Shown: one piece after another, positions 1 through 64,000 of the stretch | Position numbering within the stretch: position 1 is the first letter of the stretch | Layout: every line of letters begins with the position of its first letter | Assembly (NCBI GenBank): GCA_905160935.1 | Contig: CAJHZI010000882.1 | Span: forward strand, 1,349,501 to 1,413,500 | Length of the DNA: 64,000 nt | Direction of reading: 5' to 3' | Source: Enchytraeus crypticus | Taxonomy: Eukaryota; Annelida; Clitellata; Enchytraeida; Enchytraeidae | Position numbers and translations under genes: made by a program | The notes under the pieces: generated by a model | The model's input: only the letters and a program-made list of their open reading frames with translations | Told to the model about the DNA's origin: nothing | The model's database searches: none

Positions 1-629
1 TATTTGTGACTCTTAGACTAGTCTTTATGACTCTTAGGGGTAGCCTATTATTTTAAATCCTCCTAATTTAACTTTGAAATTATTTAAGAAAAGTGTGGTA
101 GTGTCATGATAGGCCATAATCGGTATTGTAAGACCTCCTTCCAAGTAAGTCATTTGCACTGTTTTGATCAGGAGACTATTTGAGTCACGAATGAGACTTT
201 AGTTACTTTATAATAATAATATATTCGTTTATTTTCGTTCAATCTGACAACCGCAGAAAGTTACAGCACAGAAATTCCAACAGACAGAGCATAACAAATT
301 ACAGATAAAGCATAAACAGTTAATAGGCTAGATATAAGAGAGATAAAACTAAAAATTGTTTTCGCTAACATTTACCACATGAATATTACAACATTACATA
401 AATCAATGGCTTATACTATTCATAATTAGCATATAGGGTGTACTGTACTATGAGTAAAGAAGAATCTCTTAGTATTCATTAAATTAACTAGCATCATCTA
501 GAATCATACGAATAATGAAGTTTTTATCGCTATTATACCATATTTACTGTATACACATATCTCTGAGCTGTGGTTGACTTGGGCAAGATCTGTGCTATCT
601 TGAAAGATAATTTTAAAAGTTATAAATAC
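1..629. other. Gene-free AT-rich DNA
   Basis: I see no coding exon, RNA gene or clear repeat here. There are stops in all frames, AT-rich composition and no family resemblance that I recognise. Confidence 0.5.
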
Positions 630-659
630 TTTCTTCGAATACAAATCTTTACTCTCCTA

Positions 660-840
660 TGCTGGGTTAGATAGGCTTTAGCTTTGGCTTTGCATGATGT
701 GGCTTTGCCATTAGCTTTAGATGTCAAGGCTTTGGCTTTTTTGTGTCAGGCTATGGCTTTGGTGTCTTTGGCTTTTTTGTGTCAGGCTATGGCTTTGGTG
801 TCTGGCTTTGGCTTTGAAATTTTCTAAGCCATTGCCTTTC
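660..840. repeat. GGCTTT-type low-complexity repeat
   Basis: The block is dominated by the hexamer GGCTTT and close variants (GGCTTTGGCTTT, GGCTATGGCTTTGG). A 35-40 base phrase starting at GTGTCAGGCTATGG occurs twice, around 744 and 780. A second block with the same hexamer lies at 1700-1885. Neither block carries an apparent gene. Confidence 0.85.
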
Positions 841-1699
841 TTGTTAACAAAAAGTATTGTAATAAAATAGTAAAATGACCACAACCTCTAATGAATTATA
901 CTTGTTCTTAATCCACACTACGAACCACCTCACACAACTTACTTGCAAACATGCCTAGCTGTATTCTTCCTAACACAACATTCAATACGTGGTGTCAGCA
1001 GTATTTGTAAGTCAGAATTATTAAGCTCTAAATATTGTATTTATAATTTTATTTATCACCAAGGGCGTTAGTTTTGCGATTCATGGCAGACTCCTTTATT
1101 CGAAGACAGTGTATCATATATTGCCACTTTCTCAGTTATTAATGTTATAGTCTAAATGTTACATTGATTATAAAGATGATATAAGTACAATCTGATAATC
1201 TGATTCAATTTCCTAAATAAGGATTAGAGTAAACAGGCACAGGAAAATTGTATCTTTGCCAAAAATTCCTAATTTTTTCCATTAAAAATTCCAATTGTAG
1301 TAAATTGAAAATTGTTAATTGTAGTAGATATTACCTTCAAACATATTGGTCAAAATAATATACTGTTGGCTGCTATTTGTATATACTAGTATAAGTGATC
1401 GATAATTGAAAAATTTGAGAGGACAAAGCTCTGATTACTGAAAGGAGTACAAAAGTCACAAAATCAATGTCATTTCTCAATTGATACATTGGGGATGAAT
1501 CCCCCGTGTCCCTGATGGATTGACGCCCCAGTTTAATACAGTACATTCCATAATAGTTTGATACATGTTTCTAAAAAGTTTTATTTGTATTTTTTAAGTC
1601 ATTGCTAATTAAATACAAAAACGATAAAGCAAGACCCTGTGGATAATTGTATTTGTTATGTTATATCTATATAATGTTATAACCTAAATTTGAATTATC

Positions 1700-1885
1700 T
1701 GACATGGCTTTGGCTTTGCTTACTGAAGCTTAGGCTTTGATAAATATTTTTGCCTTTGGCATTGTCCACTCTGGCTTTGACTTTGCTCTCTGAGGCTTTG
1801 GTTTTGGCTTTTGCTCAATAAGGCTTTGCATTTGGCTTTGACCACATGGCATTGGCTTTGTTTGCGTGGGTTTTGGCTTTGTCCC
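1700..1885. repeat. GGCTTT-type low-complexity repeat, second block
   Basis: This is the same hexamer-rich sequence as at 660-840. It keeps a minus-strand frame open that reads as a K/P/Q-rich peptide. That peptide is repeat-coded and is not a gene. Confidence 0.85.
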
Positions 1886-1975
1886 AACCCTCTGCCTGTC
1901 TTTAAATTGAAAATAAATTAAAGAGGAACACAGGAATCCTGCTTTCAAGCACAGAAATTTTTAGCCTGGTGTTTG

Positions 1976-2165
1976 AGCTGCTATTTATCTGATCAGTTGT
2001 TATTTATCTGATCAGTTGTTATTTATCTTATCAGTTGTTATTTATCTGATTAGTTGTTATTTATCTTATCAGTTGCTATTTATCTTATCAGTTGTTATTT
2101 ATGTGATCCGCTGTTATTTATCTGAACTGTTGTTAATTATCTGATCTGTTGTTATTTATTTTATT
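1976..2165. repeat. 19-bp minisatellite
   Basis: About ten tandem copies of a 19-base unit close to TTATTTATCTGATCAGTTG. Drift is greater towards the right end (GATCCGCTG, GAACTGTTG). Confidence 0.9.
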
Positions 2166-3124
2166 AGAATTAAAATTGCTACTTTATGTAACCAAGCTAA
2201 GATGTATCAGTTGATATTTTTCTAATGCTGCTAATGCTGAATAACAGATAAATAAATGCTTCCAAGTTTCAGCTTACCTTGTTTCATGCTGCATTACTCG
2301 GTTATATATGTTAAGAAATTTTCAACTCAGTCTTGTATTTAGCATTGTAAGACAGCTTTCATATGATTTGGGTAACAACCTGTTGAACCTGCATGTCATT
2401 TAATATACTTGCTGTCAGGCTGTAATTACAATTCCATACTGGTTATATAATACAGTGCAATTCTCTGTGAAATATTTAAATGGCTGGAACATATAATTAG
2501 TATGAGTGAGATTTTCTGTATGACTGCAGATTATTGTACTGAATGACCCTTTAACTGTTGGGCGTGGAACCCTGAGCTGAAGGCTAAATTCAATGTATCC
2601 TGATTGAAAAATGAGTTTTTGTGAATTCAGGTGGATTCTAATATGATTAAAATATAAAATTTATGTTTACTTACTGTGCGACCCTAACGCTTAATGTAGC
2701 ATATGATATAAATTAAGGAGGAGCAATTGATTTGGTTTTTATTTGAATAGTTAATTTGTAGATATAGCAATCGTCATTTCACCCAAAGGCAATAAAGTAA
2801 AACATCAGTGAAAAATACTAACATACATTACAATAGGTAACAGATAACTAAATAAATTCATGAAAAGGACCAACGAGTTAAATGTTAATTAATGATATTT
2901 GAGATAAATTTGATAAATTTGCCATTTACTTGGTGTGTTGGCCAGTCTTTTTACTTTTGAGTTGAGCTATTAAATACCTTATGTAGCCTATAGTTTAATA
3001 AAAGATGTGACTTCAGAGATGGTTTCCCATTTCCTTTCTCAGTTGTTACTTTGTCGCTTTTACAACGTTTGCAGTTAACGTTTGGTCTATTCTTCAGTGT
3101 CTTGAACACAACAGCAGAAAGAGC
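2166..3124. other. Gene-free stretch
   Basis: AT-rich DNA with no convincing exon, RNA gene or repeat that I can place. Confidence 0.45.
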
Positions 3125-3275
3125 TACAATGCTGCATTAGGTATATAAAAGAGTAGCATTTTGTGAGGAGGAATTAACTTGTTGATCTATGGAGTGCTCA
3201 TTGTGGAGCCTGAAGGCAGACTTTGAGTATGAATGCTTATTGTGGACCTGCCACTTGAAAGAAAACTAGGGAGAG
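3125..3275 (+). repeat. Dispersed repeat R5, diverged copy
   Basis: The phrase GTGCTC..(T)GGAGC..GCAGA..TGAGTATGAAT..GACCTGCCA is shared with 58150-58215. The inverse complement occurs at 13682-13885. The copy is diverged and its borders are uncertain. The family looks like a short interspersed element of about 220 bp, but I could not identify a pol III promoter. Confidence 0.5.
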
Positions 3276-3509
3276 TAAGTGAAATATCAAATATACTTTC
3301 ACTCAGCAAGTCCACAGTAATTGTTCAAAGGTAACCGAGTCCGAGAATTGTAAAATGTGCAATAGTTAGAGGAAGAAGTTAGTGTTCATTCTTAATATTT
3401 CTGAAAGATACCTTATAGATTTGTAAGCCAGTTAGTTGACAATCCAGATTTGGAAAAGCTAACAATATTTAGTTTGTGATTCAATGAAAATAATTCAATT
3501 TAAAATACA

Positions 3510-3738
3510 CTCATTGTAGCGAAATGATCAAATATGTTGATATCTATTACTTTTAATACCGCATGTTTAAACGTTAGGCAATTTAGATTTTTTTTCGCAT
3601 AACCAGTCCTGTGAATGTCCGAGATTTTATTCTCAGATCAGCGCGACTGGGATTCGAACCCACGAGGATTCAAATCACCTCAGGTTATGTCATCTAAAAC
3701 TTTATGACGTTACCACTACGTTATTGAGACATTCTATA
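3510..3738 (-). repeat. tRNA-derived SINE family S2, copy 1
   Basis: Read on the minus strand, it starts with GAATGTCTCAATA.CG(T/C)A and carries a B-box-like GGGTTCGAATCCC (3649-3661 region) followed by the family body. It matches 48800-49015 and 58775-59010 along about 220 bases. The B-box and tRNA-like head point to a tRNA-derived SINE. Confidence 0.8.
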
Positions 3739-4737
3739 ATAATTCAATATATAATAATATAACAATATTTAATTTAAATGATAATAATATTCAATTGAAG
3801 CGGAACAAGGCATATTCTATGGATGTCATTGCCACTGAATAGCTGATAGAAGCACTGAACCTGTTTTAATATCAATCAATCAATAAGAAATTACCGTCCG
3901 GCTTCTCGCGGTAAGGCCATATCCTCTTTCTGAGATTTATTAGAGAACAATGAAGACAGGATGCATATACATGTATATGAAAACTTTAATAAGTATCGGA
4001 ATTAGATGTAACTATTCTAGCACGATTTTTTGAACTACTGGCTTAAAAAATTTTAGACTCAGAGTTTGAACTAAGATTAGATTTGATTGATTAGTTTCAT
4101 CGGGTTGGGTTCCCTTTCGAATAAAATCATGTTTAAGTTAAATGAAGTTGGAATTTGTTGCTGTTTTAAAGTGAACTGTGAAGACCATGCTAGATAGTAG
4201 GAATGTATCAGAAAGCACATTCATTTAGAATTATGTAAAAATATTTAAATTAAGTATAAGGGCTGCCATTGAGAGATTAATAGCCAAGGGGTTAGTTATG
4301 CATTCTATTTGAACTTTTACTTGAAATAGATGTGTCCTTCTTATTGTAGTATTGGTTAACTGTTATATCAAGCTTTTAGCTGTACTGAGGCTCGTACTGT
4401 AATTAGTGAACTCTTTTATTATAATTTTTTTATAAGGTTTAGTTGACTCCTATTTGAGGGGGATTTGAAAACCGATTTGGCTTTAAGCCGTTTTTATTTG
4501 TCATTTAAGCGGGACTAGCTACTTCTAACTGTGACTGAGTTAGATTAACTTGCCAACATGACTGTTTTTTTCTTAGTCTTGAGTATTTTTATTCTTGATC
4601 ATGATTAGTTTGCTGTTAGTCATGTCTATTTTTTACCGCTTTTCAAGACAATTTGTACTGTTAGTTATGTCTGTTTTTAGTGTTGGTTGTGACTGTTTTT
4701 ACTGTTAGTCATGACTATTTTTATTACTAGTCATGAG

Positions 4738-4940
4738 CAGTAGTTAAAGTGAGGGGAGGGAACGCTGGGGAACTCAGACCCACCGCTAGCTCTAATTTTT
4801 CTTAGGTGTGTTCCCCTGCTAGGGGCCAATGTTACATACAAGGAGATCTAAAAATGCAATAAATACAAATGTAAATACAATGTCGGGGTCAGAAAGATTT
4901 CTGACCGTTTACATATCTCTCAATTCTCGCGTTACCACTG
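4738..4940. mobile_element. hAT-like MITE, 203 bp
   Basis: The ends are CAGTAGTTAAAGTGAG and (inverted) CAGTGGTAACGCGAG. They are flanked by an 8-base near-duplication, GTCATGAG / GTCATGTG. CAGNGG-type ends with 8-bp duplications are typical of hAT elements. There is no coding capacity. A related stretch (GACCGTTT...CTCTCAATT) lies inside the larger element at 6851-7582. The host array itself repeats GTCATG, so the target duplication is less certain than at 6851. Confidence 0.65.
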
Positions 4941-5021
4941 GTCATGTGTATTTTTACTGATAGTCATGTCTATTTTTACTGATAGTCATGTCTATTTTTA
5001 CTGTTAGTCGTGCGTATTTTT

Positions 5022-5157
5022 AAAAGCTAAAAAGCTAATGTTAACGTCAGTTTCCTCACTCGACAGCGATGTCAGTGGCGGGTGAGCCCAGGATTTGAAC
5101 CCAGCACATACTGATCCGTGGTCGAATAACTTACCGATATCGCCACTAGCTCCAACC
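5022..5157 (-). repeat. tRNA-derived SINE family S1, copy 1
   Basis: On the minus strand it reads GGAGCTAGTGGCGATATCGGTAAG..., then a GGGTTCAAATCCTGG B-box-like block and the family tail GTCAC..CGATG..GTGAGGAAACTGACGTTAACATTAGCTTT. It matches at least eight other copies in this window. The head is tRNA-like and the tail is a non-tRNA body. Confidence 0.85.
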
Positions 5158-5416
5158 AACTGTTAGTCATGTCTATTTTTACTGTTAGTGATGTCTATTT
5201 CTATCGTTGGTTGTGACTATTTCTATTTTTTATTGTTAGTCATGAGTATTTTTATTATTAGTCATAATTATTTTATTGTTAGTCTTGAGTATTTTTATTA
5301 TTAGTCATAACTCTATTTATTATTAGTCAAAAGTATTTTATTGTAAGTTAAGACTATTTTTAATATTAGTCATTAATTTTCTTTTTTATTAGTCAAAAGT
5401 ATTTTATTGTTAGTTT

Positions 5417-5817
5417 CATAGATGAAAAAACGTTCTAACCAAAAATAAAAAAAGTTAAAAGACGCTTTTTTTACCAAAAAAATAAAAAACGTAAAAAAAC
5501 GTTGAAAAAACGTTAGTAGCGTACACGTAGAAGCATATGTATTACCATGCCTTCATTCCATAACACTAAACAATTTTATTACAACTAGACTTGATCTAAA
5601 GTTCTAAAGTATGTCCATAGACTCCATACAAGTATAAACAAATACTTTCAGGTCACATACAGCCACACTGCAGTTGTTCATAATTATCAAAACAAGAAAA
5701 TTCTTAATGAAAATTCTTAAACGTAAAAAAACGATTTACGTTTTTTTACGTTTTGTATTTTATAAAAAATAAAAAACGCGTTTTTTAAAAATATAAAAAA
5801 CGTTTTCTTCATCTATG
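5417..5817. mobile_element. hAT-like MITE, 401 bp
   Basis: The inverted ends are CATAGATGAAAAAACGTT and (inverted) CATAGATGAAGAAAACGTT. The flanking 8 bases are GTTAGTTT / GTTAGTTA. The inner flanks are unusual: long runs of A or T punctuated by ACGT, mirrored on the two sides (5425-5515 and 5715-5805). The 5516-5714 centre is plain sequence. I see no transposase remnant. Confidence 0.75.
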
Positions 5818-5829
5818 GTTAGTTATGAG

Positions 5830-6850
5830 AATGTTTCTGTTGGTAATCTTAAATGAGGTGGGCAGTGAAGGCTGAGTGAAGGCTCATGCTACGAAGTTAA
5901 GTTGAAGTATTAAGTTTGCTGGCTACAGTTGACAGAGCAATAGCCACCGGGCAGTTTCGACGTTTCTCTGTTAACTTTTTGCAAAGGAATGTTTCGGCAG
6001 TTGTGTAGTAGCCAATCTGAACTAATCATACATTTTAAACAACTGGAGAGTTGTACGTTTATTATTCTTTCTGAATATTTTGGCCATGTTCGATGTCATG
6101 TGGATAGAGTACTGTAGAGGGACTGAGTGTATAACTGTAACTTAAAATGTGTATGAATATGAAAATTTCATATGATACTGTAGGCGTGTATAGCATGTAT
6201 AGGAGTGCATAGGAGTGTGTAGGAGTGTAGAGGATATATAAACTGATGATTGTCTAATTAATTTACGTTCCTAAACTTACAAAGACTTTTGTGTGTCTTT
6301 GCAGAATATAATGCTCCTATTATCTAAGGTTGAGTATTTCTATATATAAAATTTTAACGTGACTATAAGGAGGGAAATATTAGTATAGTGGTAGTCTTGC
6401 TGATGTAGTAAGTAAGCAATGTTGTTTACGACATGGCAACTCTGATTGCTCAGATTTCATATGATGATTATGACTGGCTATTTCCAGACAACTATTTCCT
6501 TTTAGGCTTTGAATTTGTTGTAATTATATCCTTGCAAATACTCTTGACTACTCTCTCTGCTATTTTAATTAATATTAAACTATGGTTCATGATCATGTGT
6601 AAATATTCTTACCAATTTGTAACCTCTGTGCCTGGAATTATTCTATATATTATTATTATTTATTTATAAATTGCATTGAATGCATTATACATTTTTAATC
6701 AGTTAAAGTTGGAATTTTAAAAGAGGAGAATGTAACAAGTTTAATAAGATCATATGATCTATTGCAAATTTCCAATGCCGCAATGCCGTTTAGATAAAAT
6801 TTGGATTTTGTCTGAAAGGCAGCAACTAATTTCTTGTAATTCATATCAAA
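5830..6850. other. Gene-free stretch
   Basis: It contains a short GTATAGGAGTG-type repeat (6185-6235) and an AT-rich open frame at 6433-6669. That frame encodes only a hydrophobic I/L/Y-rich peptide with no family match that I recognise, and I do not call it a gene. Confidence 0.5.
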
Positions 6851-7582
6851 CAGTGGCGGATCCATGGGGGGGCCCGGCCCCCCCCTTAGGCCCGACTATA
6901 AATTTTTTAAACTATATTTTGTTTCTATGCAATTTCTAGGTGTAAATATGTTTTAAGGGCGTTAGAGGGGTTGGGGGGGTACAAGAGGGAACTCGAACAG
7001 TCCGATACCTGGAATTTTTTGTTATATGGGCCCCTAGTGGGGTCCATATAACGGAAGGGGGCTCAAAAAATATTGACCGTTTCACTAGCTCTCAATTTTC
7101 ACTTTAGTCACTGTGTAAGAGGAAAAAGGGTGTAAATAAAAAATGTGAACTCTCTCCCGGAACAGTGGTACAAACTGCCTTGGCTGGGATCGAGGGGCTT
7201 AAGCCCCCCCCCCCATCTTCCACCAAAATTAGGTCACTTTTGCAATTGGTCCATATCCGCTGAGTTTCTTCAGAGCCTCAGAGGTGAAAAAATTAACCTA
7301 CTTTTTTCCTAAACAAATGTAGGATTTTAGGCATTTCAGGTTTTCCTCTCACTTTAGTACGGGTATGAGGGGGGGGGGGTGTAAGATACGGGGATATACT
7401 CACTCTATGAGCCGAGCGCAGTATGCTGAAAAATTGTGAGCCCCCCCCCTACACAGCATTTTTTCTGGTTGCGTCACGTCCCGAAGAAGGTGGGGCGTAA
7501 GCTGGGGCGTAAGCAAAATGTGTACACTGTCCAAAAATATTTTTCGGGCCCCCCCCTTAAAAAATTTCTGGATCCGCCCCTG
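6851..7582. mobile_element. Non-autonomous hAT-like transposon, 732 bp
   Basis: It begins CAGTGGCGGATCCA and ends (inverted) CAGGGGCGGATCCAG. It lies between perfect 8-base duplications ATATCAAA (6843-6850 and 7583-7590). The end motif and 8-bp duplication are hAT hallmarks. The interior has G and C runs, AT-rich stretches and a segment near 6960-7112 that resembles the 203-bp MITE at 4738, perhaps nested. No transposase domain is readable. Confidence 0.88.
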
Positions 7583-7599
7583 ATATCAAAGGTTGGTCA

Positions 7600-8390
7600 A
7601 TTACTAAATCTTTGATTTAATCTTTAATATTTGCTATATTCAATAAAATAATTTCTTTTTTTAATTGATATATTATTATAATGTCTGTAAAGTATCGTTG
7701 TCTCTGAATAGGATTGAGAGCTAGTGACGTCACGATGTTAAGTCCTGTTGAAGTTGAATATGAATCGAACTGTAATTTTGGTTTTGAACTTTAAATGTTT
7801 CGGCTAGAAATAATTTCCTATTTAAACTTTTAAGACTCACTTACACTTAACTGGTTGGATTGTACAATTTCAAAGTGAAATTTTTGATTCCCAGTGCATT
7901 GATTGTTTGTGTATGAGGGGGGATCACATGGTCCTCTTTTCCTATACTTTCGAGGAGGACATTTTTTATCCACGGTAAACACGCTCAGCTTAACGATCAG
8001 TTTTCTCTGTACTGCGGCACTGTTATGATTTGATCAATGCTCAGCTTCCTATAATTGTAAATCAGTTGTCAGTGTTGTTTCCTGTCCACCATTAACACAT
8101 TGAACATTGTGTGTGTGGGGGAGAGCTTGATACTGGGTTGCTGGTGGCTATTGCTTATTGACACCTATCATTTTGTCGTCGTAATACCGGAAGCCCATTG
8201 ACTGGAATGTACGGGCCTACTCTGCGAAAATAATATTCAGAAATGTGAATTTGATATCTTTTGGACACTTTAATTTTGCCAATGAATAAGAATTATTTGC
8301 AATTGCTTGCATTAAAAGTATGGATACCCTGGTAGCTTTCTTGAACAAATGTATTATTGGAGAACAGGACTTGGTTAATTTTTATTTAAC
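7600..8390. other. Gene-free stretch
   Basis: No exon, RNA gene or repeat that I can support. Confidence 0.45.
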
Positions 8391-8392
8391 GG

Positions 8393-8625
8393 CTACAGGT
8401 ATACTGTATGTTGTTAATAATGCTACAGGAGTACTGTATGTTGTTAATAATGCTACAGGTATCCTCTGTGTTGTTAATAATGCTACAGGTATCCTCTATG
8501 TTGTTAATAATGCTACAGGTGTGCTGTATGTTGTTAATAATGCTACAGGTGTGCTGTATGTTGTTAATAATGCTACAGGTATACTGTATGTTGTTAATAA
8601 TGCTACATGTGTCCTGTCTGTTGTT
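8393..8625. repeat. 30-bp minisatellite
   Basis: Seven to eight copies of a 30-base unit containing TGTTGTTAATAATGCTACAG. Because 30 is a multiple of three, two frames stay open and give repetitive peptides. I treat these as by-products of the array. Confidence 0.92.
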
Positions 8626-8717
8626 GTAGCAGTTGCAATGATATTAAATAGATAAAAGATTTTATGCTTTATCTATGACACTACATTAAAACAATTATTA
8701 AACCACATTCGATCAAA

Positions 8718-8874
8718 AGCCGCTATTGTCTTTTGGTAAGGCTTCAGGCTTTAGATCCTAACGTACTGGGTTCGATTTTCACTCGTGTCACTATTGTTAA
8801 AAATGTCAAAATTGCTTAAGATTTCAAGGTTAGGGTTAGGGGTAGCTTAGGGTTTAGGGTTAAGGTTAGGGCTC
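8718..8874 (+). repeat. tRNA-derived SINE family S3 with TTAGGG-like tail
   Basis: The head has a tRNA-like layout with a B-box block GGGTTCGATTTTC. It is followed by a short A/T-rich body and a tail made of GGTTAGGGTTAGGGGTAG-like units. A second copy lies inverted at 20360-20541, with the same order of parts. Confidence 0.7.
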
Positions 8875-9734
8875 ATTGCAAATAATGTGTTAGAATAGGT
8901 CTTGTGATTAAAGTTGATTATGAATATGATTGGTTTGGTAAATGTGAATGGTATTCATTATGGGATTTTAATGGCGACCTTGTTTTTGTCCCTATCTCTC
9001 TCTCTCTCTCTCTCATTTTCTATCTGATTTTATGTGTATTGAACATCTTATCTTTTCTATATTATTGATTATAATACCTCTGCGGTTTTTATACTTCATT
9101 CTACTTGAGTTCTAATTATATTTGTATTTGTTGTACGGGGTATAATCTACTCACTCATCAGGACGCTGGCTTGTGTTTGTTTTCACTGCCGGATGAAGTC
9201 CATTACTCCAGTCTCGCTCTGACGCTCAGCCCGATCTTCTGCTTCCACAGTCCCGAGTGTGCCTTGTGAAAATTACTTTCCTGTTTGCCATTAGCACAAT
9301 TAATACAGATGTTAGAGACGTTGAAATGACTTGCTCAATATTTGCATGTCTTTGTACATATAGGCCTATGTGTCTCGCAATTTTAATCACATACTGACGC
9401 ACACATGCGCGCACTTAAACTTATTATGTACGGTAGATATAATAACTGATTTGCAAGGATATTAGTAAATAAATTTACCAAAAAGATCTAATCGTCGATA
9501 CAGCTCGATCACTTGAATTCTAACGCTTTGTCTATGCGATTTGTCACCAGTGAAAGGAAACGTTGATTAGAAAAAAATCAGTTTTTCTAAAACGAAAACA
9601 GTTTTCAAAACAGGACATGACATTTTGAATTTTAACATATTTCTTACTGTTTCTTTAGTTATTTAATAAAATAATATTCCTTGTCGTTATCTTCTTTTTA
9701 CTAGGACACGTGTATAAATCGCATGACTCTAGAG

Positions 9735-9872
9735 TGTGGAGTAGATCTGATTGTATCAGAGGCAATCCTCATCGCAGAGTTTAGTTGTGTGTCGATCAAG
9801 TGAGTGTTAGCAGGTATCTGCCAGACATCAGCACAATATTCAGCTGCAGAAAACTCAGAGCAAGTACAAATG
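9735..9872 (-). mobile_element. LINE reverse-transcriptase C-terminal fragment (Jockey-like)
   Basis: The minus-strand translation includes AAEYCADVW, then TQLNSAMRIASDTIRSTP. This is the 'AEYCAPVW...DTQLN..MR...STP' signature seen near the C-terminus of many Jockey-type non-LTR retrotransposon polyproteins. About 45 codons are recognisable and there is no intact ORF. It is an old relic. Confidence 0.7.
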
Positions 9873-9885
9873 TCCTTAGTACTTC

Positions 9886-9952
9886 AGAGTTTGAACCCCG
9901 CGATGTGCTCACTAATTCAAGAGTTTGAACCCCGCGATGTGCTCACTAATCC
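9886..9952. repeat. 33-bp tandem duplication
   Basis: The phrase GAGTTTGAACCCCGCGATGT plus GCTCACTAAT appears twice back to back with no differences that I can see. It resembles a SINE B-box region (GAACCCCGC) but no whole SINE surrounds it. Confidence 0.85.
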
Positions 9953-10034
9953 TTGAATTAAGATCTTACGAGGCTTGACCGCCGCTGTAGTTTTCTGTAG
10001 GTGAGTTCTGTATGTGCTCTATCTAACGTGACAC

Positions 10035-10100
10035 CGAGAACTCTTTCTCTCTCTCCCTTAGTGCACTGCGTACTGGCAGGGCCATGGAATATGATTCCGT
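10035..10100 (-). repeat. LINE-A 3'-end fragment
   Basis: CTCTCTCTCCCTTAGTGCAC..CTGGCAGG.CCATGG is the reverse complement of the LINE-A tail (CCATGGACCTGCCAGTAGGC followed by AGTGCACTAA) seen at 50940-50975. Only the terminal ~60 bases are present. Confidence 0.6.
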
Positions 10101-10396
10101 TTCCATACGTTATTATATCATGGGTGGAAATCGTGAGGTGATTGTTTCATTTAAGGGGATGGGCCCTTGACCGTGCGGCTTGAATACCGTAGGTCTACAT
10201 GAATATTTTGCCCCGAATACTGATAATTTTCCTAACCGACTTTTCCGCAGATAAACCAGTCACTTTAATGAAATAGTCATTACTTCTAGTTCTTAAGGAA
10301 TTATAGAAAATAATTAGACATAGACTTAAGCTCTTTACAAATATCGCTACATATTAATAGAAATCTCTAGACATTACATATTACATATTGCGACAT

Positions 10397-10524
10397 CTCC
10401 ACTGGCGATGGCTGTAAGATATCCTACCGCAGATCAGTATGTGTGGGTTTCAATCCTGGGAGCTCCCGTCACTGAAATCGCTTTTGAGAGATGAAACTGA
10501 TGTTAACATTGGCTTTTACAGCTT
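10397..10524 (+). repeat. SINE S1, copy 2
   Basis: It matches the S1 consensus: GGCGATG..GTAAGATAT, GATCAGTATGTG, a B-box-like GGTTTCAATCCTGG, CGTCACTGA and TGATGTTAACATTGGCTTT. It is moderately diverged. Confidence 0.8.
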
Positions 10525-10529
10525 GATCA

Positions 10530-11190
10530 GAGAGTTGCAAACTTTCTTGAAGTTAAACAGAAAATTGAGTTGAAAAGAAAAAGTTAACAAATCGATAAAT
10601 ATTATGTTTACTTTTTTCTACTTTTTAACTTTGGATTTCGCAGTCTTAGAGAAGAAATAACAAAAAACAAAAAAAGTAAATTAAAAGTCAGTAAACTCTG
10701 TAAAAGTGCGGTATGTGGTGTGTATAACTACTACTGATAATAATTCTTAATAAAAAATAAGTCTTCTTTTAGAAAATATGAAAAAATTATTTGACTTTTG
10801 ATAATTTCTGTGTCAAAAAATTGATCGAACCTCGTCTCAGTTTCCATTTAAAACTTAGCTTAGCATTGACTGTTTTGGTTTATAGCGGCATGGGCTCTAT
10901 GCAGGTGTACAGTGGATATAAAGTCTTCATGTGAATAGAAAGCTTTAGCGTTGAACGTAAAATACCTATCGTTTCGGCATTCATGGATTGTGCCGTCTTA
11001 ATACACAGTAAAAAAGTAAGAGGGTTATGATCACCAGTTTAAATACTCTCTCTTACATTCTTTAGCTGCAGAGTATTGTAACAGTTTTAACTGTGTAATG
11101 TATGTTGTTTAAAATTGGCTATTAAACGTATTCGATCCCGAATTAGAACATATCGAGGCATAAAATTACTTTTTCGAAGATGTTTTTAAA
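10530..11190. other. Gene-free stretch
   Basis: AT-rich DNA with nothing that I can support. Confidence 0.45.
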
Positions 11191-11192
11191 AG

Positions 11193-12015
11193 GTAGGGGA
11201 GAGTATGCACCCTTGATCCCTAAGCAACCTTGATCCCAGGGGGCTATTTTAATATCCGCTTGAAGGAAATCTTATACCCTAATGTTATCTTATTCCTTGT
11301 TTTATGTAAACAATTTAAAACGTGTTTTGATAATATTCCGAAAAAGTGTAGGTAAAATATTTTATTTTTAATAAAACTGTATAAAAAAGTTAATAAAATT
11401 ACTATTTTCGAACCCTACTGGAGCAGGCAATCGCAAGTCATTTCATGTTTACTAATTTACTACTAACCAGTACCCATTTGCTTATATAACTGTGAAAAAT
11501 ATTACCCCTAGCAGTTGTCTCAGTAGTAGTATACGCTATTTAGTGAATATGCTGTAGTGAAGCACGCTTGATCCCTTAATGCTATTGCACCCTTGATCCC
11601 GGGATCAAGGGTGCATTGGTACTGGAATCATGGGTGTAAGGTCATTTCTCTCAACAGATTTTAATGAATACATATATATATTAATAATAATAATTATTAT
11701 TAACAACGAAAACTTACATCGCAGTGTCATGGCCGAACTCGGTCTTCGAGACTACTTTACAGAAAGAGTTTAATAGTAATAATAAACGAAATAATATAAT
11801 AATAATAAATAATGCTAATAATAAATAATGATAATAATTATAATAGTAATGCAATAATAACTATAATAGTAGGCCTAATACTGGTTTGACGTCCGTTTCC
11901 TTATCCAAAAATGATGTCGAAGACGTCCCCGCAGCACAAAAATATAGACTACAGAAATTTATGTAGATATGCGCTTATATATATAGTATAAACATGTATA
12001 TGCATGTGGATATAT

Positions 12016-12099
<84 letters not shown>

Positions 12100-12752
12100 T
12101 ATGTAGAGGGAGAGAGAAAAGGAGCGAGAGAGCCCGCATAGGCCTATACGTGCCCGAAAGGAATAAAATTCTAAAATAATATAATCAAATATTGTGTATG
12201 TGGGATATAGGTTCACTGTGACTGTAGTGGTGAATTTATTCCAGATGGATATTTTTGTGATTTTTGCAATAATAAGTAGAGACTGAGAAAGAATATTAAG
12301 TGGACTAAGATTGATTATTGCAATAATAATAAGTATAGAGTGAGATACTGAGTTGGTGTCCTTCTCGATGGTCTTAGAGCTCCTCAGGAAACCAGAAACC
12401 ATAATTCACTGTTAACCTTTGATGTCTATTGTTTTTATTTATTTATAAAAGTGTGGCGGTTTGGAATAAATAAATAAATAAAATTAATAAGTACTATATC
12501 ACATGGGATCAAGGGTGCACCTATAAGGGATCAAGGGTGCTGCATGTATGCACCCTTGATCCCTTTTTGGAAGATGTTGAAATTATTGAATTGTGAGGTT
12601 TAAAGTAAATGTATTGAGCAGTAGACTATTGCATATGAAAGTACTTGTGCAGTAGATACACTCATGTTTAACTTTTAACATTAAAATTTAAAAAGCTTTA
12701 TGTTATGAGCAAAAATGTGTTTAAGGGATCATGGGTGCATACTCTCCCCTAC
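11193..12752. mobile_element. Inverted-repeat DNA transposon with internal copies of its end motif
   Basis: The left end reads GTAGGGGAGAGTATGCACCC and then TTGATCCCT. The right end is its inverse with one mismatch, so the terminal inverted repeat is about 29 bp. The sub-motif TGCACCCTTGATCCC or its inverse recurs inside. It occurs in both orientations at about 11566-11635, including an abutting head-to-head pair at CCCGGGATCAAG. It occurs again at about 12503-12565. Arrays of a terminal motif are the usual layout of transposase-binding sites. The middle holds ATT-rich sequence, a fragment of repeat X (11870-11945) and a TA microsatellite. No transposase frame is readable. A target duplication is not clear (AG / AG at most), so the superfamily is unassigned. 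Confidence 0.8.
12019..12096. repeat. (TA)n microsatellite
   Basis: About 39 TA units inside the inverted-repeat transposon. They produce spurious I/Y-repeat open frames on both strands. Confidence 0.95.
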
Positions 12753-12759
12753 AGAGTGA

Positions 12760-13370
12760 GGATCCCTGTCCTGCTAATGTCGTACGTATTCCAGGATATC
12801 GGATTGGTTGTAGCTTAGGCGTGTCGACTTGTAGGTACACTGGAATCTAGTTGAACCGGTTGACACAGAGTGGTTAAGTTCATTTGACAGACAAATGGGT
12901 TTATTGATACCTCAATGAGTGCATAAAGCAATCCGACATTATTATATGAACAGAGATAGTATCGTAGGTGTGATTTATGAAATGAGTTTTGTCTGGTTAT
13001 AGTATTGTTTTACGCCGCCCAAACATATGGTGGTGTGAGTATGGTCATCGCTCGTAGAGCCAATTTAGATTCAGTGTACCACTTAACCATCTTCAAAGTC
13101 TCATTAGTTAATTAGTTTAATTAACTAAAGAAAGAAAAGCCTGTTATTTATTATTCTCTTACTCGTCATTTGCATGACTCCTCAGCTAGCCATGTGTTAA
13201 TTTTTCTAACAAACTCTTCTATGTTTTCATTTAATGGATTGGATGATTTAAAGGATTGGAGAAATGATTATATAAATAATTTACTTGAACTCGAATTATT
13301 GCACTTATTGGTAATTTGTGGTAATTATTCAAAGTTTACCAGTTATTATGAATGATGTATTCAGAAAAAG
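12760..13370. other. Gene-free stretch
   Basis: A short open frame at 13170-13355 has no recognisable similarity. I see no repeats here. Confidence 0.45.
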
Positions 13371-13371
13371 T

Positions 13372-13650
13372 AGTTGGGTAAACAGGATATTATTCTCAGG
13401 GAATGACGTCCCTGCTTAGTAAATGTTAGTTGAAGCTGAGGAAGGCATAGGGGGCCCACCTCGTCATATGCAGAATCTCCCCAATAGTAATGGTAGGACT
13501 ACATCAAAAGGTATGTTAGATGATTTAAAGATTCACTCGCGTGTGGACATGAAGAGGAAAACGGAAGATTGAGATGAGTGGAGGCGTTGTATACCATGGA
13601 CCTGCTAATAAGAAATTGCACTGAGAGAGAGAGAGAGTGAGAGTATTTTC
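13372..13650 (+). mobile_element. Short element sharing the LINE-A 3' end
   Basis: The first ~110 bases (GTAAACAGGAT... GAGGAAGGCATAGGGGGCCC ACCTCGTCATATGCAGAATC) recur at 60295-60410 and inverted at 50610-50700. The last ~120 bases (GGTATGTTAGATGATTTAAA to CCATGGACCTGC) match the end of the LINE-A coding region and 3' end at 50860-50970. It finishes in a GA-rich tail. The structure is a short non-coding head plus a LINE tail. It could be a SINE that uses LINE-A or an internally deleted LINE-A copy. Confidence 0.75.
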
Positions 13651-13681
13651 AGAATTCTCTCTCTCTCTCTGTTGTTCTGCC

Positions 13682-13885
13682 AAATGACAGGTTCTAGATA
13701 CACATTCCTATCACTATTCTGCTTTCACGCTCCATGAAGAGCATTCCTTTGATTATCGAGTTAATCCCTTCACAAAAAGGCTCTGCCTTGCATACGCCTT
13801 AAGGTAGCCTATATCTTGGGAAAATATGGCATCTGAAGTAGTTTCTTCCAATCTTACTCGGTAGTCTCTTACGACACTTGTAGTT
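13682..13885 (-). repeat. Dispersed repeat R5
   Basis: The reverse complement matches 58015-58230 closely: ..CAGA(A/T)GCCAT.TT..CCCAAGATATAGGCTAC.., then GCA(T/G)AGCCTTTT...GAGATTAAC... and GTGCTCTT...GGAGCGT. There is no coding capacity. Confidence 0.7.
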
Positions 13886-13889
13886 TAGT

Positions 13890-14895
13890 GGCTCGGACAC
13901 AACGCGGGGACAGTTAAATAGTAGGCTACTTGAGCACATATATTTATATTCTTTGAACCTATCGTTAGGCAGTGCACTTGACTGATTGCTAATTTATATA
14001 TAGTCAGCCGTATCAAGTTCATTCCCTAGTATGAATTCTTCAAAGCTAAGAGAATAATTGCAGGAAAGACATGTTTGTACATACTTTACTACATCATCAT
14101 CTTTATCTTCCCCGATTAGTCAGTCCCCTATTTTAACAAACACGAGTAATGTTTGTATTACTACAAGTTATGTCAATATTGATTATGGCTTAGAAGTGTT
14201 TTGAATCGAGTTTGTTTTTTTATTTTTTAAGGTAAGCAGTTGAGCATTAGGTATGCACTGTCGGTAAGTTCGCTGTTTGCCTACGCCAGTCTCATAATAG
14301 GGTTGTTCTTTGAAGGCCCGCTTGATGACTAAAGACGAAGTAAATTATTGAACGTACCTAAGAGCTATAGTCCTGTACTTGGAATAGTAAATAGCGAACT
14401 TGACAAAGTTTATTATTTAAGCGATCAGGTTATATGGTCATATATGAGAAGTATAGTTAAATTTATGAAGTATTTCTGAAATGCATAGTTACTTCTTAAT
14501 AATATATTGCTTATAATTAGTAGTGAAGAAATAAGAATTTCACTTGAAATAATGGTTGATATCTCACTCCAAATGTAAACAATCGTAACATAATATAGTA
14601 ACTAATAAAATAAATAAAATAACGTATGAAACAAAAGAGCGTTAGTGGTTTCTTCGAAGGAGCGTAATCTCGATTCGACAATTAGCAGCTAAAAAGATTA
14701 AATGAAGTCTTAAATTACATGCGATTTACAAAGATTTTGTAAAATCGGTTGCGAAAAGTAGGTCTACTATTGGATTGTATATTTTAGAAAATATTAAGAT
14801 ACTAAATACTGAAATAAAAGTAAGACAACGGTTAACTTGATGGACATTTCTCTATTATAACTCGATATAACAATAGGACGTTATAATAATAATAT
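13890..14895. other. Gene-free stretch
   Basis: AT-rich DNA without recognisable features. Confidence 0.45.
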
Positions 14896-15035
14896 TCCAA
14901 TAATATTATTAAAGGTTTAACGACCGTTTCCCCATACAAGGATGATGTCAGGGACGATCCCCATCGCATGTTACTACTAATCGATTCACCCCAAACGATC
15001 TGAAAAAAACATGTGCTGAAGAGAAGTTATTAAGT
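14896..15035 (-). repeat. Dispersed repeat X
   Basis: It shares CATACAAGGATGATGTCAGG, AACATCCCC/GATCCCC, TCACTACAAATCGATTC and GCTGAAGAG with 34385-34515, and a shorter part with 11870-11945. All three abut an ATT/TAA-rich stretch. This suggests a retroelement 3' end with a TAA-type tail, on the minus strand. Confidence 0.65.
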
Positions 15036-15165
15036 TCTCTCTTAGTGCACTGCCTACTGGCAGGTCCTTGGTACATAACGCCTCCACTCTTCTCTGTCTT
15101 CCGCCTTCCTCTTCATTTCCGCATATGAGTGGGTCTTTAAATCATCTGAATACCTAATCTCGGCC
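15036..15165 (-). mobile_element. LINE-A 3'-end fragment
   Basis: The reverse complement carries the end of the LINE-A ORF (GATGATTTAAAGACCCACTC ATATG... GTGGAGGCGTTATGTACCA) and the CTGCCAGTAGGCAGTGCACT tail with a short GA-type end. It lies directly beside repeat X. Confidence 0.75.
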
Positions 15166-15169
15166 TGCC

Positions 15170-16380
15170 CGAGTATTATATAACTTATTAAGTTATGTAA
15201 TGTTTATTGCCATTTTCATATTTTTAGCAATAATCCAGCTAATATATAATATTTCGCTAGAATTAGTCTTTAAAAGCTAATTACTTTGTTATTCAAAGAA
15301 ATTAGTTGGTTAAAAGTGAATGTTTAAATTGAAGGAGGTTACGTCTATACCCCTTTCTCGGAAAATCTACTGAAGCCATCATATATCATTCACTTCTTGT
15401 TTCTAAAGCCGCTGTGCGTGTGTCATTAGGAAATTTTATAACATTGTGTAAAACTTGTGCTAATAGACAGCTGGTACATTTCATTTGTATAATTTAAATA
15501 TTCACGAGTTGGTGTTGGGTAAAAATATAATTTTCTAGTATCCGGAAGTCGATTAATGCTAGGACTGAGAAAATTACCGAGCGCCCCACAGAAACTTCTC
15601 CAAAATTTAATTTTAGAAATTGAATTTTATCGTTTCAGCTGAGATAATCAATTATCACCCCAGACGCTGTTTATTGTATATTGTTGCGCGTTTTGTGTTC
15701 AGATCAACTATTTTATTTGTGAGCTCATAAGTGAGTTTGATCGTGAACGTGGATACATTTAAATATTCATACATTCAGTGCTATGCGCTATGTGCCTGTA
15801 CTGTGGGCACTATAGGGAGTAGGACAGTATATGTCGTAACCAATTCGACATATAGTATATTTGTGAAATGCCGCTATATATCAGATGTCTCAGTAGTGTA
15901 AATTGGAGTGTAGAGGTATTTTGTGGGAGACGACGGATGGTGTAGTGGCCACGTTCTCTAAAGTCTGAAGTGTAAGTAATAATTTGTTCTACAACCCTGA
16001 CGTAATTTACTACATGGTTACAATTTTACAAAATCTAAAATAGAGATATCTATCTTGATATATTAATTGGTCGATCAATTGGTCATTGGCGGGCACAGTG
16101 GAGTTAAATAGTATAATTTCCACTCAAATTTATGCTGTTTACCTACATTGTGTAACCCTGCAGAGCTATGTACAGTGGAATAGATTACAATTAGAATTAA
16201 GTGAATCATTTCAACTGCACGTAACAATGCACTTATATTTGACTCATAGTAAATCGAAACGTCTTATTACTTTGTCAGACAGCTCTGACTTATTTTAGTC
16301 TCAAGTAAATTAATTCCAATCGATTTTATTATTGTTGCGGAATATTACGCTTTCAACGAGTACTGAGCTCTACGTTATCT
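15170..16380. other. Gene-free stretch
   Basis: An open frame at 16086-16298 has no recognisable similarity. I see nothing else. Confidence 0.45.
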
Positions 16381-16381
16381 G

Positions 16382-16640
16382 TGAGTTCTACGAGTACTGA
16401 GTGTTCTGTGAGTTCTACGAGTACTGCGTGTTCTGTGAGTTCTACGAGTACTGCGTGTTCTGTGAGTTCTACGAGTACTGCGTGTTCTGTGAGTTCTATG
16501 AGTACTGCGTGTTCTATGAGTTCTATGAGAACTGTGTGTTCTGTGAGTTCTGTCAGTACTGGATAAACGAGTTCTACGAGTACTGAGTGTTCTGTGACTT
16601 TACGGGTAGTAAATGAGTTCTGGGAGTACTGGATAAACGA
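16382..16640. repeat. 27-bp minisatellite
   Basis: Seven near-perfect copies of GAGTTCTACGAGTACTGCGT plus GTTCTGT (27 bases), then a decayed continuation to about 16640. Since 27 is a multiple of three, two frames (S-T-S-T-A-C-S-V and Y-C-V-F-C-E-F-Y types) stay open artificially. Confidence 0.93.
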
Positions 16641-16687
16641 TGCTGTATGTGATGTTTACATGAATAAGCGCATGGATTTATAGCTGT

Positions 16688-17112
16688 TGGTGTTATAGGC
16701 TACAGTAGCCATAAGATTATTAGTGTTTTAGGCTACAGTAGCCATAAGATTATTAGTGTTTTAGGCTACAGTAGCCATAAGATTATTAATGCTGTAGGCT
16801 ACAGTAGCCATAAGATTATTAGTGTTGTAGGCTACAGTAGGCATAAGATTATTAATGCAGTAGGCTACAGTAGGCATAAGATTATTAATGCTGTAGGCTA
16901 CAGTAGGCATAAGATTATTAATGCTGTAGGCTACATAGGCATAAGATTATTAATGCTGTAGGCTACAGTAGGCATAAGATTATTAATGCTGTAGGCTACA
17001 GTAGCCATAAGATTATTAATGTTGTAGGCTACAGTAGGCATAAGATTATTAATGCTGTAGGCTACGTAGGCATAAGATTATTAGTGCTGTAGGCTACAGT
17101 AGCCGTAAGAAT
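16688..17112. repeat. 33-bp minisatellite
   Basis: About 13 copies of a 33-base unit containing TAAGATTATTAATGCTGTAG and GCTACAGTAGGCA. Variants (CC for GG at the unit end, and loss of AG) are grouped along the array. Confidence 0.93.
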
Positions 17113-17114
17113 AT

Positions 17115-17900
17115 TATGATAGTGTTGTGGGATTTCAGTTACTATTTTTATTGGGCCTGGCCGTCTATCAGTCAAAATTGTTTAGGCTTAATTAATAAAT
17201 GGCCGTACTCATATTGGAAGCTTCAAAATGATTTTTTGTTTGACTCTAAGAAGAATGTATATATTTTACATTCGACACTTTCTCAGATCAACGTTGTTTA
17301 TGTTCTCAGTGCGAGTGTAGGCCGAAATGTTGAAGCAATTATAGACCGCTTTACTGAATTTTATTCTACCATATTAAGGGTCGATTAATTTAAGTGCATA
17401 ACTCGTATGCAGTAACTCATCCTGGCACTTGAATATAGTGACACTTCCAACCATTTAGTTGTTCAGTTGTTGAAGGAATCCTATAATAATTATCAGTTTA
17501 TATTTGTGACTTTATGGAGTAGGACCATCCAGCCAGTATAACGTCCATGGCAGCCGCAAAGCTGATAGACAAGTTTAGTCGATGTTTTACCGGGTACATT
17601 TGTACGTTATAATATGACGAGATTGGATGATTTACCAAATCTCTTGGTCTGTATATTAAATATAGATATCATATAATCGGCGTAATCTTCATGCTTTTTA
17701 TATAAGATTAAAAATCAAAAGCTATTTAATATTTAAGATATTTAAGCTATTTAATTTTTAGTGCACTGAGCTTGTCTATTTGTTATCATGGAGGAAAGAT
17801 TAGCTTGAACAATAACAGAAACAAGAAGACTAACCATTCTAACTGTAGACCTATTGACTGTTGGCTGGCGGAAAGGTCTCAACAAGGTGAGCGAGAAGAA
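17115..17900. other. Gene-free stretch
   Basis: The open frame 17116-17388 begins right after the minisatellite and shows no domain that I recognise. Confidence 0.45.
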
Positions 17901-17908
17901 GTAAGGCA

Positions 17909-17963
<55 letters not shown>
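17909..17963. repeat. (GA)n microsatellite
   Basis: A near-pure GA run. It creates an E/R-repeat in an open frame that I do not regard as a gene. Confidence 0.95.
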
Positions 17964-17967
<4 letters not shown>

Positions 17968-18479
17968 AGAACAAGATGAGCGAGAAAATAAGAACATTAG
18001 GTTGTGTAAGAAAGAAATGGCTTAGTTCTCAATTTAGCCTTCTGTTCGAGATCTCTGGATGATTCCAGACGGAATATGCAGAGTATATTGCATGATAGGG
18101 GAGTGTATGCCTCTATTGTGGACTCAGTCTCCTTGGATATATTATGTTAATGTAATTGTAAAATAATGGCTCCACAGGGACACCGTCATTTATTTCTGCA
18201 CAGAATGCTAATACACTTCGCGTTTACGAGCAGGAGAAAGAAATCCATAATTAAAATTTACTTTAGCGCACTAGCCTTACTTTTCCCTGTTAATGAGAAG
18301 TAAAATAGAGGAAGGCAATTATAAGTTACTTCAGGAACTCTACTTTTTCTTGAATTAAGGCATCACTTATAGATTGGTATTAAAATCCTAATAGATATTT
18401 GTGATTATAGTGTACTTTTTTCGCTCTAGAGTTGAGTAAACTTGTACGTTTCGCTTTACAACAGAGAGCTAAACAGAAC

Positions 18480-18660
18480 TACGAAATGGAAGTAGAAACC
18501 ACCTCAGAAGTCATTTGTCTCGAACTAGGCCACATAAATTATGGCTGACGCGTGATGATATCATAGACGTGCTACTTTGGTTTGAGCGAGAGTACGATAT
18601 AGGGCCTATATAAAATATCTGCTTGGACTTCTCTCATCTGCCATTTGCAGAACACCACAG
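18480..18660 (+). repeat. Possible diverged R5 copy
   Basis: ACCACCTCAGAAGTCATTTG ... and CTGCCATTTGCAGAAC follow the order of landmarks of R5 at 58015-58220. It is weak and diverged. Confidence 0.35.
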
Positions 18661-18964
18661 TGAGCTAAAAACCAAACCCATTCTTGGTTGGTTATTGTGG
18701 TGATTTATAATTTGATTTAATCATTATGATTTAATTACACATTTATATCGAAGCTATCGGAACGCTCTTCGTAGTATGCCAGGTGAAGCCCTAGTAGCCC
18801 AAAATTCTGGAAAATTTATTTTCATGGCTTTCGAGAACTATCTTTGGAGAAATCCTACAATCTTCTATTGGCTATTAGGGTCCGTTGAAAGCAAGACGCC
18901 AAGGGGGCCCGTGCCGCCCATCGGTCCCTTTTCACCAATTTTGAGCATACGATATGTCTTGTAT

Positions 18965-19058
18965 AGTTCAAATCCTGGTTCAAATCCTGGGCTCGCCCGT
19001 CACTGACATCGCTTTCGAGTGAGGAAACTGACGTTAACCCTAGCTTTATCAGCTTTCA
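18965..19058 (+). repeat. SINE S1, 5'-truncated copy
   Basis: It starts within the B-box region, with GGTTCAAATCCTGG duplicated in tandem. It continues CTCGCCCGTCACTGACATCG to the TAGCTTTATCAGCTTT tail. Confidence 0.85.
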
Positions 19059-19500
19059 TAGAGCACATAAACGCAGCAATGCATGTCTCCCCATGCGCGC
19101 ATACATGTATTGGGCGTCTATTTGCTTGAAGGAATGCTGTTGATATAAGTGGTCGGACTACTAATTCATGGTTGTTTGAACGTAACAGAATCTGAGCAGC
19201 TTAAAAGATAATCATGCTGTAAAGTTAACATATCTCTGGCCACCTGGTGTTCGTTAACCTTTGTTTTATTAGTTTTTTTTTGTCGGATTTCGGCTGCAGT
19301 CTGCTAGAATACTATCCTGCTGGGATTTGCTTCCTGCTAACTGGCTTCTTATAGATGAGAAAAGTTTTGAGAAATGGATTTTAATAATTTGTTCGAATTT
19401 GCTCTAATTATTTTTGTGACAATTTTATACTATTAGCTTATTGTTTATACTAATTAAATGTTTCATATTCGCTTTATTCAGTTTAATAAAAAAAATAACG

Positions 19501-19637
19501 CTGAACTTCAGTGTGGGCTGAACTTCAGTGTGGGCTGAACTTCAGTGTGGGCTGAACTTCAGTGTGGGCTGAACTTCAGTGTGGGCTGAACTTCAGTGTG
19601 GGCTGAACTTCAGTGTGGGCTGAACTTCAGTGTGGGC
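19501..19637. repeat. 17-bp minisatellite
   Basis: Eight perfect copies of CTGAACTTCAGTGTGGG. The perfect identity suggests recent expansion. Confidence 0.96.
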
Positions 19638-20050
19638 TTGAGTGTAGATCAGTTGATGAAATCATTAAAAGTTCATGATTAAGTTAGTGGATTTAATTCA
19701 TAAAAATAGGATTTTTAAATTTTAAGGAAAAATATTTTTTAAATCGCGATTTAAACAAATTTATTTGGAATCAAGGATCTTGATTCTATAAAATAAATTT
19801 AAATGAAATTTAACTTAATAAATTATAATTTAAAATAATCTGGTACTCTTTAAATTTTGTTTAGCTGTCTTTCTATTTGTCTTAATCCTTAATTCCGTGT
19901 CGTCAAGCTATTGAACACTCAGTATCAAGACATTATATAATTCTACTCATATTCATACTTATATTCATACTTATAGACTATCCCACAAGCCATTGTTGGA
20001 CTAATTACCTATATTAGCACACCATATAGTATAAAATTAAGTACCCATTG

Positions 20051-20170
20051 GTCTGAGCCGGTGGTTATGTTGGCAAGTTATTCGACATCGAATCAGTAGG
20101 TGCAAGGTTCAAATCAAAAGGCTCTTCCTGTCACTGACATGTCTCGAGCAGGACGTTAAACTTGGCCATA
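20051..20170 (+). repeat. SINE S1, diverged copy
   Basis: GAGCCGGTGGT.ATGTTGGCAA, GATCAGTAGGTGC-like, AGGTTCAAATC, TGTCACTGACATG and GACGTTAAACTTGGC match the S1 order. Confidence 0.7.
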
Positions 20171-20359
20171 ATTGTGGCTGATGTACGGAACACGACGAGT
20201 CATAGCGTGGGACTCGTGATTGTGGTAATATCTGTAATGATTGTGGCAGTGTTGAACATTATAACACTTGCGCTTAAACGTACAATAAAATACTCTTCCC
20301 TTATTTCAACAAGTGAAAAAACAAAGTAGGCATACATGTAATTGTAATTTTAATTAAAC

Positions 20360-20541
20360 TTTCTTTAACTATCCCTAACCCAAACCCTTACCCCTTACCT
20401 TAACCCTAAATATATTCCTAAGAAACTAAAGAAATTTAGTAAAACTTAAAAAAATTAAAGTGACTCGAGCCAGAATCGAACCCCGAACCACATGATCTAA
20501 TATCTATCATCTATACCATTATGCCACCGTTACTTCCGATT
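20360..20541 (-). repeat. SINE S3, second copy
   Basis: On the minus strand it shows an A-box-like TGGCATAATGG, a B-box-like GGGTTCGATTCTGG and then a tail of GGTTAAGGTAAGGGGTAAGG units. The layout is the same as at 8718-8874. It could also be read as a decayed tRNA pseudogene, but the shared non-tRNA tail favours a SINE. Confidence 0.7.
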
Positions 20542-20552
20542 GAACTTAGTTG

Positions 20553-21838
20553 AATAGATGATGTCAACATATCGTACTAGAAAATCGTTATCCTATAGCT
20601 ATAGCTACTCTTCAGTTGTTGAAATAAGGGAAGAGTAAAGAGTATTTTATTGTAGTAGAAGCGCAAATATTATACTAACTAGGACCATTACTGTCGATCA
20701 TTGATTAAGCTTCGGCTGAGTGCAGAGTTATTGTTTATTGTTGTATTTGTACAGTTGCACATAAACAGTATGGAGGGTGAAGTGTATAAATATATACCCC
20801 AAATCCGTTTATAAACTACAAAAGAACTTTTAAACAAAGTGTTTATATAATAATCAACAACTATTCTGTAGCCGGGTCTGTGGGATACAAACTTTAAAGT
20901 TAGTCGTCACAGACGCATGACAATATGAAAATAAATGATTAGAGATAGTTCGAGCAGTTTATTCTGCGTATTACGAGAGATTGGCTCCTTTTTAAAATAT
21001 CCAACATTTGATAATGTCACGAGGCGATCGTTGTCTGTGAGCATATAGGCCTATGCCATTTAATGATTTAAATCTTCGTAGCTTTCTGTAAACGTGTGAT
21101 GGTCGTGTTGTGAAGGTGGATGAAGTAGCTTAAATTGAAGCTTTGTGGCAGTGAAAAGGAAAACCATAAATGATTATATTTATACCAACTATTGTCATTA
21201 CAGGATATTTTCTAACTCAGTACTTGCGATTTGCCATCCTATCTCTGTTTTTAAATCTACGAATTTAGAATTTAAGATTAATTTTATATCTGCTCTAGCT
21301 AATTCTTCACAGACTGCCCCGGTTATGACTGAAATTCGCTGAATTCCCCCTCCATGCATGACCTTCAGTTACTGCTGTCTACAGTAACTTGGCTACAGGA
21401 CCTAGTCACCTAGTCGGCTATTTTCTTCAGGCCCTGTTATATTTTGAATTTTTTCTTATTTATATTTCATATCTCAGTGTGATTTGTTTTCCTCACTTTG
21501 GACAATGTTCTGAGAAAAGCTTATCTCGTGATTGGTTGATTAGTTTTAAAGCAAATAGATTAAGCGTATGCCAGGTTTTACTAATCCATCACATATCCAC
21601 CTCTAGAGTGACTTAGCGAAGATCGGCGAAGGCTGCTAGTGAAGAGCAATTGAAGTATTTAATCTACATAATATTATGTATGGGTGTTGTGTAGGCGTAG
21701 ATTAGAATAGTTATGCCAGCTATGCTCATAACTGTCGCTCTCTGGGCGTCGTACTGCGTATTACTCAGTAAATTCTTAAATAGTTGTAGTGTAAATATTA
21801 TATTTATTTATAACTCACACTTGTTGGGGGGCGGAAAC
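20553..21838. other. Gene-free stretch
   Basis: Several 60-75 codon open frames (21145, 21389, 21713) show no recognisable domain, codon signature or splice context. Confidence 0.45.
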
Positions 21839-22080
21839 TTAAGAGGAACTGAGTGGACGGATAAATTTTTTTATAAGGAATTCAGAGTACATAACTCTCT
21901 CTTCCCTCTCCCTTGAAGTAATTTGTAACATTTGACGTCAACAATTTTTTACTTCTTCTGTTACTAAGAGGAACTGAGTAGACGGATAAAAAATGATAAG
22001 GAAAACTGAGTACATTACTTCCTCCTCCCTCCATAGATGTAATTTTTTACATTTTAACGTCAACAATTTTTATTACTTCA
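21838..22080. repeat. Tandem duplication of ~120 bp
   Basis: The two halves (about 21838-21964 and 21965-22080) both run AAGAGGAACTGAGT.GACGG, then ACATAACT/ACATTACT..CCTCCCT, then GACGTCAACAATTTTT. They have diverged by small gaps and substitutions. Confidence 0.85.
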
Positions 22081-22084
22081 GCAG

Positions 22085-23530
22085 GAAATAATATTGCCAA
22101 CTTATTTAAAGCAGGGTAAAAATGACGTCTTGATTCAATTTATTTCAAATTTAGATAAAGGCTATTTTAAAGCACGTTTATTTTTCAACCATGCTTAATT
22201 CTATTTTATTGATTTCTTAAGACATTTACTTGAGACGTAGCGAATTATTGTATTTGTGCTTGAAATAAAAGTGGATTAAAGTGTTTAGAGTGTTAGGTTA
22301 CTCAGTTTTAAGTAATAATATATGAAACTAGTGAGAATCCTAGATAGGAGATGAATAATGCTAGGAGTGAACTTTAGAATTAGAAAAGAATTAAATGTTA
22401 AGAGGCAAATAAAAGATATGTTTTGCTAGTTTTTTAAGTTTATTCACGGAATTGATGTGTTGTGTCTGGTTTGTTTTCCCGTTTTTGTCCGGGTTGTTTG
22501 AAGAATAGACCAACCGGTGACTGAACGTGTCGGAAAAGGCGACTAAAGCTCTAAGATCCAAACCAACCTCAGAAAGAGCATTCGGTTGGTGAGCGCCTAG
22601 TCTCCAGAAATTTCTACAAAAATTTTCTAACACGAATAAAAGAGATTATAGGTGATTGACTGATGATATGATATGGGACAGAGAGGAGTGAAGAAGGTCT
22701 ATTCATAACTTGACTCTATTTAAATTGAGATTAAAGGGAAGATGATGATGGTGTTAATGATGATGATAATGCTTGAAGTGTTTCCTTATTCTACCTGTGG
22801 AAATTAAACTTGCATAGCTGCCTCAATATAGTCCTACACTGAACAAGTAAGTTAGCGTGTGTATGTTTTATGTTTGTATTTTTATGTGTGTTTAATTATA
22901 AGACGTTTAGTAGTAGTAGTTTCATTAAATTTATTTGTCAAATTTTTGTCATATTGGTTGTTCGAACAGTACTTATATTTAGTCAGGCATCCGGGTCATC
23001 TAAGCTTGCTAAAGGTTGCGCCTGTCAAAGTGTTAGCTTTTATATGTTTATATAATGTTGAAATATTGTTAGACATAGCTGAACCTCATGCTGTTATGAC
23101 GAGCGAAGGTGTTCAGAAACTTGAGATTATAGCGAACAGTTGGCTCAGTGGGCAGCAGAGAGCGTAATTTTGCCTCACATTGAAATAATTTTATAGACTA
23201 GATCGTCTTCATTCATAAAACTTTTGATACGGTCAAATCTCTGAGCTTGTGTGCACAGAGTATGAGTGGCACAAGGCTTCGCGTAGAGCAATATAAAAAT
23301 GAAGAGCATTGTAGTTAAATTCTTTAGAAATGTGTACCTGGCGGAGTGCTTTCATTGTTCGTTTTTCGATGCCTGTCACATTTTATTCAGAATAATTTAT
23401 GTTCGCAGACAATTGTGGGTTCGTCTCTGCCCCAATGTTCGACAGAGACGAATTATGCGCTGAGTTGGGCTAAACATCTAAATTTATTCGTTTTAAATTT
23501 AAATGTGTTAATGTAAGTGTAGTACCATTG
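22085..23530. other. Gene-free stretch
   Basis: Open frames at 22391-22633 (-) and 22859-23167 (+) show no family features. A short GATGATGAT run lies at 22740-22770. Confidence 0.45.
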
Positions 23531-23534
23531 ACAC

Positions 23535-23670
23535 TGGCTAGAGCCAGTGGCGATGTCGGTAAGATATTCGACCGCGGATCAGTATCTGCGGGGCTCAAAT
23601 CCTGGCTCGCCCGTCACTGACGTCGTTTTCGAGTGAGGAAACTGACGTTAACACTAGCTTTAGCTTTGCC
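23535..23670 (+). repeat. SINE S1, well-preserved copy
   Basis: AGAGCCAGTGGCGATGTCGG, TAAGATATTCGACCGCGGAT, a B-box-like GGGCTCAAATCCTGG and GAGTGAGGAAACTGACGTTA follow in order. It is close to the consensus of the family in this window. Confidence 0.9.
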
Positions 23671-23674
23671 ATTA

Positions 23675-25940
23675 TCACGCAGATTTAAAATAAATATTCA
23701 TGTACATAAATTTGTGGTAGAGGCCTAGCTTGTAGTTAATAAAAGAACTCGGTCGATGAGCTTGTCAATGGAGTACTAACTTTTGTCACTTGCCTACTTG
23801 GTTCCCCATATATTTATTAGCGCTACTGTGGCATTTTATTTAAGTACCGCCATATAAAATATTTGTTGATTGATAAGTGATAGTTTTATTATAAATACAA
23901 AAATTGGAGACTTTTCTCAATACTCAGTACTTATGAGTACGTCAGTTTTATGTTAATATAGAGAATACAAATCTTAATGGAAATTTATGGCCACATTGAC
24001 TAGGTTGCCACTATTAGTAGTAAAATAATAAACTTTAATTACAGTTCTGCCTACTCCCAATTTAATATTCTTAATTGATGAACTAACTTGTAATTGATTT
24101 TATTAGTTAATTTAATTAATAATAAACTAATATAATTAGCTATTAGATTTATTTGTCTGCAACATTATAAAAATATAGCTGTATCATGTCCATCAGTTTT
24201 AATATGTTAATACTTTTACTGTCTTTTCAACTTATCTCGTCTTTAGATCTCTACTTTTTCCCACAAATTGATATCGAGAGCATTAGCTCTAGATTATCTT
24301 TGAAACTGAGATGTTTCCTGTCAGGATAAGGACTGCTACCTTTTCTGTAACAAAATTCTACTCTATTGCGATATGAATTATGTAATGTTAAATTTTATTT
24401 AATTTTTCCTTATATTATTTAAGTTTTGTTATTTAAGTTTTCCCGTTTGTCACTGAAGAATAGATTAACCGTATATATGCGCTGATGTTCTGACGGGCGT
24501 CTAATAACTCGTAGTTGAGAAAACAATTGAAAACCGCATGCGCCTTAGTATTCCTAAGCAAAAGACTTCATTAATTTTTTAAGAACATGACATTGTATGT
24601 AGCATATGTGACGAGATCAACTTATTGACTGATGAAAATGTGTTTAGTGAGAGTAGAGCGAAAGCAAACTGCGAATAATAATATCTTTCTTTGCTTTTGA
24701 CAGTAATTATAGGCCTCATATGTCAGTTGACTAACGTGAAACTTTTATTACTAGTATTGCGGAGTAAAGCATGTCCTGTGTGTGTGTGTATCGTGATGCT
24801 AAATTTCATTCTACTTGTAAAGGCGATCTCCTAACTGAATAGTGGCATGTAGGCACAAGAGTACTTATATGAACAATAAACTCACGTACGGGCGCTTGAT
24901 GCGAAATGCTGATATAAATATTCTCCTCCTACTGTGCATGTTTTGTTTTCAAGCTTCAAAAGACCCATACAGACCTAGTTAAAACATTTGTTGAACACAG
25001 CTGTTTGTTTTTAACTGGACCTTTATGACATTGTTAGAAAAGTTAATTTATATCGGTTGTAGTTGGACTGTTTTCTGCTCCTGGCTGGGTATGATTTGGA
25101 CGTGGCGCAAGTTTAGTCTTGTTCAGTGTTTGCCAGCGGATGATTAATGCTTACTACAAAACACTTCAGTTGTAAAACAGAAACATATTATTCGGACAAC
25201 CCTCAGGCTGTCCGTTATGTGTTTGTAATTTTACCTGAGCTGTTTGGGGCATCTTGTTTATGCTTTTTAAACTACTTTATTTAGTTGTTAGTGGTTTGCT
25301 AGTTTATTGGATGCTCAATAATTACCAGTGACCCTTTTTTAATATTGTTTTTTATTTGTTATAATTGTATTTCTACCGGTGTTTGTGTTTCCTGTTGTTA
25401 TAACTTTTCTACCGGTGTTCTTGCGATTTAGTTTTGTTTCTTAAGGCTTTACCTTTTCATTCTTTATTAATGTACTTATGCCTAATTATAATATCTTGTA
25501 ATTGTTGACGTTCTTCCTTGTTTTTGTAAGGATTAACGTAAACAGTTTTAAAGGATGCTTTATACTGTGTCATGATTAGCATATTATGCAATGATTTATT
25601 AAATTTTATTGTGTATTTGATTGTATCATACTAGTTTATTCTTCCAATCGCTGCCGCTCATTGATCAATCTTTGCTGTTTTTTGTTATTACGGATTAGGT
25701 GCCCTAGTTAACTAATTATTCAATTAATAACAATTTATCAATTTGAAATAAAGGTTTTTTGCTGGGCTGCGTGCAGATGCTTAAAACAAACTGTGTCTTC
25801 CTGGAAATCAACTTTTATTAGGCGGTCATTGTATTTCGTTATGATTCTATTCAGCATATGCTTGATAATGTAGTTAAGTTACCCTTTGACGTCTGCATTA
25901 TATTGTCGTAAAATTCTAATTAGTTATTGCCACATCTGAA
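23675..25940. other. Gene-free stretch
   Basis: About 2.3 kb of AT-rich DNA without any exon, RNA gene or repeat that I can support. Confidence 0.45.
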
Positions 25941-25943
25941 ATT

Positions 25944-25975
<32 letters not shown>

Positions 25976-25989
25976 CATATATATATATA

Positions 25990-26031
<42 letters not shown>
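25944..26031. repeat. (TA)n microsatellite, left of mariner insertion
   Basis: A TA-rich run broken by TATGTATA and ACTAATA. It abuts the mariner left end. A matching TA run abuts the right end (26825-26872). Confidence 0.92.
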
Positions 26032-26033
<2 letters not shown>

Positions 26034-26036
<3 letters not shown>

Positions 26037-26819
26037 TGTGAGTATAAAAAAAACATGTGCGCAGTCTTTCGCCCATAACTTTGGTATTAGTGAACCGATT
26101 TTTTAAATTTTTGCATAGGTATAATCAGGAACACATTTGCTATAGAATAACGTTAAGTGACTCTGTTAATTATTATTTTTGCGTTGAAGCAGTGCTTGAA
26201 AATATGCGCGACTGAAAATATTCAGTTTAAGTAAATCAATCGCTACAGAATGTTTACAAATCCGTGGCTTAACAAAAAACGAAACAAGCAGTATTATACT
26301 GCTACTGTCAACTGTCAAAGCTTAATTATGCTCAAAGTGCCCTCCTTTAGCTGGAATACAAGCTCGGAGACGCTTGCGCCACTCATCTATTGCTGTATCA
26401 ATGACAGATTGCTTCATGTCTTGCCAAACGTCCACCAGGCGTTGTTTCAACTCGTCCACGTTATTTATTTTCTTCTTTTCGGTGTAATTTCTTTAATAAG
26501 CAATCTGGCCCTCCCAGAATCCAGTTTTTTGTTGGAAATTCGGCAATCAACCAATGTGAGCCACAACCCTTTAAGAGGTACAAGTTTTTGTGAACTCTTA
26601 ATCTGCTTTAGTAAACACCATTTTAAAATTTAAACAAAGACAGACTATGTTTGTAAAATCGTCTGCTATTGTTTAAAATATACCGGAATTGTCACAAAAA
26701 CTAGATTTAAGATTGATACTTTTCTTCTACTTTATAATTCTGAAACAGTTTTCAAAATCGGTTCACAAATGTCAAAGTTGTGGATGAAATACTGCGCACA
26801 TGCTTTTTTATGACTCATA

Positions 26820-26822
<3 letters not shown>
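26034..26822 (-). mobile_element. Decayed Tc1/mariner transposon (789 bp)
   Basis: The left end is CACTGTGAGTATAAAAAAAA, then CATGTGCGCAGT. The right end is (inverted) CACTATGAGTCATAAAAAAG, then CATGTGCGCAGTA. A TA lies on each side. On the minus strand, around 26460-26325, a frame reads DELKQRLVDVWQDMKQSVID, then EWRKRLRAC.PAKGGHFEH and a stop. That is the typical C-terminus of mariner-type transposases. The catalytic core is missing, so it is a deletion derivative. It is embedded in a TA microsatellite, which provides many TA targets. Confidence 0.85.

Positions 26823-26824
<2 letters not shown>

Positions 26825-26872
<48 letters not shown>
26825..26872. repeat. (TA)n microsatellite, right of mariner insertion
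   Basis: An uninterrupted TA run directly after the transposon. Confidence 0.95.
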
Positions 26873-26873
<1 letters not shown>

Positions 26874-27071
26874 TGTAATTATCTGCTGGTGTACTGTTTG
26901 CTGTCCGAGATACGTTTACTTGTGACCTAGGCTTGTGATATACAACGAAGCCTTGTGACCAAATCTCGTGTGAGTGTGAAATATGATGATCTCAATTGTG
27001 ACCTGCGTTGTTTGGGTCACGAGCATATTATATGAAACTACGTGTAGAAACATCTTATGTCTATAAACTTA

Positions 27072-27204
27072 TGTTGGCTGGAGCCAGTTGCGATGTTATT
27101 CGACCATGGATCAGTATGTGCGGTGTTCTAACCCTGGGCTCGCCCGTCACTGACTTCGCTTTCGAGTGAGGAAACTGACGTTAACATTATCTTTACCAGC
27201 TTTT
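27072..27204 (+). repeat. SINE S1 copy
   Basis: GGCTGGAGCCAGTTGCGATG, GATCAGTATGTGCGG, GCTCGCCCGTCACTGACTTC and GAAACTGACGTTAACATTA match. The family's GGTAAGATATT block is shortened to TTATT. Confidence 0.88.
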
Positions 27205-27417
27205 AAAATATTATTCTTATAAAAGAATTTACTTAACCGCTAAACATGAACCTGTGGTTCGCTTTTTGACTAACTTCAGCATCGAGTGTTTGTGAATAAG
27301 TTTAGATATCGTTTAATTTTTATTACTTTTACTTTCGCGAGCAGGATAATAATTTATACTTAGTAGAGTTGAAGACGAATCTCATTATAAATTAGAAGAT
27401 AAGAATGGCAGAGTAGA

Positions 27418-27500
27418 GAGTGATAGAGAGAGAGAGAGTGAGAGAGAGTGAGAAAGCTAGAGCGAGTGAGAGAAACATGGAGAGTGAGAAGGAGAAACAG
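27418..27500. repeat. GA-rich low-complexity block
   Basis: Runs of GAGAGAGAG and GAGTGAGAG. They keep a minus-strand frame (27360-27554) open. It is not a gene. Confidence 0.85.
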
Positions 27501-27504
27501 AGGA

Positions 27505-28490
27505 GATTTTTCCCTATATTTGAGCATAATTTGGGGAAAGAAAGGGTTAAACAATAGTTAGATCGATATTGTCAGGATGTTGTGATTTCTATGCTTTGAA
27601 TGTTGTGTTTGCTGTATTGATTTTCCATACTATGTTGTGGACAACCAGCAATATTCTAATCTGCTGTTACCCTGTTACCCACTCACAGTTAAACTCTCAT
27701 CGCTAACCGATGTCTAACTTCCCAGCTTACTCTCTTAATGTATTCCACTTTTCAGCTTTTCTTAATCCAGTCAAAGAAATCTTAAGTCTTTTCTGCATTT
27801 CTAGAGCGACGTAAACTTCAGGTAGACAGCTTTGTTTTCCTTTATTTTTCTTCTGGTATCCTTGAGTTGCGCCCAACACGTAATCTACCTTTCTTTCTAT
27901 TTCTTAACTTTGTCTGCTAGGTTGCCGGAATTTAGATTTGCACTTTTAGTTGAACTTTTTTGCTCATCCGGCTTGATTTTGATTCTATAGTTTTCATTGT
28001 TATCTGTGACAACAATAGCACTCTAATTGTTGTTGTTGTCATTGTTTTTTCTTATGTTTTAACTATTAGACGCACTGAGTAGAGCGACACCTGGAAAATC
28101 AGTAACAAATATAACGGAGTATTGCTTAAACTTTGTGTGAATGATATTGAGATCTGGTATTGTGTTTTAACAATAAAAAAAAAGACAAGCACATGTTTGT
28201 TGTAGTAGTTTAATTAGATGCTCGATAGATGATGCTATTTGACCCAGTATCTTATCTATGAAGTATTTTCCTGCTAATCGTTGACTGCAATCAATCACAT
28301 GTAGAACGGCTTATTTATTTCAACTCTTTAATTGATTTTATTAAAGCGAATTATTTGCACTTTTGAACAACTCGGGATAGTCTAACCAGGCCACTAATAT
28401 CTGAGATTATTTAAACACATAAAAGTTTACCTTATACTCTTATCACTACATCCATTCCTGGTAACAACACTGCAATAATAGGCTCATCCT
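27505..28490. other. Gene-free stretch
   Basis: No recognisable exon or repeat. Confidence 0.45.
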
Positions 28491-28493
28491 ACT

Positions 28494-28680
28494 TAGTTCA
28501 GTTGCCCTCTCAGATAACAACAGGACATCCAATCTGAGAAAAGTATATTTATAGCAATAGAAACCTGAAGATCTAACATGTAGATTATCTACATGTTACA
28601 CCTTCAGGTTTCTAATGCTATAAATATACTTTTCTCAGATTGGATGTCCTGTTGTTATCTGAGAGGGCGACTGAGCTAAC
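28494..28680. mobile_element. Foldback (palindromic) MITE, ~187 bp
   Basis: The left arm TTAGTTCAGTTGCCCTCTCA ... ATCTAACATGTAGAT is mirrored almost perfectly by the right arm ATCTACATGTTACACC ... TGAGAGGGCGACTGAGCTAA. Each arm is about 90 bases with practically no loop, so the single strand would form one long hairpin. I see no coding capacity. Confidence 0.85.
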
Positions 28681-28682
28681 AA

Positions 28683-28800
28683 CGGAAACAAACAGCAATG
28701 AAACGCTGGAGACAATAGGCGGTCGCTGCTAAAGAAGAGCTTTTTCACGTTGATCCCCTGTTGCAGCCTGTAGCAGCGCTGGTTATTATTATTTTATTTT
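28683..28800 (-). mobile_element. Retroelement 3'-end fragment, first copy
   Basis: AACAGCAATGAAACGCTGGA, ..AAGAGCTTTTTCACGTTGAT.CCCTGT and TTATTATTATTTTA correspond to 29500-29590 (AACAGCATTAAATCGCTGGA, ..AAAAGCTTGTTCACGTTGTT.GCCTGT and TTATTATTATTATT). They are two copies of the same sequence, both ending at a TTA/ATT-rich tract. Which strand is the sense strand is inferred from the ORF beside them. Confidence 0.6.
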
Positions 28801-29590
28801 TTTACCCCGGGTGTAAAGAACCCGAGGTTTGATAAAAGCGATTCAAGCAATATGAGCTCAATCGCCGCCCGGCTACTCGAGGTCGTCTAGCGGCTTAAAA
28901 ATGATGAAGCAGACTGCATTAAATCTGTGCTAAGTCATGGAAAGCCTTTGCAAATAAAAGAGGTCTCTCGCTTATGTCCGATTCGCTGTGCAATAAGTCT
29001 GCCTATGCCATTAATGAAGTCAACTCCATCGGGATTCAGGGGGCCCATGGTTTCAATGGCCACCGGAACAACTTCATACCCTAAGGATAGATCACGGTAT
29101 TTGTCCATTTTCTTAGAGGCGGCTAGTTCAGCAGCTCCACCGGCAGAGACTAAAGTCGTATTTAGGTAGGAGTTTGCCACAGTGTCAATGACCGTGACGT
29201 CCCATATGGCATACGTACCACTGCACCAAGACACTAAAGTTATGCTGTCCGGGCGCTTGCCATCTGACCTGGACAACCCGCTTGGTTCCTTAGAGGAAGG
29301 GATGCCCGCTCGTGAAAGTGCTCGCCAAATTATGTTGTTATTATTATTTTTAATGCCCTGGGTTGTATAGGGCCCTGGGCTAAAAATAAGATAAGAGAAA
29401 GACTTTATTTAATTAAAAGTAATTAAATGAAAAATGAAAAAGAAATATTTAAAATAACTCCTCCACGCTCTGGGAGGCCGCATTCGGCAATGTGCCACGA
29501 ATGCAAACAGCATTAAATCGCTGGAGTGCAATGGACATATGCTGCCATATAAAAGCTTGTTCACGTTGTTCGCCTGTAAATTATTATTAT
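28800..29590 (-). mobile_element. Non-LTR retrotransposon fragment with a putative restriction-like endonuclease domain
   Basis: The minus-strand frame at 29276-28935 reads RPDSITLVSWCSG..AIWDVTVIDTVANSYL, then GGAAELAASKKMDKYRDL. I recall similar PDG.TL.PW..G...WDVTV....Y...GGAAE.A...K..KY.DL polypeptides from invertebrate retroelement proteins. The spaced RPD...WDVTV...K..KY pattern resembles a PD-(D/E)XK nuclease of the R2/CRE kind. Only this C-terminal part is readable and no reverse transcriptase is present. The family assignment is tentative. Confidence 0.5.
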
Positions 29591-29599
29591 TATTAATAA

Positions 29600-31176
29600 T
29601 TATTATTAACTTCATAGTTATTATCTTCATTATTACTACTATGATATAGGTTACACTAGAACTGCTGTTGTGTCGTTTTACTAAGTTGACACTAAATTGA
29701 CTTAGGAAGATTTTAATCTCTGATTAAAAAGTAATTGTAATCAGTGGATTAATAATAAGTCGTTGTAGTCTCTTTGCAACTTAAAGTAAAAGTTCCTGAA
29801 AACAATTTAAAGCCTTGTGAAAGTAATTCGTTCACTAACTAAGGACTACAATTGCAATGTGATAAAGACTACAATGTGATAGAAATAGATCACTGTATAA
29901 AGAGATAGTTTTGTATAAATCGACTTTAAAAATGATAGGCTGCTATAGATGTGGAGGTTTTGGTTTAAGTCTTTGTATTGTGCGACGAAATAAATGTTAA
30001 ATTTGTCTGCAGCTCTGTATATAACTGCAAAAACTATAGGTCTATGCTTCTAAGTGTTTTGCTGGTTTGTGTTTTCATCATTTCTATTCATATGATATAT
30101 CGATAATTTAAAGGAATTATTATGATTCTGTTTGCAGATACTGTACGATACTTATACTGGTCATAGGTTGCATCGACCACTCTGTTATTTGGCTAACACA
30201 GCCTTCATCTGATGATATTTAATATCTCGTGTGCGCCAAGTGAACAGATGGAAAATTATATCAGTTGATAGATTACCGAACGTTATATCGAGTTGCATTA
30301 GAATATGGTGATAGAATAATTATACGAGTGGCAGCGTGTAAGTGATAAATGACAGTAGATAATATTGTGTGATTGGCTCAATATTAGCTTAAGTGGGAGT
30401 GAATATTAATTACTTGAACGAGCACTATATTATATAGTGTCCGTTGATTTAGTGCGCTGAATGAAGCGAGTGATATGAAATCTAGGATATATAATAAGAA
30501 AGGCTTGAATGTGAAATGTAATGTATACAATTTATAGTGTATATAGTGCATAGGCCGCGGGTTTTACAAATTGGCAAGTTATGAAGTCAACTTTTATTTA
30601 TCTTACTGGAAATCAAGCAGGGGATTGAAAGGTCTGAGTATAGTATAATAGATCTAAGCACTGCTAAGATATTCAAAATCCTTGTAGAGATTTCTGGCTG
30701 GAGGTAACCTAGCCTATCGTATTACACATTCGATGCCGTTACATCTACAAAATTTATTTTACACTTACGGAATATATTTGACACCTATGGAATTGTGACA
30801 TGTGAGTAACCTGTTGTTCATAGAAGAGAATTCATGTCATTGTTTAATCATAGATCACTTCTATCCTCTGAGCGGCATCTGAGTTCTATCTCTTCATCAT
30901 TACAAGCTGAGGTAGCGTTGTGGACCATTCGGCCGTATTATTGACTGAGTGAGAGAAAGACATAGGCCTTACTCAATCGAAACTGTAAACAGAGTTGTAG
31001 TGTATAGGACTGCAAGTTCTTCACAATTCAGTGATGTCTGAAAGACTAAATTAGTGATTGTAAAGACGGGCGTTTAGTGTTCTATACTTTTCAAGGATTC
31101 TTGAAGTAAGTAGCAGTTACTGTTGCTAGTATAGTATAAATAGGTAGTGTAGATCCTAACAGAGGACTGCGACAAG
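29600..31176. other. Upstream region of the CAS gene
   Basis: About 1.6 kb of AT-rich DNA with no recognised repeat. It should contain the promoter and 5' UTR of the CAS gene. A TATAAATA lies only ~40 bases before the ATG (31134-31141), which is too weak and too close to call a TATA box with confidence. A non-coding first exon further upstream is possible. Confidence 0.45.
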
Positions 31177-31584
31177 ATGGCAACAGCTCGAGCTGTGTAC
31201 AGCAACACGGCGGACACGGCCGAGGAGCTAAGCTTCAGTCAGGGTGAGATCCTGAGGGTGCTCGAGGTCGATGTGGGGGGACTGGCGGGGTGGTGGCTCT
31301 GCTCCCTCAGGGGTCGCACAGGCATCGCCCCTGGTAATCGCTTACAGCTCATCTCACCCGGGAGCTGCCCCAGCCCGTCGAGAAGATCATCGGAGAGGTG
31401 TGGTACTCCGGATATGAGCGGGGGAGGAAGAGGTACCCTGAGTGTATGTGGAGGTGGGAGACGCACCCCAGATATCAGTGATCAGCGTTCATGTAGGGGT
31501 GGATCGGCTGTCTCACCCCTCGCTCGACAGGACGGGTTAAGTCGCAGTGGCAGCTTTCGTCAGCAGGCAACAAATAGAACGGTT
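31177..31584 (+). CDS. p130CAS: CAS exon 1 (SH3 domain)
   Basis: It starts at the ATG of MATARAVYSN and encodes the whole SH3 domain plus a Ser/Gly/Arg-rich linker. The donor is uncertain. GTAATG after 31584 and GTTGTA after 31581 both leave phase 0, which matches the next acceptor. GTTAAG after 31535 leaves the wrong phase. The exon is much more GC-rich than its surroundings. Confidence 0.85.
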
Positions 31585-34500
31585 GTAATGATTGTCCAAT
31601 TCTCTTTTGTATTGATTATAATTTTGCTTTTTAAAATATAAATAAATTAATTTGATTTAAATTGCTTTTGTATTTAATTCAATGAATGCCTGTTCAATTC
31701 TCTAATTAATTGATTTAAGCTTATCATGAGTTTACTCTTGTTAGATTAATTAGTTGTTAATGCTTTAAATGATTAAATGAAACTAATTTCTAGTCAGTAA
31801 TTTCGAACTTCCCTAAAATTATACCGATATACATTAGCTTTTCCTCTGACAACTAATCTAACAGTAGAAATTCCGTTACAAGCTTCAGAGCTGCAAAGTA
31901 ATAGTTTAGCAGATACATTTCTTTTTCTTAGAAATTTTTATTACTAGCAGTCAGTTTATTCCTGACTTCCTCATTGACTCTGGGAAAGGTTTTATCAGGA
32001 AGAGTTTTTCATCTGATTGCTCTCATATACGATATTCGATGTATGTTACGGCAGTGCAACAAGTGTAACAAGTATGATATTTTAATGTGAGGTCGGCGAG
32101 GTCGAGTGCTGAGGTGTATGTATGTTAATACCAAGTCTATCATTTATGATGTTTATACTGTTATGTGTGTGTTAATAGCAAGTCTGTCATTTATGATGTT
32201 TATACTGTTATATGTGTGTTAATAACAAGTCTGTCATTTATGATGTTTATACTGTTATATGTGTGTTAATAACAAGTCTGTCATTTATGATGTTTATACT
32301 GTTATATGTGTGTTAATAACAAGTCTATCATTTATGATGTTTATACTGTTATATGTGTGTTAATAACAAGTCTGTCATTTATGATGTTTATACTGTTGTA
32401 TGTGTGTTAATAACAAGTCTATCATTTATGATGTTTACAGCGTTTAATGTATCTTAGCACCAAGTCTATCTTTTATGTTTATAATGTTTATACTACTATA
32501 CGCATGTTAATGCAGTGCGATCAGTCATCCACGTACGATACTCCTCAGCTGTTGTCGGCCCACCAGGACCTGCAGGACTACGACGTGCCCTCAGTGAGGT
32601 ACCAGGGCGAGGGCCAGCACCCCCCAACACGCCCCGGGGCCAGGCTGGACCACTCCGCCTGTAACTACGACTCCCCTGCCACACTGAGACACGAGTACGA
32701 CACCCTGAGAGATATCAGAGAAATGAGCAGAGCTCTCAATGAAATACAGTCCGCTGGGTTAATGGCGGATTCGTCGCAGAATTACGATTCACCTTTGACC
32801 CTGAAACGTGACGCGTGTAGCGAACAGAATTACGATTCTCCACAAACGTTACTTACAATTCAAGAACAGAATTACGATTCCCCCCTGACGTTGCTAGCTA
32901 ACAGTCAATTGACTTATCAGACTCCGCAGTCTCTGAGAAGCTGTCAAGTCTCGTCACGGTACAGTCTGCAGTCTTGCAGAGATCAGCGAGGTGGTTGTGG
33001 TTCACCGCGACAAGCTAGCAACGACGTGTACGACTCTCCGATGAATCTGATCAGAAATTCCCCCATAGAATCAATTAACGACGTGTACGATTCGCCCTTT
33101 AGGAATTCCCCGTGCCCGGTGATTAGAAGGGAAGACTCTCCCCACACCCTCACTCGAGCTGGCTCTAAGTCTCAGGGTCAGGAGAGGAGCTGCGAGGGTT
33201 CTGCCTCTCCCCTGAGAGTTACCGATGTGAGTAATCACGCCTTCACGAATCGCTCGTCTCATTTTCGTGACCATGGTTTGAATTATATAGAACACATATC
33301 AGGAGGTAATAACCAATGTGACAGTCCCAAAGAACATTGTGCGGGTATTGGACAACGGCAGCAGCTCTGTCACATGGGGGAGTATGATGTTCCAGGTAAT
33401 GTCAGCGCCGCCCGGTGTAGTGGAGGTGTGTTATCGATCCTGTCCAATAGGTCGAGTGTTCTCTCCTCTGTCGGGTCAAGGTCGTCAGCCTGCAGTGGAT
33501 CGAGTCCATCAGGGTCGGCGAGGTCGAGTGCTGAGGTGTATGAGCTGAATCCGCTGGAATCTTCAGCTTTGAGAGGCTGCAATGTGCAAGTTGGAAACAT
33601 CAGGTTTGTAAGCTTGATTTAGACGTCATACCGTTTCTATACCCACGTATACATGTAGGACGCAATCTTTGCCAGTTTAACAGATATAATTATTATAAAT
33701 ATAATGAGGTAGTTTTATCTATCTGTCTGTCTGAAGTAACTCAGATACAGCGCTGTCATCTGGCGAGTATATATTTAAAAGCAGCGTCATATTTATAATT
33801 TCTAAATGGTTTCACTAATTACAGCTCTCACATATGTCGAGTGTAAATTTTTGGCAAATATAAATTTAATCGAAGCATCATATTTAGAATTTCTAATTAA
33901 AACAACACTTTCACATATAAGAAATTTTTATAGATTGAGTTATTGAAGAAGTTTATGGTACATTGCTAGAACGTCTGTCTTAGGATTGAGATGTTAGAGT
34001 TAAAAGTGGCCATTTTTCCTAGATGTGTGCATTTTTGCATACTGGTACATCTAGTTTACAAATAATGTAGGAGGATTAACAATGTTTGCTATAAGAGCAT
34101 CGTAGCTGATATATTTCTATGGCCCTGATTAATTAGTCTGTAGTAAATTACTGTATATATTATAGTCTAAGCTAGTCTTGGATGCGATTTAAGGAGACGT
34201 TCGTTTCTAGTAAAATTTTTGTGTGTTTTATATTCCAGCTGCATTAAAAAAGTCTACATTAATTTACTATGTATTTTTGATTTATCTGCTTTTTATATCA
34301 TCAGCACACAAGGCCTACATACAGCTATCTTCATCAAATAGTCACATTTTGCTATATAATAGTTAAAATTAATAAACATTAATAATAAAAATATTAATAA
34401 AGTCTGTTACTTCATACAAGGATGATGTCAGGAACATCCCCCAACCCATGTCACTACAAATCAATTCCTCCAAACAATTTGAAAAAGAAACATATGCTGA

Positions 34501-36328
34501 AGAGTAAGAAAAGAGATTAATTACATAGATTAAATACATACAATTACATAGATAACTTAGATTAAATACACACAATTACATAGAATTCATAGATTCAATA
34601 CAGTTGCATAGATTAAATACATACAATTACATAGAATACGTGGACTAAATACAATCAATTGCATAGATTAAATATATATTGATACATTGAATACATAGAT
34701 TATATACGATTGCATAGATTAAATATATATTGATACATTGAATACATAGATTATATACAATTGCATAGATTAAATATAGACATTTACTTTTGTTAATTAA
34801 TTAAATACATACAATTACATAGCTTATATTCATTTGTCTGTACAGGTCTGGTGGTGGTGAAACAAGTCAGATTGGAAAACCTGGACGTGCGTATCAACAA
34901 CAACAACAACAGCTTATGCAACAGTCAAGCAATATCTACGACAACCGAGACTCGTATCTAGATGATTACTCTGTGCCACGCAGTGATTCGTCAGTAGACT
35001 CTGGTATTTCTGTCCAATCAGGAGCCAACGAACAACCTCATGATAATATATCAAATAACGTGAAGACAAATCAACAGGTTGCAGGTGAATATGACGTACC
35101 ATCACAACTGGTTTATCCTTCAGCATCTTCGTCATCTGCTACATCACCTGCTTCAGTCCCAGCAGCGAATTCTTTAGATTTTCATTCTTCTTCCGGTAAC
35201 TCTGGTTCATACAATGTTTCTGCAAACCATCGAAAACCACCTGCAGTAAAACCTAAACCTAAGTCAAAGATGCCAGAAAGGTTCGCATCACAAGGTAGAC
35301 CTTTACCAGCACCTCCTAGCTATACCTCTGTTGTGCCAGACGATAAGCAGAGCAGTAGTTCGAGAGTAACTCCAGGGCAAGATGAGAGAACAAGACTTGG
35401 GGGTAGCAGTGACAATGGTGGGTCTAAGGCAGATATTTCAGTGATCGTTTCTGACTCAGCTTCGGAATGGAATGATGACTGCGACTATGTGACGATAGCC
35501 AATGACGCAGAGCTGGAGGTAAAGAAGAAGGTAGAGGAGGCAAGGAGTGGAAACCACTTCAATGCACGTCTTGCCTCCGATGCTTTCAACTCTCGAGTCA
35601 ATCGTCCTATTGACGGAATCACAAGTGGGGCATATCGGCAACAGAACGAATCATCGAGGCTTCCAGGTGGCGCCACGTTGAAGAATAGTGAAATTGGAAA
35701 ATTCACGTTTCAAGTTCATCAAGCGGAAAAGCTTGCAACTTCCAACGGAAATTCTAAAGTTATGAAGAACAGTTGTAGTACCTCTGCAGGTGGTCTTAGT
35801 GACAAGTTTAAAGAGAGATTGGATGCTGTCAAGAAGGCTACTAATATGACAGGGGACACGCCGTCAGGCAGAGTATCTGCTAACATTGAACCTGTTGTGG
35901 AGTTCTACGCGAGTCAAGCCGACGTGATTTTTACTGAAGTACAAGCGGCTGCGGGCGAGTTTTTTAACTGTGAAGGTACTGGTAACACTGATGCAGGCTC
36001 GTTTGCGCGTAGGGGTCGTAATGTTATCTTAGCGGCTCACAAGCTCGTCTATGTCAGCGATGCCATGGCTCGTCTGGGAACACTCTCTTGTGAAGAACCT
36101 GGCAGCACTGCAGCGGAGGGAGAGGGTGTGGGAGAGATAGTCCAAGCTGCTAACACGTTGTGCGAGTCTCTGAAAGCAGCCGTGGTAGCGACGCGTAATG
36201 CGGCACTGTTATACCCTGATGCTACGTCTAGACAGCGTGCTGAGGACTGTATACTGAGTGCAGTGGCAGAGTGTGCGGAGCTGTGTGACGTTATACACGC
36301 CAATGCCACACATCTACTTGTAGGATAG
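31177..36328 (+). CDS. p130CAS: p130Cas/BCAR1-family scaffold protein (gene, 3 coding exons)
   Basis: This is an adaptor of the CAS family (BCAR1, NEDD9, EFS, CASS4 in vertebrates). It links focal adhesion kinase and Src to CRK and Rac signalling at integrin adhesions. Joining 31177-31584, 32516-33603 and 34846-36328 keeps the frame (phase 0, then phase 2) and gives about 992 residues against ~870 in human BCAR1. The SH3 domain is at ~3-62 (ALYD-like AVYSNTADTAEELSF, WWLCSLRGRTGIAPGNRL). The substrate domain has about 12 YxxP motifs, mostly YDSP. The Src-SH3-type RPLPAPP is at ~650. The EWNDDCDYVTI block at ~707-717 corresponds to EDYDYVHL, and RPIDG is at ~752. The FAT-like C-terminal domain is at ~849-992 (NVILAAHKLVYVSDAMARLG; LCESLKAAVVATRNAALLYP). 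I cannot see a clear Ser-rich four-helix region. The invertebrate gene is probably the single co-ortholog of all four vertebrate members. Confidence 0.95.
31585..32515 (+). other. CAS intron 1
   Basis: AT-rich. Its 3' third is a 47-bp minisatellite (32117-32445) whose last decayed unit runs into the acceptor TGTTAATGCAG at 32505-32515. Confidence 0.75.
32117..32445. repeat. 47-bp minisatellite ending at the CAS exon 2 acceptor
   Basis: About seven copies of a 47-base unit with TATGTGTGTTAATAACAAGT, CTGTCATTTATGATG and TTTATACT. The sequence that leads into exon 2 (TTTATACTACTATACGCATG, then TTAATGCAG) lines up with TTTATACTGTTATATGTGTG, then TTAATAACAAG of the unit. The array therefore appears to derive from the intron end that includes the splice acceptor. 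Confidence 0.9.
32516..33603 (+). CDS. p130CAS: CAS exon 2 (substrate domain)
   Basis: It follows the acceptor TTAATGCAG and begins CDQSSTYDTPQLL. The donor is CAG|GTTTGT after 33603, and its phase 2 matches exon 3. It carries ten YxxP motifs: YDTP, YDVP, YDSP six times, YQTP and YDVP. When phosphorylated by Src/FAK, such YDxP sites are docking sites for CRK SH2 domains. The end is Ser-rich (SILSNRSSVLSSVGS...). Two antisense open frames over it are shadows. Confidence 0.93.
33955..34066 (+). repeat. SINE family S4, copy
   Basis: TACATTGCTAGAACGTC, CTTAGGATTGAGA, TTTTTCCTAGA.GTGTGCATTTT and GGTACATCTAG are shared with the inverse complement of 49843-49985. The other copy has a B-box-like GGGTTCAAATCTAG, so the family is probably tRNA-derived. 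Here that block has decayed. Confidence 0.7.
34385..34515 (-). repeat. Dispersed repeat X, second copy
   Basis: CATACAAGGATGATGTCAGG, CATGTCACTACAAATC and GCTGAAGAG are shared with 14896-15035. It is preceded by an AATAATAAAAATATTAAT-type tract. Confidence 0.65.
34520..34825. repeat. AT-rich ~21-bp array before CAS exon 3
   Basis: Repeated GATTAAATACATACAATTAC and ATAG-type phrases with length changes, plus a ~60-base duplication (GATTAAATATATATTGATAC ... twice, near 34668 and 34721). The array ends about 20 bases before the splice acceptor. Confidence 0.85.
34846..36328 (+). CDS. p130CAS: CAS exon 3 (Src-binding region and FAT-like domain)
   Basis: The acceptor is CTGTACAG|G, completing the codon split at exon 2. 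It begins SGGGETSQIGKPGRAYQQQQQQL, with a short CAA/CAG polyglutamine. It contains YSVP and YDVP, then VKPKPKSKMP, RPLPAPP and DDCDYV. The DCDYV Cys codon at 35480-35482 replaces the first Tyr of the usual YDYV Src-SH2 site. Next comes an acidic/Lys helix (AELEVKKKVEEARSG) and the FAT-like domain. It ends HANATHLLVG and TAG. The coding end is part of a tandem repeat that continues into the 3' UTR. Confidence 0.95.
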
Positions 36329-36680
36329 CAGTGTTTGTGCATTGTAATATTATACATGCCAATGCCACACATCTACAGGTAGGCTAGCAGTGTTTTTGCA
36401 GAACTGCGTGACGTTATACACGCTAATGGCACACATCTAGTTGTAGGCTAGCAGTGTTTGTGTAGAACTGTGTGATGTTATACATGCCAATGGCACACAT
36501 CTACTGGTAGGATAGCAGTGTTTTTGGAGAATTGTTAACTATATGCTGATAGGATATTTGTGCTGTGATGCTATGCATGCCAATGCTACATATCTACTGA
36601 CTGGTGGGATAGCAGTGTTGCTTGCAGAACTCTGTAATACTATAGAGGCTAATGCTACATATCTACTGATAAGATATCTG
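36279..36680. repeat. ~60-bp tandem repeat spanning the CAS stop codon
   Basis: Around six diverged copies of GTGTGACGTTATACACGCCA ATGCCACACATCTACTTGTA GGATAGCAGTGTTTGTGC. The first copy encodes CDVIHANATHLLVG and the stop, and the rest lie in the 3' UTR. The later copies are the most decayed. Confidence 0.9.
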
Positions 36681-36946
36681 TTGTAGACTTTTTGATGAGA
36701 TTAACTGTATACGTATATTCATATTGTGTAATGCTGTACAATCAGAATTCATGTTTCAATGTTTGAATTTTGATGTACGACTACTATATATATTTACAGA
36801 AACACGTGACAGCTCCTTTGTTTATTAGTCAATGCCTAGTTAGTGGCGTTATAGAAAAGTTAGCTATTGTAGTTGAGAGTGTACCAAATTACTTAGCAAT
36901 AGAATTTCTACTGAGTGACTACTAACTGTTAAATGGAATTTCTAGA

Positions 36947-36952
36947 AATAAA
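36947..36952 (+). promoter_or_regulatory. Candidate polyadenylation signal of the CAS gene
   Basis: AATAAA about 620 bases after the stop codon, in the expected orientation. Such hexamers are common in AT-rich DNA, so this is only a candidate. Confidence 0.35.
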
Positions 36953-37345
36953 ATTACTGGCATTACATTTTTGCACGGTATATTGCTAAAATTACTTTCA
37001 TATTTAAAAAACTTATTATTATTATTTACTGTTTTTTATATTTTACTTAATCACCTATGCACTTCTTATCCAATGATGAATACAACATCTAGAAAATATG
37101 ACTTAATTTTTGGTAGCTAAAGTTCTTATATTGTATGAAGTGTGTTTTAGCTACATAATTCTTACTGTATCGGTTTTATATGAAATAGTGATCATATTTT
37201 AAGTAGCTTCGGTAGCTGGATTTTCATATACTGTAGAAAGCAACAGCAATTTATTGTCTCTTTTAAATGCTATTGTCTGATAGTGAACTGCTTATTTATG
37301 GAAGGCTGTGCTAGCGTAGAAGTGTGCTAGTAGCATATGCAAGGT

Positions 37346-37385
37346 CTTAAATTATATACGTGCTTAGTGCACGTATATAATTTAA
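37346..37385. repeat. Short perfect inverted repeat
   Basis: TTAAATTATATACGTGC and its inverse GCACGTATATAATTTAA, with a 5-6 base loop (TTAGT). It looks like a local palindrome and I see no microRNA-like mismatches. Confidence 0.8.
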
Positions 37386-38460
37386 AATGGTAATACATTA
37401 TTATCCCGTTGCCTCCTTGTAATTTTACTCTATAACTTTTATGTTTAATGCTCACACATGGCAAGCAATCCTACTGGCAATGTATAACCGAATATTATAC
37501 TAATTAATTATTAATGCTGTGCACTATTAGCGCAGTGCTTAAGTATAGAAAGCAGTCCTAGTTGCACTTTATTGCAGTACATTAATGTTGCGCATTAACT
37601 AAATTTTAATTTTCTCTTGCAGAAAATGCCAACAGCTTTGTACTTCTACACATAAAACCTGTGCACTGTTGCTAAATTTCTCGGTTGAGCGTCATGCCAG
37701 ATTTGTTCTTGTATATTATCTGATTTACGTGTATATTTTTTATTGATTTGCTGCATTGCCTAGTAGTCTACACTGTTGCATATTTGCCGGTTATTTTTTA
37801 TTTAACCGTTGTATATATAGCATATTCTCGTGCGCTATTGTTGCCATGAATGGTTGTATCATTTACATAGAGTCTAATTATAAATGTCGAATCTGTGCAG
37901 AGAAACATGCGCATTTTATATATAACACTATGCATTTTTATTACATTATTCGAGGTCTTTACTCTGTTCTTATTACACATGTACATGTATATTTTGTAAT
38001 CTAGTTATGAGCACGGAGAAATGCTATGGCACCCAATCATTCACTCGATAGGCCCCACAATTGAGTTTTAAGGGACAGGAGCGCTCAAATCGTAAACATT
38101 ATGATCTAACGCGATGATTGTCAGCTGTCTGAGCTCTTCAGTAGCTTTCTGAGCACAAGAAAAGGGACGTTGAACTTTTTATGAACTTTTCTCTATATTT
38201 GGGCCTACATTGCCTATCAATATTTGTAATAATAAATAGGATTTTTCTTGTGAAGTCACTACTTTTCACTGTTCCACAAGTGGTTTTAAGCGACCCTTAG
38301 TGGTTTGCTTGGGGAAGGCATGAAACGATATAACTTTGTTTCGTGCATAATTGTACAGAATATCTATTTAAAACACAGAAAGTTACCAGTCAAAATAATG
38401 GTCATCACGGTATTCAGTATATACATTGGTAATCGCTCTGATTTCCGCGATTGTCTTATA

Positions 38461-39397
38461 GAGGGTGAGTAAAAAAAAGGATAACACCTGCAAAAAGTTT
38501 GAATATCTCAGGCTATTGTTAACATTTTCAAATCAAACTTTTACCAATTACTAAGGGACTAATTGTGGATGGGGTGGCCTATTTTCATACATTTTAATCT
38601 ATGGATTGGCCAGTTATACAAGTTTCAGCAGAACAACCCCCGTTTTTTACCTAAAAATGGCCTTTGCTACAACGGTCAGGGCAAATTGCACTTCATTGGC
38701 GAGAAGGAAAAGGTGAACGCTCAGTATGACGTCAATACTTTACTTCCCTAGCTGTTTGATGATTGCAATGCTCTTCTACCAAATGGTTTCATCTTTCAGC
38801 AGGATGGTGCTCCGGCTCATGCTTCTCGTCATGCACAGGAATGGGTCAGCGAGAGAAATCCGCATTTCATCATGAAGAGTGAATGGCCTCCAAACTCTCC
38901 CGATCAAAATACTCTGGATTACCATGTCTGGGGAACCATGCTGCATTTCTATCAGAAACACCAGGCTAAGCCTAAAAACAAAGCAGAACTGCTACCTACC
39001 ATCAATTTGGGAGAGACTGCCCCAAGCTGGAATCAACAAGGCTTTCCAAGAGTTTCGAAAGCTGCTGAAGTCCTGAAAAGCAGCTGGAGGAAAGCATATC
39101 GAATTTGCAGTAATACTAGCAGATACAACAGGTTCTTTCTGAATCACCACAACGATCCTTTTCAGGGCCAAAAAATAAAGTTAATATAATTTGCATTTAC
39201 AGTACATACAGAAAATGGGGGGTTGCTCTGCTGAAACTTTCATAACTGGTCAACTTATGTATTAAAACGGATAAAAATTGGTCGCCTCTTAAAAAGTAGT
39301 CCTTTAGTAATTGGTATAAGTTTTATTTGAAAATATTAACAATAGCCTTAGATATTCAAACTTTTTGCAGGTGTTATCACTTTTTTTACTCACCCTG
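38461..39397 (+). mobile_element. mariner (DD37D-type) deletion derivative with very long inverted ends
   Basis: It is flanked by TA on both sides (38459-38460 and 39398-39399). The ends GAGGGTGAGTAAAAAAAAGG and (inverted) CAGGGTGAGTAAAAAAAGTG open inverted repeats that stay alignable for about 190 bases (38461-38650 against 39208-39397). Between them a transposase remnant reads FDDCNALLPNGFIFQQDGAPAHASRHAQEW, then SEWPPNSPDQNTLDYHVWGTML. By hand count, 37 residues separate the Asp of DGAPAH from the Asp of LDYH, the DD37D spacing of maT-like mariners. A TAG lies before LFDDCN, and the N-terminal half with the DNA-binding domain and first catalytic Asp is gone. The element cannot be autonomous. 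Confidence 0.88.
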
Positions 39398-39404
39398 TAT
39401 ATTC

Positions 39405-40660
39405 TAGATCTAGAAAGTGTTAGCTTTTGCGAACTCTATAAAACTATAATATATATTAACAAATAATAGTTTTCCAAAAAATAAAACTTGTGGGAGTCAA
39501 TTTAAAATTTTTCTCGTGCTGCATCAGATTTTATCTATTGAATACGCTCAACATAACAATCTTAATCTGAGATTTTCTCTCGAAGTGCCTATTGTCTATT
39601 GGCAGGTCTATTTTGATCAATGGTAGCTCAACATATGTTTAGAATTTTTGAATAAGTTATCAAATCGTCCGGCATCCAAAGTTGTTGTCTTCCCCTAATC
39701 TTCTTCCTTCAATTTCGTCTTTCAGTAAACAGTCCCCACTCAGAACTTGACCCATCCATTTTGAGAATTATCGGAGATTAACCACTGTTGATAACGAAAT
39801 CTCATACAAATAAATTACTTGGATGAGATTTAAATTTCCTAGGTTATGCTCACTGTTTCATATTCTGTATGTTTGCTAGGGTCTGATCATGTTATAACTT
39901 GGATACTTTGGCGTACAGCTTAGAGGTTATACTGTATTTATTTATGTTTGTATAGAACTTTCTACAGGAACGATATTGTTCATGTTAGATTATTTGTGCC
40001 GCTATTCATGTTAGGTTACAAGTTAGCCATATTTGTTCCTTATATATGTTATACCGTATAGTATCAATATATCTACGCCAGTTTGCAAAAGGTCTGCCTA
40101 AAAATCAATATTTAAATATTTATTTAACTCATTTTATTATTTAAAAAATTGAATATAATACTTGTAAACTTTTTCATAGCATTTCATAAAATACAAATGA
40201 AAAAATTGAGTATTTTACCTTTTCTATTAATTACAATTATATCAGATGTCAAAAGCTTAACATAGACTAAACTAGTCCAAAGTGATGGTTTAAATAAAAC
40301 TATATACATATAAGTACAAATCCTGGTTAAACATGAAATATGTAAATTATGCAGATTTTGTTATAATTTCAGTATCGCACCTTATTCAGCACGGTCGATC
40401 CCTATTGTACGTACACTTTTTGAGTGCAGTGCTGTGATTTACTCTAGCAAGCACTGTAATCACAATATTAATGCTTTTTATAAAAATAACAGTTTATGTA
40501 TTAAAAACTCTGTAGTAGTATTTAATTTAAATACTGCAAACTGTAACGTCAAAAAAACATAAACTTGTCTAGCTGCATATTGTAAAAATTTCAGAAACTG
40601 TTAACGAGTTTAACCTGGATTGCTATGCTTTGATTGAAATGATAATTTATTTAATGTACA
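39405..40660. other. Gene-free stretch
   Basis: AT-rich intergenic DNA with nothing that I can support. Confidence 0.45.
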
Positions 40661-40671
40661 CAAGTCATTTC

Positions 40672-41121
40672 GTAGATCAATGCGATAGTCTTCCCAATTG
40701 CCACCTATGGATGCGAAAGTTGGACGCTAAAAAAGGCGGATAGAAGAATCGACGCTTTCGAGCTTTGGTGTTGGAGACGCGTGTTACGAGTCCCGTGGAC
40801 GGCTATAGTTAACAATAGAGATGTGCTAGATCGCATAAAACCAAGTATTTCTCTTGAAGGGAAGATCACAAAGCAAAGGTTGTCATACTTTGGACATGTC
40901 ATGCGAGCGAGTTCAATTGAGAAATCAATTATGCTAGGACAGGTCAGTGGAAAAAGGAGGAAAGGTCGTCAAAGAACGCGTTGGCTTGATACTGTAGAAT
41001 TTGCCCTCAACACCAGCATAGCGGGTTTGAGGGAGGCGGTAAGAAATCGTGATTCATGGAGACAGATAGTTCATAAAGTGTCCAAGAGTCGGCTTCGACT
41101 GAATGGATAACTCATCATCAT
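40672..41121 (+). mobile_element. 5'-truncated RTE retrotransposon (BovB-like), copy 1
   Basis: It is flanked by perfect 11-base duplications CAAGTCATTTC (40661-40671 and 41122-41132). It carries an uninterrupted frame [20 protein letters not shown] ... [20 protein letters not shown] ... [18 protein letters not shown] ... [13 protein letters not shown] ... and ends SRLRLNG and stop, followed by ATAACTCATCATCAT. This matches the C-terminus of the ruminant/squamate BovB polyprotein ([57 protein letters not shown]). The ATC-repeat tail fits RTE ends. The intact duplication and open frame suggest a fairly young insertion. Confidence 0.92.
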
Positions 41122-41132
41122 CAAGTCATTTC

Positions 41133-41792
41133 ACAACAAATAACTTTTTGTATTCAAATAATTAATTTCAACATCTTCAACTAATTATTTTATTCTGCTT
41201 AGCACTACCATACTATATTGACTAAATATTATAGAGAATTGATTGTTCTTTCAGTATTATTCAGTTTAATTTTGAGTAGTATCAGCGCAATTGTTCGCTA
41301 ACTAAAAAGTCGTTATCATGCAGCAATGGTATTTCAAAAGTTCACAGTTAAATTTGGTATTATTTCCAGATACTGAAGCAAGGTATTACACTCTTGTGTC
41401 TCATAATAAAACTATCAATTGTTCTGCAGCACTAGACTTACTAATAAACCTTTACTTGTACAATGCGAGCGTCATCCCTACCTGCGATAATTACTTGGAT
41501 ATTGAACTTCAAACTTACAACCTCAAATCAAAATCAAATAAAATAAAAAATAAAATTTAAAAATAAAAAAATTAAAATAAAATAAAAAATAAAATTTCTA
41601 AATCAAAGTTTGGAAAATGATACTCAACTGTTAAAGACAACTTTTTGCAATCATTATGCTATGGCACATACCAAAATTCAATATAATAGCCATAGTACAG
41701 AACTACACCAATCTTTGTTAAGAGTTCGAAGATTGAGTTACTGTCCAGTTCTATTAACTATCCACAACGTCACACCTAGTAGGACCCAACGT
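41133..41792. other. PSMB2 downstream region / 3' UTR
   Basis: It probably includes the PSMB2 3' UTR (minus strand). It contains an AAAAT-type low-complexity run (41525-41602). Open frames on the plus strand (41318, 41610) are not recognisable. The nearest minus-strand AATAAA that I noticed is near 41190. Confidence 0.45.
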
Positions 41793-41969
41793 CTATTGTT
41801 GAAGGATCATTTCTACATTTCTCGCTAGGTCAGGACCCGGGCCTGGCTGCTTCACCTCCACCGCTCCAGGCAGAACCTCAGCGTTGATGTTTGGCAGTTC
41901 TCTTACACCATTCTTGTCGATCACCTTCACACGGAACGTTCCCATGTTGAGCACCAGACGCGTGCCTAT
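41793..41969 (-). CDS. PSMB2: PSMB2 exon 6
   Basis: Acceptor TATACAG|ATAGGC. It encodes [35 protein letters not shown] and a Pro-rich tail ending NVEMILQQ and TAG. The tail after the family's usual end is extra. Confidence 0.93.
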   Translation of the reverse strand: MGTRLVLNMGTFRVKVIDKNGVRELPNINAEVLPGAVEVKQPGPGPDLARNVEMILQQ

Positions 41970-44900
41970 CTGTATACAATATCATCAGAAAGCAAGCCTT
42001 ACACTGTGTTTCGGTTAGAAATTTTACACTGTTTCGTTTAGAAATTTGGGTCGTTCCTGCTAGCAGTGGGTTAATGAGCTACTGGCTGAGCACGATATGG
42101 TAAATGAGTTGATAGGTCCTATGCTTGTCGTTGGTTGAGCTTGAATGTGAATTAAAGCAGCAATGATTTGTTTATTTATTCTTAGGCATGGGCGTCGCCA
42201 CTTTGTCAGCGTTACTAATCACATCGTTTGGCCAGTAACCACAAAACCGAACACGATCTCGTATCCTGGCTATGTGATGGCACTGAATAAATAATACACT
42301 GCTTTTAATGCCAAGTAAAATTATTACCAATTCAGAAGTTAAATTATTAACAGACATTTTAATAGATTTTTCTTAAGATCTGCTAATAAGCTGTAAATAT
42401 CACAACATTGGACCATATCATAAAATTATTTAAAAAATATATCAATATAATATCACACTAATCAAGAGTATCTGGAGAAAATAATGATTATCTGTTTACC
42501 TCAACACAAGAGAACTGTCTAAACATTTTATAAACACATAGAATTAATTAATTCTCAATCAGACGACTCGAAACTCTATAATGCTATAGAAATTAATTGA
42601 TGCAGAGAAGAATCAAGAAGAAGAACAATGTTACGTTAGCTGCAAGCAACAACAGGGGAATCACCAGGCGCGACGGTGCACTTCTTGAGAGACCACAAAA
42701 TATGATGAAGGGCGGAAGAAAAAAAAAAAAAAAATAAACTGTATAGAAACATTTTAAGATAGCATTGTTCCGTTGGATATACATTATAAATTTATCCATT
42801 TTCAAGTATGAATAGAAATATATTAACATTGTACAATAACAACAGATGTTTATAAATATCAATATATTTGAGTAGCTATTCATAGAGCAGACCTCATTTA
42901 CACATTTCTGAACCAGTTCTATGGCCTCCTTCTCTGTCATGTCTAAAACACAATACCATCACATGTATATACATAATATATATACATAAAATATATATAT
43001 ACATGCATATACTTGCATATAGTTTTAAATCCAAGTTTGGGAAAACGCTGGACCGCCTTGACAGCAACAAAGGCTGCATAAGACTCAGCTACATTAATCA
43101 ACTATAAATGTTTCTACGCCAAACTTCGAAAAGTAGCGCTTTCTGCTTGAAAATACAAGACTTCATAATATACAAACTGCATGTTAACAACAACTCAATA
43201 CAAATTTGAAGAATTGTGATAGTGTAGATAATTTGCAATGTCTGTCTAGCACACTGAGAGAGAAGAATTGTGGTAGTGTACCTGGTCTATAGTATCTGTC
43301 TAGCACACTGAGAGAAGAAGAATTGTGGTAGTGTACCTGGTCTATAGTATCTGTCTAGCACACTGAGAGAAGAAGAATTGTAGAGTGTACCTAGTTTGTA
43401 GTATCTGTCTAGCACATTGAGAGAAGAAGAATTGTAGAGTGTACCTAGTTTGTAGTATCTGTCTAGCACATTGAGAGAAGAAGAATTGTAGAGTGTACCT
43501 AGTTTGTAGTATCTGTCTAGCACATTGAGAGAAGAAGAATTGTAGAGTGTACCTAGTTTGTAGTATCTGTCTAGCACATTGAGAGAAGAAGAATTGTAGA
43601 GTGTACCTAGTTTGTAGTATCTGTCTAGCACATTGAGAGAAGAAGAATTGTAGAGTGTACCTAGTTTGTAGTATCTGTCTAGCACATTGAGAGAAGAAGA
43701 ATTGTAGAGTGTACCTAGTTTGTAGTATCTGTCTAGCACATTGAGAGAAGAAGAATTGTAGAGTGTACCTAGTTTGTAGTATCTGTCTAGCACATTGAGA
43801 GAAGAAGAATTGTAGAGTGTACCTAGTTTGTAGTATCTGTCTAGCACATTGAGAGAAGAAGAATTGTAGAGTGTACCTAGTTTGTAGTATCTGTCTAGCA
43901 CATTGAGAGAAGAAGAATTGTAGAGTGTACCTAGTTTGTAGTATCTGTCTAGCACACTGAGAGAAGAAGAATTGTAGAGTGTACCTGGCCTGTAGTATCT
44001 GTCTAGCACACTGAGAGAAGAATTGTGGAGTGTACCTGGTTTGTAGTATCTGTCTAGCACACTGAGAGAGAAGAACGATCCGTAGCCATGCACAGCGAAT
44101 GGGACACTGACAGACGAGGCGAGGTAATCCATGTAGTAGAGCCCACCTTCTCCTTTCTCATCACAGCCTCCTATCAGTAGATTCACCATGTACGCTGACT
44201 GCATCAATCAATCAATAACTATATTTATCAACCAATAAATAAATTATTAATCAATAATCCCTTCTTACAACAGCCTCCTATCAGTAAATTTCTCATAAAC
44301 AAGGGCTGTATCAATATATTCGTATTGTTTTACTTCAATAACTGAATGCTTAATTCCCTTTTCATGTACTAACAACTAGCAAGAGTATATGTATGAATAT
44401 GATGATAAGTATATGTAAGTGTATGAAGAGCTTGAATGTACGTGATTAAAAACTGTGACACAATTTAACAGACACTATACATAGCACTATTTCCTTTTAT
44501 AACTTAAAGTCAACTCTGTTTAGTTTTATATTTGGTCAATATTGATATAATTCACATTGATTTTTTTAATCTTAAGTAGTTCATCTGCATTAACTTTATT
44601 TTGATTATTCTTTTGATATTTTTATAGTTACTTTCCTTAAAATATAAACTTCACTATATAAAACATTATAAAAAACAAAATTATATTATAAACATCTACT
44701 TAAGCAGAATCTTTTATAGGCAGAAAAACAAGATTCTATTAGTTAGAAGACATAACAGGCGTTGACTTTGATGACAAGATTTGATGAGCTCAATGGAGTC
44801 TTCATTTACCACTATACCTGATAAACCTACTTAGATTAGCCTTACTAATATATTTATATTCAATGAAATATCATTTATAAACCACAATTCCATGACGATG

Positions 44901-47900
44901 ACAATTTTATTTTGTGAGATTGTCAACTGGAAGAAGTTTCATCATTCTGCATGTCTAGGTTTAACTAAATAACAATACTACTCAGGAAAAAAGATTACAA
45001 ATTTTACATGCAGATTACTTACACTTGATCGCAGTGATTCAGCCAGGTTACGTCTGGTGAAGTTAACAGCAGCCTTCAATGAGAGATCATAGCCTAGACA
45101 AATAGTTAACAGCAGCCTTCAATGAGAGATCATAGCCTAGACAAATAGTTAACAGCAGCCTTCAACGTGAGATCATGGCCTAGACAAATAGTTAACAGCA
45201 GCCTTCAATGTGAGATCATGGCCTAGACAAATAGTTAACAGTGGCTTTTAATGAGAGGTCATAGCCTAGACAAAGCCTAGACAAATAGTTATAAACATAT
45301 CTTCTTCCAGTGCACTGAATCGGCAAGTCCACGGCATATAACTCTTCCAACCAATTCTATCCTCAGCCTTCCATTTCATCTCTATATATGAATTTGTTAT
45401 CAGATCATCCATCATCCGATGTCTTGGTCTTCCTCTAACTCTTTTTGTTGCATTCTTCCTACTGTTACATCCTTTAGCAAACCATCCCTCCTTGTATATA
45501 TCATGTCCTATTCAGATTTTCTTTCTATATCTTATCACATTTTTAACTGTCTATCTGTACCAACTCTTTCAAGAACTTCTTCATTTGTGATTTTGTCAGT
45601 CCAACTAATCTTTTCCATCCTTCTCCATAACCACATTTCCAATGCCTCTAGTTTCCTGATATTTTCTTTCTCTAATGTCCACGTTTCACATCATATAATA
45701 AAAACATATATTATAAATTATTTAATTACTATTTAAAACTTATAATCCTTTACCTAAAATACTCTTTTATTTTTAAAATAAAATTTTAAAAATTTTAATT
45801 TTAAAATAAAAATTTTTTATTTTTAAAATAGAATAATGGCATAGATAAATTTCAATAAATGCAGGGAGTCATCTAAAAATAATAAAATATTAAACTATAT
45901 TTCAAAAAAATTACAAATATACAGTAAATTCTAAAACTATACTATACTTCTAACGACAAGCTACTGGGTTAGGCCTGTAGCTTGTCGGTAAGCTGTCCAA
46001 CTGCATATCAGTAGCTACAAGATTCAAATCCAGCGCTCTCCCTGCCACTGACATGCCATCCAGACAGGAAACTGATGTTACACTTGGCTTTACCATTTTA
46101 TCCTTTAGAAGTACACAACGCAATTGTAATATACAACGTACATAACGAATTACAAAACACTGAATCTAAAACAAAAATGTTGTAACCAAGTACTGCAACA
46201 GAAATGATACTTTCTGAAGGACATGCAGTAATTTTGAAGCACTAACTATTATAATCAAACTATACTATCTCAGAAAAACCAGCATTACAGTTAGATTATA
46301 ATCCAGATACTTAATTACTTCTTGATTTAATTAAGTTTCATATTAGAGTCAATATAAATAGATACCATTTCTCATTCGATAGAGCTGAATGTTTTTAGCA
46401 ACATATTCAGCAAACTGCACAGCATCCCCCGAATCACCTGATACGGCCATAACAAGTTTATTGCTGAGCACAAAAGTTTTGTCGACATCTGCCACAACAA
46501 CAAAAACATAGCAGTGATACCAGTTGCACAAATAATAGAAGCCTCACAATATATTCGAAGAATAAAATAAAAAGGAAATATCCAGAGAGAAAATCAGAAC
46601 AACAAAATCAACCTTACCTTCTGAATAGATCAGAAGCAAGCTGACAAACCTCAACATACTATTTTGGAATTCCATTTAACAACTGAACTCGGGATCTGAT
46701 TAAAATTTACCTCGTCACTTTGAGGAAATGTTTGCTTAAAACTCCCCTACTTGAGCCTATATCAGAAAGGTGTTCCATTTTTAGAAGTACTTTAACCATT
46801 GAGTGTGGTAAAAGAAAACACTGTTGCCTTGGGAGGGAATTTAGTGTACATTGAGTATCTAAATAACCATTCTCTAATTCTAATTCCCAATCCACTGCCT
46901 CTAAAATATTGTTAATACATTATGTATTAACATTAACACATTATGTAACTTTTGATAAGTCTATGATAGATTTTATTGATCTATTTTGTAGCCGTCTTTA
47001 TTTAATATGTACGCAGAAGCAGTATTGCGGAAGGTAGATATGATTGAATCAACTGTAGGCGTGAGAACTGGTGGGAGAAAAGTCAACTACCTGAGGTATG
47101 CGGATGACACCACTCTCCTCGCGGAGAGCAGGGAAGGTCTGGAACAATTCATATTAAAGGTTAAAGAAGAAAGCGAAAAAGCTGGTTTGTTCCTCAACAT
47201 TAAGAAAACCAAGATCATGACAGCTGATATTGCTGAAACCAAAATCAGAATTGACAATGAAGATATTGAGACAGTCAACGATTTTGTCTTTCTTGGTTCT
47301 AAAATTATCCGTGACGGAGCATCAAGACCAGAGATGAAACCGCGGATAGCAATGGGGCGCCCTGCGATGACTAGCATGATGAAAATTTGGAAGAGTAAAG
47401 ACATAAGCCTCGTTACCAAATGCAGGATAGTCAATGCGATAGTCTTTCCAATTGCCACCTATGGATGCGAAAGTTGGACGCTAAAAAAGGCGGATAGAAG
47501 GAGAATCGACGCTTTCGAGCTTTGGTGTTGAAGAATGTGTTATGAGTCCCGTCCACGGCTAAAGTTAACAATAGAAATATGCTAGATCGCATAAAACCAA
47601 GTATTTCTCATGAAGGAAAGATCACAAAGCAAAGGTTGTCATACTTTGGACATGTCATGCCAGCAAGTTCAATTGAGAAATCAATTATGCTAGGACATGT
47701 CAGTGGAAAAAGGAGGAAAGGTCGTCAAAGAACGCGTTGGCTTGATATTGTAGAATTTGACCTCAACACCAGCATAGCGGATTTGAAGGAGGCAGTAAGA
47801 AATCGTGATACATGGAGACAGATAGTTCATAAAGTGACCAAGAGTCGGCGTCGACTGAATGGATAACTCATCATCATGATAGATTTCCATTTAACTTAAC

Positions 47901-48632
47901 TTAACTTAACACTTAACTTAATATAATTATACTGGTTAAGGAAGTCACAAGGACCTGTAACACCAGTTTTTTGATTTAATTTCATATTTGGTATCATCAA
48001 CAAACTTACTCATTTTGGATATCATGCTGCTGTCTAAGTCATTAATGTAAACCAAAAATAAAATTGGACCCAACACTGAACCCTGTGGAACCCCACTGGT
48101 GACATTGCGCCAAGCCGAGTCATGATTTGAAATGCAAACTTTTTGTCTCCTGGAGGTTAACCAACTTCTAATACAATTCAGCTTCTAATACTTGAAGCTC
48201 ATGGAGTTACTGGCTCAGTAACTCCATGAGCTTCAAGTTTACAAAACAATCTCTCGTAAGGCACTTTATCAAAACGCCTTTGCAAAATCCAAATAGACAA
48301 TGTCTACTGGATTACCGTTATCAACATGCAGTGTGACGGATTCCATAAAGCTCAAAATGTTTGTTAGACAAGATCTATTTCTGGTAAATCCATGTTGACA
48401 ATTTCTTATTAATCCATAACTATTTAAATGTTTAACTAAACTATCCTTAATAATGCTCTCGAACACCTTAAGTAATTAATTGAAAAAAACACCTTAAGTT
48501 TAAGTTATTTTAAGCTAGAAAAATATTAAATCATTTCCTACCTCTTTTCATAGCCACAACGCTCCTGGCGCACATATTATCGCAGGCCATGACGACGAAA
48601 TCCCGACCCCTAATACCGATTAGGCACTCCAT
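41793..48632 (-). CDS. PSMB2: Proteasome subunit beta type-2 (beta-4), gene with 6 coding exons
   Basis: A structural, non-catalytic beta subunit of the 20S proteasome core. Joining the minus-strand exons 48632-48542, 46488-46366, 45093-45023, 44198-44036, 42942-42893 and 41969-41793 keeps frame at each GT..AG junction (phases 1, 1, 0, 1, 0) and gives 224 residues against 201 in human. Signatures in order are [95 protein letters not shown] and [23 protein letters not shown]; and [19 protein letters not shown]. As in the family, there is no N-terminal catalytic Thr and no propeptide. The C-terminus is about 23 residues longer than the human protein. Introns hold LINEs, a SINE and two minisatellites built from exon borders. 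Confidence 0.97.
41970..42892 (-). other. PSMB2 intron 5
   Basis: AT-rich, without a recognised repeat except a poly-A run at 42718-42736. An open frame (42593-42940, minus) partly overlaps exon 5 and is read-through. Confidence 0.8.
42893..42942 (-). CDS. PSMB2: PSMB2 exon 5 (50 bp)
   Basis: A small exon between GTTTTAG|AC and AATGAG|GTCTGC. It encodes (D)[16 protein letters not shown], the helix that corresponds to SRERAVELLRKCLEE in human. Confidence 0.93.
43233..44073. repeat. 54-bp minisatellite containing the end of PSMB2 exon 4 and its 5' splice site
   Basis: About 15 copies of a 54-base unit. Read on the minus strand, each has GTGCTAGACAGATACTACAA, then A(C/T)(C/T)AG|GTACAC. This is the last ~26 bases of exon 4 (VLDRYYK), its donor and the first intron bases. 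The period is 18 codons with no stop, so the array stays open in the exon frame (minus strand, 44207-43287). The central copies are nearly identical, while the copies at both ends differ (CTCAGTG instead of CTCAATG). Confidence 0.95.
44036..44198 (-). CDS. PSMB2: PSMB2 exon 4
   Basis: Acceptor GATGCAG|TCAGCG. It encodes [39 protein letters not shown] and [16 protein letters not shown] place the donor at CCAG|GTACAC (44035-44034), the first of ~15 equivalent sites, because this length matches the family without insertion. Using a later copy would add multiples of 18 residues in frame. Confidence 0.92.
44210..45020 (-). other. PSMB2 intron 3
   Basis: AT-rich. A CAATCAATCAATAA-type run lies at its end near exon 4. 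I see no mobile element. Confidence 0.7.
45023..45093 (-). CDS. PSMB2: PSMB2 exon 3 (71 bp)
   Basis: Acceptor TTTGTCTAG|GC and donor AAGT|GTAAGT. It encodes [23 protein letters not shown]. The acceptor and first ~33 coding bases are repeated upstream in the intron. The true exon is the copy that continues into the [10 protein letters not shown] codons. Confidence 0.94.
45061..45290. repeat. 43-bp tandem repeat containing the start of PSMB2 exon 3 and its 3' splice site
   Basis: Five copies of AGTTAACAGCAGCCTTCAAT GAGAGATCATAGCCTAGACA AAT, the last one decayed and extended. Each copy read on the minus strand includes TTTGTCTAG|GCTATGATCTC. Four intronic decoy acceptors, each with ~33 bases of exon-like sequence, therefore precede the real one. 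A period of 43 is not a multiple of three, so using a decoy together with the next copies would shift the frame. Confidence 0.93.
45296..45692 (-). mobile_element. LINE-A fragment (C-terminal ORF and 3' end)
   Basis: It lies in PSMB2 intron 2. The minus-strand translation includes [49 protein letters not shown], then [30 protein letters not shown] and [12 protein letters not shown], with a TGA in place of the Trp codon near 45529. This is the C-terminal region of a widespread arthropod/invertebrate non-LTR retrotransposon type (..ALEMW.WRRM.KISWT..TNEEVL..V...). It is more diverged than the 50735 copy. The exact clade is unresolved. Confidence 0.82.
45966..46100 (+). repeat. SINE S1, diverged copy
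   Basis: It lies in PSMB2 intron 2. CTTGTCGGTAAGCTGTCCAA, CATATCAGTAGC, AGATTCAAATCCAG, GCCACTGACATGCCATC, GGAAACTGATGTTACACTTG and GCTTTACC follow the S1 order. Confidence 0.75.
46366..46488 (-). CDS. PSMB2: PSMB2 exon 2
   Basis: Acceptor TTGTGGCAG|AT and donor AATG|GTATCT. It encodes (D)[39 protein letters not shown] and N(G). It matches [40 protein letters not shown] of human along its length. Confidence 0.96.
46974..47875 (+). mobile_element. 5'-truncated RTE retrotransposon (BovB-like), copy 2
   Basis: It is flanked by perfect 11-base duplications ATGATAGATTT (46963-46973 and 47876-47886). The frame begins [20 protein letters not shown] and contains the reverse-transcriptase catalytic box [62 protein letters not shown] and LWC. 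After LWC a TGA (TGG>TGA) and a 1-base change of frame break it, and the last part (47579-47863, [20 protein letters not shown] to SRRRLNG) resumes in another frame. The tail is ATAACTCATCATC. Over the shared ~450 bases it is highly similar to copy 1 at 40672-41121. The residue order is strikingly close to vertebrate BovB. Confidence 0.93.
47925..48480 (-). mobile_element. CR1/Rex1-like LINE reverse-transcriptase fragment
   Basis: The minus-strand frames read [52 protein letters not shown] and then, after a disruption, [39 protein letters not shown] and [23 protein letters not shown]. This is the central reverse-transcriptase domain of CR1-like LINEs, with FADD changed to FVDD. The two halves are interrupted near 48183-48275 by a palindrome and a frame change. 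It is an old fragment with no 3' end recognised. Confidence 0.88.
48192..48238. repeat. Palindrome inside the LINE fragment
   Basis: ACTTGAAGCTCATGGAGTTACTG and its inverse CAGTAACTCCATGAGCTTCAAGT flank a 2-4 base centre. Arms of 22-23 bases are perfect. One arm fits the LINE sequence (CKLEAHGVT). The other appears to be an inverted duplicate. Confidence 0.85.
48542..48632 (-). CDS. PSMB2: PSMB2 exon 1
   Basis: It starts at the ATG at 48632-48630 and encodes [20 protein letters not shown] and [10 protein letters not shown]. The donor is AAAGAG|GTAGGA. The N-terminus aligns without offset to [20 protein letters not shown] of human, which fixes the start. Confidence 0.96.
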
Positions 48633-48799
48633 AACTGCTGAAGATTATTTACCTTTAAATTATTATTTTACTCGTTAAACTCGGCTTTTACAAAACTGCA
48701 AGTCACACAACAACTTAGATCAAGCACAAGCTCCACAAACAACAATAGTTCAGACTTCAGACTTCAGAGAATCCAGACTCATAAAAAGTAAACACGCGT

Positions 48800-49015
48800 T
48801 ATAGTGAATAATCAACTATGTTGATATCTATCACTTTAAAAACCACATGTTTAATCCGTTAGGCAATTTAGATCACTTTCCGTATAACCAGTCCAGTGAA
48901 TGTCCGAGATTTTACTCTCAGATCAGCGCGGCCGGGATTCGAACCCACGAGGGGTCAATTCACCGCAGGATTTGTCAATTAAACTTCATAACGTTACCCC
49001 TACGCTATTTAGACA
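48800..49015 (-). repeat. SINE S2, copy 2
   Basis: It matches 58775-59010 closely, including the inverted B-box CGGGATTCGAACCCACGA and the AACGTTACCCCTACGCTATT terminal part. It lies ~170 bases upstream of the PSMB2 start codon and could overlap its promoter region. Confidence 0.88.
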
Positions 49016-49027
49016 TTCTAAATAGCC

Positions 49028-49497
49028 ATAGGAGTATAAATGACAAAATTAATTGTCTGAAATCGCTTAATACATTTGTCAATATTAAACTTATTTCACT
49101 TTAGGTGTTATTTTAGGCACGTTTGGAACTCGTAGATGCAATTAAGCCTCGCATGAAAATATTTCTCTGTTAATTTCTCTGTTAACACGAGCTAGTCCTA
49201 AATTTTTTATTTAAAATAAATTAGATTAATTAATAAAACTTTAAGTAAATATATTCCACAATAAAAATTTATAATAAGCTACATCATATTTATATTTTAT
49301 CAGCCATTTCAATAATTTTTTGAAAGTCTTGAAATGGCATTCTGAGGAGTATATATGACAAAATTAATTAATTGTCTGAAATCGCTTAATACATTTGTCA
49401 ATATTAAACTTATTTCACTTTAAGTGTTATTTTAGGCACGTTTGGAACTCGTAGATGTAATTAAGCCTCGCCTGAAAATATTTCTCTGTTAATTTCC
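49028..49497. repeat. Direct duplication of a ~155-bp segment (319-bp spacing)
   Basis: 49028-49185 and 49347-49497 share AGTATA(AA/TA)TGACAAAATTAA, TTGTCTGAAATCGCTTAATA, CATTTGTCAATATTAAACTT, TAGGCACGTTTGGAACTCGT and TTTCTCTGTTAATTTC with only a few differences. The first copy is directly joined to the SINE S2 end. It is probably a local segmental duplication. Confidence 0.9.
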
Positions 49498-49499
49498 TA

Positions 49500-49840
49500 A
49501 AAATCTTTAAATAGGATCCATATATTGGCCTTTTCCAAATTTTAATGCCTGTAATAAGTTTTATATGATGCATTATAAATGTATTACTAGACTCCATTAT
49601 GAGGTATGATATTTACTACAAGATTAGTGCTACAAGCCTAGATAATTTATTTTAAATTTGAAAACTTAACCCTCTCTAAAATTAATTATCTCTCTGAATA
49701 TATTTCTTAACATTTGTATTCCCTAGATGTCACAATTGGGTAGGCTGCAAGCTTAGCTAATTATAATTATTTATGTATAGCCTACATGTAGGCCTACATG
49801 TAGGCTTAATATTGTTTGTATCTAATAGGTCTACCAGATG
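49500..49840. other. Gene-free stretch
   Basis: AT-rich, with a tandem CTACATGTAGGC motif (49782-49806). Nothing else is recognised. Confidence 0.45.
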
Positions 49841-49842
49841 TA

Positions 49843-49985
49843 CCCGTGTGCCAAAATGCACACTTCTAGGGAAATGGATATTTTTAACCGAATCTAGATT
49901 TGAACCCGAACCTCTCAATCCTAAGTCGGACGTTCTAGCAATGTAGGCCTACCATAAGACTCTCAAGAAACCAATGTAGGCCTAT
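49843..49985 (-). repeat. SINE family S4, copy
   Basis: The reverse complement has ATTGCTAGAACGTCCGACTT, AGGATTGAGAGGTTCGGGTT, CAAATCTAG and the CTAGAAGTGTGCATTTTGGC tail. It is shared with 33955-34066. GGTTCAAATCT is a plausible B-box. Confidence 0.75.
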
Positions 49986-49989
49986 AGAC

Positions 49990-50415
49990 ATTTCTTATAC
50001 ATGAAATAGTTACGTTAATTGTTTTAATTAAAATTATAAATATGATGATCGATGTGATGAAATTTATAATCGCCAGAAATTTATAAAATTTTTCATGACA
50101 CTTATATTTCACTTAGATCGCCAATGTTCTAATTCAAGACGACCACTAGTCATTATTGTCTTAAAAAGAAATTCCGATAAAATTTTGTGAGAAGCACAAC
50201 TGAGAGAGCGGTTACATTTTTCGCATTATACTCATTTCCAATTATTCCATTTTTCATAATCTCTGGAGACCTATAGCCTAAAACAACAATCAAATTTAAG
50301 AACTTTAAATAGCAGCGTCACCGAAACATACATATAAATCGGAAATACATCGGATATTAAGAGTGAGTTTTCAATTCCTGTTTCACTTGGCCGTAGGTCT
50401 TTACTCTAAAGAGAT
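49990..50415. other. Gene-free stretch
   Basis: Nothing recognised. Confidence 0.45.
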
Positions 50416-50417
50416 AT

Positions 50418-50419
50418 TG

Positions 50420-50469
<50 letters not shown>

Positions 50470-50545
50470 TATAATATATAATATATATATAGTTATTATA
50501 TATATATATATATATATATATAATTATATATATTATAATATAATA
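50418..50545. repeat. (TA)n microsatellite with palindromic breaks
   Basis: TA runs separated by TAATATATTATAATATATAA. It is followed by a T-rich run (50556-50592). Confidence 0.92.
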
Positions 50546-50609
50546 GTTTCCAGTTTTTTTTATTTTTTTTTTTGTTTTTTTTTTTCCTTTTTGGGGGATA
50601 TGCTTTTTG

Positions 50610-50970
50610 ACGAGGTGGGCCCCCTATGCCCTCCTCAGCTTTGACTGACATTTACCGGGCAGGGTGCGTCATTCCATGAGAAAACTATCCTGTTTACCGA
50701 GGAAGTCCTGGAGAGAGTTGGCACAGATAGACAGTTGATAAATGTATTAAGAAATGGAAAGAAGAGATGGATAGGACTCATTCTAAGGGGGGAAGGTCTA
50801 TTAAAAGAGGTCATAGAAGGTAGAATGGAAGGAAAAAGAGGCAGGGAAAGGCGGAGATTAGGTATGTTAGATGATTTAAAGACCCACTCATATGTGGAAA
50901 TGAAGAGAAAGGTGGAAGACAGAGAAGAGTGGAGGCGTTATGTACCATGGACCTGCCAGTAGGCAGTGCA

Positions 50971-50971
<1 letters not shown>
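50610..50971 (+). mobile_element. LINE-A 3' portion with an inverted copy of the short-element head
   Basis: 50610-50700 is the inverse complement of the head of the short elements at 13372 and 60295 (GACGAGGTGGGCCCCCTATG, CCCTCCTCAGCTTT). From 50695 the plus strand reads [80 protein letters not shown] and YVPWTCQ, then TAG. This is the LINE-A C-terminus, open throughout. The tail CAGTAGGCAGTGCACTAA passes directly into a TA microsatellite. Confidence 0.82.

Positions 50972-50972
<1 letters not shown>

Positions 50973-51030
<58 letters not shown>
50973..51030. repeat. (TA)n microsatellite between two mobile elements
   Basis: It starts at the last base of the LINE-A 3' end, as expected if the element's tail seeded the run. 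It ends next to the hAT-like element at 51045. Confidence 0.95.
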
Positions 51031-51031
<1 letters not shown>

Positions 51032-51044
51032 TAAAATTTTACAG

Positions 51045-51293
51045 CCAGAGGAGGACCCAGAAATTTTTAAGAGGAGGGCTAGAAATTGCTTTTGGGCGGA
51101 GGCCACATTTTTTACTTGCATCCTGTTTTTACTCTTATAGTCTATACTCATTTAAACATACAAATAGCTATCATGAATACAATGAAAATAAAGATAAAGA
51201 GCAATAGGTCTAACATGGAGAAGTATGGAGTCTGTCATGTATCATCGGTGCACTAAGGGAGGGGCCCGTGAACCCGCCTAGATTCGCCCCTGT
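51045..51293. mobile_element. Small hAT-like element, ~249 bp
   Basis: The ends are CCAGAGGAGGACCCAGAAAT and (inverted) ACAGGGGCGAATCTAGGCGG. The 8-base duplication TTTTACAG occurs at 51037-51044 and 51294-51301. The ends resemble those of the 732-bp element at 6851 (CAG.GG.GGATCC), so both may belong to one non-autonomous group. Confidence 0.75.
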
Positions 51294-51339
51294 TTTTACA
51301 GCGCAAATAATAACCTAGCCTCATATTTAAAACAAATTA

Positions 51340-51460
51340 AATGCATATTATAATATGCATATAATTTAAGATGATGATATCCTATGCATACTCTAATAAT
51401 TATTAGAGTATGTATAGGATATCATGACATTTTACATCATCTCAAATTATGATGTTTGGC
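51340..51460. repeat. AT-rich palindrome
   Basis: ATGATATCCTATGCATACTC and TAATA are mirrored by TATTAGAGTATGTATAGGATATCAT. Outside these arms, TAATTTAAGATGATG is again loosely mirrored by CATCATCTCAAATTA. The total span is about 110 bases. Confidence 0.8.
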
Positions 51461-51954
51461 TGCACATTACTATATAAAGTATAGGCCTATGGTATTATTA
51501 TGTAGCCTTCTAAAGATAGAGACCTCAAAAAGGCTAAACATTTCTATATTCTATCAATTTAATGTACCGATCGATGCAGTGCTCATTGCGATGAAAGTGT
51601 TCATAAGAATTTCTTCATCCTAGGTCTACCACAGACTGGACCAGTGGTCAGTTTGATGACCTCCACAAGTCAGCATTGAGATCAATTGGTCACTGTAGGG
51701 TCATAGGCAACGTGGTGGTCAGCTTGAACATAATCATAGCTGCAGGATAAAGTAAATGCTTCATTAGGCTTATATCAAATCTGAATGAAATTGTGCCATT
51801 GAAAACTTTTATAATGATTCTAACAAGGGTGCATTTGAGATAACAGACTTTCTCTGATGATACGGAGTTCATGAAGGCCATGAGACATTTCTCTTAAGAT
51901 GAACATCTGTGATACATGCCAACTAGTGGCCTAAAGGCACTTACTACCTGGTAT

Positions 51955-52225
51955 ATGCACATACATACACATAGATACATATATATGCGCATACACACAT
52001 ATACGTACATACACATACATACACATGCATACGCCTACATGTACATATACTTGCATACATATATATATAATACAGTGCATACACATACATACGCATACAT
52101 ACACATACATACGCATAAATACAAAGACATATACATACATATATATATATATATACATATACGTACACATATATATACATACATACACAGACATATACAT
52201 ACATACATAAACATACATAAACAGC
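51955..52225. repeat. CATA-type tetranucleotide repeat
   Basis: ACATACACATACATACGCAT-like sequence with an internal TA run. It keeps several frames on both strands open (H/T/Y/I-rich and C/M/Y/V-rich peptides). None of these is a gene. Confidence 0.92.
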
Positions 52226-52229
52226 AAAG

Positions 52230-53368
52230 TAGGACATTTATTATTGAATGTTACTGGAACTTTTACACTTTAAACGACACACTAATTTAAGTTTAGACTT
52301 TCAAACAGAAATATGCACTTTGTATACAGCATATCGACAGGTCAATTCAAGAAGTTTCATGAAACATATTTAGAGTATACATAATATCATACAAACTGGT
52401 GTGATATGTTTTGAGCTCAATATGGAAGCATAGGCGCTGGTATTTCTAGAATGACGAGTGAAGAGGCGTGACTCACTTCATGACGTCTTGCAGAGACAAA
52501 TACTGAGAGCTGAGAAGTCACTGGAGCGTCACACTTTTAAACGTTAGATCCGTGACGACCTGTGACAGACGCTTAGACTCTACCGCGTGACAATACTGTG
52601 ACCAGATTCCGAGACATCAAAGAGTAATTAGACTTGAGTTGTTGGGATAATGATGGCGACTGTATAGCTAGAAAAGTAAACGTGTGAGAGAGAGATGGTG
52701 AGATGAATGAGGCTGCTTTGAGGTCCACGGCGGTGCGCTAGATAAGTGAAGGAGATAACAAATGGAAACTTCTAAGCATATTGCACGTAACAGGAAACTC
52801 TGGGGTGTAGCTCCATCTTCCTGTCAAACTTCAACAGAGTAAGACTACTATTGCATTGGACTGGTATGAAAATAGCGTTAATTAAGAAATAGGTCTACAG
52901 GTATTCTGACAGTGACTTTCTAATCGACCTACATACTGCATAATTTTATTAAGTAATAAGGTTCCATATCAAGATTTAATATCTACATAATTTTAGCTTA
53001 ACTTTTAATCTTATTAAATTGCAAAAACAATTTCAGCCATATTCATTCATTTTACGAACATTTACTCTAACTTAAATAATGAAACGCTAATTATTGTTTG
53101 CGCTGCATTATGTACGCCTCAATTGGAGAGGTCATCACCACTTTCAACGTTCTGGATAAATCTGACAACAACAACATGTTAAAGTTTAGAACTACACTAC
53201 TTACTAGTGAAGTTATAATAGGCTAACAAAAGTATTATTTTGAGTACAGAACTGTTTAGAGTTGTACCATGCATGGATAAATTAGCTAGTTCTACATTTG
53301 AAGCGGATTTTAATGAAAATGTAATAAATATGTGCAAATACTGAAGGCCTACCTCTCACTCTCCCTTT
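52230..53368. other. Gene-free stretch
   Basis: No recognised exon, RNA gene or repeat. Confidence 0.45.
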
Positions 53369-53369
53369 C

Positions 53370-53445
<76 letters not shown>
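53370..53445. repeat. (CT)n(TA)n compound microsatellite
   Basis: A CT run directly followed by a TA run. Confidence 0.95.
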
Positions 53446-53447
<2 letters not shown>

Positions 53448-53534
53448 TCTATATAAATTATATGCCTTTTCTTAAAAGAATATATATAGGGAGCATTTAC
53501 TGTACTAGAAGATAGTTGCATGGTTGACATTGGT

Positions 53535-53548
53535 TGCATATATACATG

Positions 53549-53597
<49 letters not shown>

Positions 53598-53842
53598 CTA
53601 GGCCTCTCTCACTATATATACATATATATATATATATAATATATTTATATATATATACATATATATAATATATATTTATATATATATATATTTATATTAT
53701 ATATACATTTATATATATATATATTTATATATATAATATATATATATAATATATATATTTATATATATACAGTATATATATATATATATAAATTTATATA
53801 TTTATATTATATATATATATTTATATATACATGTATATATAA
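53535..53842. repeat. Long TA/TATTTA-rich tract
   Basis: About 300 bases of TA runs interrupted by TTTATA and ACATATA phrases. Confidence 0.92.
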
Positions 53843-53844
53843 AG

Positions 53845-54767
53845 TGAGAGAGAGGAGACAGAGAGATAAAGTGAAATAGAAATAGAAAAAGAGATGGGGG
53901 CGGAAGAAGAGTGAGGTGGTACAACGAAACGAGCGGCTCGTGGATAAGAAAGTGAAAGAGAAGAATGGCAACAGATTTTTCCCCCAGGGCTCGTAATTCG
54001 GTAATGAGCTGGAAACTTTGTAAGGTGTAGTGATTATAGAAACGGACTGAGAACGATGGCTTAGAGAACAACGATAAGTTAGATACGAAAGTGGGATAGG
54101 CCTACATAAATAAAAGAAAGAGCGATTAAAACTATGGTGGCCCGGTGGGGTTCAAAAATATACTAAAAATGCAATAAAATAGTAAGACATTTCATCTAGG
54201 AATTAAGAAAAAGTAATTTTAGAAATGTATACATTCTGATTTTCAAATAAGAAACCGTAAGTTCAGCATAAGTTTGCGTTCTATAAGGGTATCGTCAGTC
54301 ACGACCAGGCTAGGATTCAAACCTCTACCCATTTGCTTTTTAGGATATGCATTATGAAATCCGCTATCTTATACTGACAGAATATGTACTTGATACTAAA
54401 GATATGGAACCACCTAATAATCAACCCAAAAGCCACTTAAGAGCCGTGGTCAGTCTGTAGGATACTTCAGTGTTTTACTATTGGCCGCACGAATTATGCT
54501 TGCTTTCCAACTGTGAAATAATTATAATTTAACTCGAGTGCTTTAATCTACATGTAATTTGTTTGATCATTTTCGGTGCAATTGTTTCACTATGTATTAA
54601 TTGTATTTATTTATTTATTCATGTATCACACGCATTCCACATGAGCTACATGACAAATGTTCAACGACAAAGGAGAAAAGCGTATAAACGGAAACAAAGG
54701 CCTTGCTGAGGCACTTGCAAATCCAGAGATGATAAACCCTAGGAACCAAATTATGTACACATAAACA

Positions 54768-54768
<1 letters not shown>
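53845..54768. other. Gene-free stretch
   Basis: A GA-rich patch at 53838-53900 and otherwise nothing that I can support. The minus-strand open frame 53802-54071 spans low-complexity sequence. Confidence 0.45.

Positions 54769-54842
<74 letters not shown>
54769..54842. repeat. (TA)n microsatellite
   Basis: A pure TA run. It is the source of an I/Y-repeat frame on the minus strand. Confidence 0.96.
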
Positions 54843-54844
<2 letters not shown>

Positions 54845-54919
54845 TCCAGCATGCCTGCGAAAAGTGTATATTAAGATATTCTTAAACACGAAGATTTCTA
54901 GACGTGGTTTTGAATAAGA

Positions 54920-55990
54920 AGAGAGAGAGACATATGTTTATTTCGACAACAAACATCAGTGTGAAGTCACATACATACAAAGTGTACAAAAAAGAGAAAT
55001 AAAATTGCAAGATTACAACATAATCAATTATGCAAAATTAAAACAATCCCAATACCATTCAATCGGTCCCTAGTGAGAGCATTGCTCTATCTAGCTAGTC
55101 GCCGATATGGCAAGGGAAAGTGCTTTGAATTGAATTGAATCACGTCCATCCCACTCCGGTAAAACCGCACACCAGAAATACATGGAGACAAAGTGAAAAG
55201 GACACAAAGGCCACGAAGGCACCAACATGTGCCCTTAACACATAGCAAATTAAAATCATATAAAGCAGTTAAAAGTTTATAGCAATCAAGACATTGAATC
55301 TAAGCCTAATATTACTTACTTCAAAATACCACTACACATTAGCAGGAAAAAGTATCGTAATACACTAAAACCTATTCACGAATAAAATTAAAAACACCAG
55401 CATATACAAAATCATAAAATATTACGTACGTTTGTTTTAATTGTATAACTAATCAGTAATCAACTTAAAATGAACATGCATTGCAGTCCATACCAAGAAA
55501 TTCAGAAATACATATTTGAACACTAGAAAAAGTAATCGAGTTAAAAATTTTAACATTGTAATAAAAATACAAATAGTTAGTTTGTGATAGTCTAGTCTCA
55601 TACTCATGATTGGCAGTTCTGTTGACAAAATAATCTTTATTAATATTGGAAGCAGCCTTTTGCTATCAGATTGAATATATTTGTATATTAGTTTACCAAT
55701 TGCTAATTTAAATTATAAATTAACAGGAAGTACATTGAAATTTTTGTGTAATTCTTTAACATTGCAAAATTTATTTTGCTCTTGAAGATTTCTTAGCACC
55801 TTATTCATTGCAACTCGCAATGGATTCTACATCAATCTACTAGTATTGCCGTATATTTCAATACCATAACTAATACGTGAATAAATAATTGCGTGAAATA
55901 ACATTAAGCGACAATTAATGGGTAAGAACTTTTTGCGATTGAATAGCATTGAATTCAAAGAATTATTTTTTTTAAGAACGAGACGATTAG
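54920..55990 (-). mobile_element. LINE (CR1/L2-like) C-terminal and 3' part, decayed
   Basis: Minus-strand translation from about 55985 reads LPINCRLMLFHAIIYSRISY, GIEIYGNTSRLM, NPLRVAMNKVLRNLQEQNKF, then NVKELHKNFNVLPVNL and LAIGKLIYKYI. This follows the pattern 'YF...HS...YGIE.YGNT......L...QN..LR.L......TNELHK.FN.L....L' of CR1-like LINE C-termini, with several stops. The lower end (about 55140-54925) looks like a 3' UTR and ends AATAAACATATG plus a CTCTCT tail. The middle 55200-55550 is not readable, and the continuity of the two parts is inferred. Confidence 0.6.
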
Positions 55991-56104
55991 ATGACTGACA
56001 AAATTACAAACCAAGAAGTGTTGACTCAGAGTTGATAACGATTTGCAAACTATAAATATGGTTAGGATTGGATGGAACAATAGATAATAAATGTTTTAAT
56101 ATGA

Positions 56105-56260
56105 TAAGGCGGTTTTTAAAGAGATAACAGAAGGAAGAACGGAGGGGAACAGAGCTAGAGAAGACAGACTTGTGAGGCTAAATGCTTTAATTATCTATTC
56201 TTTAGTTGATAAGAAAGGAAAAGCATATTGAAATAGATTGTTGAATTATGTTGAAGAGCG
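56105..56260 (+). mobile_element. Possible LINE-A relic
   Basis: The frame VFKEITEGRTEGNRAREDRL, VRLNALIIYSLVDKKGK can be laid over LLKEVIEGRMEGKRGRERRR, LGMLDDLKTHSYVEMKRK of the 50735 copy. The resemblance is weak and the copy is highly decayed. Confidence 0.4.
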
Positions 56261-56264
56261 GCTT

Positions 56265-57835
56265 GTCTCAGTATACGACCATTAATGACAGTACAGTACA
56301 GTTGGAGAGCAAGCTGTAAATTGCTACGAAGAGATCAAAGCTGAAATATCTTACGCCGTTCTCGTCTTAAGAAGGTATGAAAGAATATTGCACTCAAAAC
56401 ATATATGCATCACTTAGTTATGAAGTATATAACTTAATCTACCTGATTAAGTATTTATGATTGATTGGATTGAGAGGTTGGCCTATGAGTCGACGATGCC
56501 ATTTCTCAATTTTGGTTCTATATTAAAGTTTGTTGCATTGCATTCGACAGAGGGCGCTAGATTTGTTGTGTACGTCACACGTCATGAAGTCGTCATTCAA
56601 ATTCATTTGCACGATTTTAAATCTAAAATTATCTCAGAAAGGGCCTTGAAATTCTCCGGGAATCGCCCTCTCTATTAAAGTTTCCTAGGATACACGTAGT
56701 GGCGTAGTTATTGTTAGTTTTTGACTGATGGAAAAAATTTTTACTTTCGGTACAAGGCAAATATCTGCAAATATAATTTCTAAAGGAAGAGCTGATAAGT
56801 TCGGCAGTACCGCATGAACGGGCAATCAGTTGCAGCAGTTAAGTTTTTTTATTGTATAACCTGTGAATGCCCATCTTTGACATATTAAAAACAAAATCAG
56901 TTACCTATATTCCTTTCATCTGCTGCAGCAAGTTTATTTACCACTCGTAATATATACAGAGATATTTTACTGAGAATTAGTCAAATAGACTTAGACAAAG
57001 TAGAAACAAAACTAAGTTATTATGATAGACTATTAATTTTGATTACACGCGACTTCCTTTTAAAAATGTACCTCCCTCCCTCCATTTGCTACACTCTTCG
57101 GTACAGGGTCTCCCGGAAACCATGCTCTATTTTAAAATTTCCTTTACGAAGCCCGTCTTCATGTGATACTAATTACGACCCATCTTTTATTGGCTTCTTT
57201 GATTTTTGATTTACACTGTTACACAAACCCTTTTATTTTCTGTAAATCTATATTTTGTCATTGACATCAAAACGATCAACAACGTCATAGGCTACGCTCT
57301 GACAATAGTACTCTATAATTGTATACTGCTGTTGTTGTTGAAAGAAAGTTTCAGAAATTTGAGAATAATTCAAACAATATCTCGTTGAATGATGACTCAA
57401 ACCTAAATATATATTTGTCAGAAAATGCTTCTTATTTCCTCGAGGTTTTAATAAATTATTGGTTTCGTATCAGCAGAAGTTACAACAGTGAAACCTGCTA
57501 ACTGATAGTTACACTGTAATTATAGCTGGATGCTTCATCGAATCTGCATTCAGTATACAATATAAGAAAAAGATAAAATACGTGTCTGTAAGATAAAAGA
57601 GCAATAATTCTCATGAATCACTGACAAAAATATACATGTAGACCTATAAGGTCAATTGACCGCTTGATAATTTCATCTGGTTTTTTAAAACTCGCTGAGA
57701 TTCTTTTATACTCTCTATTTCACCAGCATAACTAAATTATATGAATATTAACTACTAAAAATCTTGTAATTTATCTTTATAGTTTAAAAATCTCATATAC
57801 AGTAGAATTCTGATCTAATTTAATGTTTAGGGTTT
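56265..57835. other. Gene-free stretch
   Basis: Open frames of 60-73 codons (56457, 57206, 57319) show no recognisable domain. Confidence 0.45.
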
Positions 57836-57837
57836 TA

Positions 57838-57967
57838 TACGTGAATTGTAGGAATTTTATTCGACAACGGATCAGTAAGGTTCAAATCCAGTGCATGCTA
57901 TACTTAATCACTGCCATGCTATCGATCAGGACATTTAACTCGCGTTAAACTTGGCTTTAGCCTTATT
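57838..57967 (+). repeat. SINE S1, diverged copy
   Basis: TTTTATTCGACAACGGATCA, GTAAGGTTCAAATCCAG, CACTGCCATG, CATTTAACTCGCGTTAAACT and TGGCTTTAGCCTTATT agree with the S1 landmarks. Confidence 0.7.
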
Positions 57968-58014
57968 ATCGCACTCTTAACTATATTGAAGTTATAACTT
58001 AATATTTACGCAGT

Positions 58015-58230
58015 AAACAAGTACTGAGGAAGGCAACAGAAAGCCACCTCAAAACTTCAGAAGCCATTTATTCCCAAGATATAGGCTACACAAGGTGTAG
58101 ATAAGGCATAGCCTTTTATAAAGAGATTAACTTCTTAAAATATGAAGTGCTCTTTACGGAGCGTACGAGCAGATTCTGAGTATGAATATGTACCTTAGAT
58201 CTGCCATTTAACTGAACACAAGAGATTTCC
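58015..58230 (+). repeat. Dispersed repeat R5, copy
   Basis: It is the best-aligned partner of 13682-13885: ACCTCAAAACTTCAGAAGCC, CCCAAGATATAGGCTAC, GGCATAGCCTTTTATAAAGA and GAAGTGCTCTTTACGGAGCG. Confidence 0.72.
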
Positions 58231-58310
58231 CTTAAGCGAGAGATTTATGCGATAAAGAGTTGTTTCTCTTTGATTTTCGTAAATCACTGAGTTTAATCAC
58301 TGAGTTTTAT

Positions 58311-58442
58311 GCAAAAAAGCTAATGTTAGCATCAATTTCCTCATTCAAAAGCGATGTAGGTGTAGGGCGAACCCAGGATTTGAACCCCGCACATACCGAA
58401 TCGCGGTCGAATATCTTACCGACATCGCTACTAGCTCAAGCC
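58311..58442 (-). repeat. SINE S1 copy
   Basis: The inverse complement matches the consensus well: GAGCTAGTAGCGATGTCGGT, AAGATATTCGACCGCGATTC, GGTATGTGCGGGGTTCAAAT and CCTGGGTTCGCCC. A short open frame across it is a by-product. Confidence 0.88.
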
Positions 58443-58774
58443 ACTATGGATGAAAGTTAAATTAAACTAAATCAAAAGAGATGAATCAACCTAAAAATGG
58501 TAAAATTTGAAGACAAATGTCAGGTTGGACCTACGAGACAACTCATCGCAACACTACAATGGACACGTACAAGTGTTCGGTTTCATCAGAACCTTCATGC
58601 GGTCTAGACAGGAGTTAGATGATATGCGACCAAATCAAAACTCCGGATTCTACTCGGCGCAGGCCGTATCTTGTTAAGGAAACGCCTCGTTTGTCCATTA
58701 TTGCGTAAGATTTATTGCATTTGTTTTCTGGAAGCCGTATTCTTGTTTTGCAATCAATTTAATAACACACATTA

Positions 58775-59010
58775 TAGTGAAATGATCAACTACGTTGATA
58801 TCTATCACTTTTAATACAACATGTTAAATTCGTTAGGTAATTTAGTCCATTTTCTGTGTAACCAGTCCAGTGAACGTCCGAGATTGCACTCTCAGATCAG
58901 TGCGGCTGGGATTCGAACCCACGATGGTTCAATTTACCTCGATCAGGATCTGTCATGTAAAACTTCATGACGTTTCAACACCTCTAACCATTGCGCTATT
59001 GAGACATTCA
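58775..59010 (-). repeat. SINE S2, copy 3
   Basis: On the minus strand it starts GAATGTCTCAATAGCGCAAT, GGTTAGAGG (A-box-like). It has GGGTTCGAATCCC (B-box) and the long body ending AACGTAGTTGATCATTTCAC. It is the most complete S2 copy here. Confidence 0.9.
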
Positions 59011-59014
59011 AAGA

Positions 59015-60290
59015 TTAGAACGCGAAAGTAATGGAAATTACGGAATAACTACTTATAATGTTACTAATACCACTTACAATGCTTGAATTAGGCTAGAGTG
59101 ATGTAAACAGGAATAATCATTCCAGGTATTCAATGTACCATCATGACTTACTGGTTAGCTTAAAGTTAAATGAGCAGCAGATATGAAGATCATCTCTAGT
59201 GTTGCACAAATTACAATAGCATTACACAATACAAAGCGATGACCTACTTGACAGACCAACCCTTGACCCTTGATCTCATTTATTTCACCAGGCCTATACG
59301 TATCGCTCTGGTTTGATTCACCAAACCCTCATGGCGCAGAACTTCCATTATCAAGCAGTACAATACTAGAAATGCCCGACTCTTCTCCATTTCAATCACA
59401 GTCTCATTACCTGAAGTGTTATTAACAGGCGATGATTTATGTTCTAACCTGACCTCTCCGAACTCTGACCTATCGACTGACCAATGGTCACCGAGTATTG
59501 TTGGCTGATACTATAACCTAGGCTTGTAATCTCTAATTACACTTTTCTTCTGTTTTATAGTTTTAGTTGCTGCGCGGGTTGCAGAGAATTCAAATGTTTT
59601 TTTTACCTAATCAGTGTCGCGTCTCCCGACCAGTTATCTATTCGTTTGAAATTCAAGCTCAATCGTAAATGATGAAGCCTACTGATGGCAAAACAAAATT
59701 CATGTTCACTAGTTATTGTTATTTTTAAAATCGATGGATTAAAAACGAGAAAACTTTGATAGCATTTTGCCTGATCAATAACTACAACATGAGATCATAG
59801 CGAGGATCAAGATCATAACAAAGATCAGGAATAAATCATGAATAGAGAAAATCGCTATCGTAAGAAAATAATCATAATGGCAATAAAGAGTTAGTCAGAC
59901 ATCAAATAGCAAATTTTATTCATTTTTAGTTTAGTTAGTCAGTGTATTAATATTAAACCTATTCCTAATGTATAATGTGAATTTGCAGTATTAACAGTGT
60001 CGCATTTAACATTTTTGGAAATTAGACAAAACAGCTCATGAGATTGGTGATTTAATTTCATGGTTTTTCATTTGTTTCTATCTCCGAATATTTCGCTATG
60101 TCTTTATTTTAGATTAGCCATTAATAAACGGATTAAAATCGACAGTTTAAAATTGTCAAATAATTTAAATCAAGGAACTGACTCAGTTCTTTTATATTAC
60201 CTGAACCTTGACTAAACCTTTACCTCTATTCAAATCGCTTCACAGTGAATGGATGTGCAATTATACTCGTCATAGTAAAACATATGGGTA
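59015..60290. other. Gene-free stretch
   Basis: No exon, RNA gene or repeat supported. Confidence 0.45.
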
Positions 60291-60294
60291 GACA

Positions 60295-60572
60295 GAATTG
60301 TTTTCTCAGGGAGTGAAACCTCTGCCCAGTAAATTTTAGTCGAAGCTGAGGAAGGCATAGTACTTATGACGAGGAACCCACCTTGTCATAAGCAGAATCC
60401 AAAAATATGAATAGTATGTCAAAAGAAAAGTTATAAATACTTTAATTATCCACTCGTATGTGGACATGAATTGGAAAACGTAAGATAGAGATAAGTAGAG
60501 GCGTTATATACCATGGACCTGCCAATAGGCAGTGAACTAAGAGAGAAAGAGAGAGAGAGAGAGAGTAAAAGT
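60295..60572 (+). mobile_element. Short element sharing the LINE-A 3' end, second copy
   Basis: The order is the same as at 13372-13650: head AATTGTTTTCTCAGGGAGTG, GAAGCTGAGGAAGGCATAG, CCACCTTGTCATAAGCAGAA. It is followed by CACTCGTATGTGGACATGAA, GGCGTTATATACCATGGACC and TGCCAATAGGCAGTGAACTA, and ends in GAGAGA. Confidence 0.78.
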
Positions 60573-60574
60573 TA

Positions 60575-61070
60575 ATCAACTAAAATTTCGTTACAATGCA
60601 AACCAACTAATTGAGATAAACCCTGGCACGCGAAGCATCTGCTCAAGTCCATCATACAAGTACATCATTAAAAAGTAAAAATTAGCTTACCTACGAAAGT
60701 GAGTGAATGAACAGTGATAATAGAAAGCTCCTCATATATATTCCTTCAGTAGGGCCTACTTTTGGGGCGAACTAGATTTTATTTAACTTGCTCAGCATAT
60801 AAATTTGCCTTCCAGCAGATTTCAGGCTGGTGCCCTTATATTATTTTTCGTCACATTCTACATAATAACGGCTTTGTTTCAGTGCGTCAGGCCCTAGTTT
60901 CACCCTATTTAGCGCCTAGGGCCCAACGACGTGTAAAATACGCAACCCGTCATGTGAGGGACATACCGGCCTGTTTGTCTACCCCGCTGTGTAATTTGTA
61001 TATATATCGTCATCATCCTCACCGTTTGAATTTTCGTCATAGTCATGCCATTTTTCGAGCTTAGTGCTCA
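60575..61070. other. Gene-free stretch
   Basis: The open frame 60762-61064 is not recognisable. It has one moderately GC-rich patch (60880-60990). Confidence 0.45.
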
Positions 61071-61074
61071 CAGT

Positions 61075-61272
61075 GATCAACATCGTCTTCATGATCATCA
61101 TGATCATCATCATCGTCACGATTCCCAAGATCCTTATCATGATCGCCATCATGATTATCATCATCATGATCCGTGATAATTATCATCATGATCATCATCA
61201 TGATCATGATCATCATCTTCATCATCAACATCATCATCAACATCACCATCATCATCGTTATCATCAATAGCA
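61075..61272. repeat. ATC/GATCAT-rich trinucleotide tract
   Basis: TCATCATGATCATCATCATC-type sequence about 200 bases long. It gives H/D/M/I-rich frames on both strands. These are not genes. Confidence 0.93.
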
Positions 61273-61274
61273 TC

Positions 61275-62005
61275 TCAGTACATTTGAACTATATTCTCAT
61301 TGGTTGAGTATAATGCTACTCGAAATAAAATGCACAATTTCTTAAAATTAAAACATGATTTTACAGTTTTCATGAGTCTCTTAATAATTCCTAATTAATA
61401 ACTAATTAAATAATTATAATTATTAATAATTCGTTAATAACTGATTAAAAATAGGCCTTCCATTATTTACTTCATACTATCTATCTCTCATGTCAAGTCC
61501 TGGAGTCGGTCGAATACACAAAATGCTTTAATGTCAATTTGGTAAAAGTCTACTAAACTTAATTAGGCAATAGGAATGCAGCTCTTGAAAACTAAAACAC
61601 ATGTTCAAAATATCACAATATATCACAATCCAGAAGCTACAATACATTAAGGTTTGGTTATGATATAGACAGAAAAGTCTATGACAGATTTTTACTTTTA
61701 CTTTTTTGCTTGTAGATAGCAGGTACATGGACATCGGAGAGGAATAATAATGACTTAAATGCGTTTGAAAATTATTGTATTGAACCTGCCGTTTGAGAGA
61801 TTATTAGGGTGATTATTTTCTGAATATATTTATATAATTATTTTTAATTATTACACTGCTAAAATTTGTTATTTTTATTACTATTATTATTATTATTATT
61901 ATATATTTCGAATTAAATAAATAATAATCAGTCATTTCTCAATTGTTTAAATGAATAATTTTAAATAAATGTTTTATTCTAACTTCTAAAACCATGCTTA
62001 GCGAA
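61275..62005. other. Gene-free stretch
   Basis: AT-rich, with a short ATT run near 61875-61905. Nothing else is supported. Confidence 0.45.
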
Positions 62006-62009
62006 TTGA

Positions 62010-62640
62010 TAGTACTCTAAAAACGAGCAATTAGAATAATTCAACATGCAGAGTTTCGTAGTCATACGAGCAATATATTTAAAGAACTTAGAATTTTAAA
62101 GTTAAGTGATATTCATAAACATTGCTGTTTCGTATTTCTGTATAAACTTATTCATAATGATATGCCTTCATGTTACAACCAATCATGCTATTAAATAATG
62201 TTGTAAATTCTGTTTATAAATTTCGACAAGTTTCGGAATTTACTATACCATCGTTCAGAACCCTCTGTCGGGAAAAGTATATCTCTGTACAAGGCCCTAG
62301 ACACTGGCTATCCCTTCCACCTAATTTACGATCATCTCGTTCCGTTAGCTGTTTCTATATTAATATTCGTCAGTACTTATTAAATAGTTATTAATGATAC
62401 TGATCTTAAATGTATAATTATGCCTACCTATTATCATTAATTTTCTTTATTTTCAATTTCTTTATTTCAATTCTTTAATTTCTACTTTATATTTTCGTTT
62501 TAAGTTCACCATGGTTAATATTCAAATTGTGCTCACTTATTGCATTTACTTGTTTGTTTGCATAGCTTGTGCACTGTACAGGGTTGAATGACCCTTTTTG
62601 GTGATCTAAATAAATAAAATAAATAAATTAATAAAATAAA
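62010..62640 (+). mobile_element. 5'-truncated CR1/L2-like LINE, C-terminus and 3' end
   Basis: The plus strand reads KRAIRIIQHAEFRSHTSNIF, KELRILKLSDIHKHCCFVFL, YKLIHNDMPSC, then, shifted, FTIPSFRTLCREKYISVQGP, RHWLSLPPNLRSSRSVSCFY and INIRQYLLNSY. This is the 'QKRA.RII......HT..LFK.L.ILK..D......FMYK' and '.GP..WNSLP..L......F...L..YLL..Y' C-terminal pattern of CR1/L2-type LINEs. It ends with AATAAATAAAATAAATAAAT repeats as a 3' tail. Two or more frame breaks separate the blocks. Confidence 0.82.
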
Positions 62641-62644
62641 CTTT

Positions 62645-64000
62645 TAAATTGTCGATGTTAAATTGTTAGCTACAACGTCCTGATATAAAATGTTGTGACT
62701 TCTGGTTCTATTTAAATCTAAATCAATTGCTTATACTAGCTTTAAACAGTACCTGTACTTTTTACATATAATATCATAATGAATTGATAAATATAATTTA
62801 TGAATAGATTTCTTTTCATGCTAAGTAATTTATTGAGGTGAACTTATTAATATAAAAAGGTAATTCGTTTCCTAAAGTAATTTATAAACGCATAAGACTG
62901 AGCTTAACAATAGTTACCGCTGGTCGCAGGCTGTATGTCTTCAGAGCATGCGAAAAATTACAATCAAGACGTATTCAAAGCCTTATATAAAAATTAAACT
63001 TGAAAAGCTTATATAATTTGCTATAAAGTCTGATTGGTTTCAGTATCGTTCCATTTCATCAGTAAAATTAACCGTTCCTTCATGGGAAATAGGTCTAATC
63101 CTTAAGCAGTTCATGACCACATTTTACTAGCACCTCTTTTATAGTGAATTTAGTTTAACTTATTGTGTATCTATATTATATATTACATATCATACTATAT
63201 ATAGTACATACTATATTATATTTTATTTATATACTATATTATTGTGTATCTATATTATATATTGTACTAAATATTAAGTAAGACCTTCAATTAAAATCTA
63301 TCAATTTTTGGTATTTGAAGGTTATTAATAGTTGTTAACTTAGGAAAAGTCGATTGAATTTAACAAATCACGTTCAGGCAGTTCTGTTATACACTATCAA
63401 TGCTGTAACACTGCTGAATTAATTCTCAGTGCAAAGTAATGGACGCAAATCATTCTGAGAACCTAAAACGGTAAAGGTAAATTATGACAGGACCGGTATT
63501 CATGTAATTAACTTACTGTGTAATTTTCAACATGAAAGAAGTTCGTGGTGTTAATAGATGCCGTTCACTCCGCCCACAAACGGCTGGAGTAGCCTCTGGC
63601 AAGGAGCGGATGCACATGGAAGAGCATTGCCATTAAGGGTTTTCTGTGACAATGAACTCCTGTAGAACTAACGACTAGTGTCCAGTCAGCTATCATCGGA
63701 GAGGTAATGGACGGTAATATCTGTCATTTGTTTGTCTCTTGTAGTTTGTCTCCGTGTTAACACCCATATGACATTTACTTCGCTTTTGATACTAATTAGC
63801 CGTACACCTATATTTAGTGTCACACCACTGAAGAAAGTGAAGATGTTCCTGTTGGATCGTCGTGTCTTCCGTGAGTGAAGACGTAAACGCTAAGAAAAAA
63901 CGTCGTAGAAATTATGCGGGTATAAAGGTGCAATATTATTTTGGTCAATGAGTAATTGTATGAAAGAATGTAAAACAAACTTTATGCATGATATGTACAG
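62645..64000. other. Gene-free stretch
   Basis: A ~80-base near-duplication TTATTGTGTATCTATATTAT..ATATT occurs at 63160 and 63239. Otherwise I can support no exon, RNA gene or mobile element. Confidence 0.45.

Follow-up and report, generated by a model that had tools for sequence, protein, structure and literature searches.

Do tandem repeats in the genome of the annelid Enchytraeus crypticus favour the borders of exons, and if so, which borders and by what process? The question is raised by two genes in a stretch of 64,000 nucleotides (hereafter the window; average GC content about 34.7%). The assembly that we searched contains 524,188,772 bases in 802 contigs. One gene encodes a CAS-family scaffold protein with an SH3 domain at its N-terminus (Pfam SH3_9, 1.7e-9) and a CAS_C domain at its C-terminus (2.3e-19); the other, on the opposite strand, encodes the proteasome subunit PSMB2. 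The genes and the repeats in and around them are as follows.

31177..36328, plus strand: CAS-family scaffold gene, exons 31177-31581, 32516-33603 and 34846-36328 (boundaries set by eye)
32091..32120, plus strand: 30-bp exact copy of a piece of CAS exon 2 (33513-33542)
32117..32488, plus strand: array of 8 copies of a 47-bp unit in CAS intron 1 (TRF)
34514..34787, plus strand: degenerate arrays of 23-, 32- and 51-bp units in CAS intron 2 (TRF)
36272..36535, plus strand: array of 4.2 copies of a 64-bp unit (TRF)
41883..48632, minus strand: PSMB2 proteasome subunit gene (spliced alignment to human PSMB2; proteasome HMM matches)
48542-48632, 46366-46488, 45023-45093, 44036-44198, 42893-42942 and 41883-41969, minus strand: PSMB2 exons, the 3' end of the final exon lying outside the model
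43208..44075, minus strand: array of 16 copies of a 54-bp unit (TRF, junction coordinates, individual copies compared)
44203..44257, minus strand: short 19/24-bp array (24 bp, 2.2 copies; TRF)
45061..45274, minus strand: array of 5 copies of a 43-bp unit (TRF, junction coordinates, individual copies compared)

Three borders lie inside an array. The acceptor of PSMB2 exon 3 (exon start 45093) falls in the last copy, in gene direction, of the 43-bp array. The copies bear ...TTTGTCTAG before the junction and GCTATGATCTCTCATTGAAGGC after it, or a near variant, and so include the AG of the acceptor together with the opening bases of exon 3; the last copy runs into the real exon. The donor of PSMB2 exon 4 (exon end 44036) falls in the first copy of the 54-bp array, whose inner copies are near-identical and whose edge copies are diverged. 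The end of the CAS coding sequence, with its stop codon (36326-36328), falls in the first copy of the 64-bp array. An earlier note on this DNA had named these borders and a fourth, the acceptor of CAS exon 2; the latter, at 32516, is outside its array, which ends 28 bp before it at 32488. By eye, a degenerate tail of this 47-bp array comes nearer to the acceptor. At its 5' edge, within intron 1, the array is adjoined by the 30-bp copy of exon 2. A fifth array had been placed about 20 bases from the CAS exon 3 acceptor. A partial copy does, by eye, reach to about 20 bp from it, although the end assigned by TRF (array 34558-34787) is about 60 bp away. That note does not list the short array whose end lies 5 bp before the acceptor of PSMB2 exon 4 (44198).

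Is this more than chance? Within the window, it is not. Arrays fill 11.8% of positions 31177-48632 (counted with an 8-bp margin), so that 3 of 17 borders in arrays (P = 0.32), or 2 of 14 splice junctions (P = 0.50), are within expectation. The border count of the window, taken by itself, is thereby ruled out as a significant signal.

A wider sample gives 183 introns and 366 junctions, from 23 loci outside the window together with its two genes. Proteasome and Cpn60/CCT exons were located by a family search of the genome, and the stretches were then modelled by spliced protein-to-DNA alignment, with human proteins and a single CCT5 from Capitella as references. The 24 modelled loci are 8 CCT genes, HSPD1 and 15 proteasome loci, among them PSMB2 of the window; the CAS model was entered by hand. 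Apart from PSMB7 (146 of 234 residues), no model covers less than about 87% of its reference. Doubtful terminal exons of 8-10 bp (CCT7, one PSMB5, PSMB4) are retained in the counts, and the start of CAS exon 3 is counted as 34847, one base off its true position of 34846. Five Cpn60 matches at three further places, and kinase matches, stand outside the sample. We consider an array to be a tandem repeat with a unit of at least 9 bp, and a junction to be spanned when at least 8 bp of array lie on either side of it. By this definition arrays occupy about 14% of the intron bases and 2.7% of the exon bases of the sample.

Twenty-eight of the 366 junctions lie inside arrays: 22 of 183 acceptors and 6 of 183 donors. 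For comparison, we reassigned the arrays of each gene to random positions within it, in 2000 rounds. Random placement yields 19.7 spanned acceptors and 19.2 spanned donors. Spanned acceptors thus show no excess over random placement (P = 0.32), whereas spanned donors are about threefold below it, with none of the 2000 placements as low. The argument that randomly placed minisatellites would rarely contain an exon border therefore fails for this genome. Since the spanned acceptors do not exceed the random number, the junction itself need not be the target; the zone upstream of it is. A stop codon lies in an array in 2 of 25 gene models (CCT7 and CAS). In this count the CAS stop stands 19 bases downstream of its true place, and the ends of several models are uncertain.

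It is in their position and polarity that the arrays of the sample are non-random: they pile up upstream of acceptors. Upstream of acceptors, arrays cover 21% of the bases at a distance of 1-10, 31% at 41-60 and 29% at 101-150; the figures for the same distances downstream of donors are 4%, 14% and 9%, and in mid-intron coverage falls to a trough of 5-6%. In introns of at least 300 bp, arrays cover 38% of the last 100 bases in plus-strand genes (44 introns) and 27% in minus-strand genes (132 introns). The first 100 bases are covered to 12% and 10%, respectively, and the interior, more than 100 bases from both ends, to 14% and 12%, well over the 5% trough. When the two ends of each of these 176 introns are paired, the acceptor end is richer in 57, the donor end in 16, and 103 are tied (P = 1.5e-6); means by gene name favour the acceptor in 20 of 24 (the two PSMB5 loci sharing one name). 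An array ends within 60 bases upstream of 28 acceptors. The expected number is 7.2 (0 of 2000 placements reach 28), or 11.0 if arrays are barred from exons. Donors have a smaller excess of this kind: an array starts within 60 bases downstream of 19, compared with 7.2 expected, or 11.0 with arrays barred from exons (P = 0.0085).

The earlier note had proposed that its idea be judged by comparing exon borders with intron positions, and in the 183-intron sample the answer differs between the two ends. The last 100 intronic bases, at 21-31%, stand above both the mid-intron trough and the intron interior, whereas the first 100 bases after donors, at 10-12%, do not rise above the intron interior (12-14%). 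What survives of the claim that arrays favour exon borders concerns acceptors above all; donor-spanning arrays are depleted. Presence is also patchy by gene, from none of 11 introns in CCT6 to 5 of 6 in PSMA5, an overdispersion that is modest (P = 0.013).

An additional set comes from AAA genes, for which 2 of 16 places were modelled (18 introns, 17 of at least 300 bp). Both models have VCP as their best match with a low alignment score, so their borders are less certain. Coverage is 15.7% at the acceptor end, 4.2% at the donor end and 10.2% in mid-intron, the direction of the main sample in weaker form; none of the junctions of these 18 introns is spanned by an array.

The same polarity is seen when no repeat finder is used. 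We searched for 24-mers found again with at least 19 matches. At 28 of 181 acceptors, the upstream intron has a copy of the exon's initial 24 bases (0 of 158 in the control, the next intron), and the exon's last 24 bases are copied downstream at only 4 of 181 donors (0 of 158 in the previous intron). Of 366 tests with 24-mers from mid-intron, 25 turn up a copy nearby, which is more than for the exon ends at donors. Words that straddle the junction are copied at 42 of 183 acceptors and 7 of 183 donors. The picture is unchanged with three further combinations of word length and cut-off, the exon-head control being at 1 of 158 or below. The matches point to local origin: 62 of 63 exon copies are direct and one is inverted, and 52 lie within one array with their source. 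Dispersed templated copies, which we had considered as the main mechanism, were dropped, as only 11 of the 63 matches lie outside a shared array.

If 18 matches within 1,500 bases are taken as the cut-off, copies of the junction are found upstream of 45 of 183 acceptors. There are 140 such copies, and the AG is intact in 121. In the donor copies (n = 25), conservation is 96% at the G and likewise at the T of the GT. At acceptors, the AG is as well conserved as the bases next to it, which gives no hint that mutation is erasing unused acceptors; the copies were picked by similarity around the AG, and this favours conservation there. Do acceptors with copies differ from the rest? We compared the 45 with the 138 others in seven tests, with P values uncorrected. 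There is no clear difference in pyrimidine (P = 0.065) or T content (P = 0.67), exon GC (P = 0.098) or relative position of the intron (P = 0.84). Nominally, the 45 differ in the length of the exon (132 versus 110, P = 0.026), in that of the intron (880 versus 708, P = 0.046) and in the GC of the intron (0.337 versus 0.327, P = 0.022).

The units of acceptor arrays have a distinct composition. Across 57 arrays their sense-strand GC skew averages +0.37, whereas the remainder of these introns has +0.08 (P = 4e-7). By locus it is positive in 19 of 22 (P = 0.0008), and after deletion of GATT and GT runs its mean is still +0.26 (52 units). Neither donor arrays (-0.06, n = 25) nor mid-intron arrays (+0.11, n = 34) have a significant G skew. 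Flanks free of arrays have a skew of +0.16 at acceptors (118) and +0.02 at donors (154). R-loop-prone DNA is known for a non-template strand with more G than C. Acceptor arrays are also enriched in the words GATTG/TTGAT, which we take to fit a branch-site consensus, and TGTGT.

Unit lengths of the spanning arrays, taken modulo 3, are distributed 7/11/9 (27 arrays) and thus indicate no frame preference. An open frame of 306 codons does span most of the 54-bp array; a role of the arrays as coding exons was rejected, with units of a multiple of three in only 7 of 27 junction arrays. The two PSMB5 paralogues give a view of the timing. Their proteins are 92% identical and their modelled exons 1-5 match, and a 49-bp acceptor array is present in only one of them. 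Arrays therefore come or go after gene duplication.

Is there a precedent for such arrays? The earlier note knew of no described system, and here it is mistaken. In amphioxus, "mirages" are minisatellite-like tandem duplications of exon-intron boundaries, described in Adh3, the globins BflGb6 and BflGb9, troponin C and PGBD5 (PMC3087553, PMC3902484). According to the available parts of these papers, both exon ends can be affected, many copies retain AG or GT, the copies evolve in concert within a cluster with its edge excluded, and regular splicing is undisturbed in the authors' view, with RT-PCR support (PMC3087553, PMC3902484). Judged from DNA, the anatomy of the annelid arrays matches that of mirages. 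As in mirages, the tandem unit spans the boundary, at the 28 junctions counted above, two of them in the window. In the arrays whose copies were compared (8 of the 28, and the 54-bp array) the terminal copy is the border according to the protein models and the rest is intronic, and AG or GT is kept in many copies (121 of 140, and 96% in 25). The predicted protein models stay intact. A homogenised interior is seen in the one array examined for it, that of 54 bp. As far as those sections of the papers go, mirages differ in that they are described in single genes with RT-PCR, whereas the annelid arrays, known from DNA alone, affect about 12-25% of the sampled acceptors, depending on the test, and have acceptor polarity and a sense-strand G skew. 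Among the matches listed in our literature search, which covers few subscription papers, none reports annelid mirages or a polarity towards acceptors; given partial listings and such coverage, this silence is weak evidence of absence.

How might such arrays arise? The reading we favour, with confidence about evenly balanced, is that they are mirage-type minisatellites produced by transcription-linked local duplication, with selective tolerance at the 3' ends of introns. The duplicated unit would include a splice junction or a stop codon, the end copy staying the working border while the others become intron or untranslated region. In this annelid, arrays would arise or survive chiefly at intron 3' ends. 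The sampled housekeeping genes are presumably expressed in the germline, and their intron 3' ends would offer a G/T-rich non-template strand. Transcription and co-transcriptional splicing may leave these ends open, through R-loops or slowed polymerase, and breaks or replication slippage might then create an initial tandem duplication, about 40-120 bp long, that extends into the head of the exon. Unequal exchange or further slippage would let the array grow and homogenise. Selection would purge copies that break an exon or a donor and tolerate those at acceptors, because the exon-proximal copy keeps an authentic acceptor joined to the full exon, which would probably be spliced correctly.

An explanation might be sought in selection instead. 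If duplications arose evenly and those in exons or across donors were lost by purifying selection, no process tied to exon edges would be needed. The number of spanned acceptors, close to random, the depletion of spanned donors and the low array share of exon bases (2.7% versus 14%) are all as this would have it, and selection alone can explain the donor depletion. It cannot explain the slope within introns, from about 30% near acceptors to the 5-6% trough, nor the 28 array ends near acceptors where 11.0 are expected with arrays kept out of exons, nor the G skew, and we regard even mutation with purifying selection as a rather unlikely account. Selection of another kind, for splicing function, is a live rival to transcription-linked duplication. 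Arrays might multiply GU-rich factor sites, branch sites and polypyrimidine tracts, and so strengthen the acceptor or hide cryptic ones. The words GATTG/TTGAT, with their presumed branch-site fit, and TGTGT are in keeping with such a role, as is the AG, which is not lost from the copies, and selection on splicing signals, instead of R-loops, may underlie the G skew. Against a functional role speak the patchy presence of arrays, as in CCT6 and PSMA5 and in one of two PSMB5 paralogues, and the dissimilarity of the 8 displayed spanning arrays, of which two have a common TTGATTGA run and the others look different; on this evidence we think it unlikely.

Two further accounts fare worse. Coincidence, in a minisatellite-rich genome viewed through two genes, agrees with the counts of the window, but as a full account it is refuted by the strong edge placement and polarity of the 183-intron sample, and its probability is slight. 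Still more improbable, in our view, is a mobile element that prefers intron 3' ends and brings the arrays in. Some units of different genes are partly alike, with 460 BLAST rows at E <= 1e-4, a figure that includes reciprocal and low-complexity rows. The 8 displayed spanning arrays are nevertheless made of local exon and intron sequence, and the exon copies are nearly all direct and mostly confined to one array.

Transcription-linked duplication can be extended to a broader hypothesis, which we offer tentatively and with some doubt. A splice-polar germline mutational process might duplicate intron 3' ends together with exon heads in perhaps one-eighth to one-quarter of the introns of this annelid, where the non-template DNA is G-skewed and R-loops form or the polymerase slows. 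Such a process would be an ongoing source of cryptic acceptors, of longer introns and, in time, of new ones, and would occur independently in lancelets. Intron gain by tandem duplication of AGGT-containing segments has been proposed before (Rogers 1989; Zhuo et al. 2007; Gao and Lynch 2009, cited in PMC3087553). In both cases tandem copies of splice signals could turn into new introns; the annelid copies differ, from what that citing text conveys, in sitting in existing introns. In earthworm metallothionein genes, minisatellites are found in the first intron, and unexplained duplications of the fourth exon are absent from transcripts (PMC12783039). The monomers average 178-181 bp, and in the available portion of that paper junction spanning is not stated for them; they may be related to our arrays. 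CeRep25B of Caenorhabditis elegans, a family with a 24-base unit mainly on chromosome III and near alternative splicing regions, is likewise an intronic minisatellite linked to splicing. Unlike the annelid arrays it is one shared family, and exon edges are not stated as its content in the part of the source available (PMC4039745).

The birth of minisatellites and the growth and origin of introns are open questions on which this genome bears. With about 1 in 8 sampled acceptors in an array and a clear 3' polarity, it holds many natural examples for direct tests. Gene predictions in such genomes may also gain doubtful exons built from array copies; for lancelet PGBD5, the authors argue, in the text available, for predicted exons of this kind (PMC3902484). 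As a side observation on the sampled genes, the CCT5 exons of this genome have annelid proteins as their top named matches (Helobdella, 73% identity; Capitella, 72%) and are 85% identical to a metagenome protein, among the best 120 of 7998 matches.

Tandem arrays at the 3' ends of introns, next to or spanning the splice acceptor, are unevenly distributed among the sampled genes. They are found in none of the 11 introns of CCT6 (loci L011 and L012), whereas five of the six introns of PSMA5 (locus L027) carry one, and the counts per gene are overdispersed (P = 0.013). Patchiness extends to paralogs. Two copies of the proteasome gene PSMB5 (L022 on contig C306 and L023 on contig C696) encode proteins with 92% identity and match in exons 1 to 5 of their gene models, and only one of them has an array at the exon 5 acceptor.

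In the sampled genes, the acceptor-side arrays are enriched 5 to 8 times in the words GATTG/TTGAT and TGTGT relative to array-free intron; these words may represent branch-site-like or GU-rich splicing signals.

Within the window, part of CAS exon 2 recurs in intron 1 of the same gene:

33513-33542 (exon 2) and 32091-32120 (intron 1), + strand: 30-bp repeat, exact match

The intronic copy lies at the 5' end of the intron's 47-bp array and looks like a templated insertion from a source 1.4 kb away.

Pieces of a retroelement lie within PSMB2 and downstream of it:

46992-47531, within PSMB2 intron 1: reverse transcriptase fragment (Pfam match to RVT_1)
40676-41110, downstream of PSMB2: ORF resembling, by eye, the downstream part of the retroelement

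A Pfam search with the latter ORF returned a weak Mis12 match alone, under the cut-off.

At the end of CCT7 (L015 and L016, position 1158-1337), an array holds the stop codon, a second such case that resembles the array at the CAS stop.
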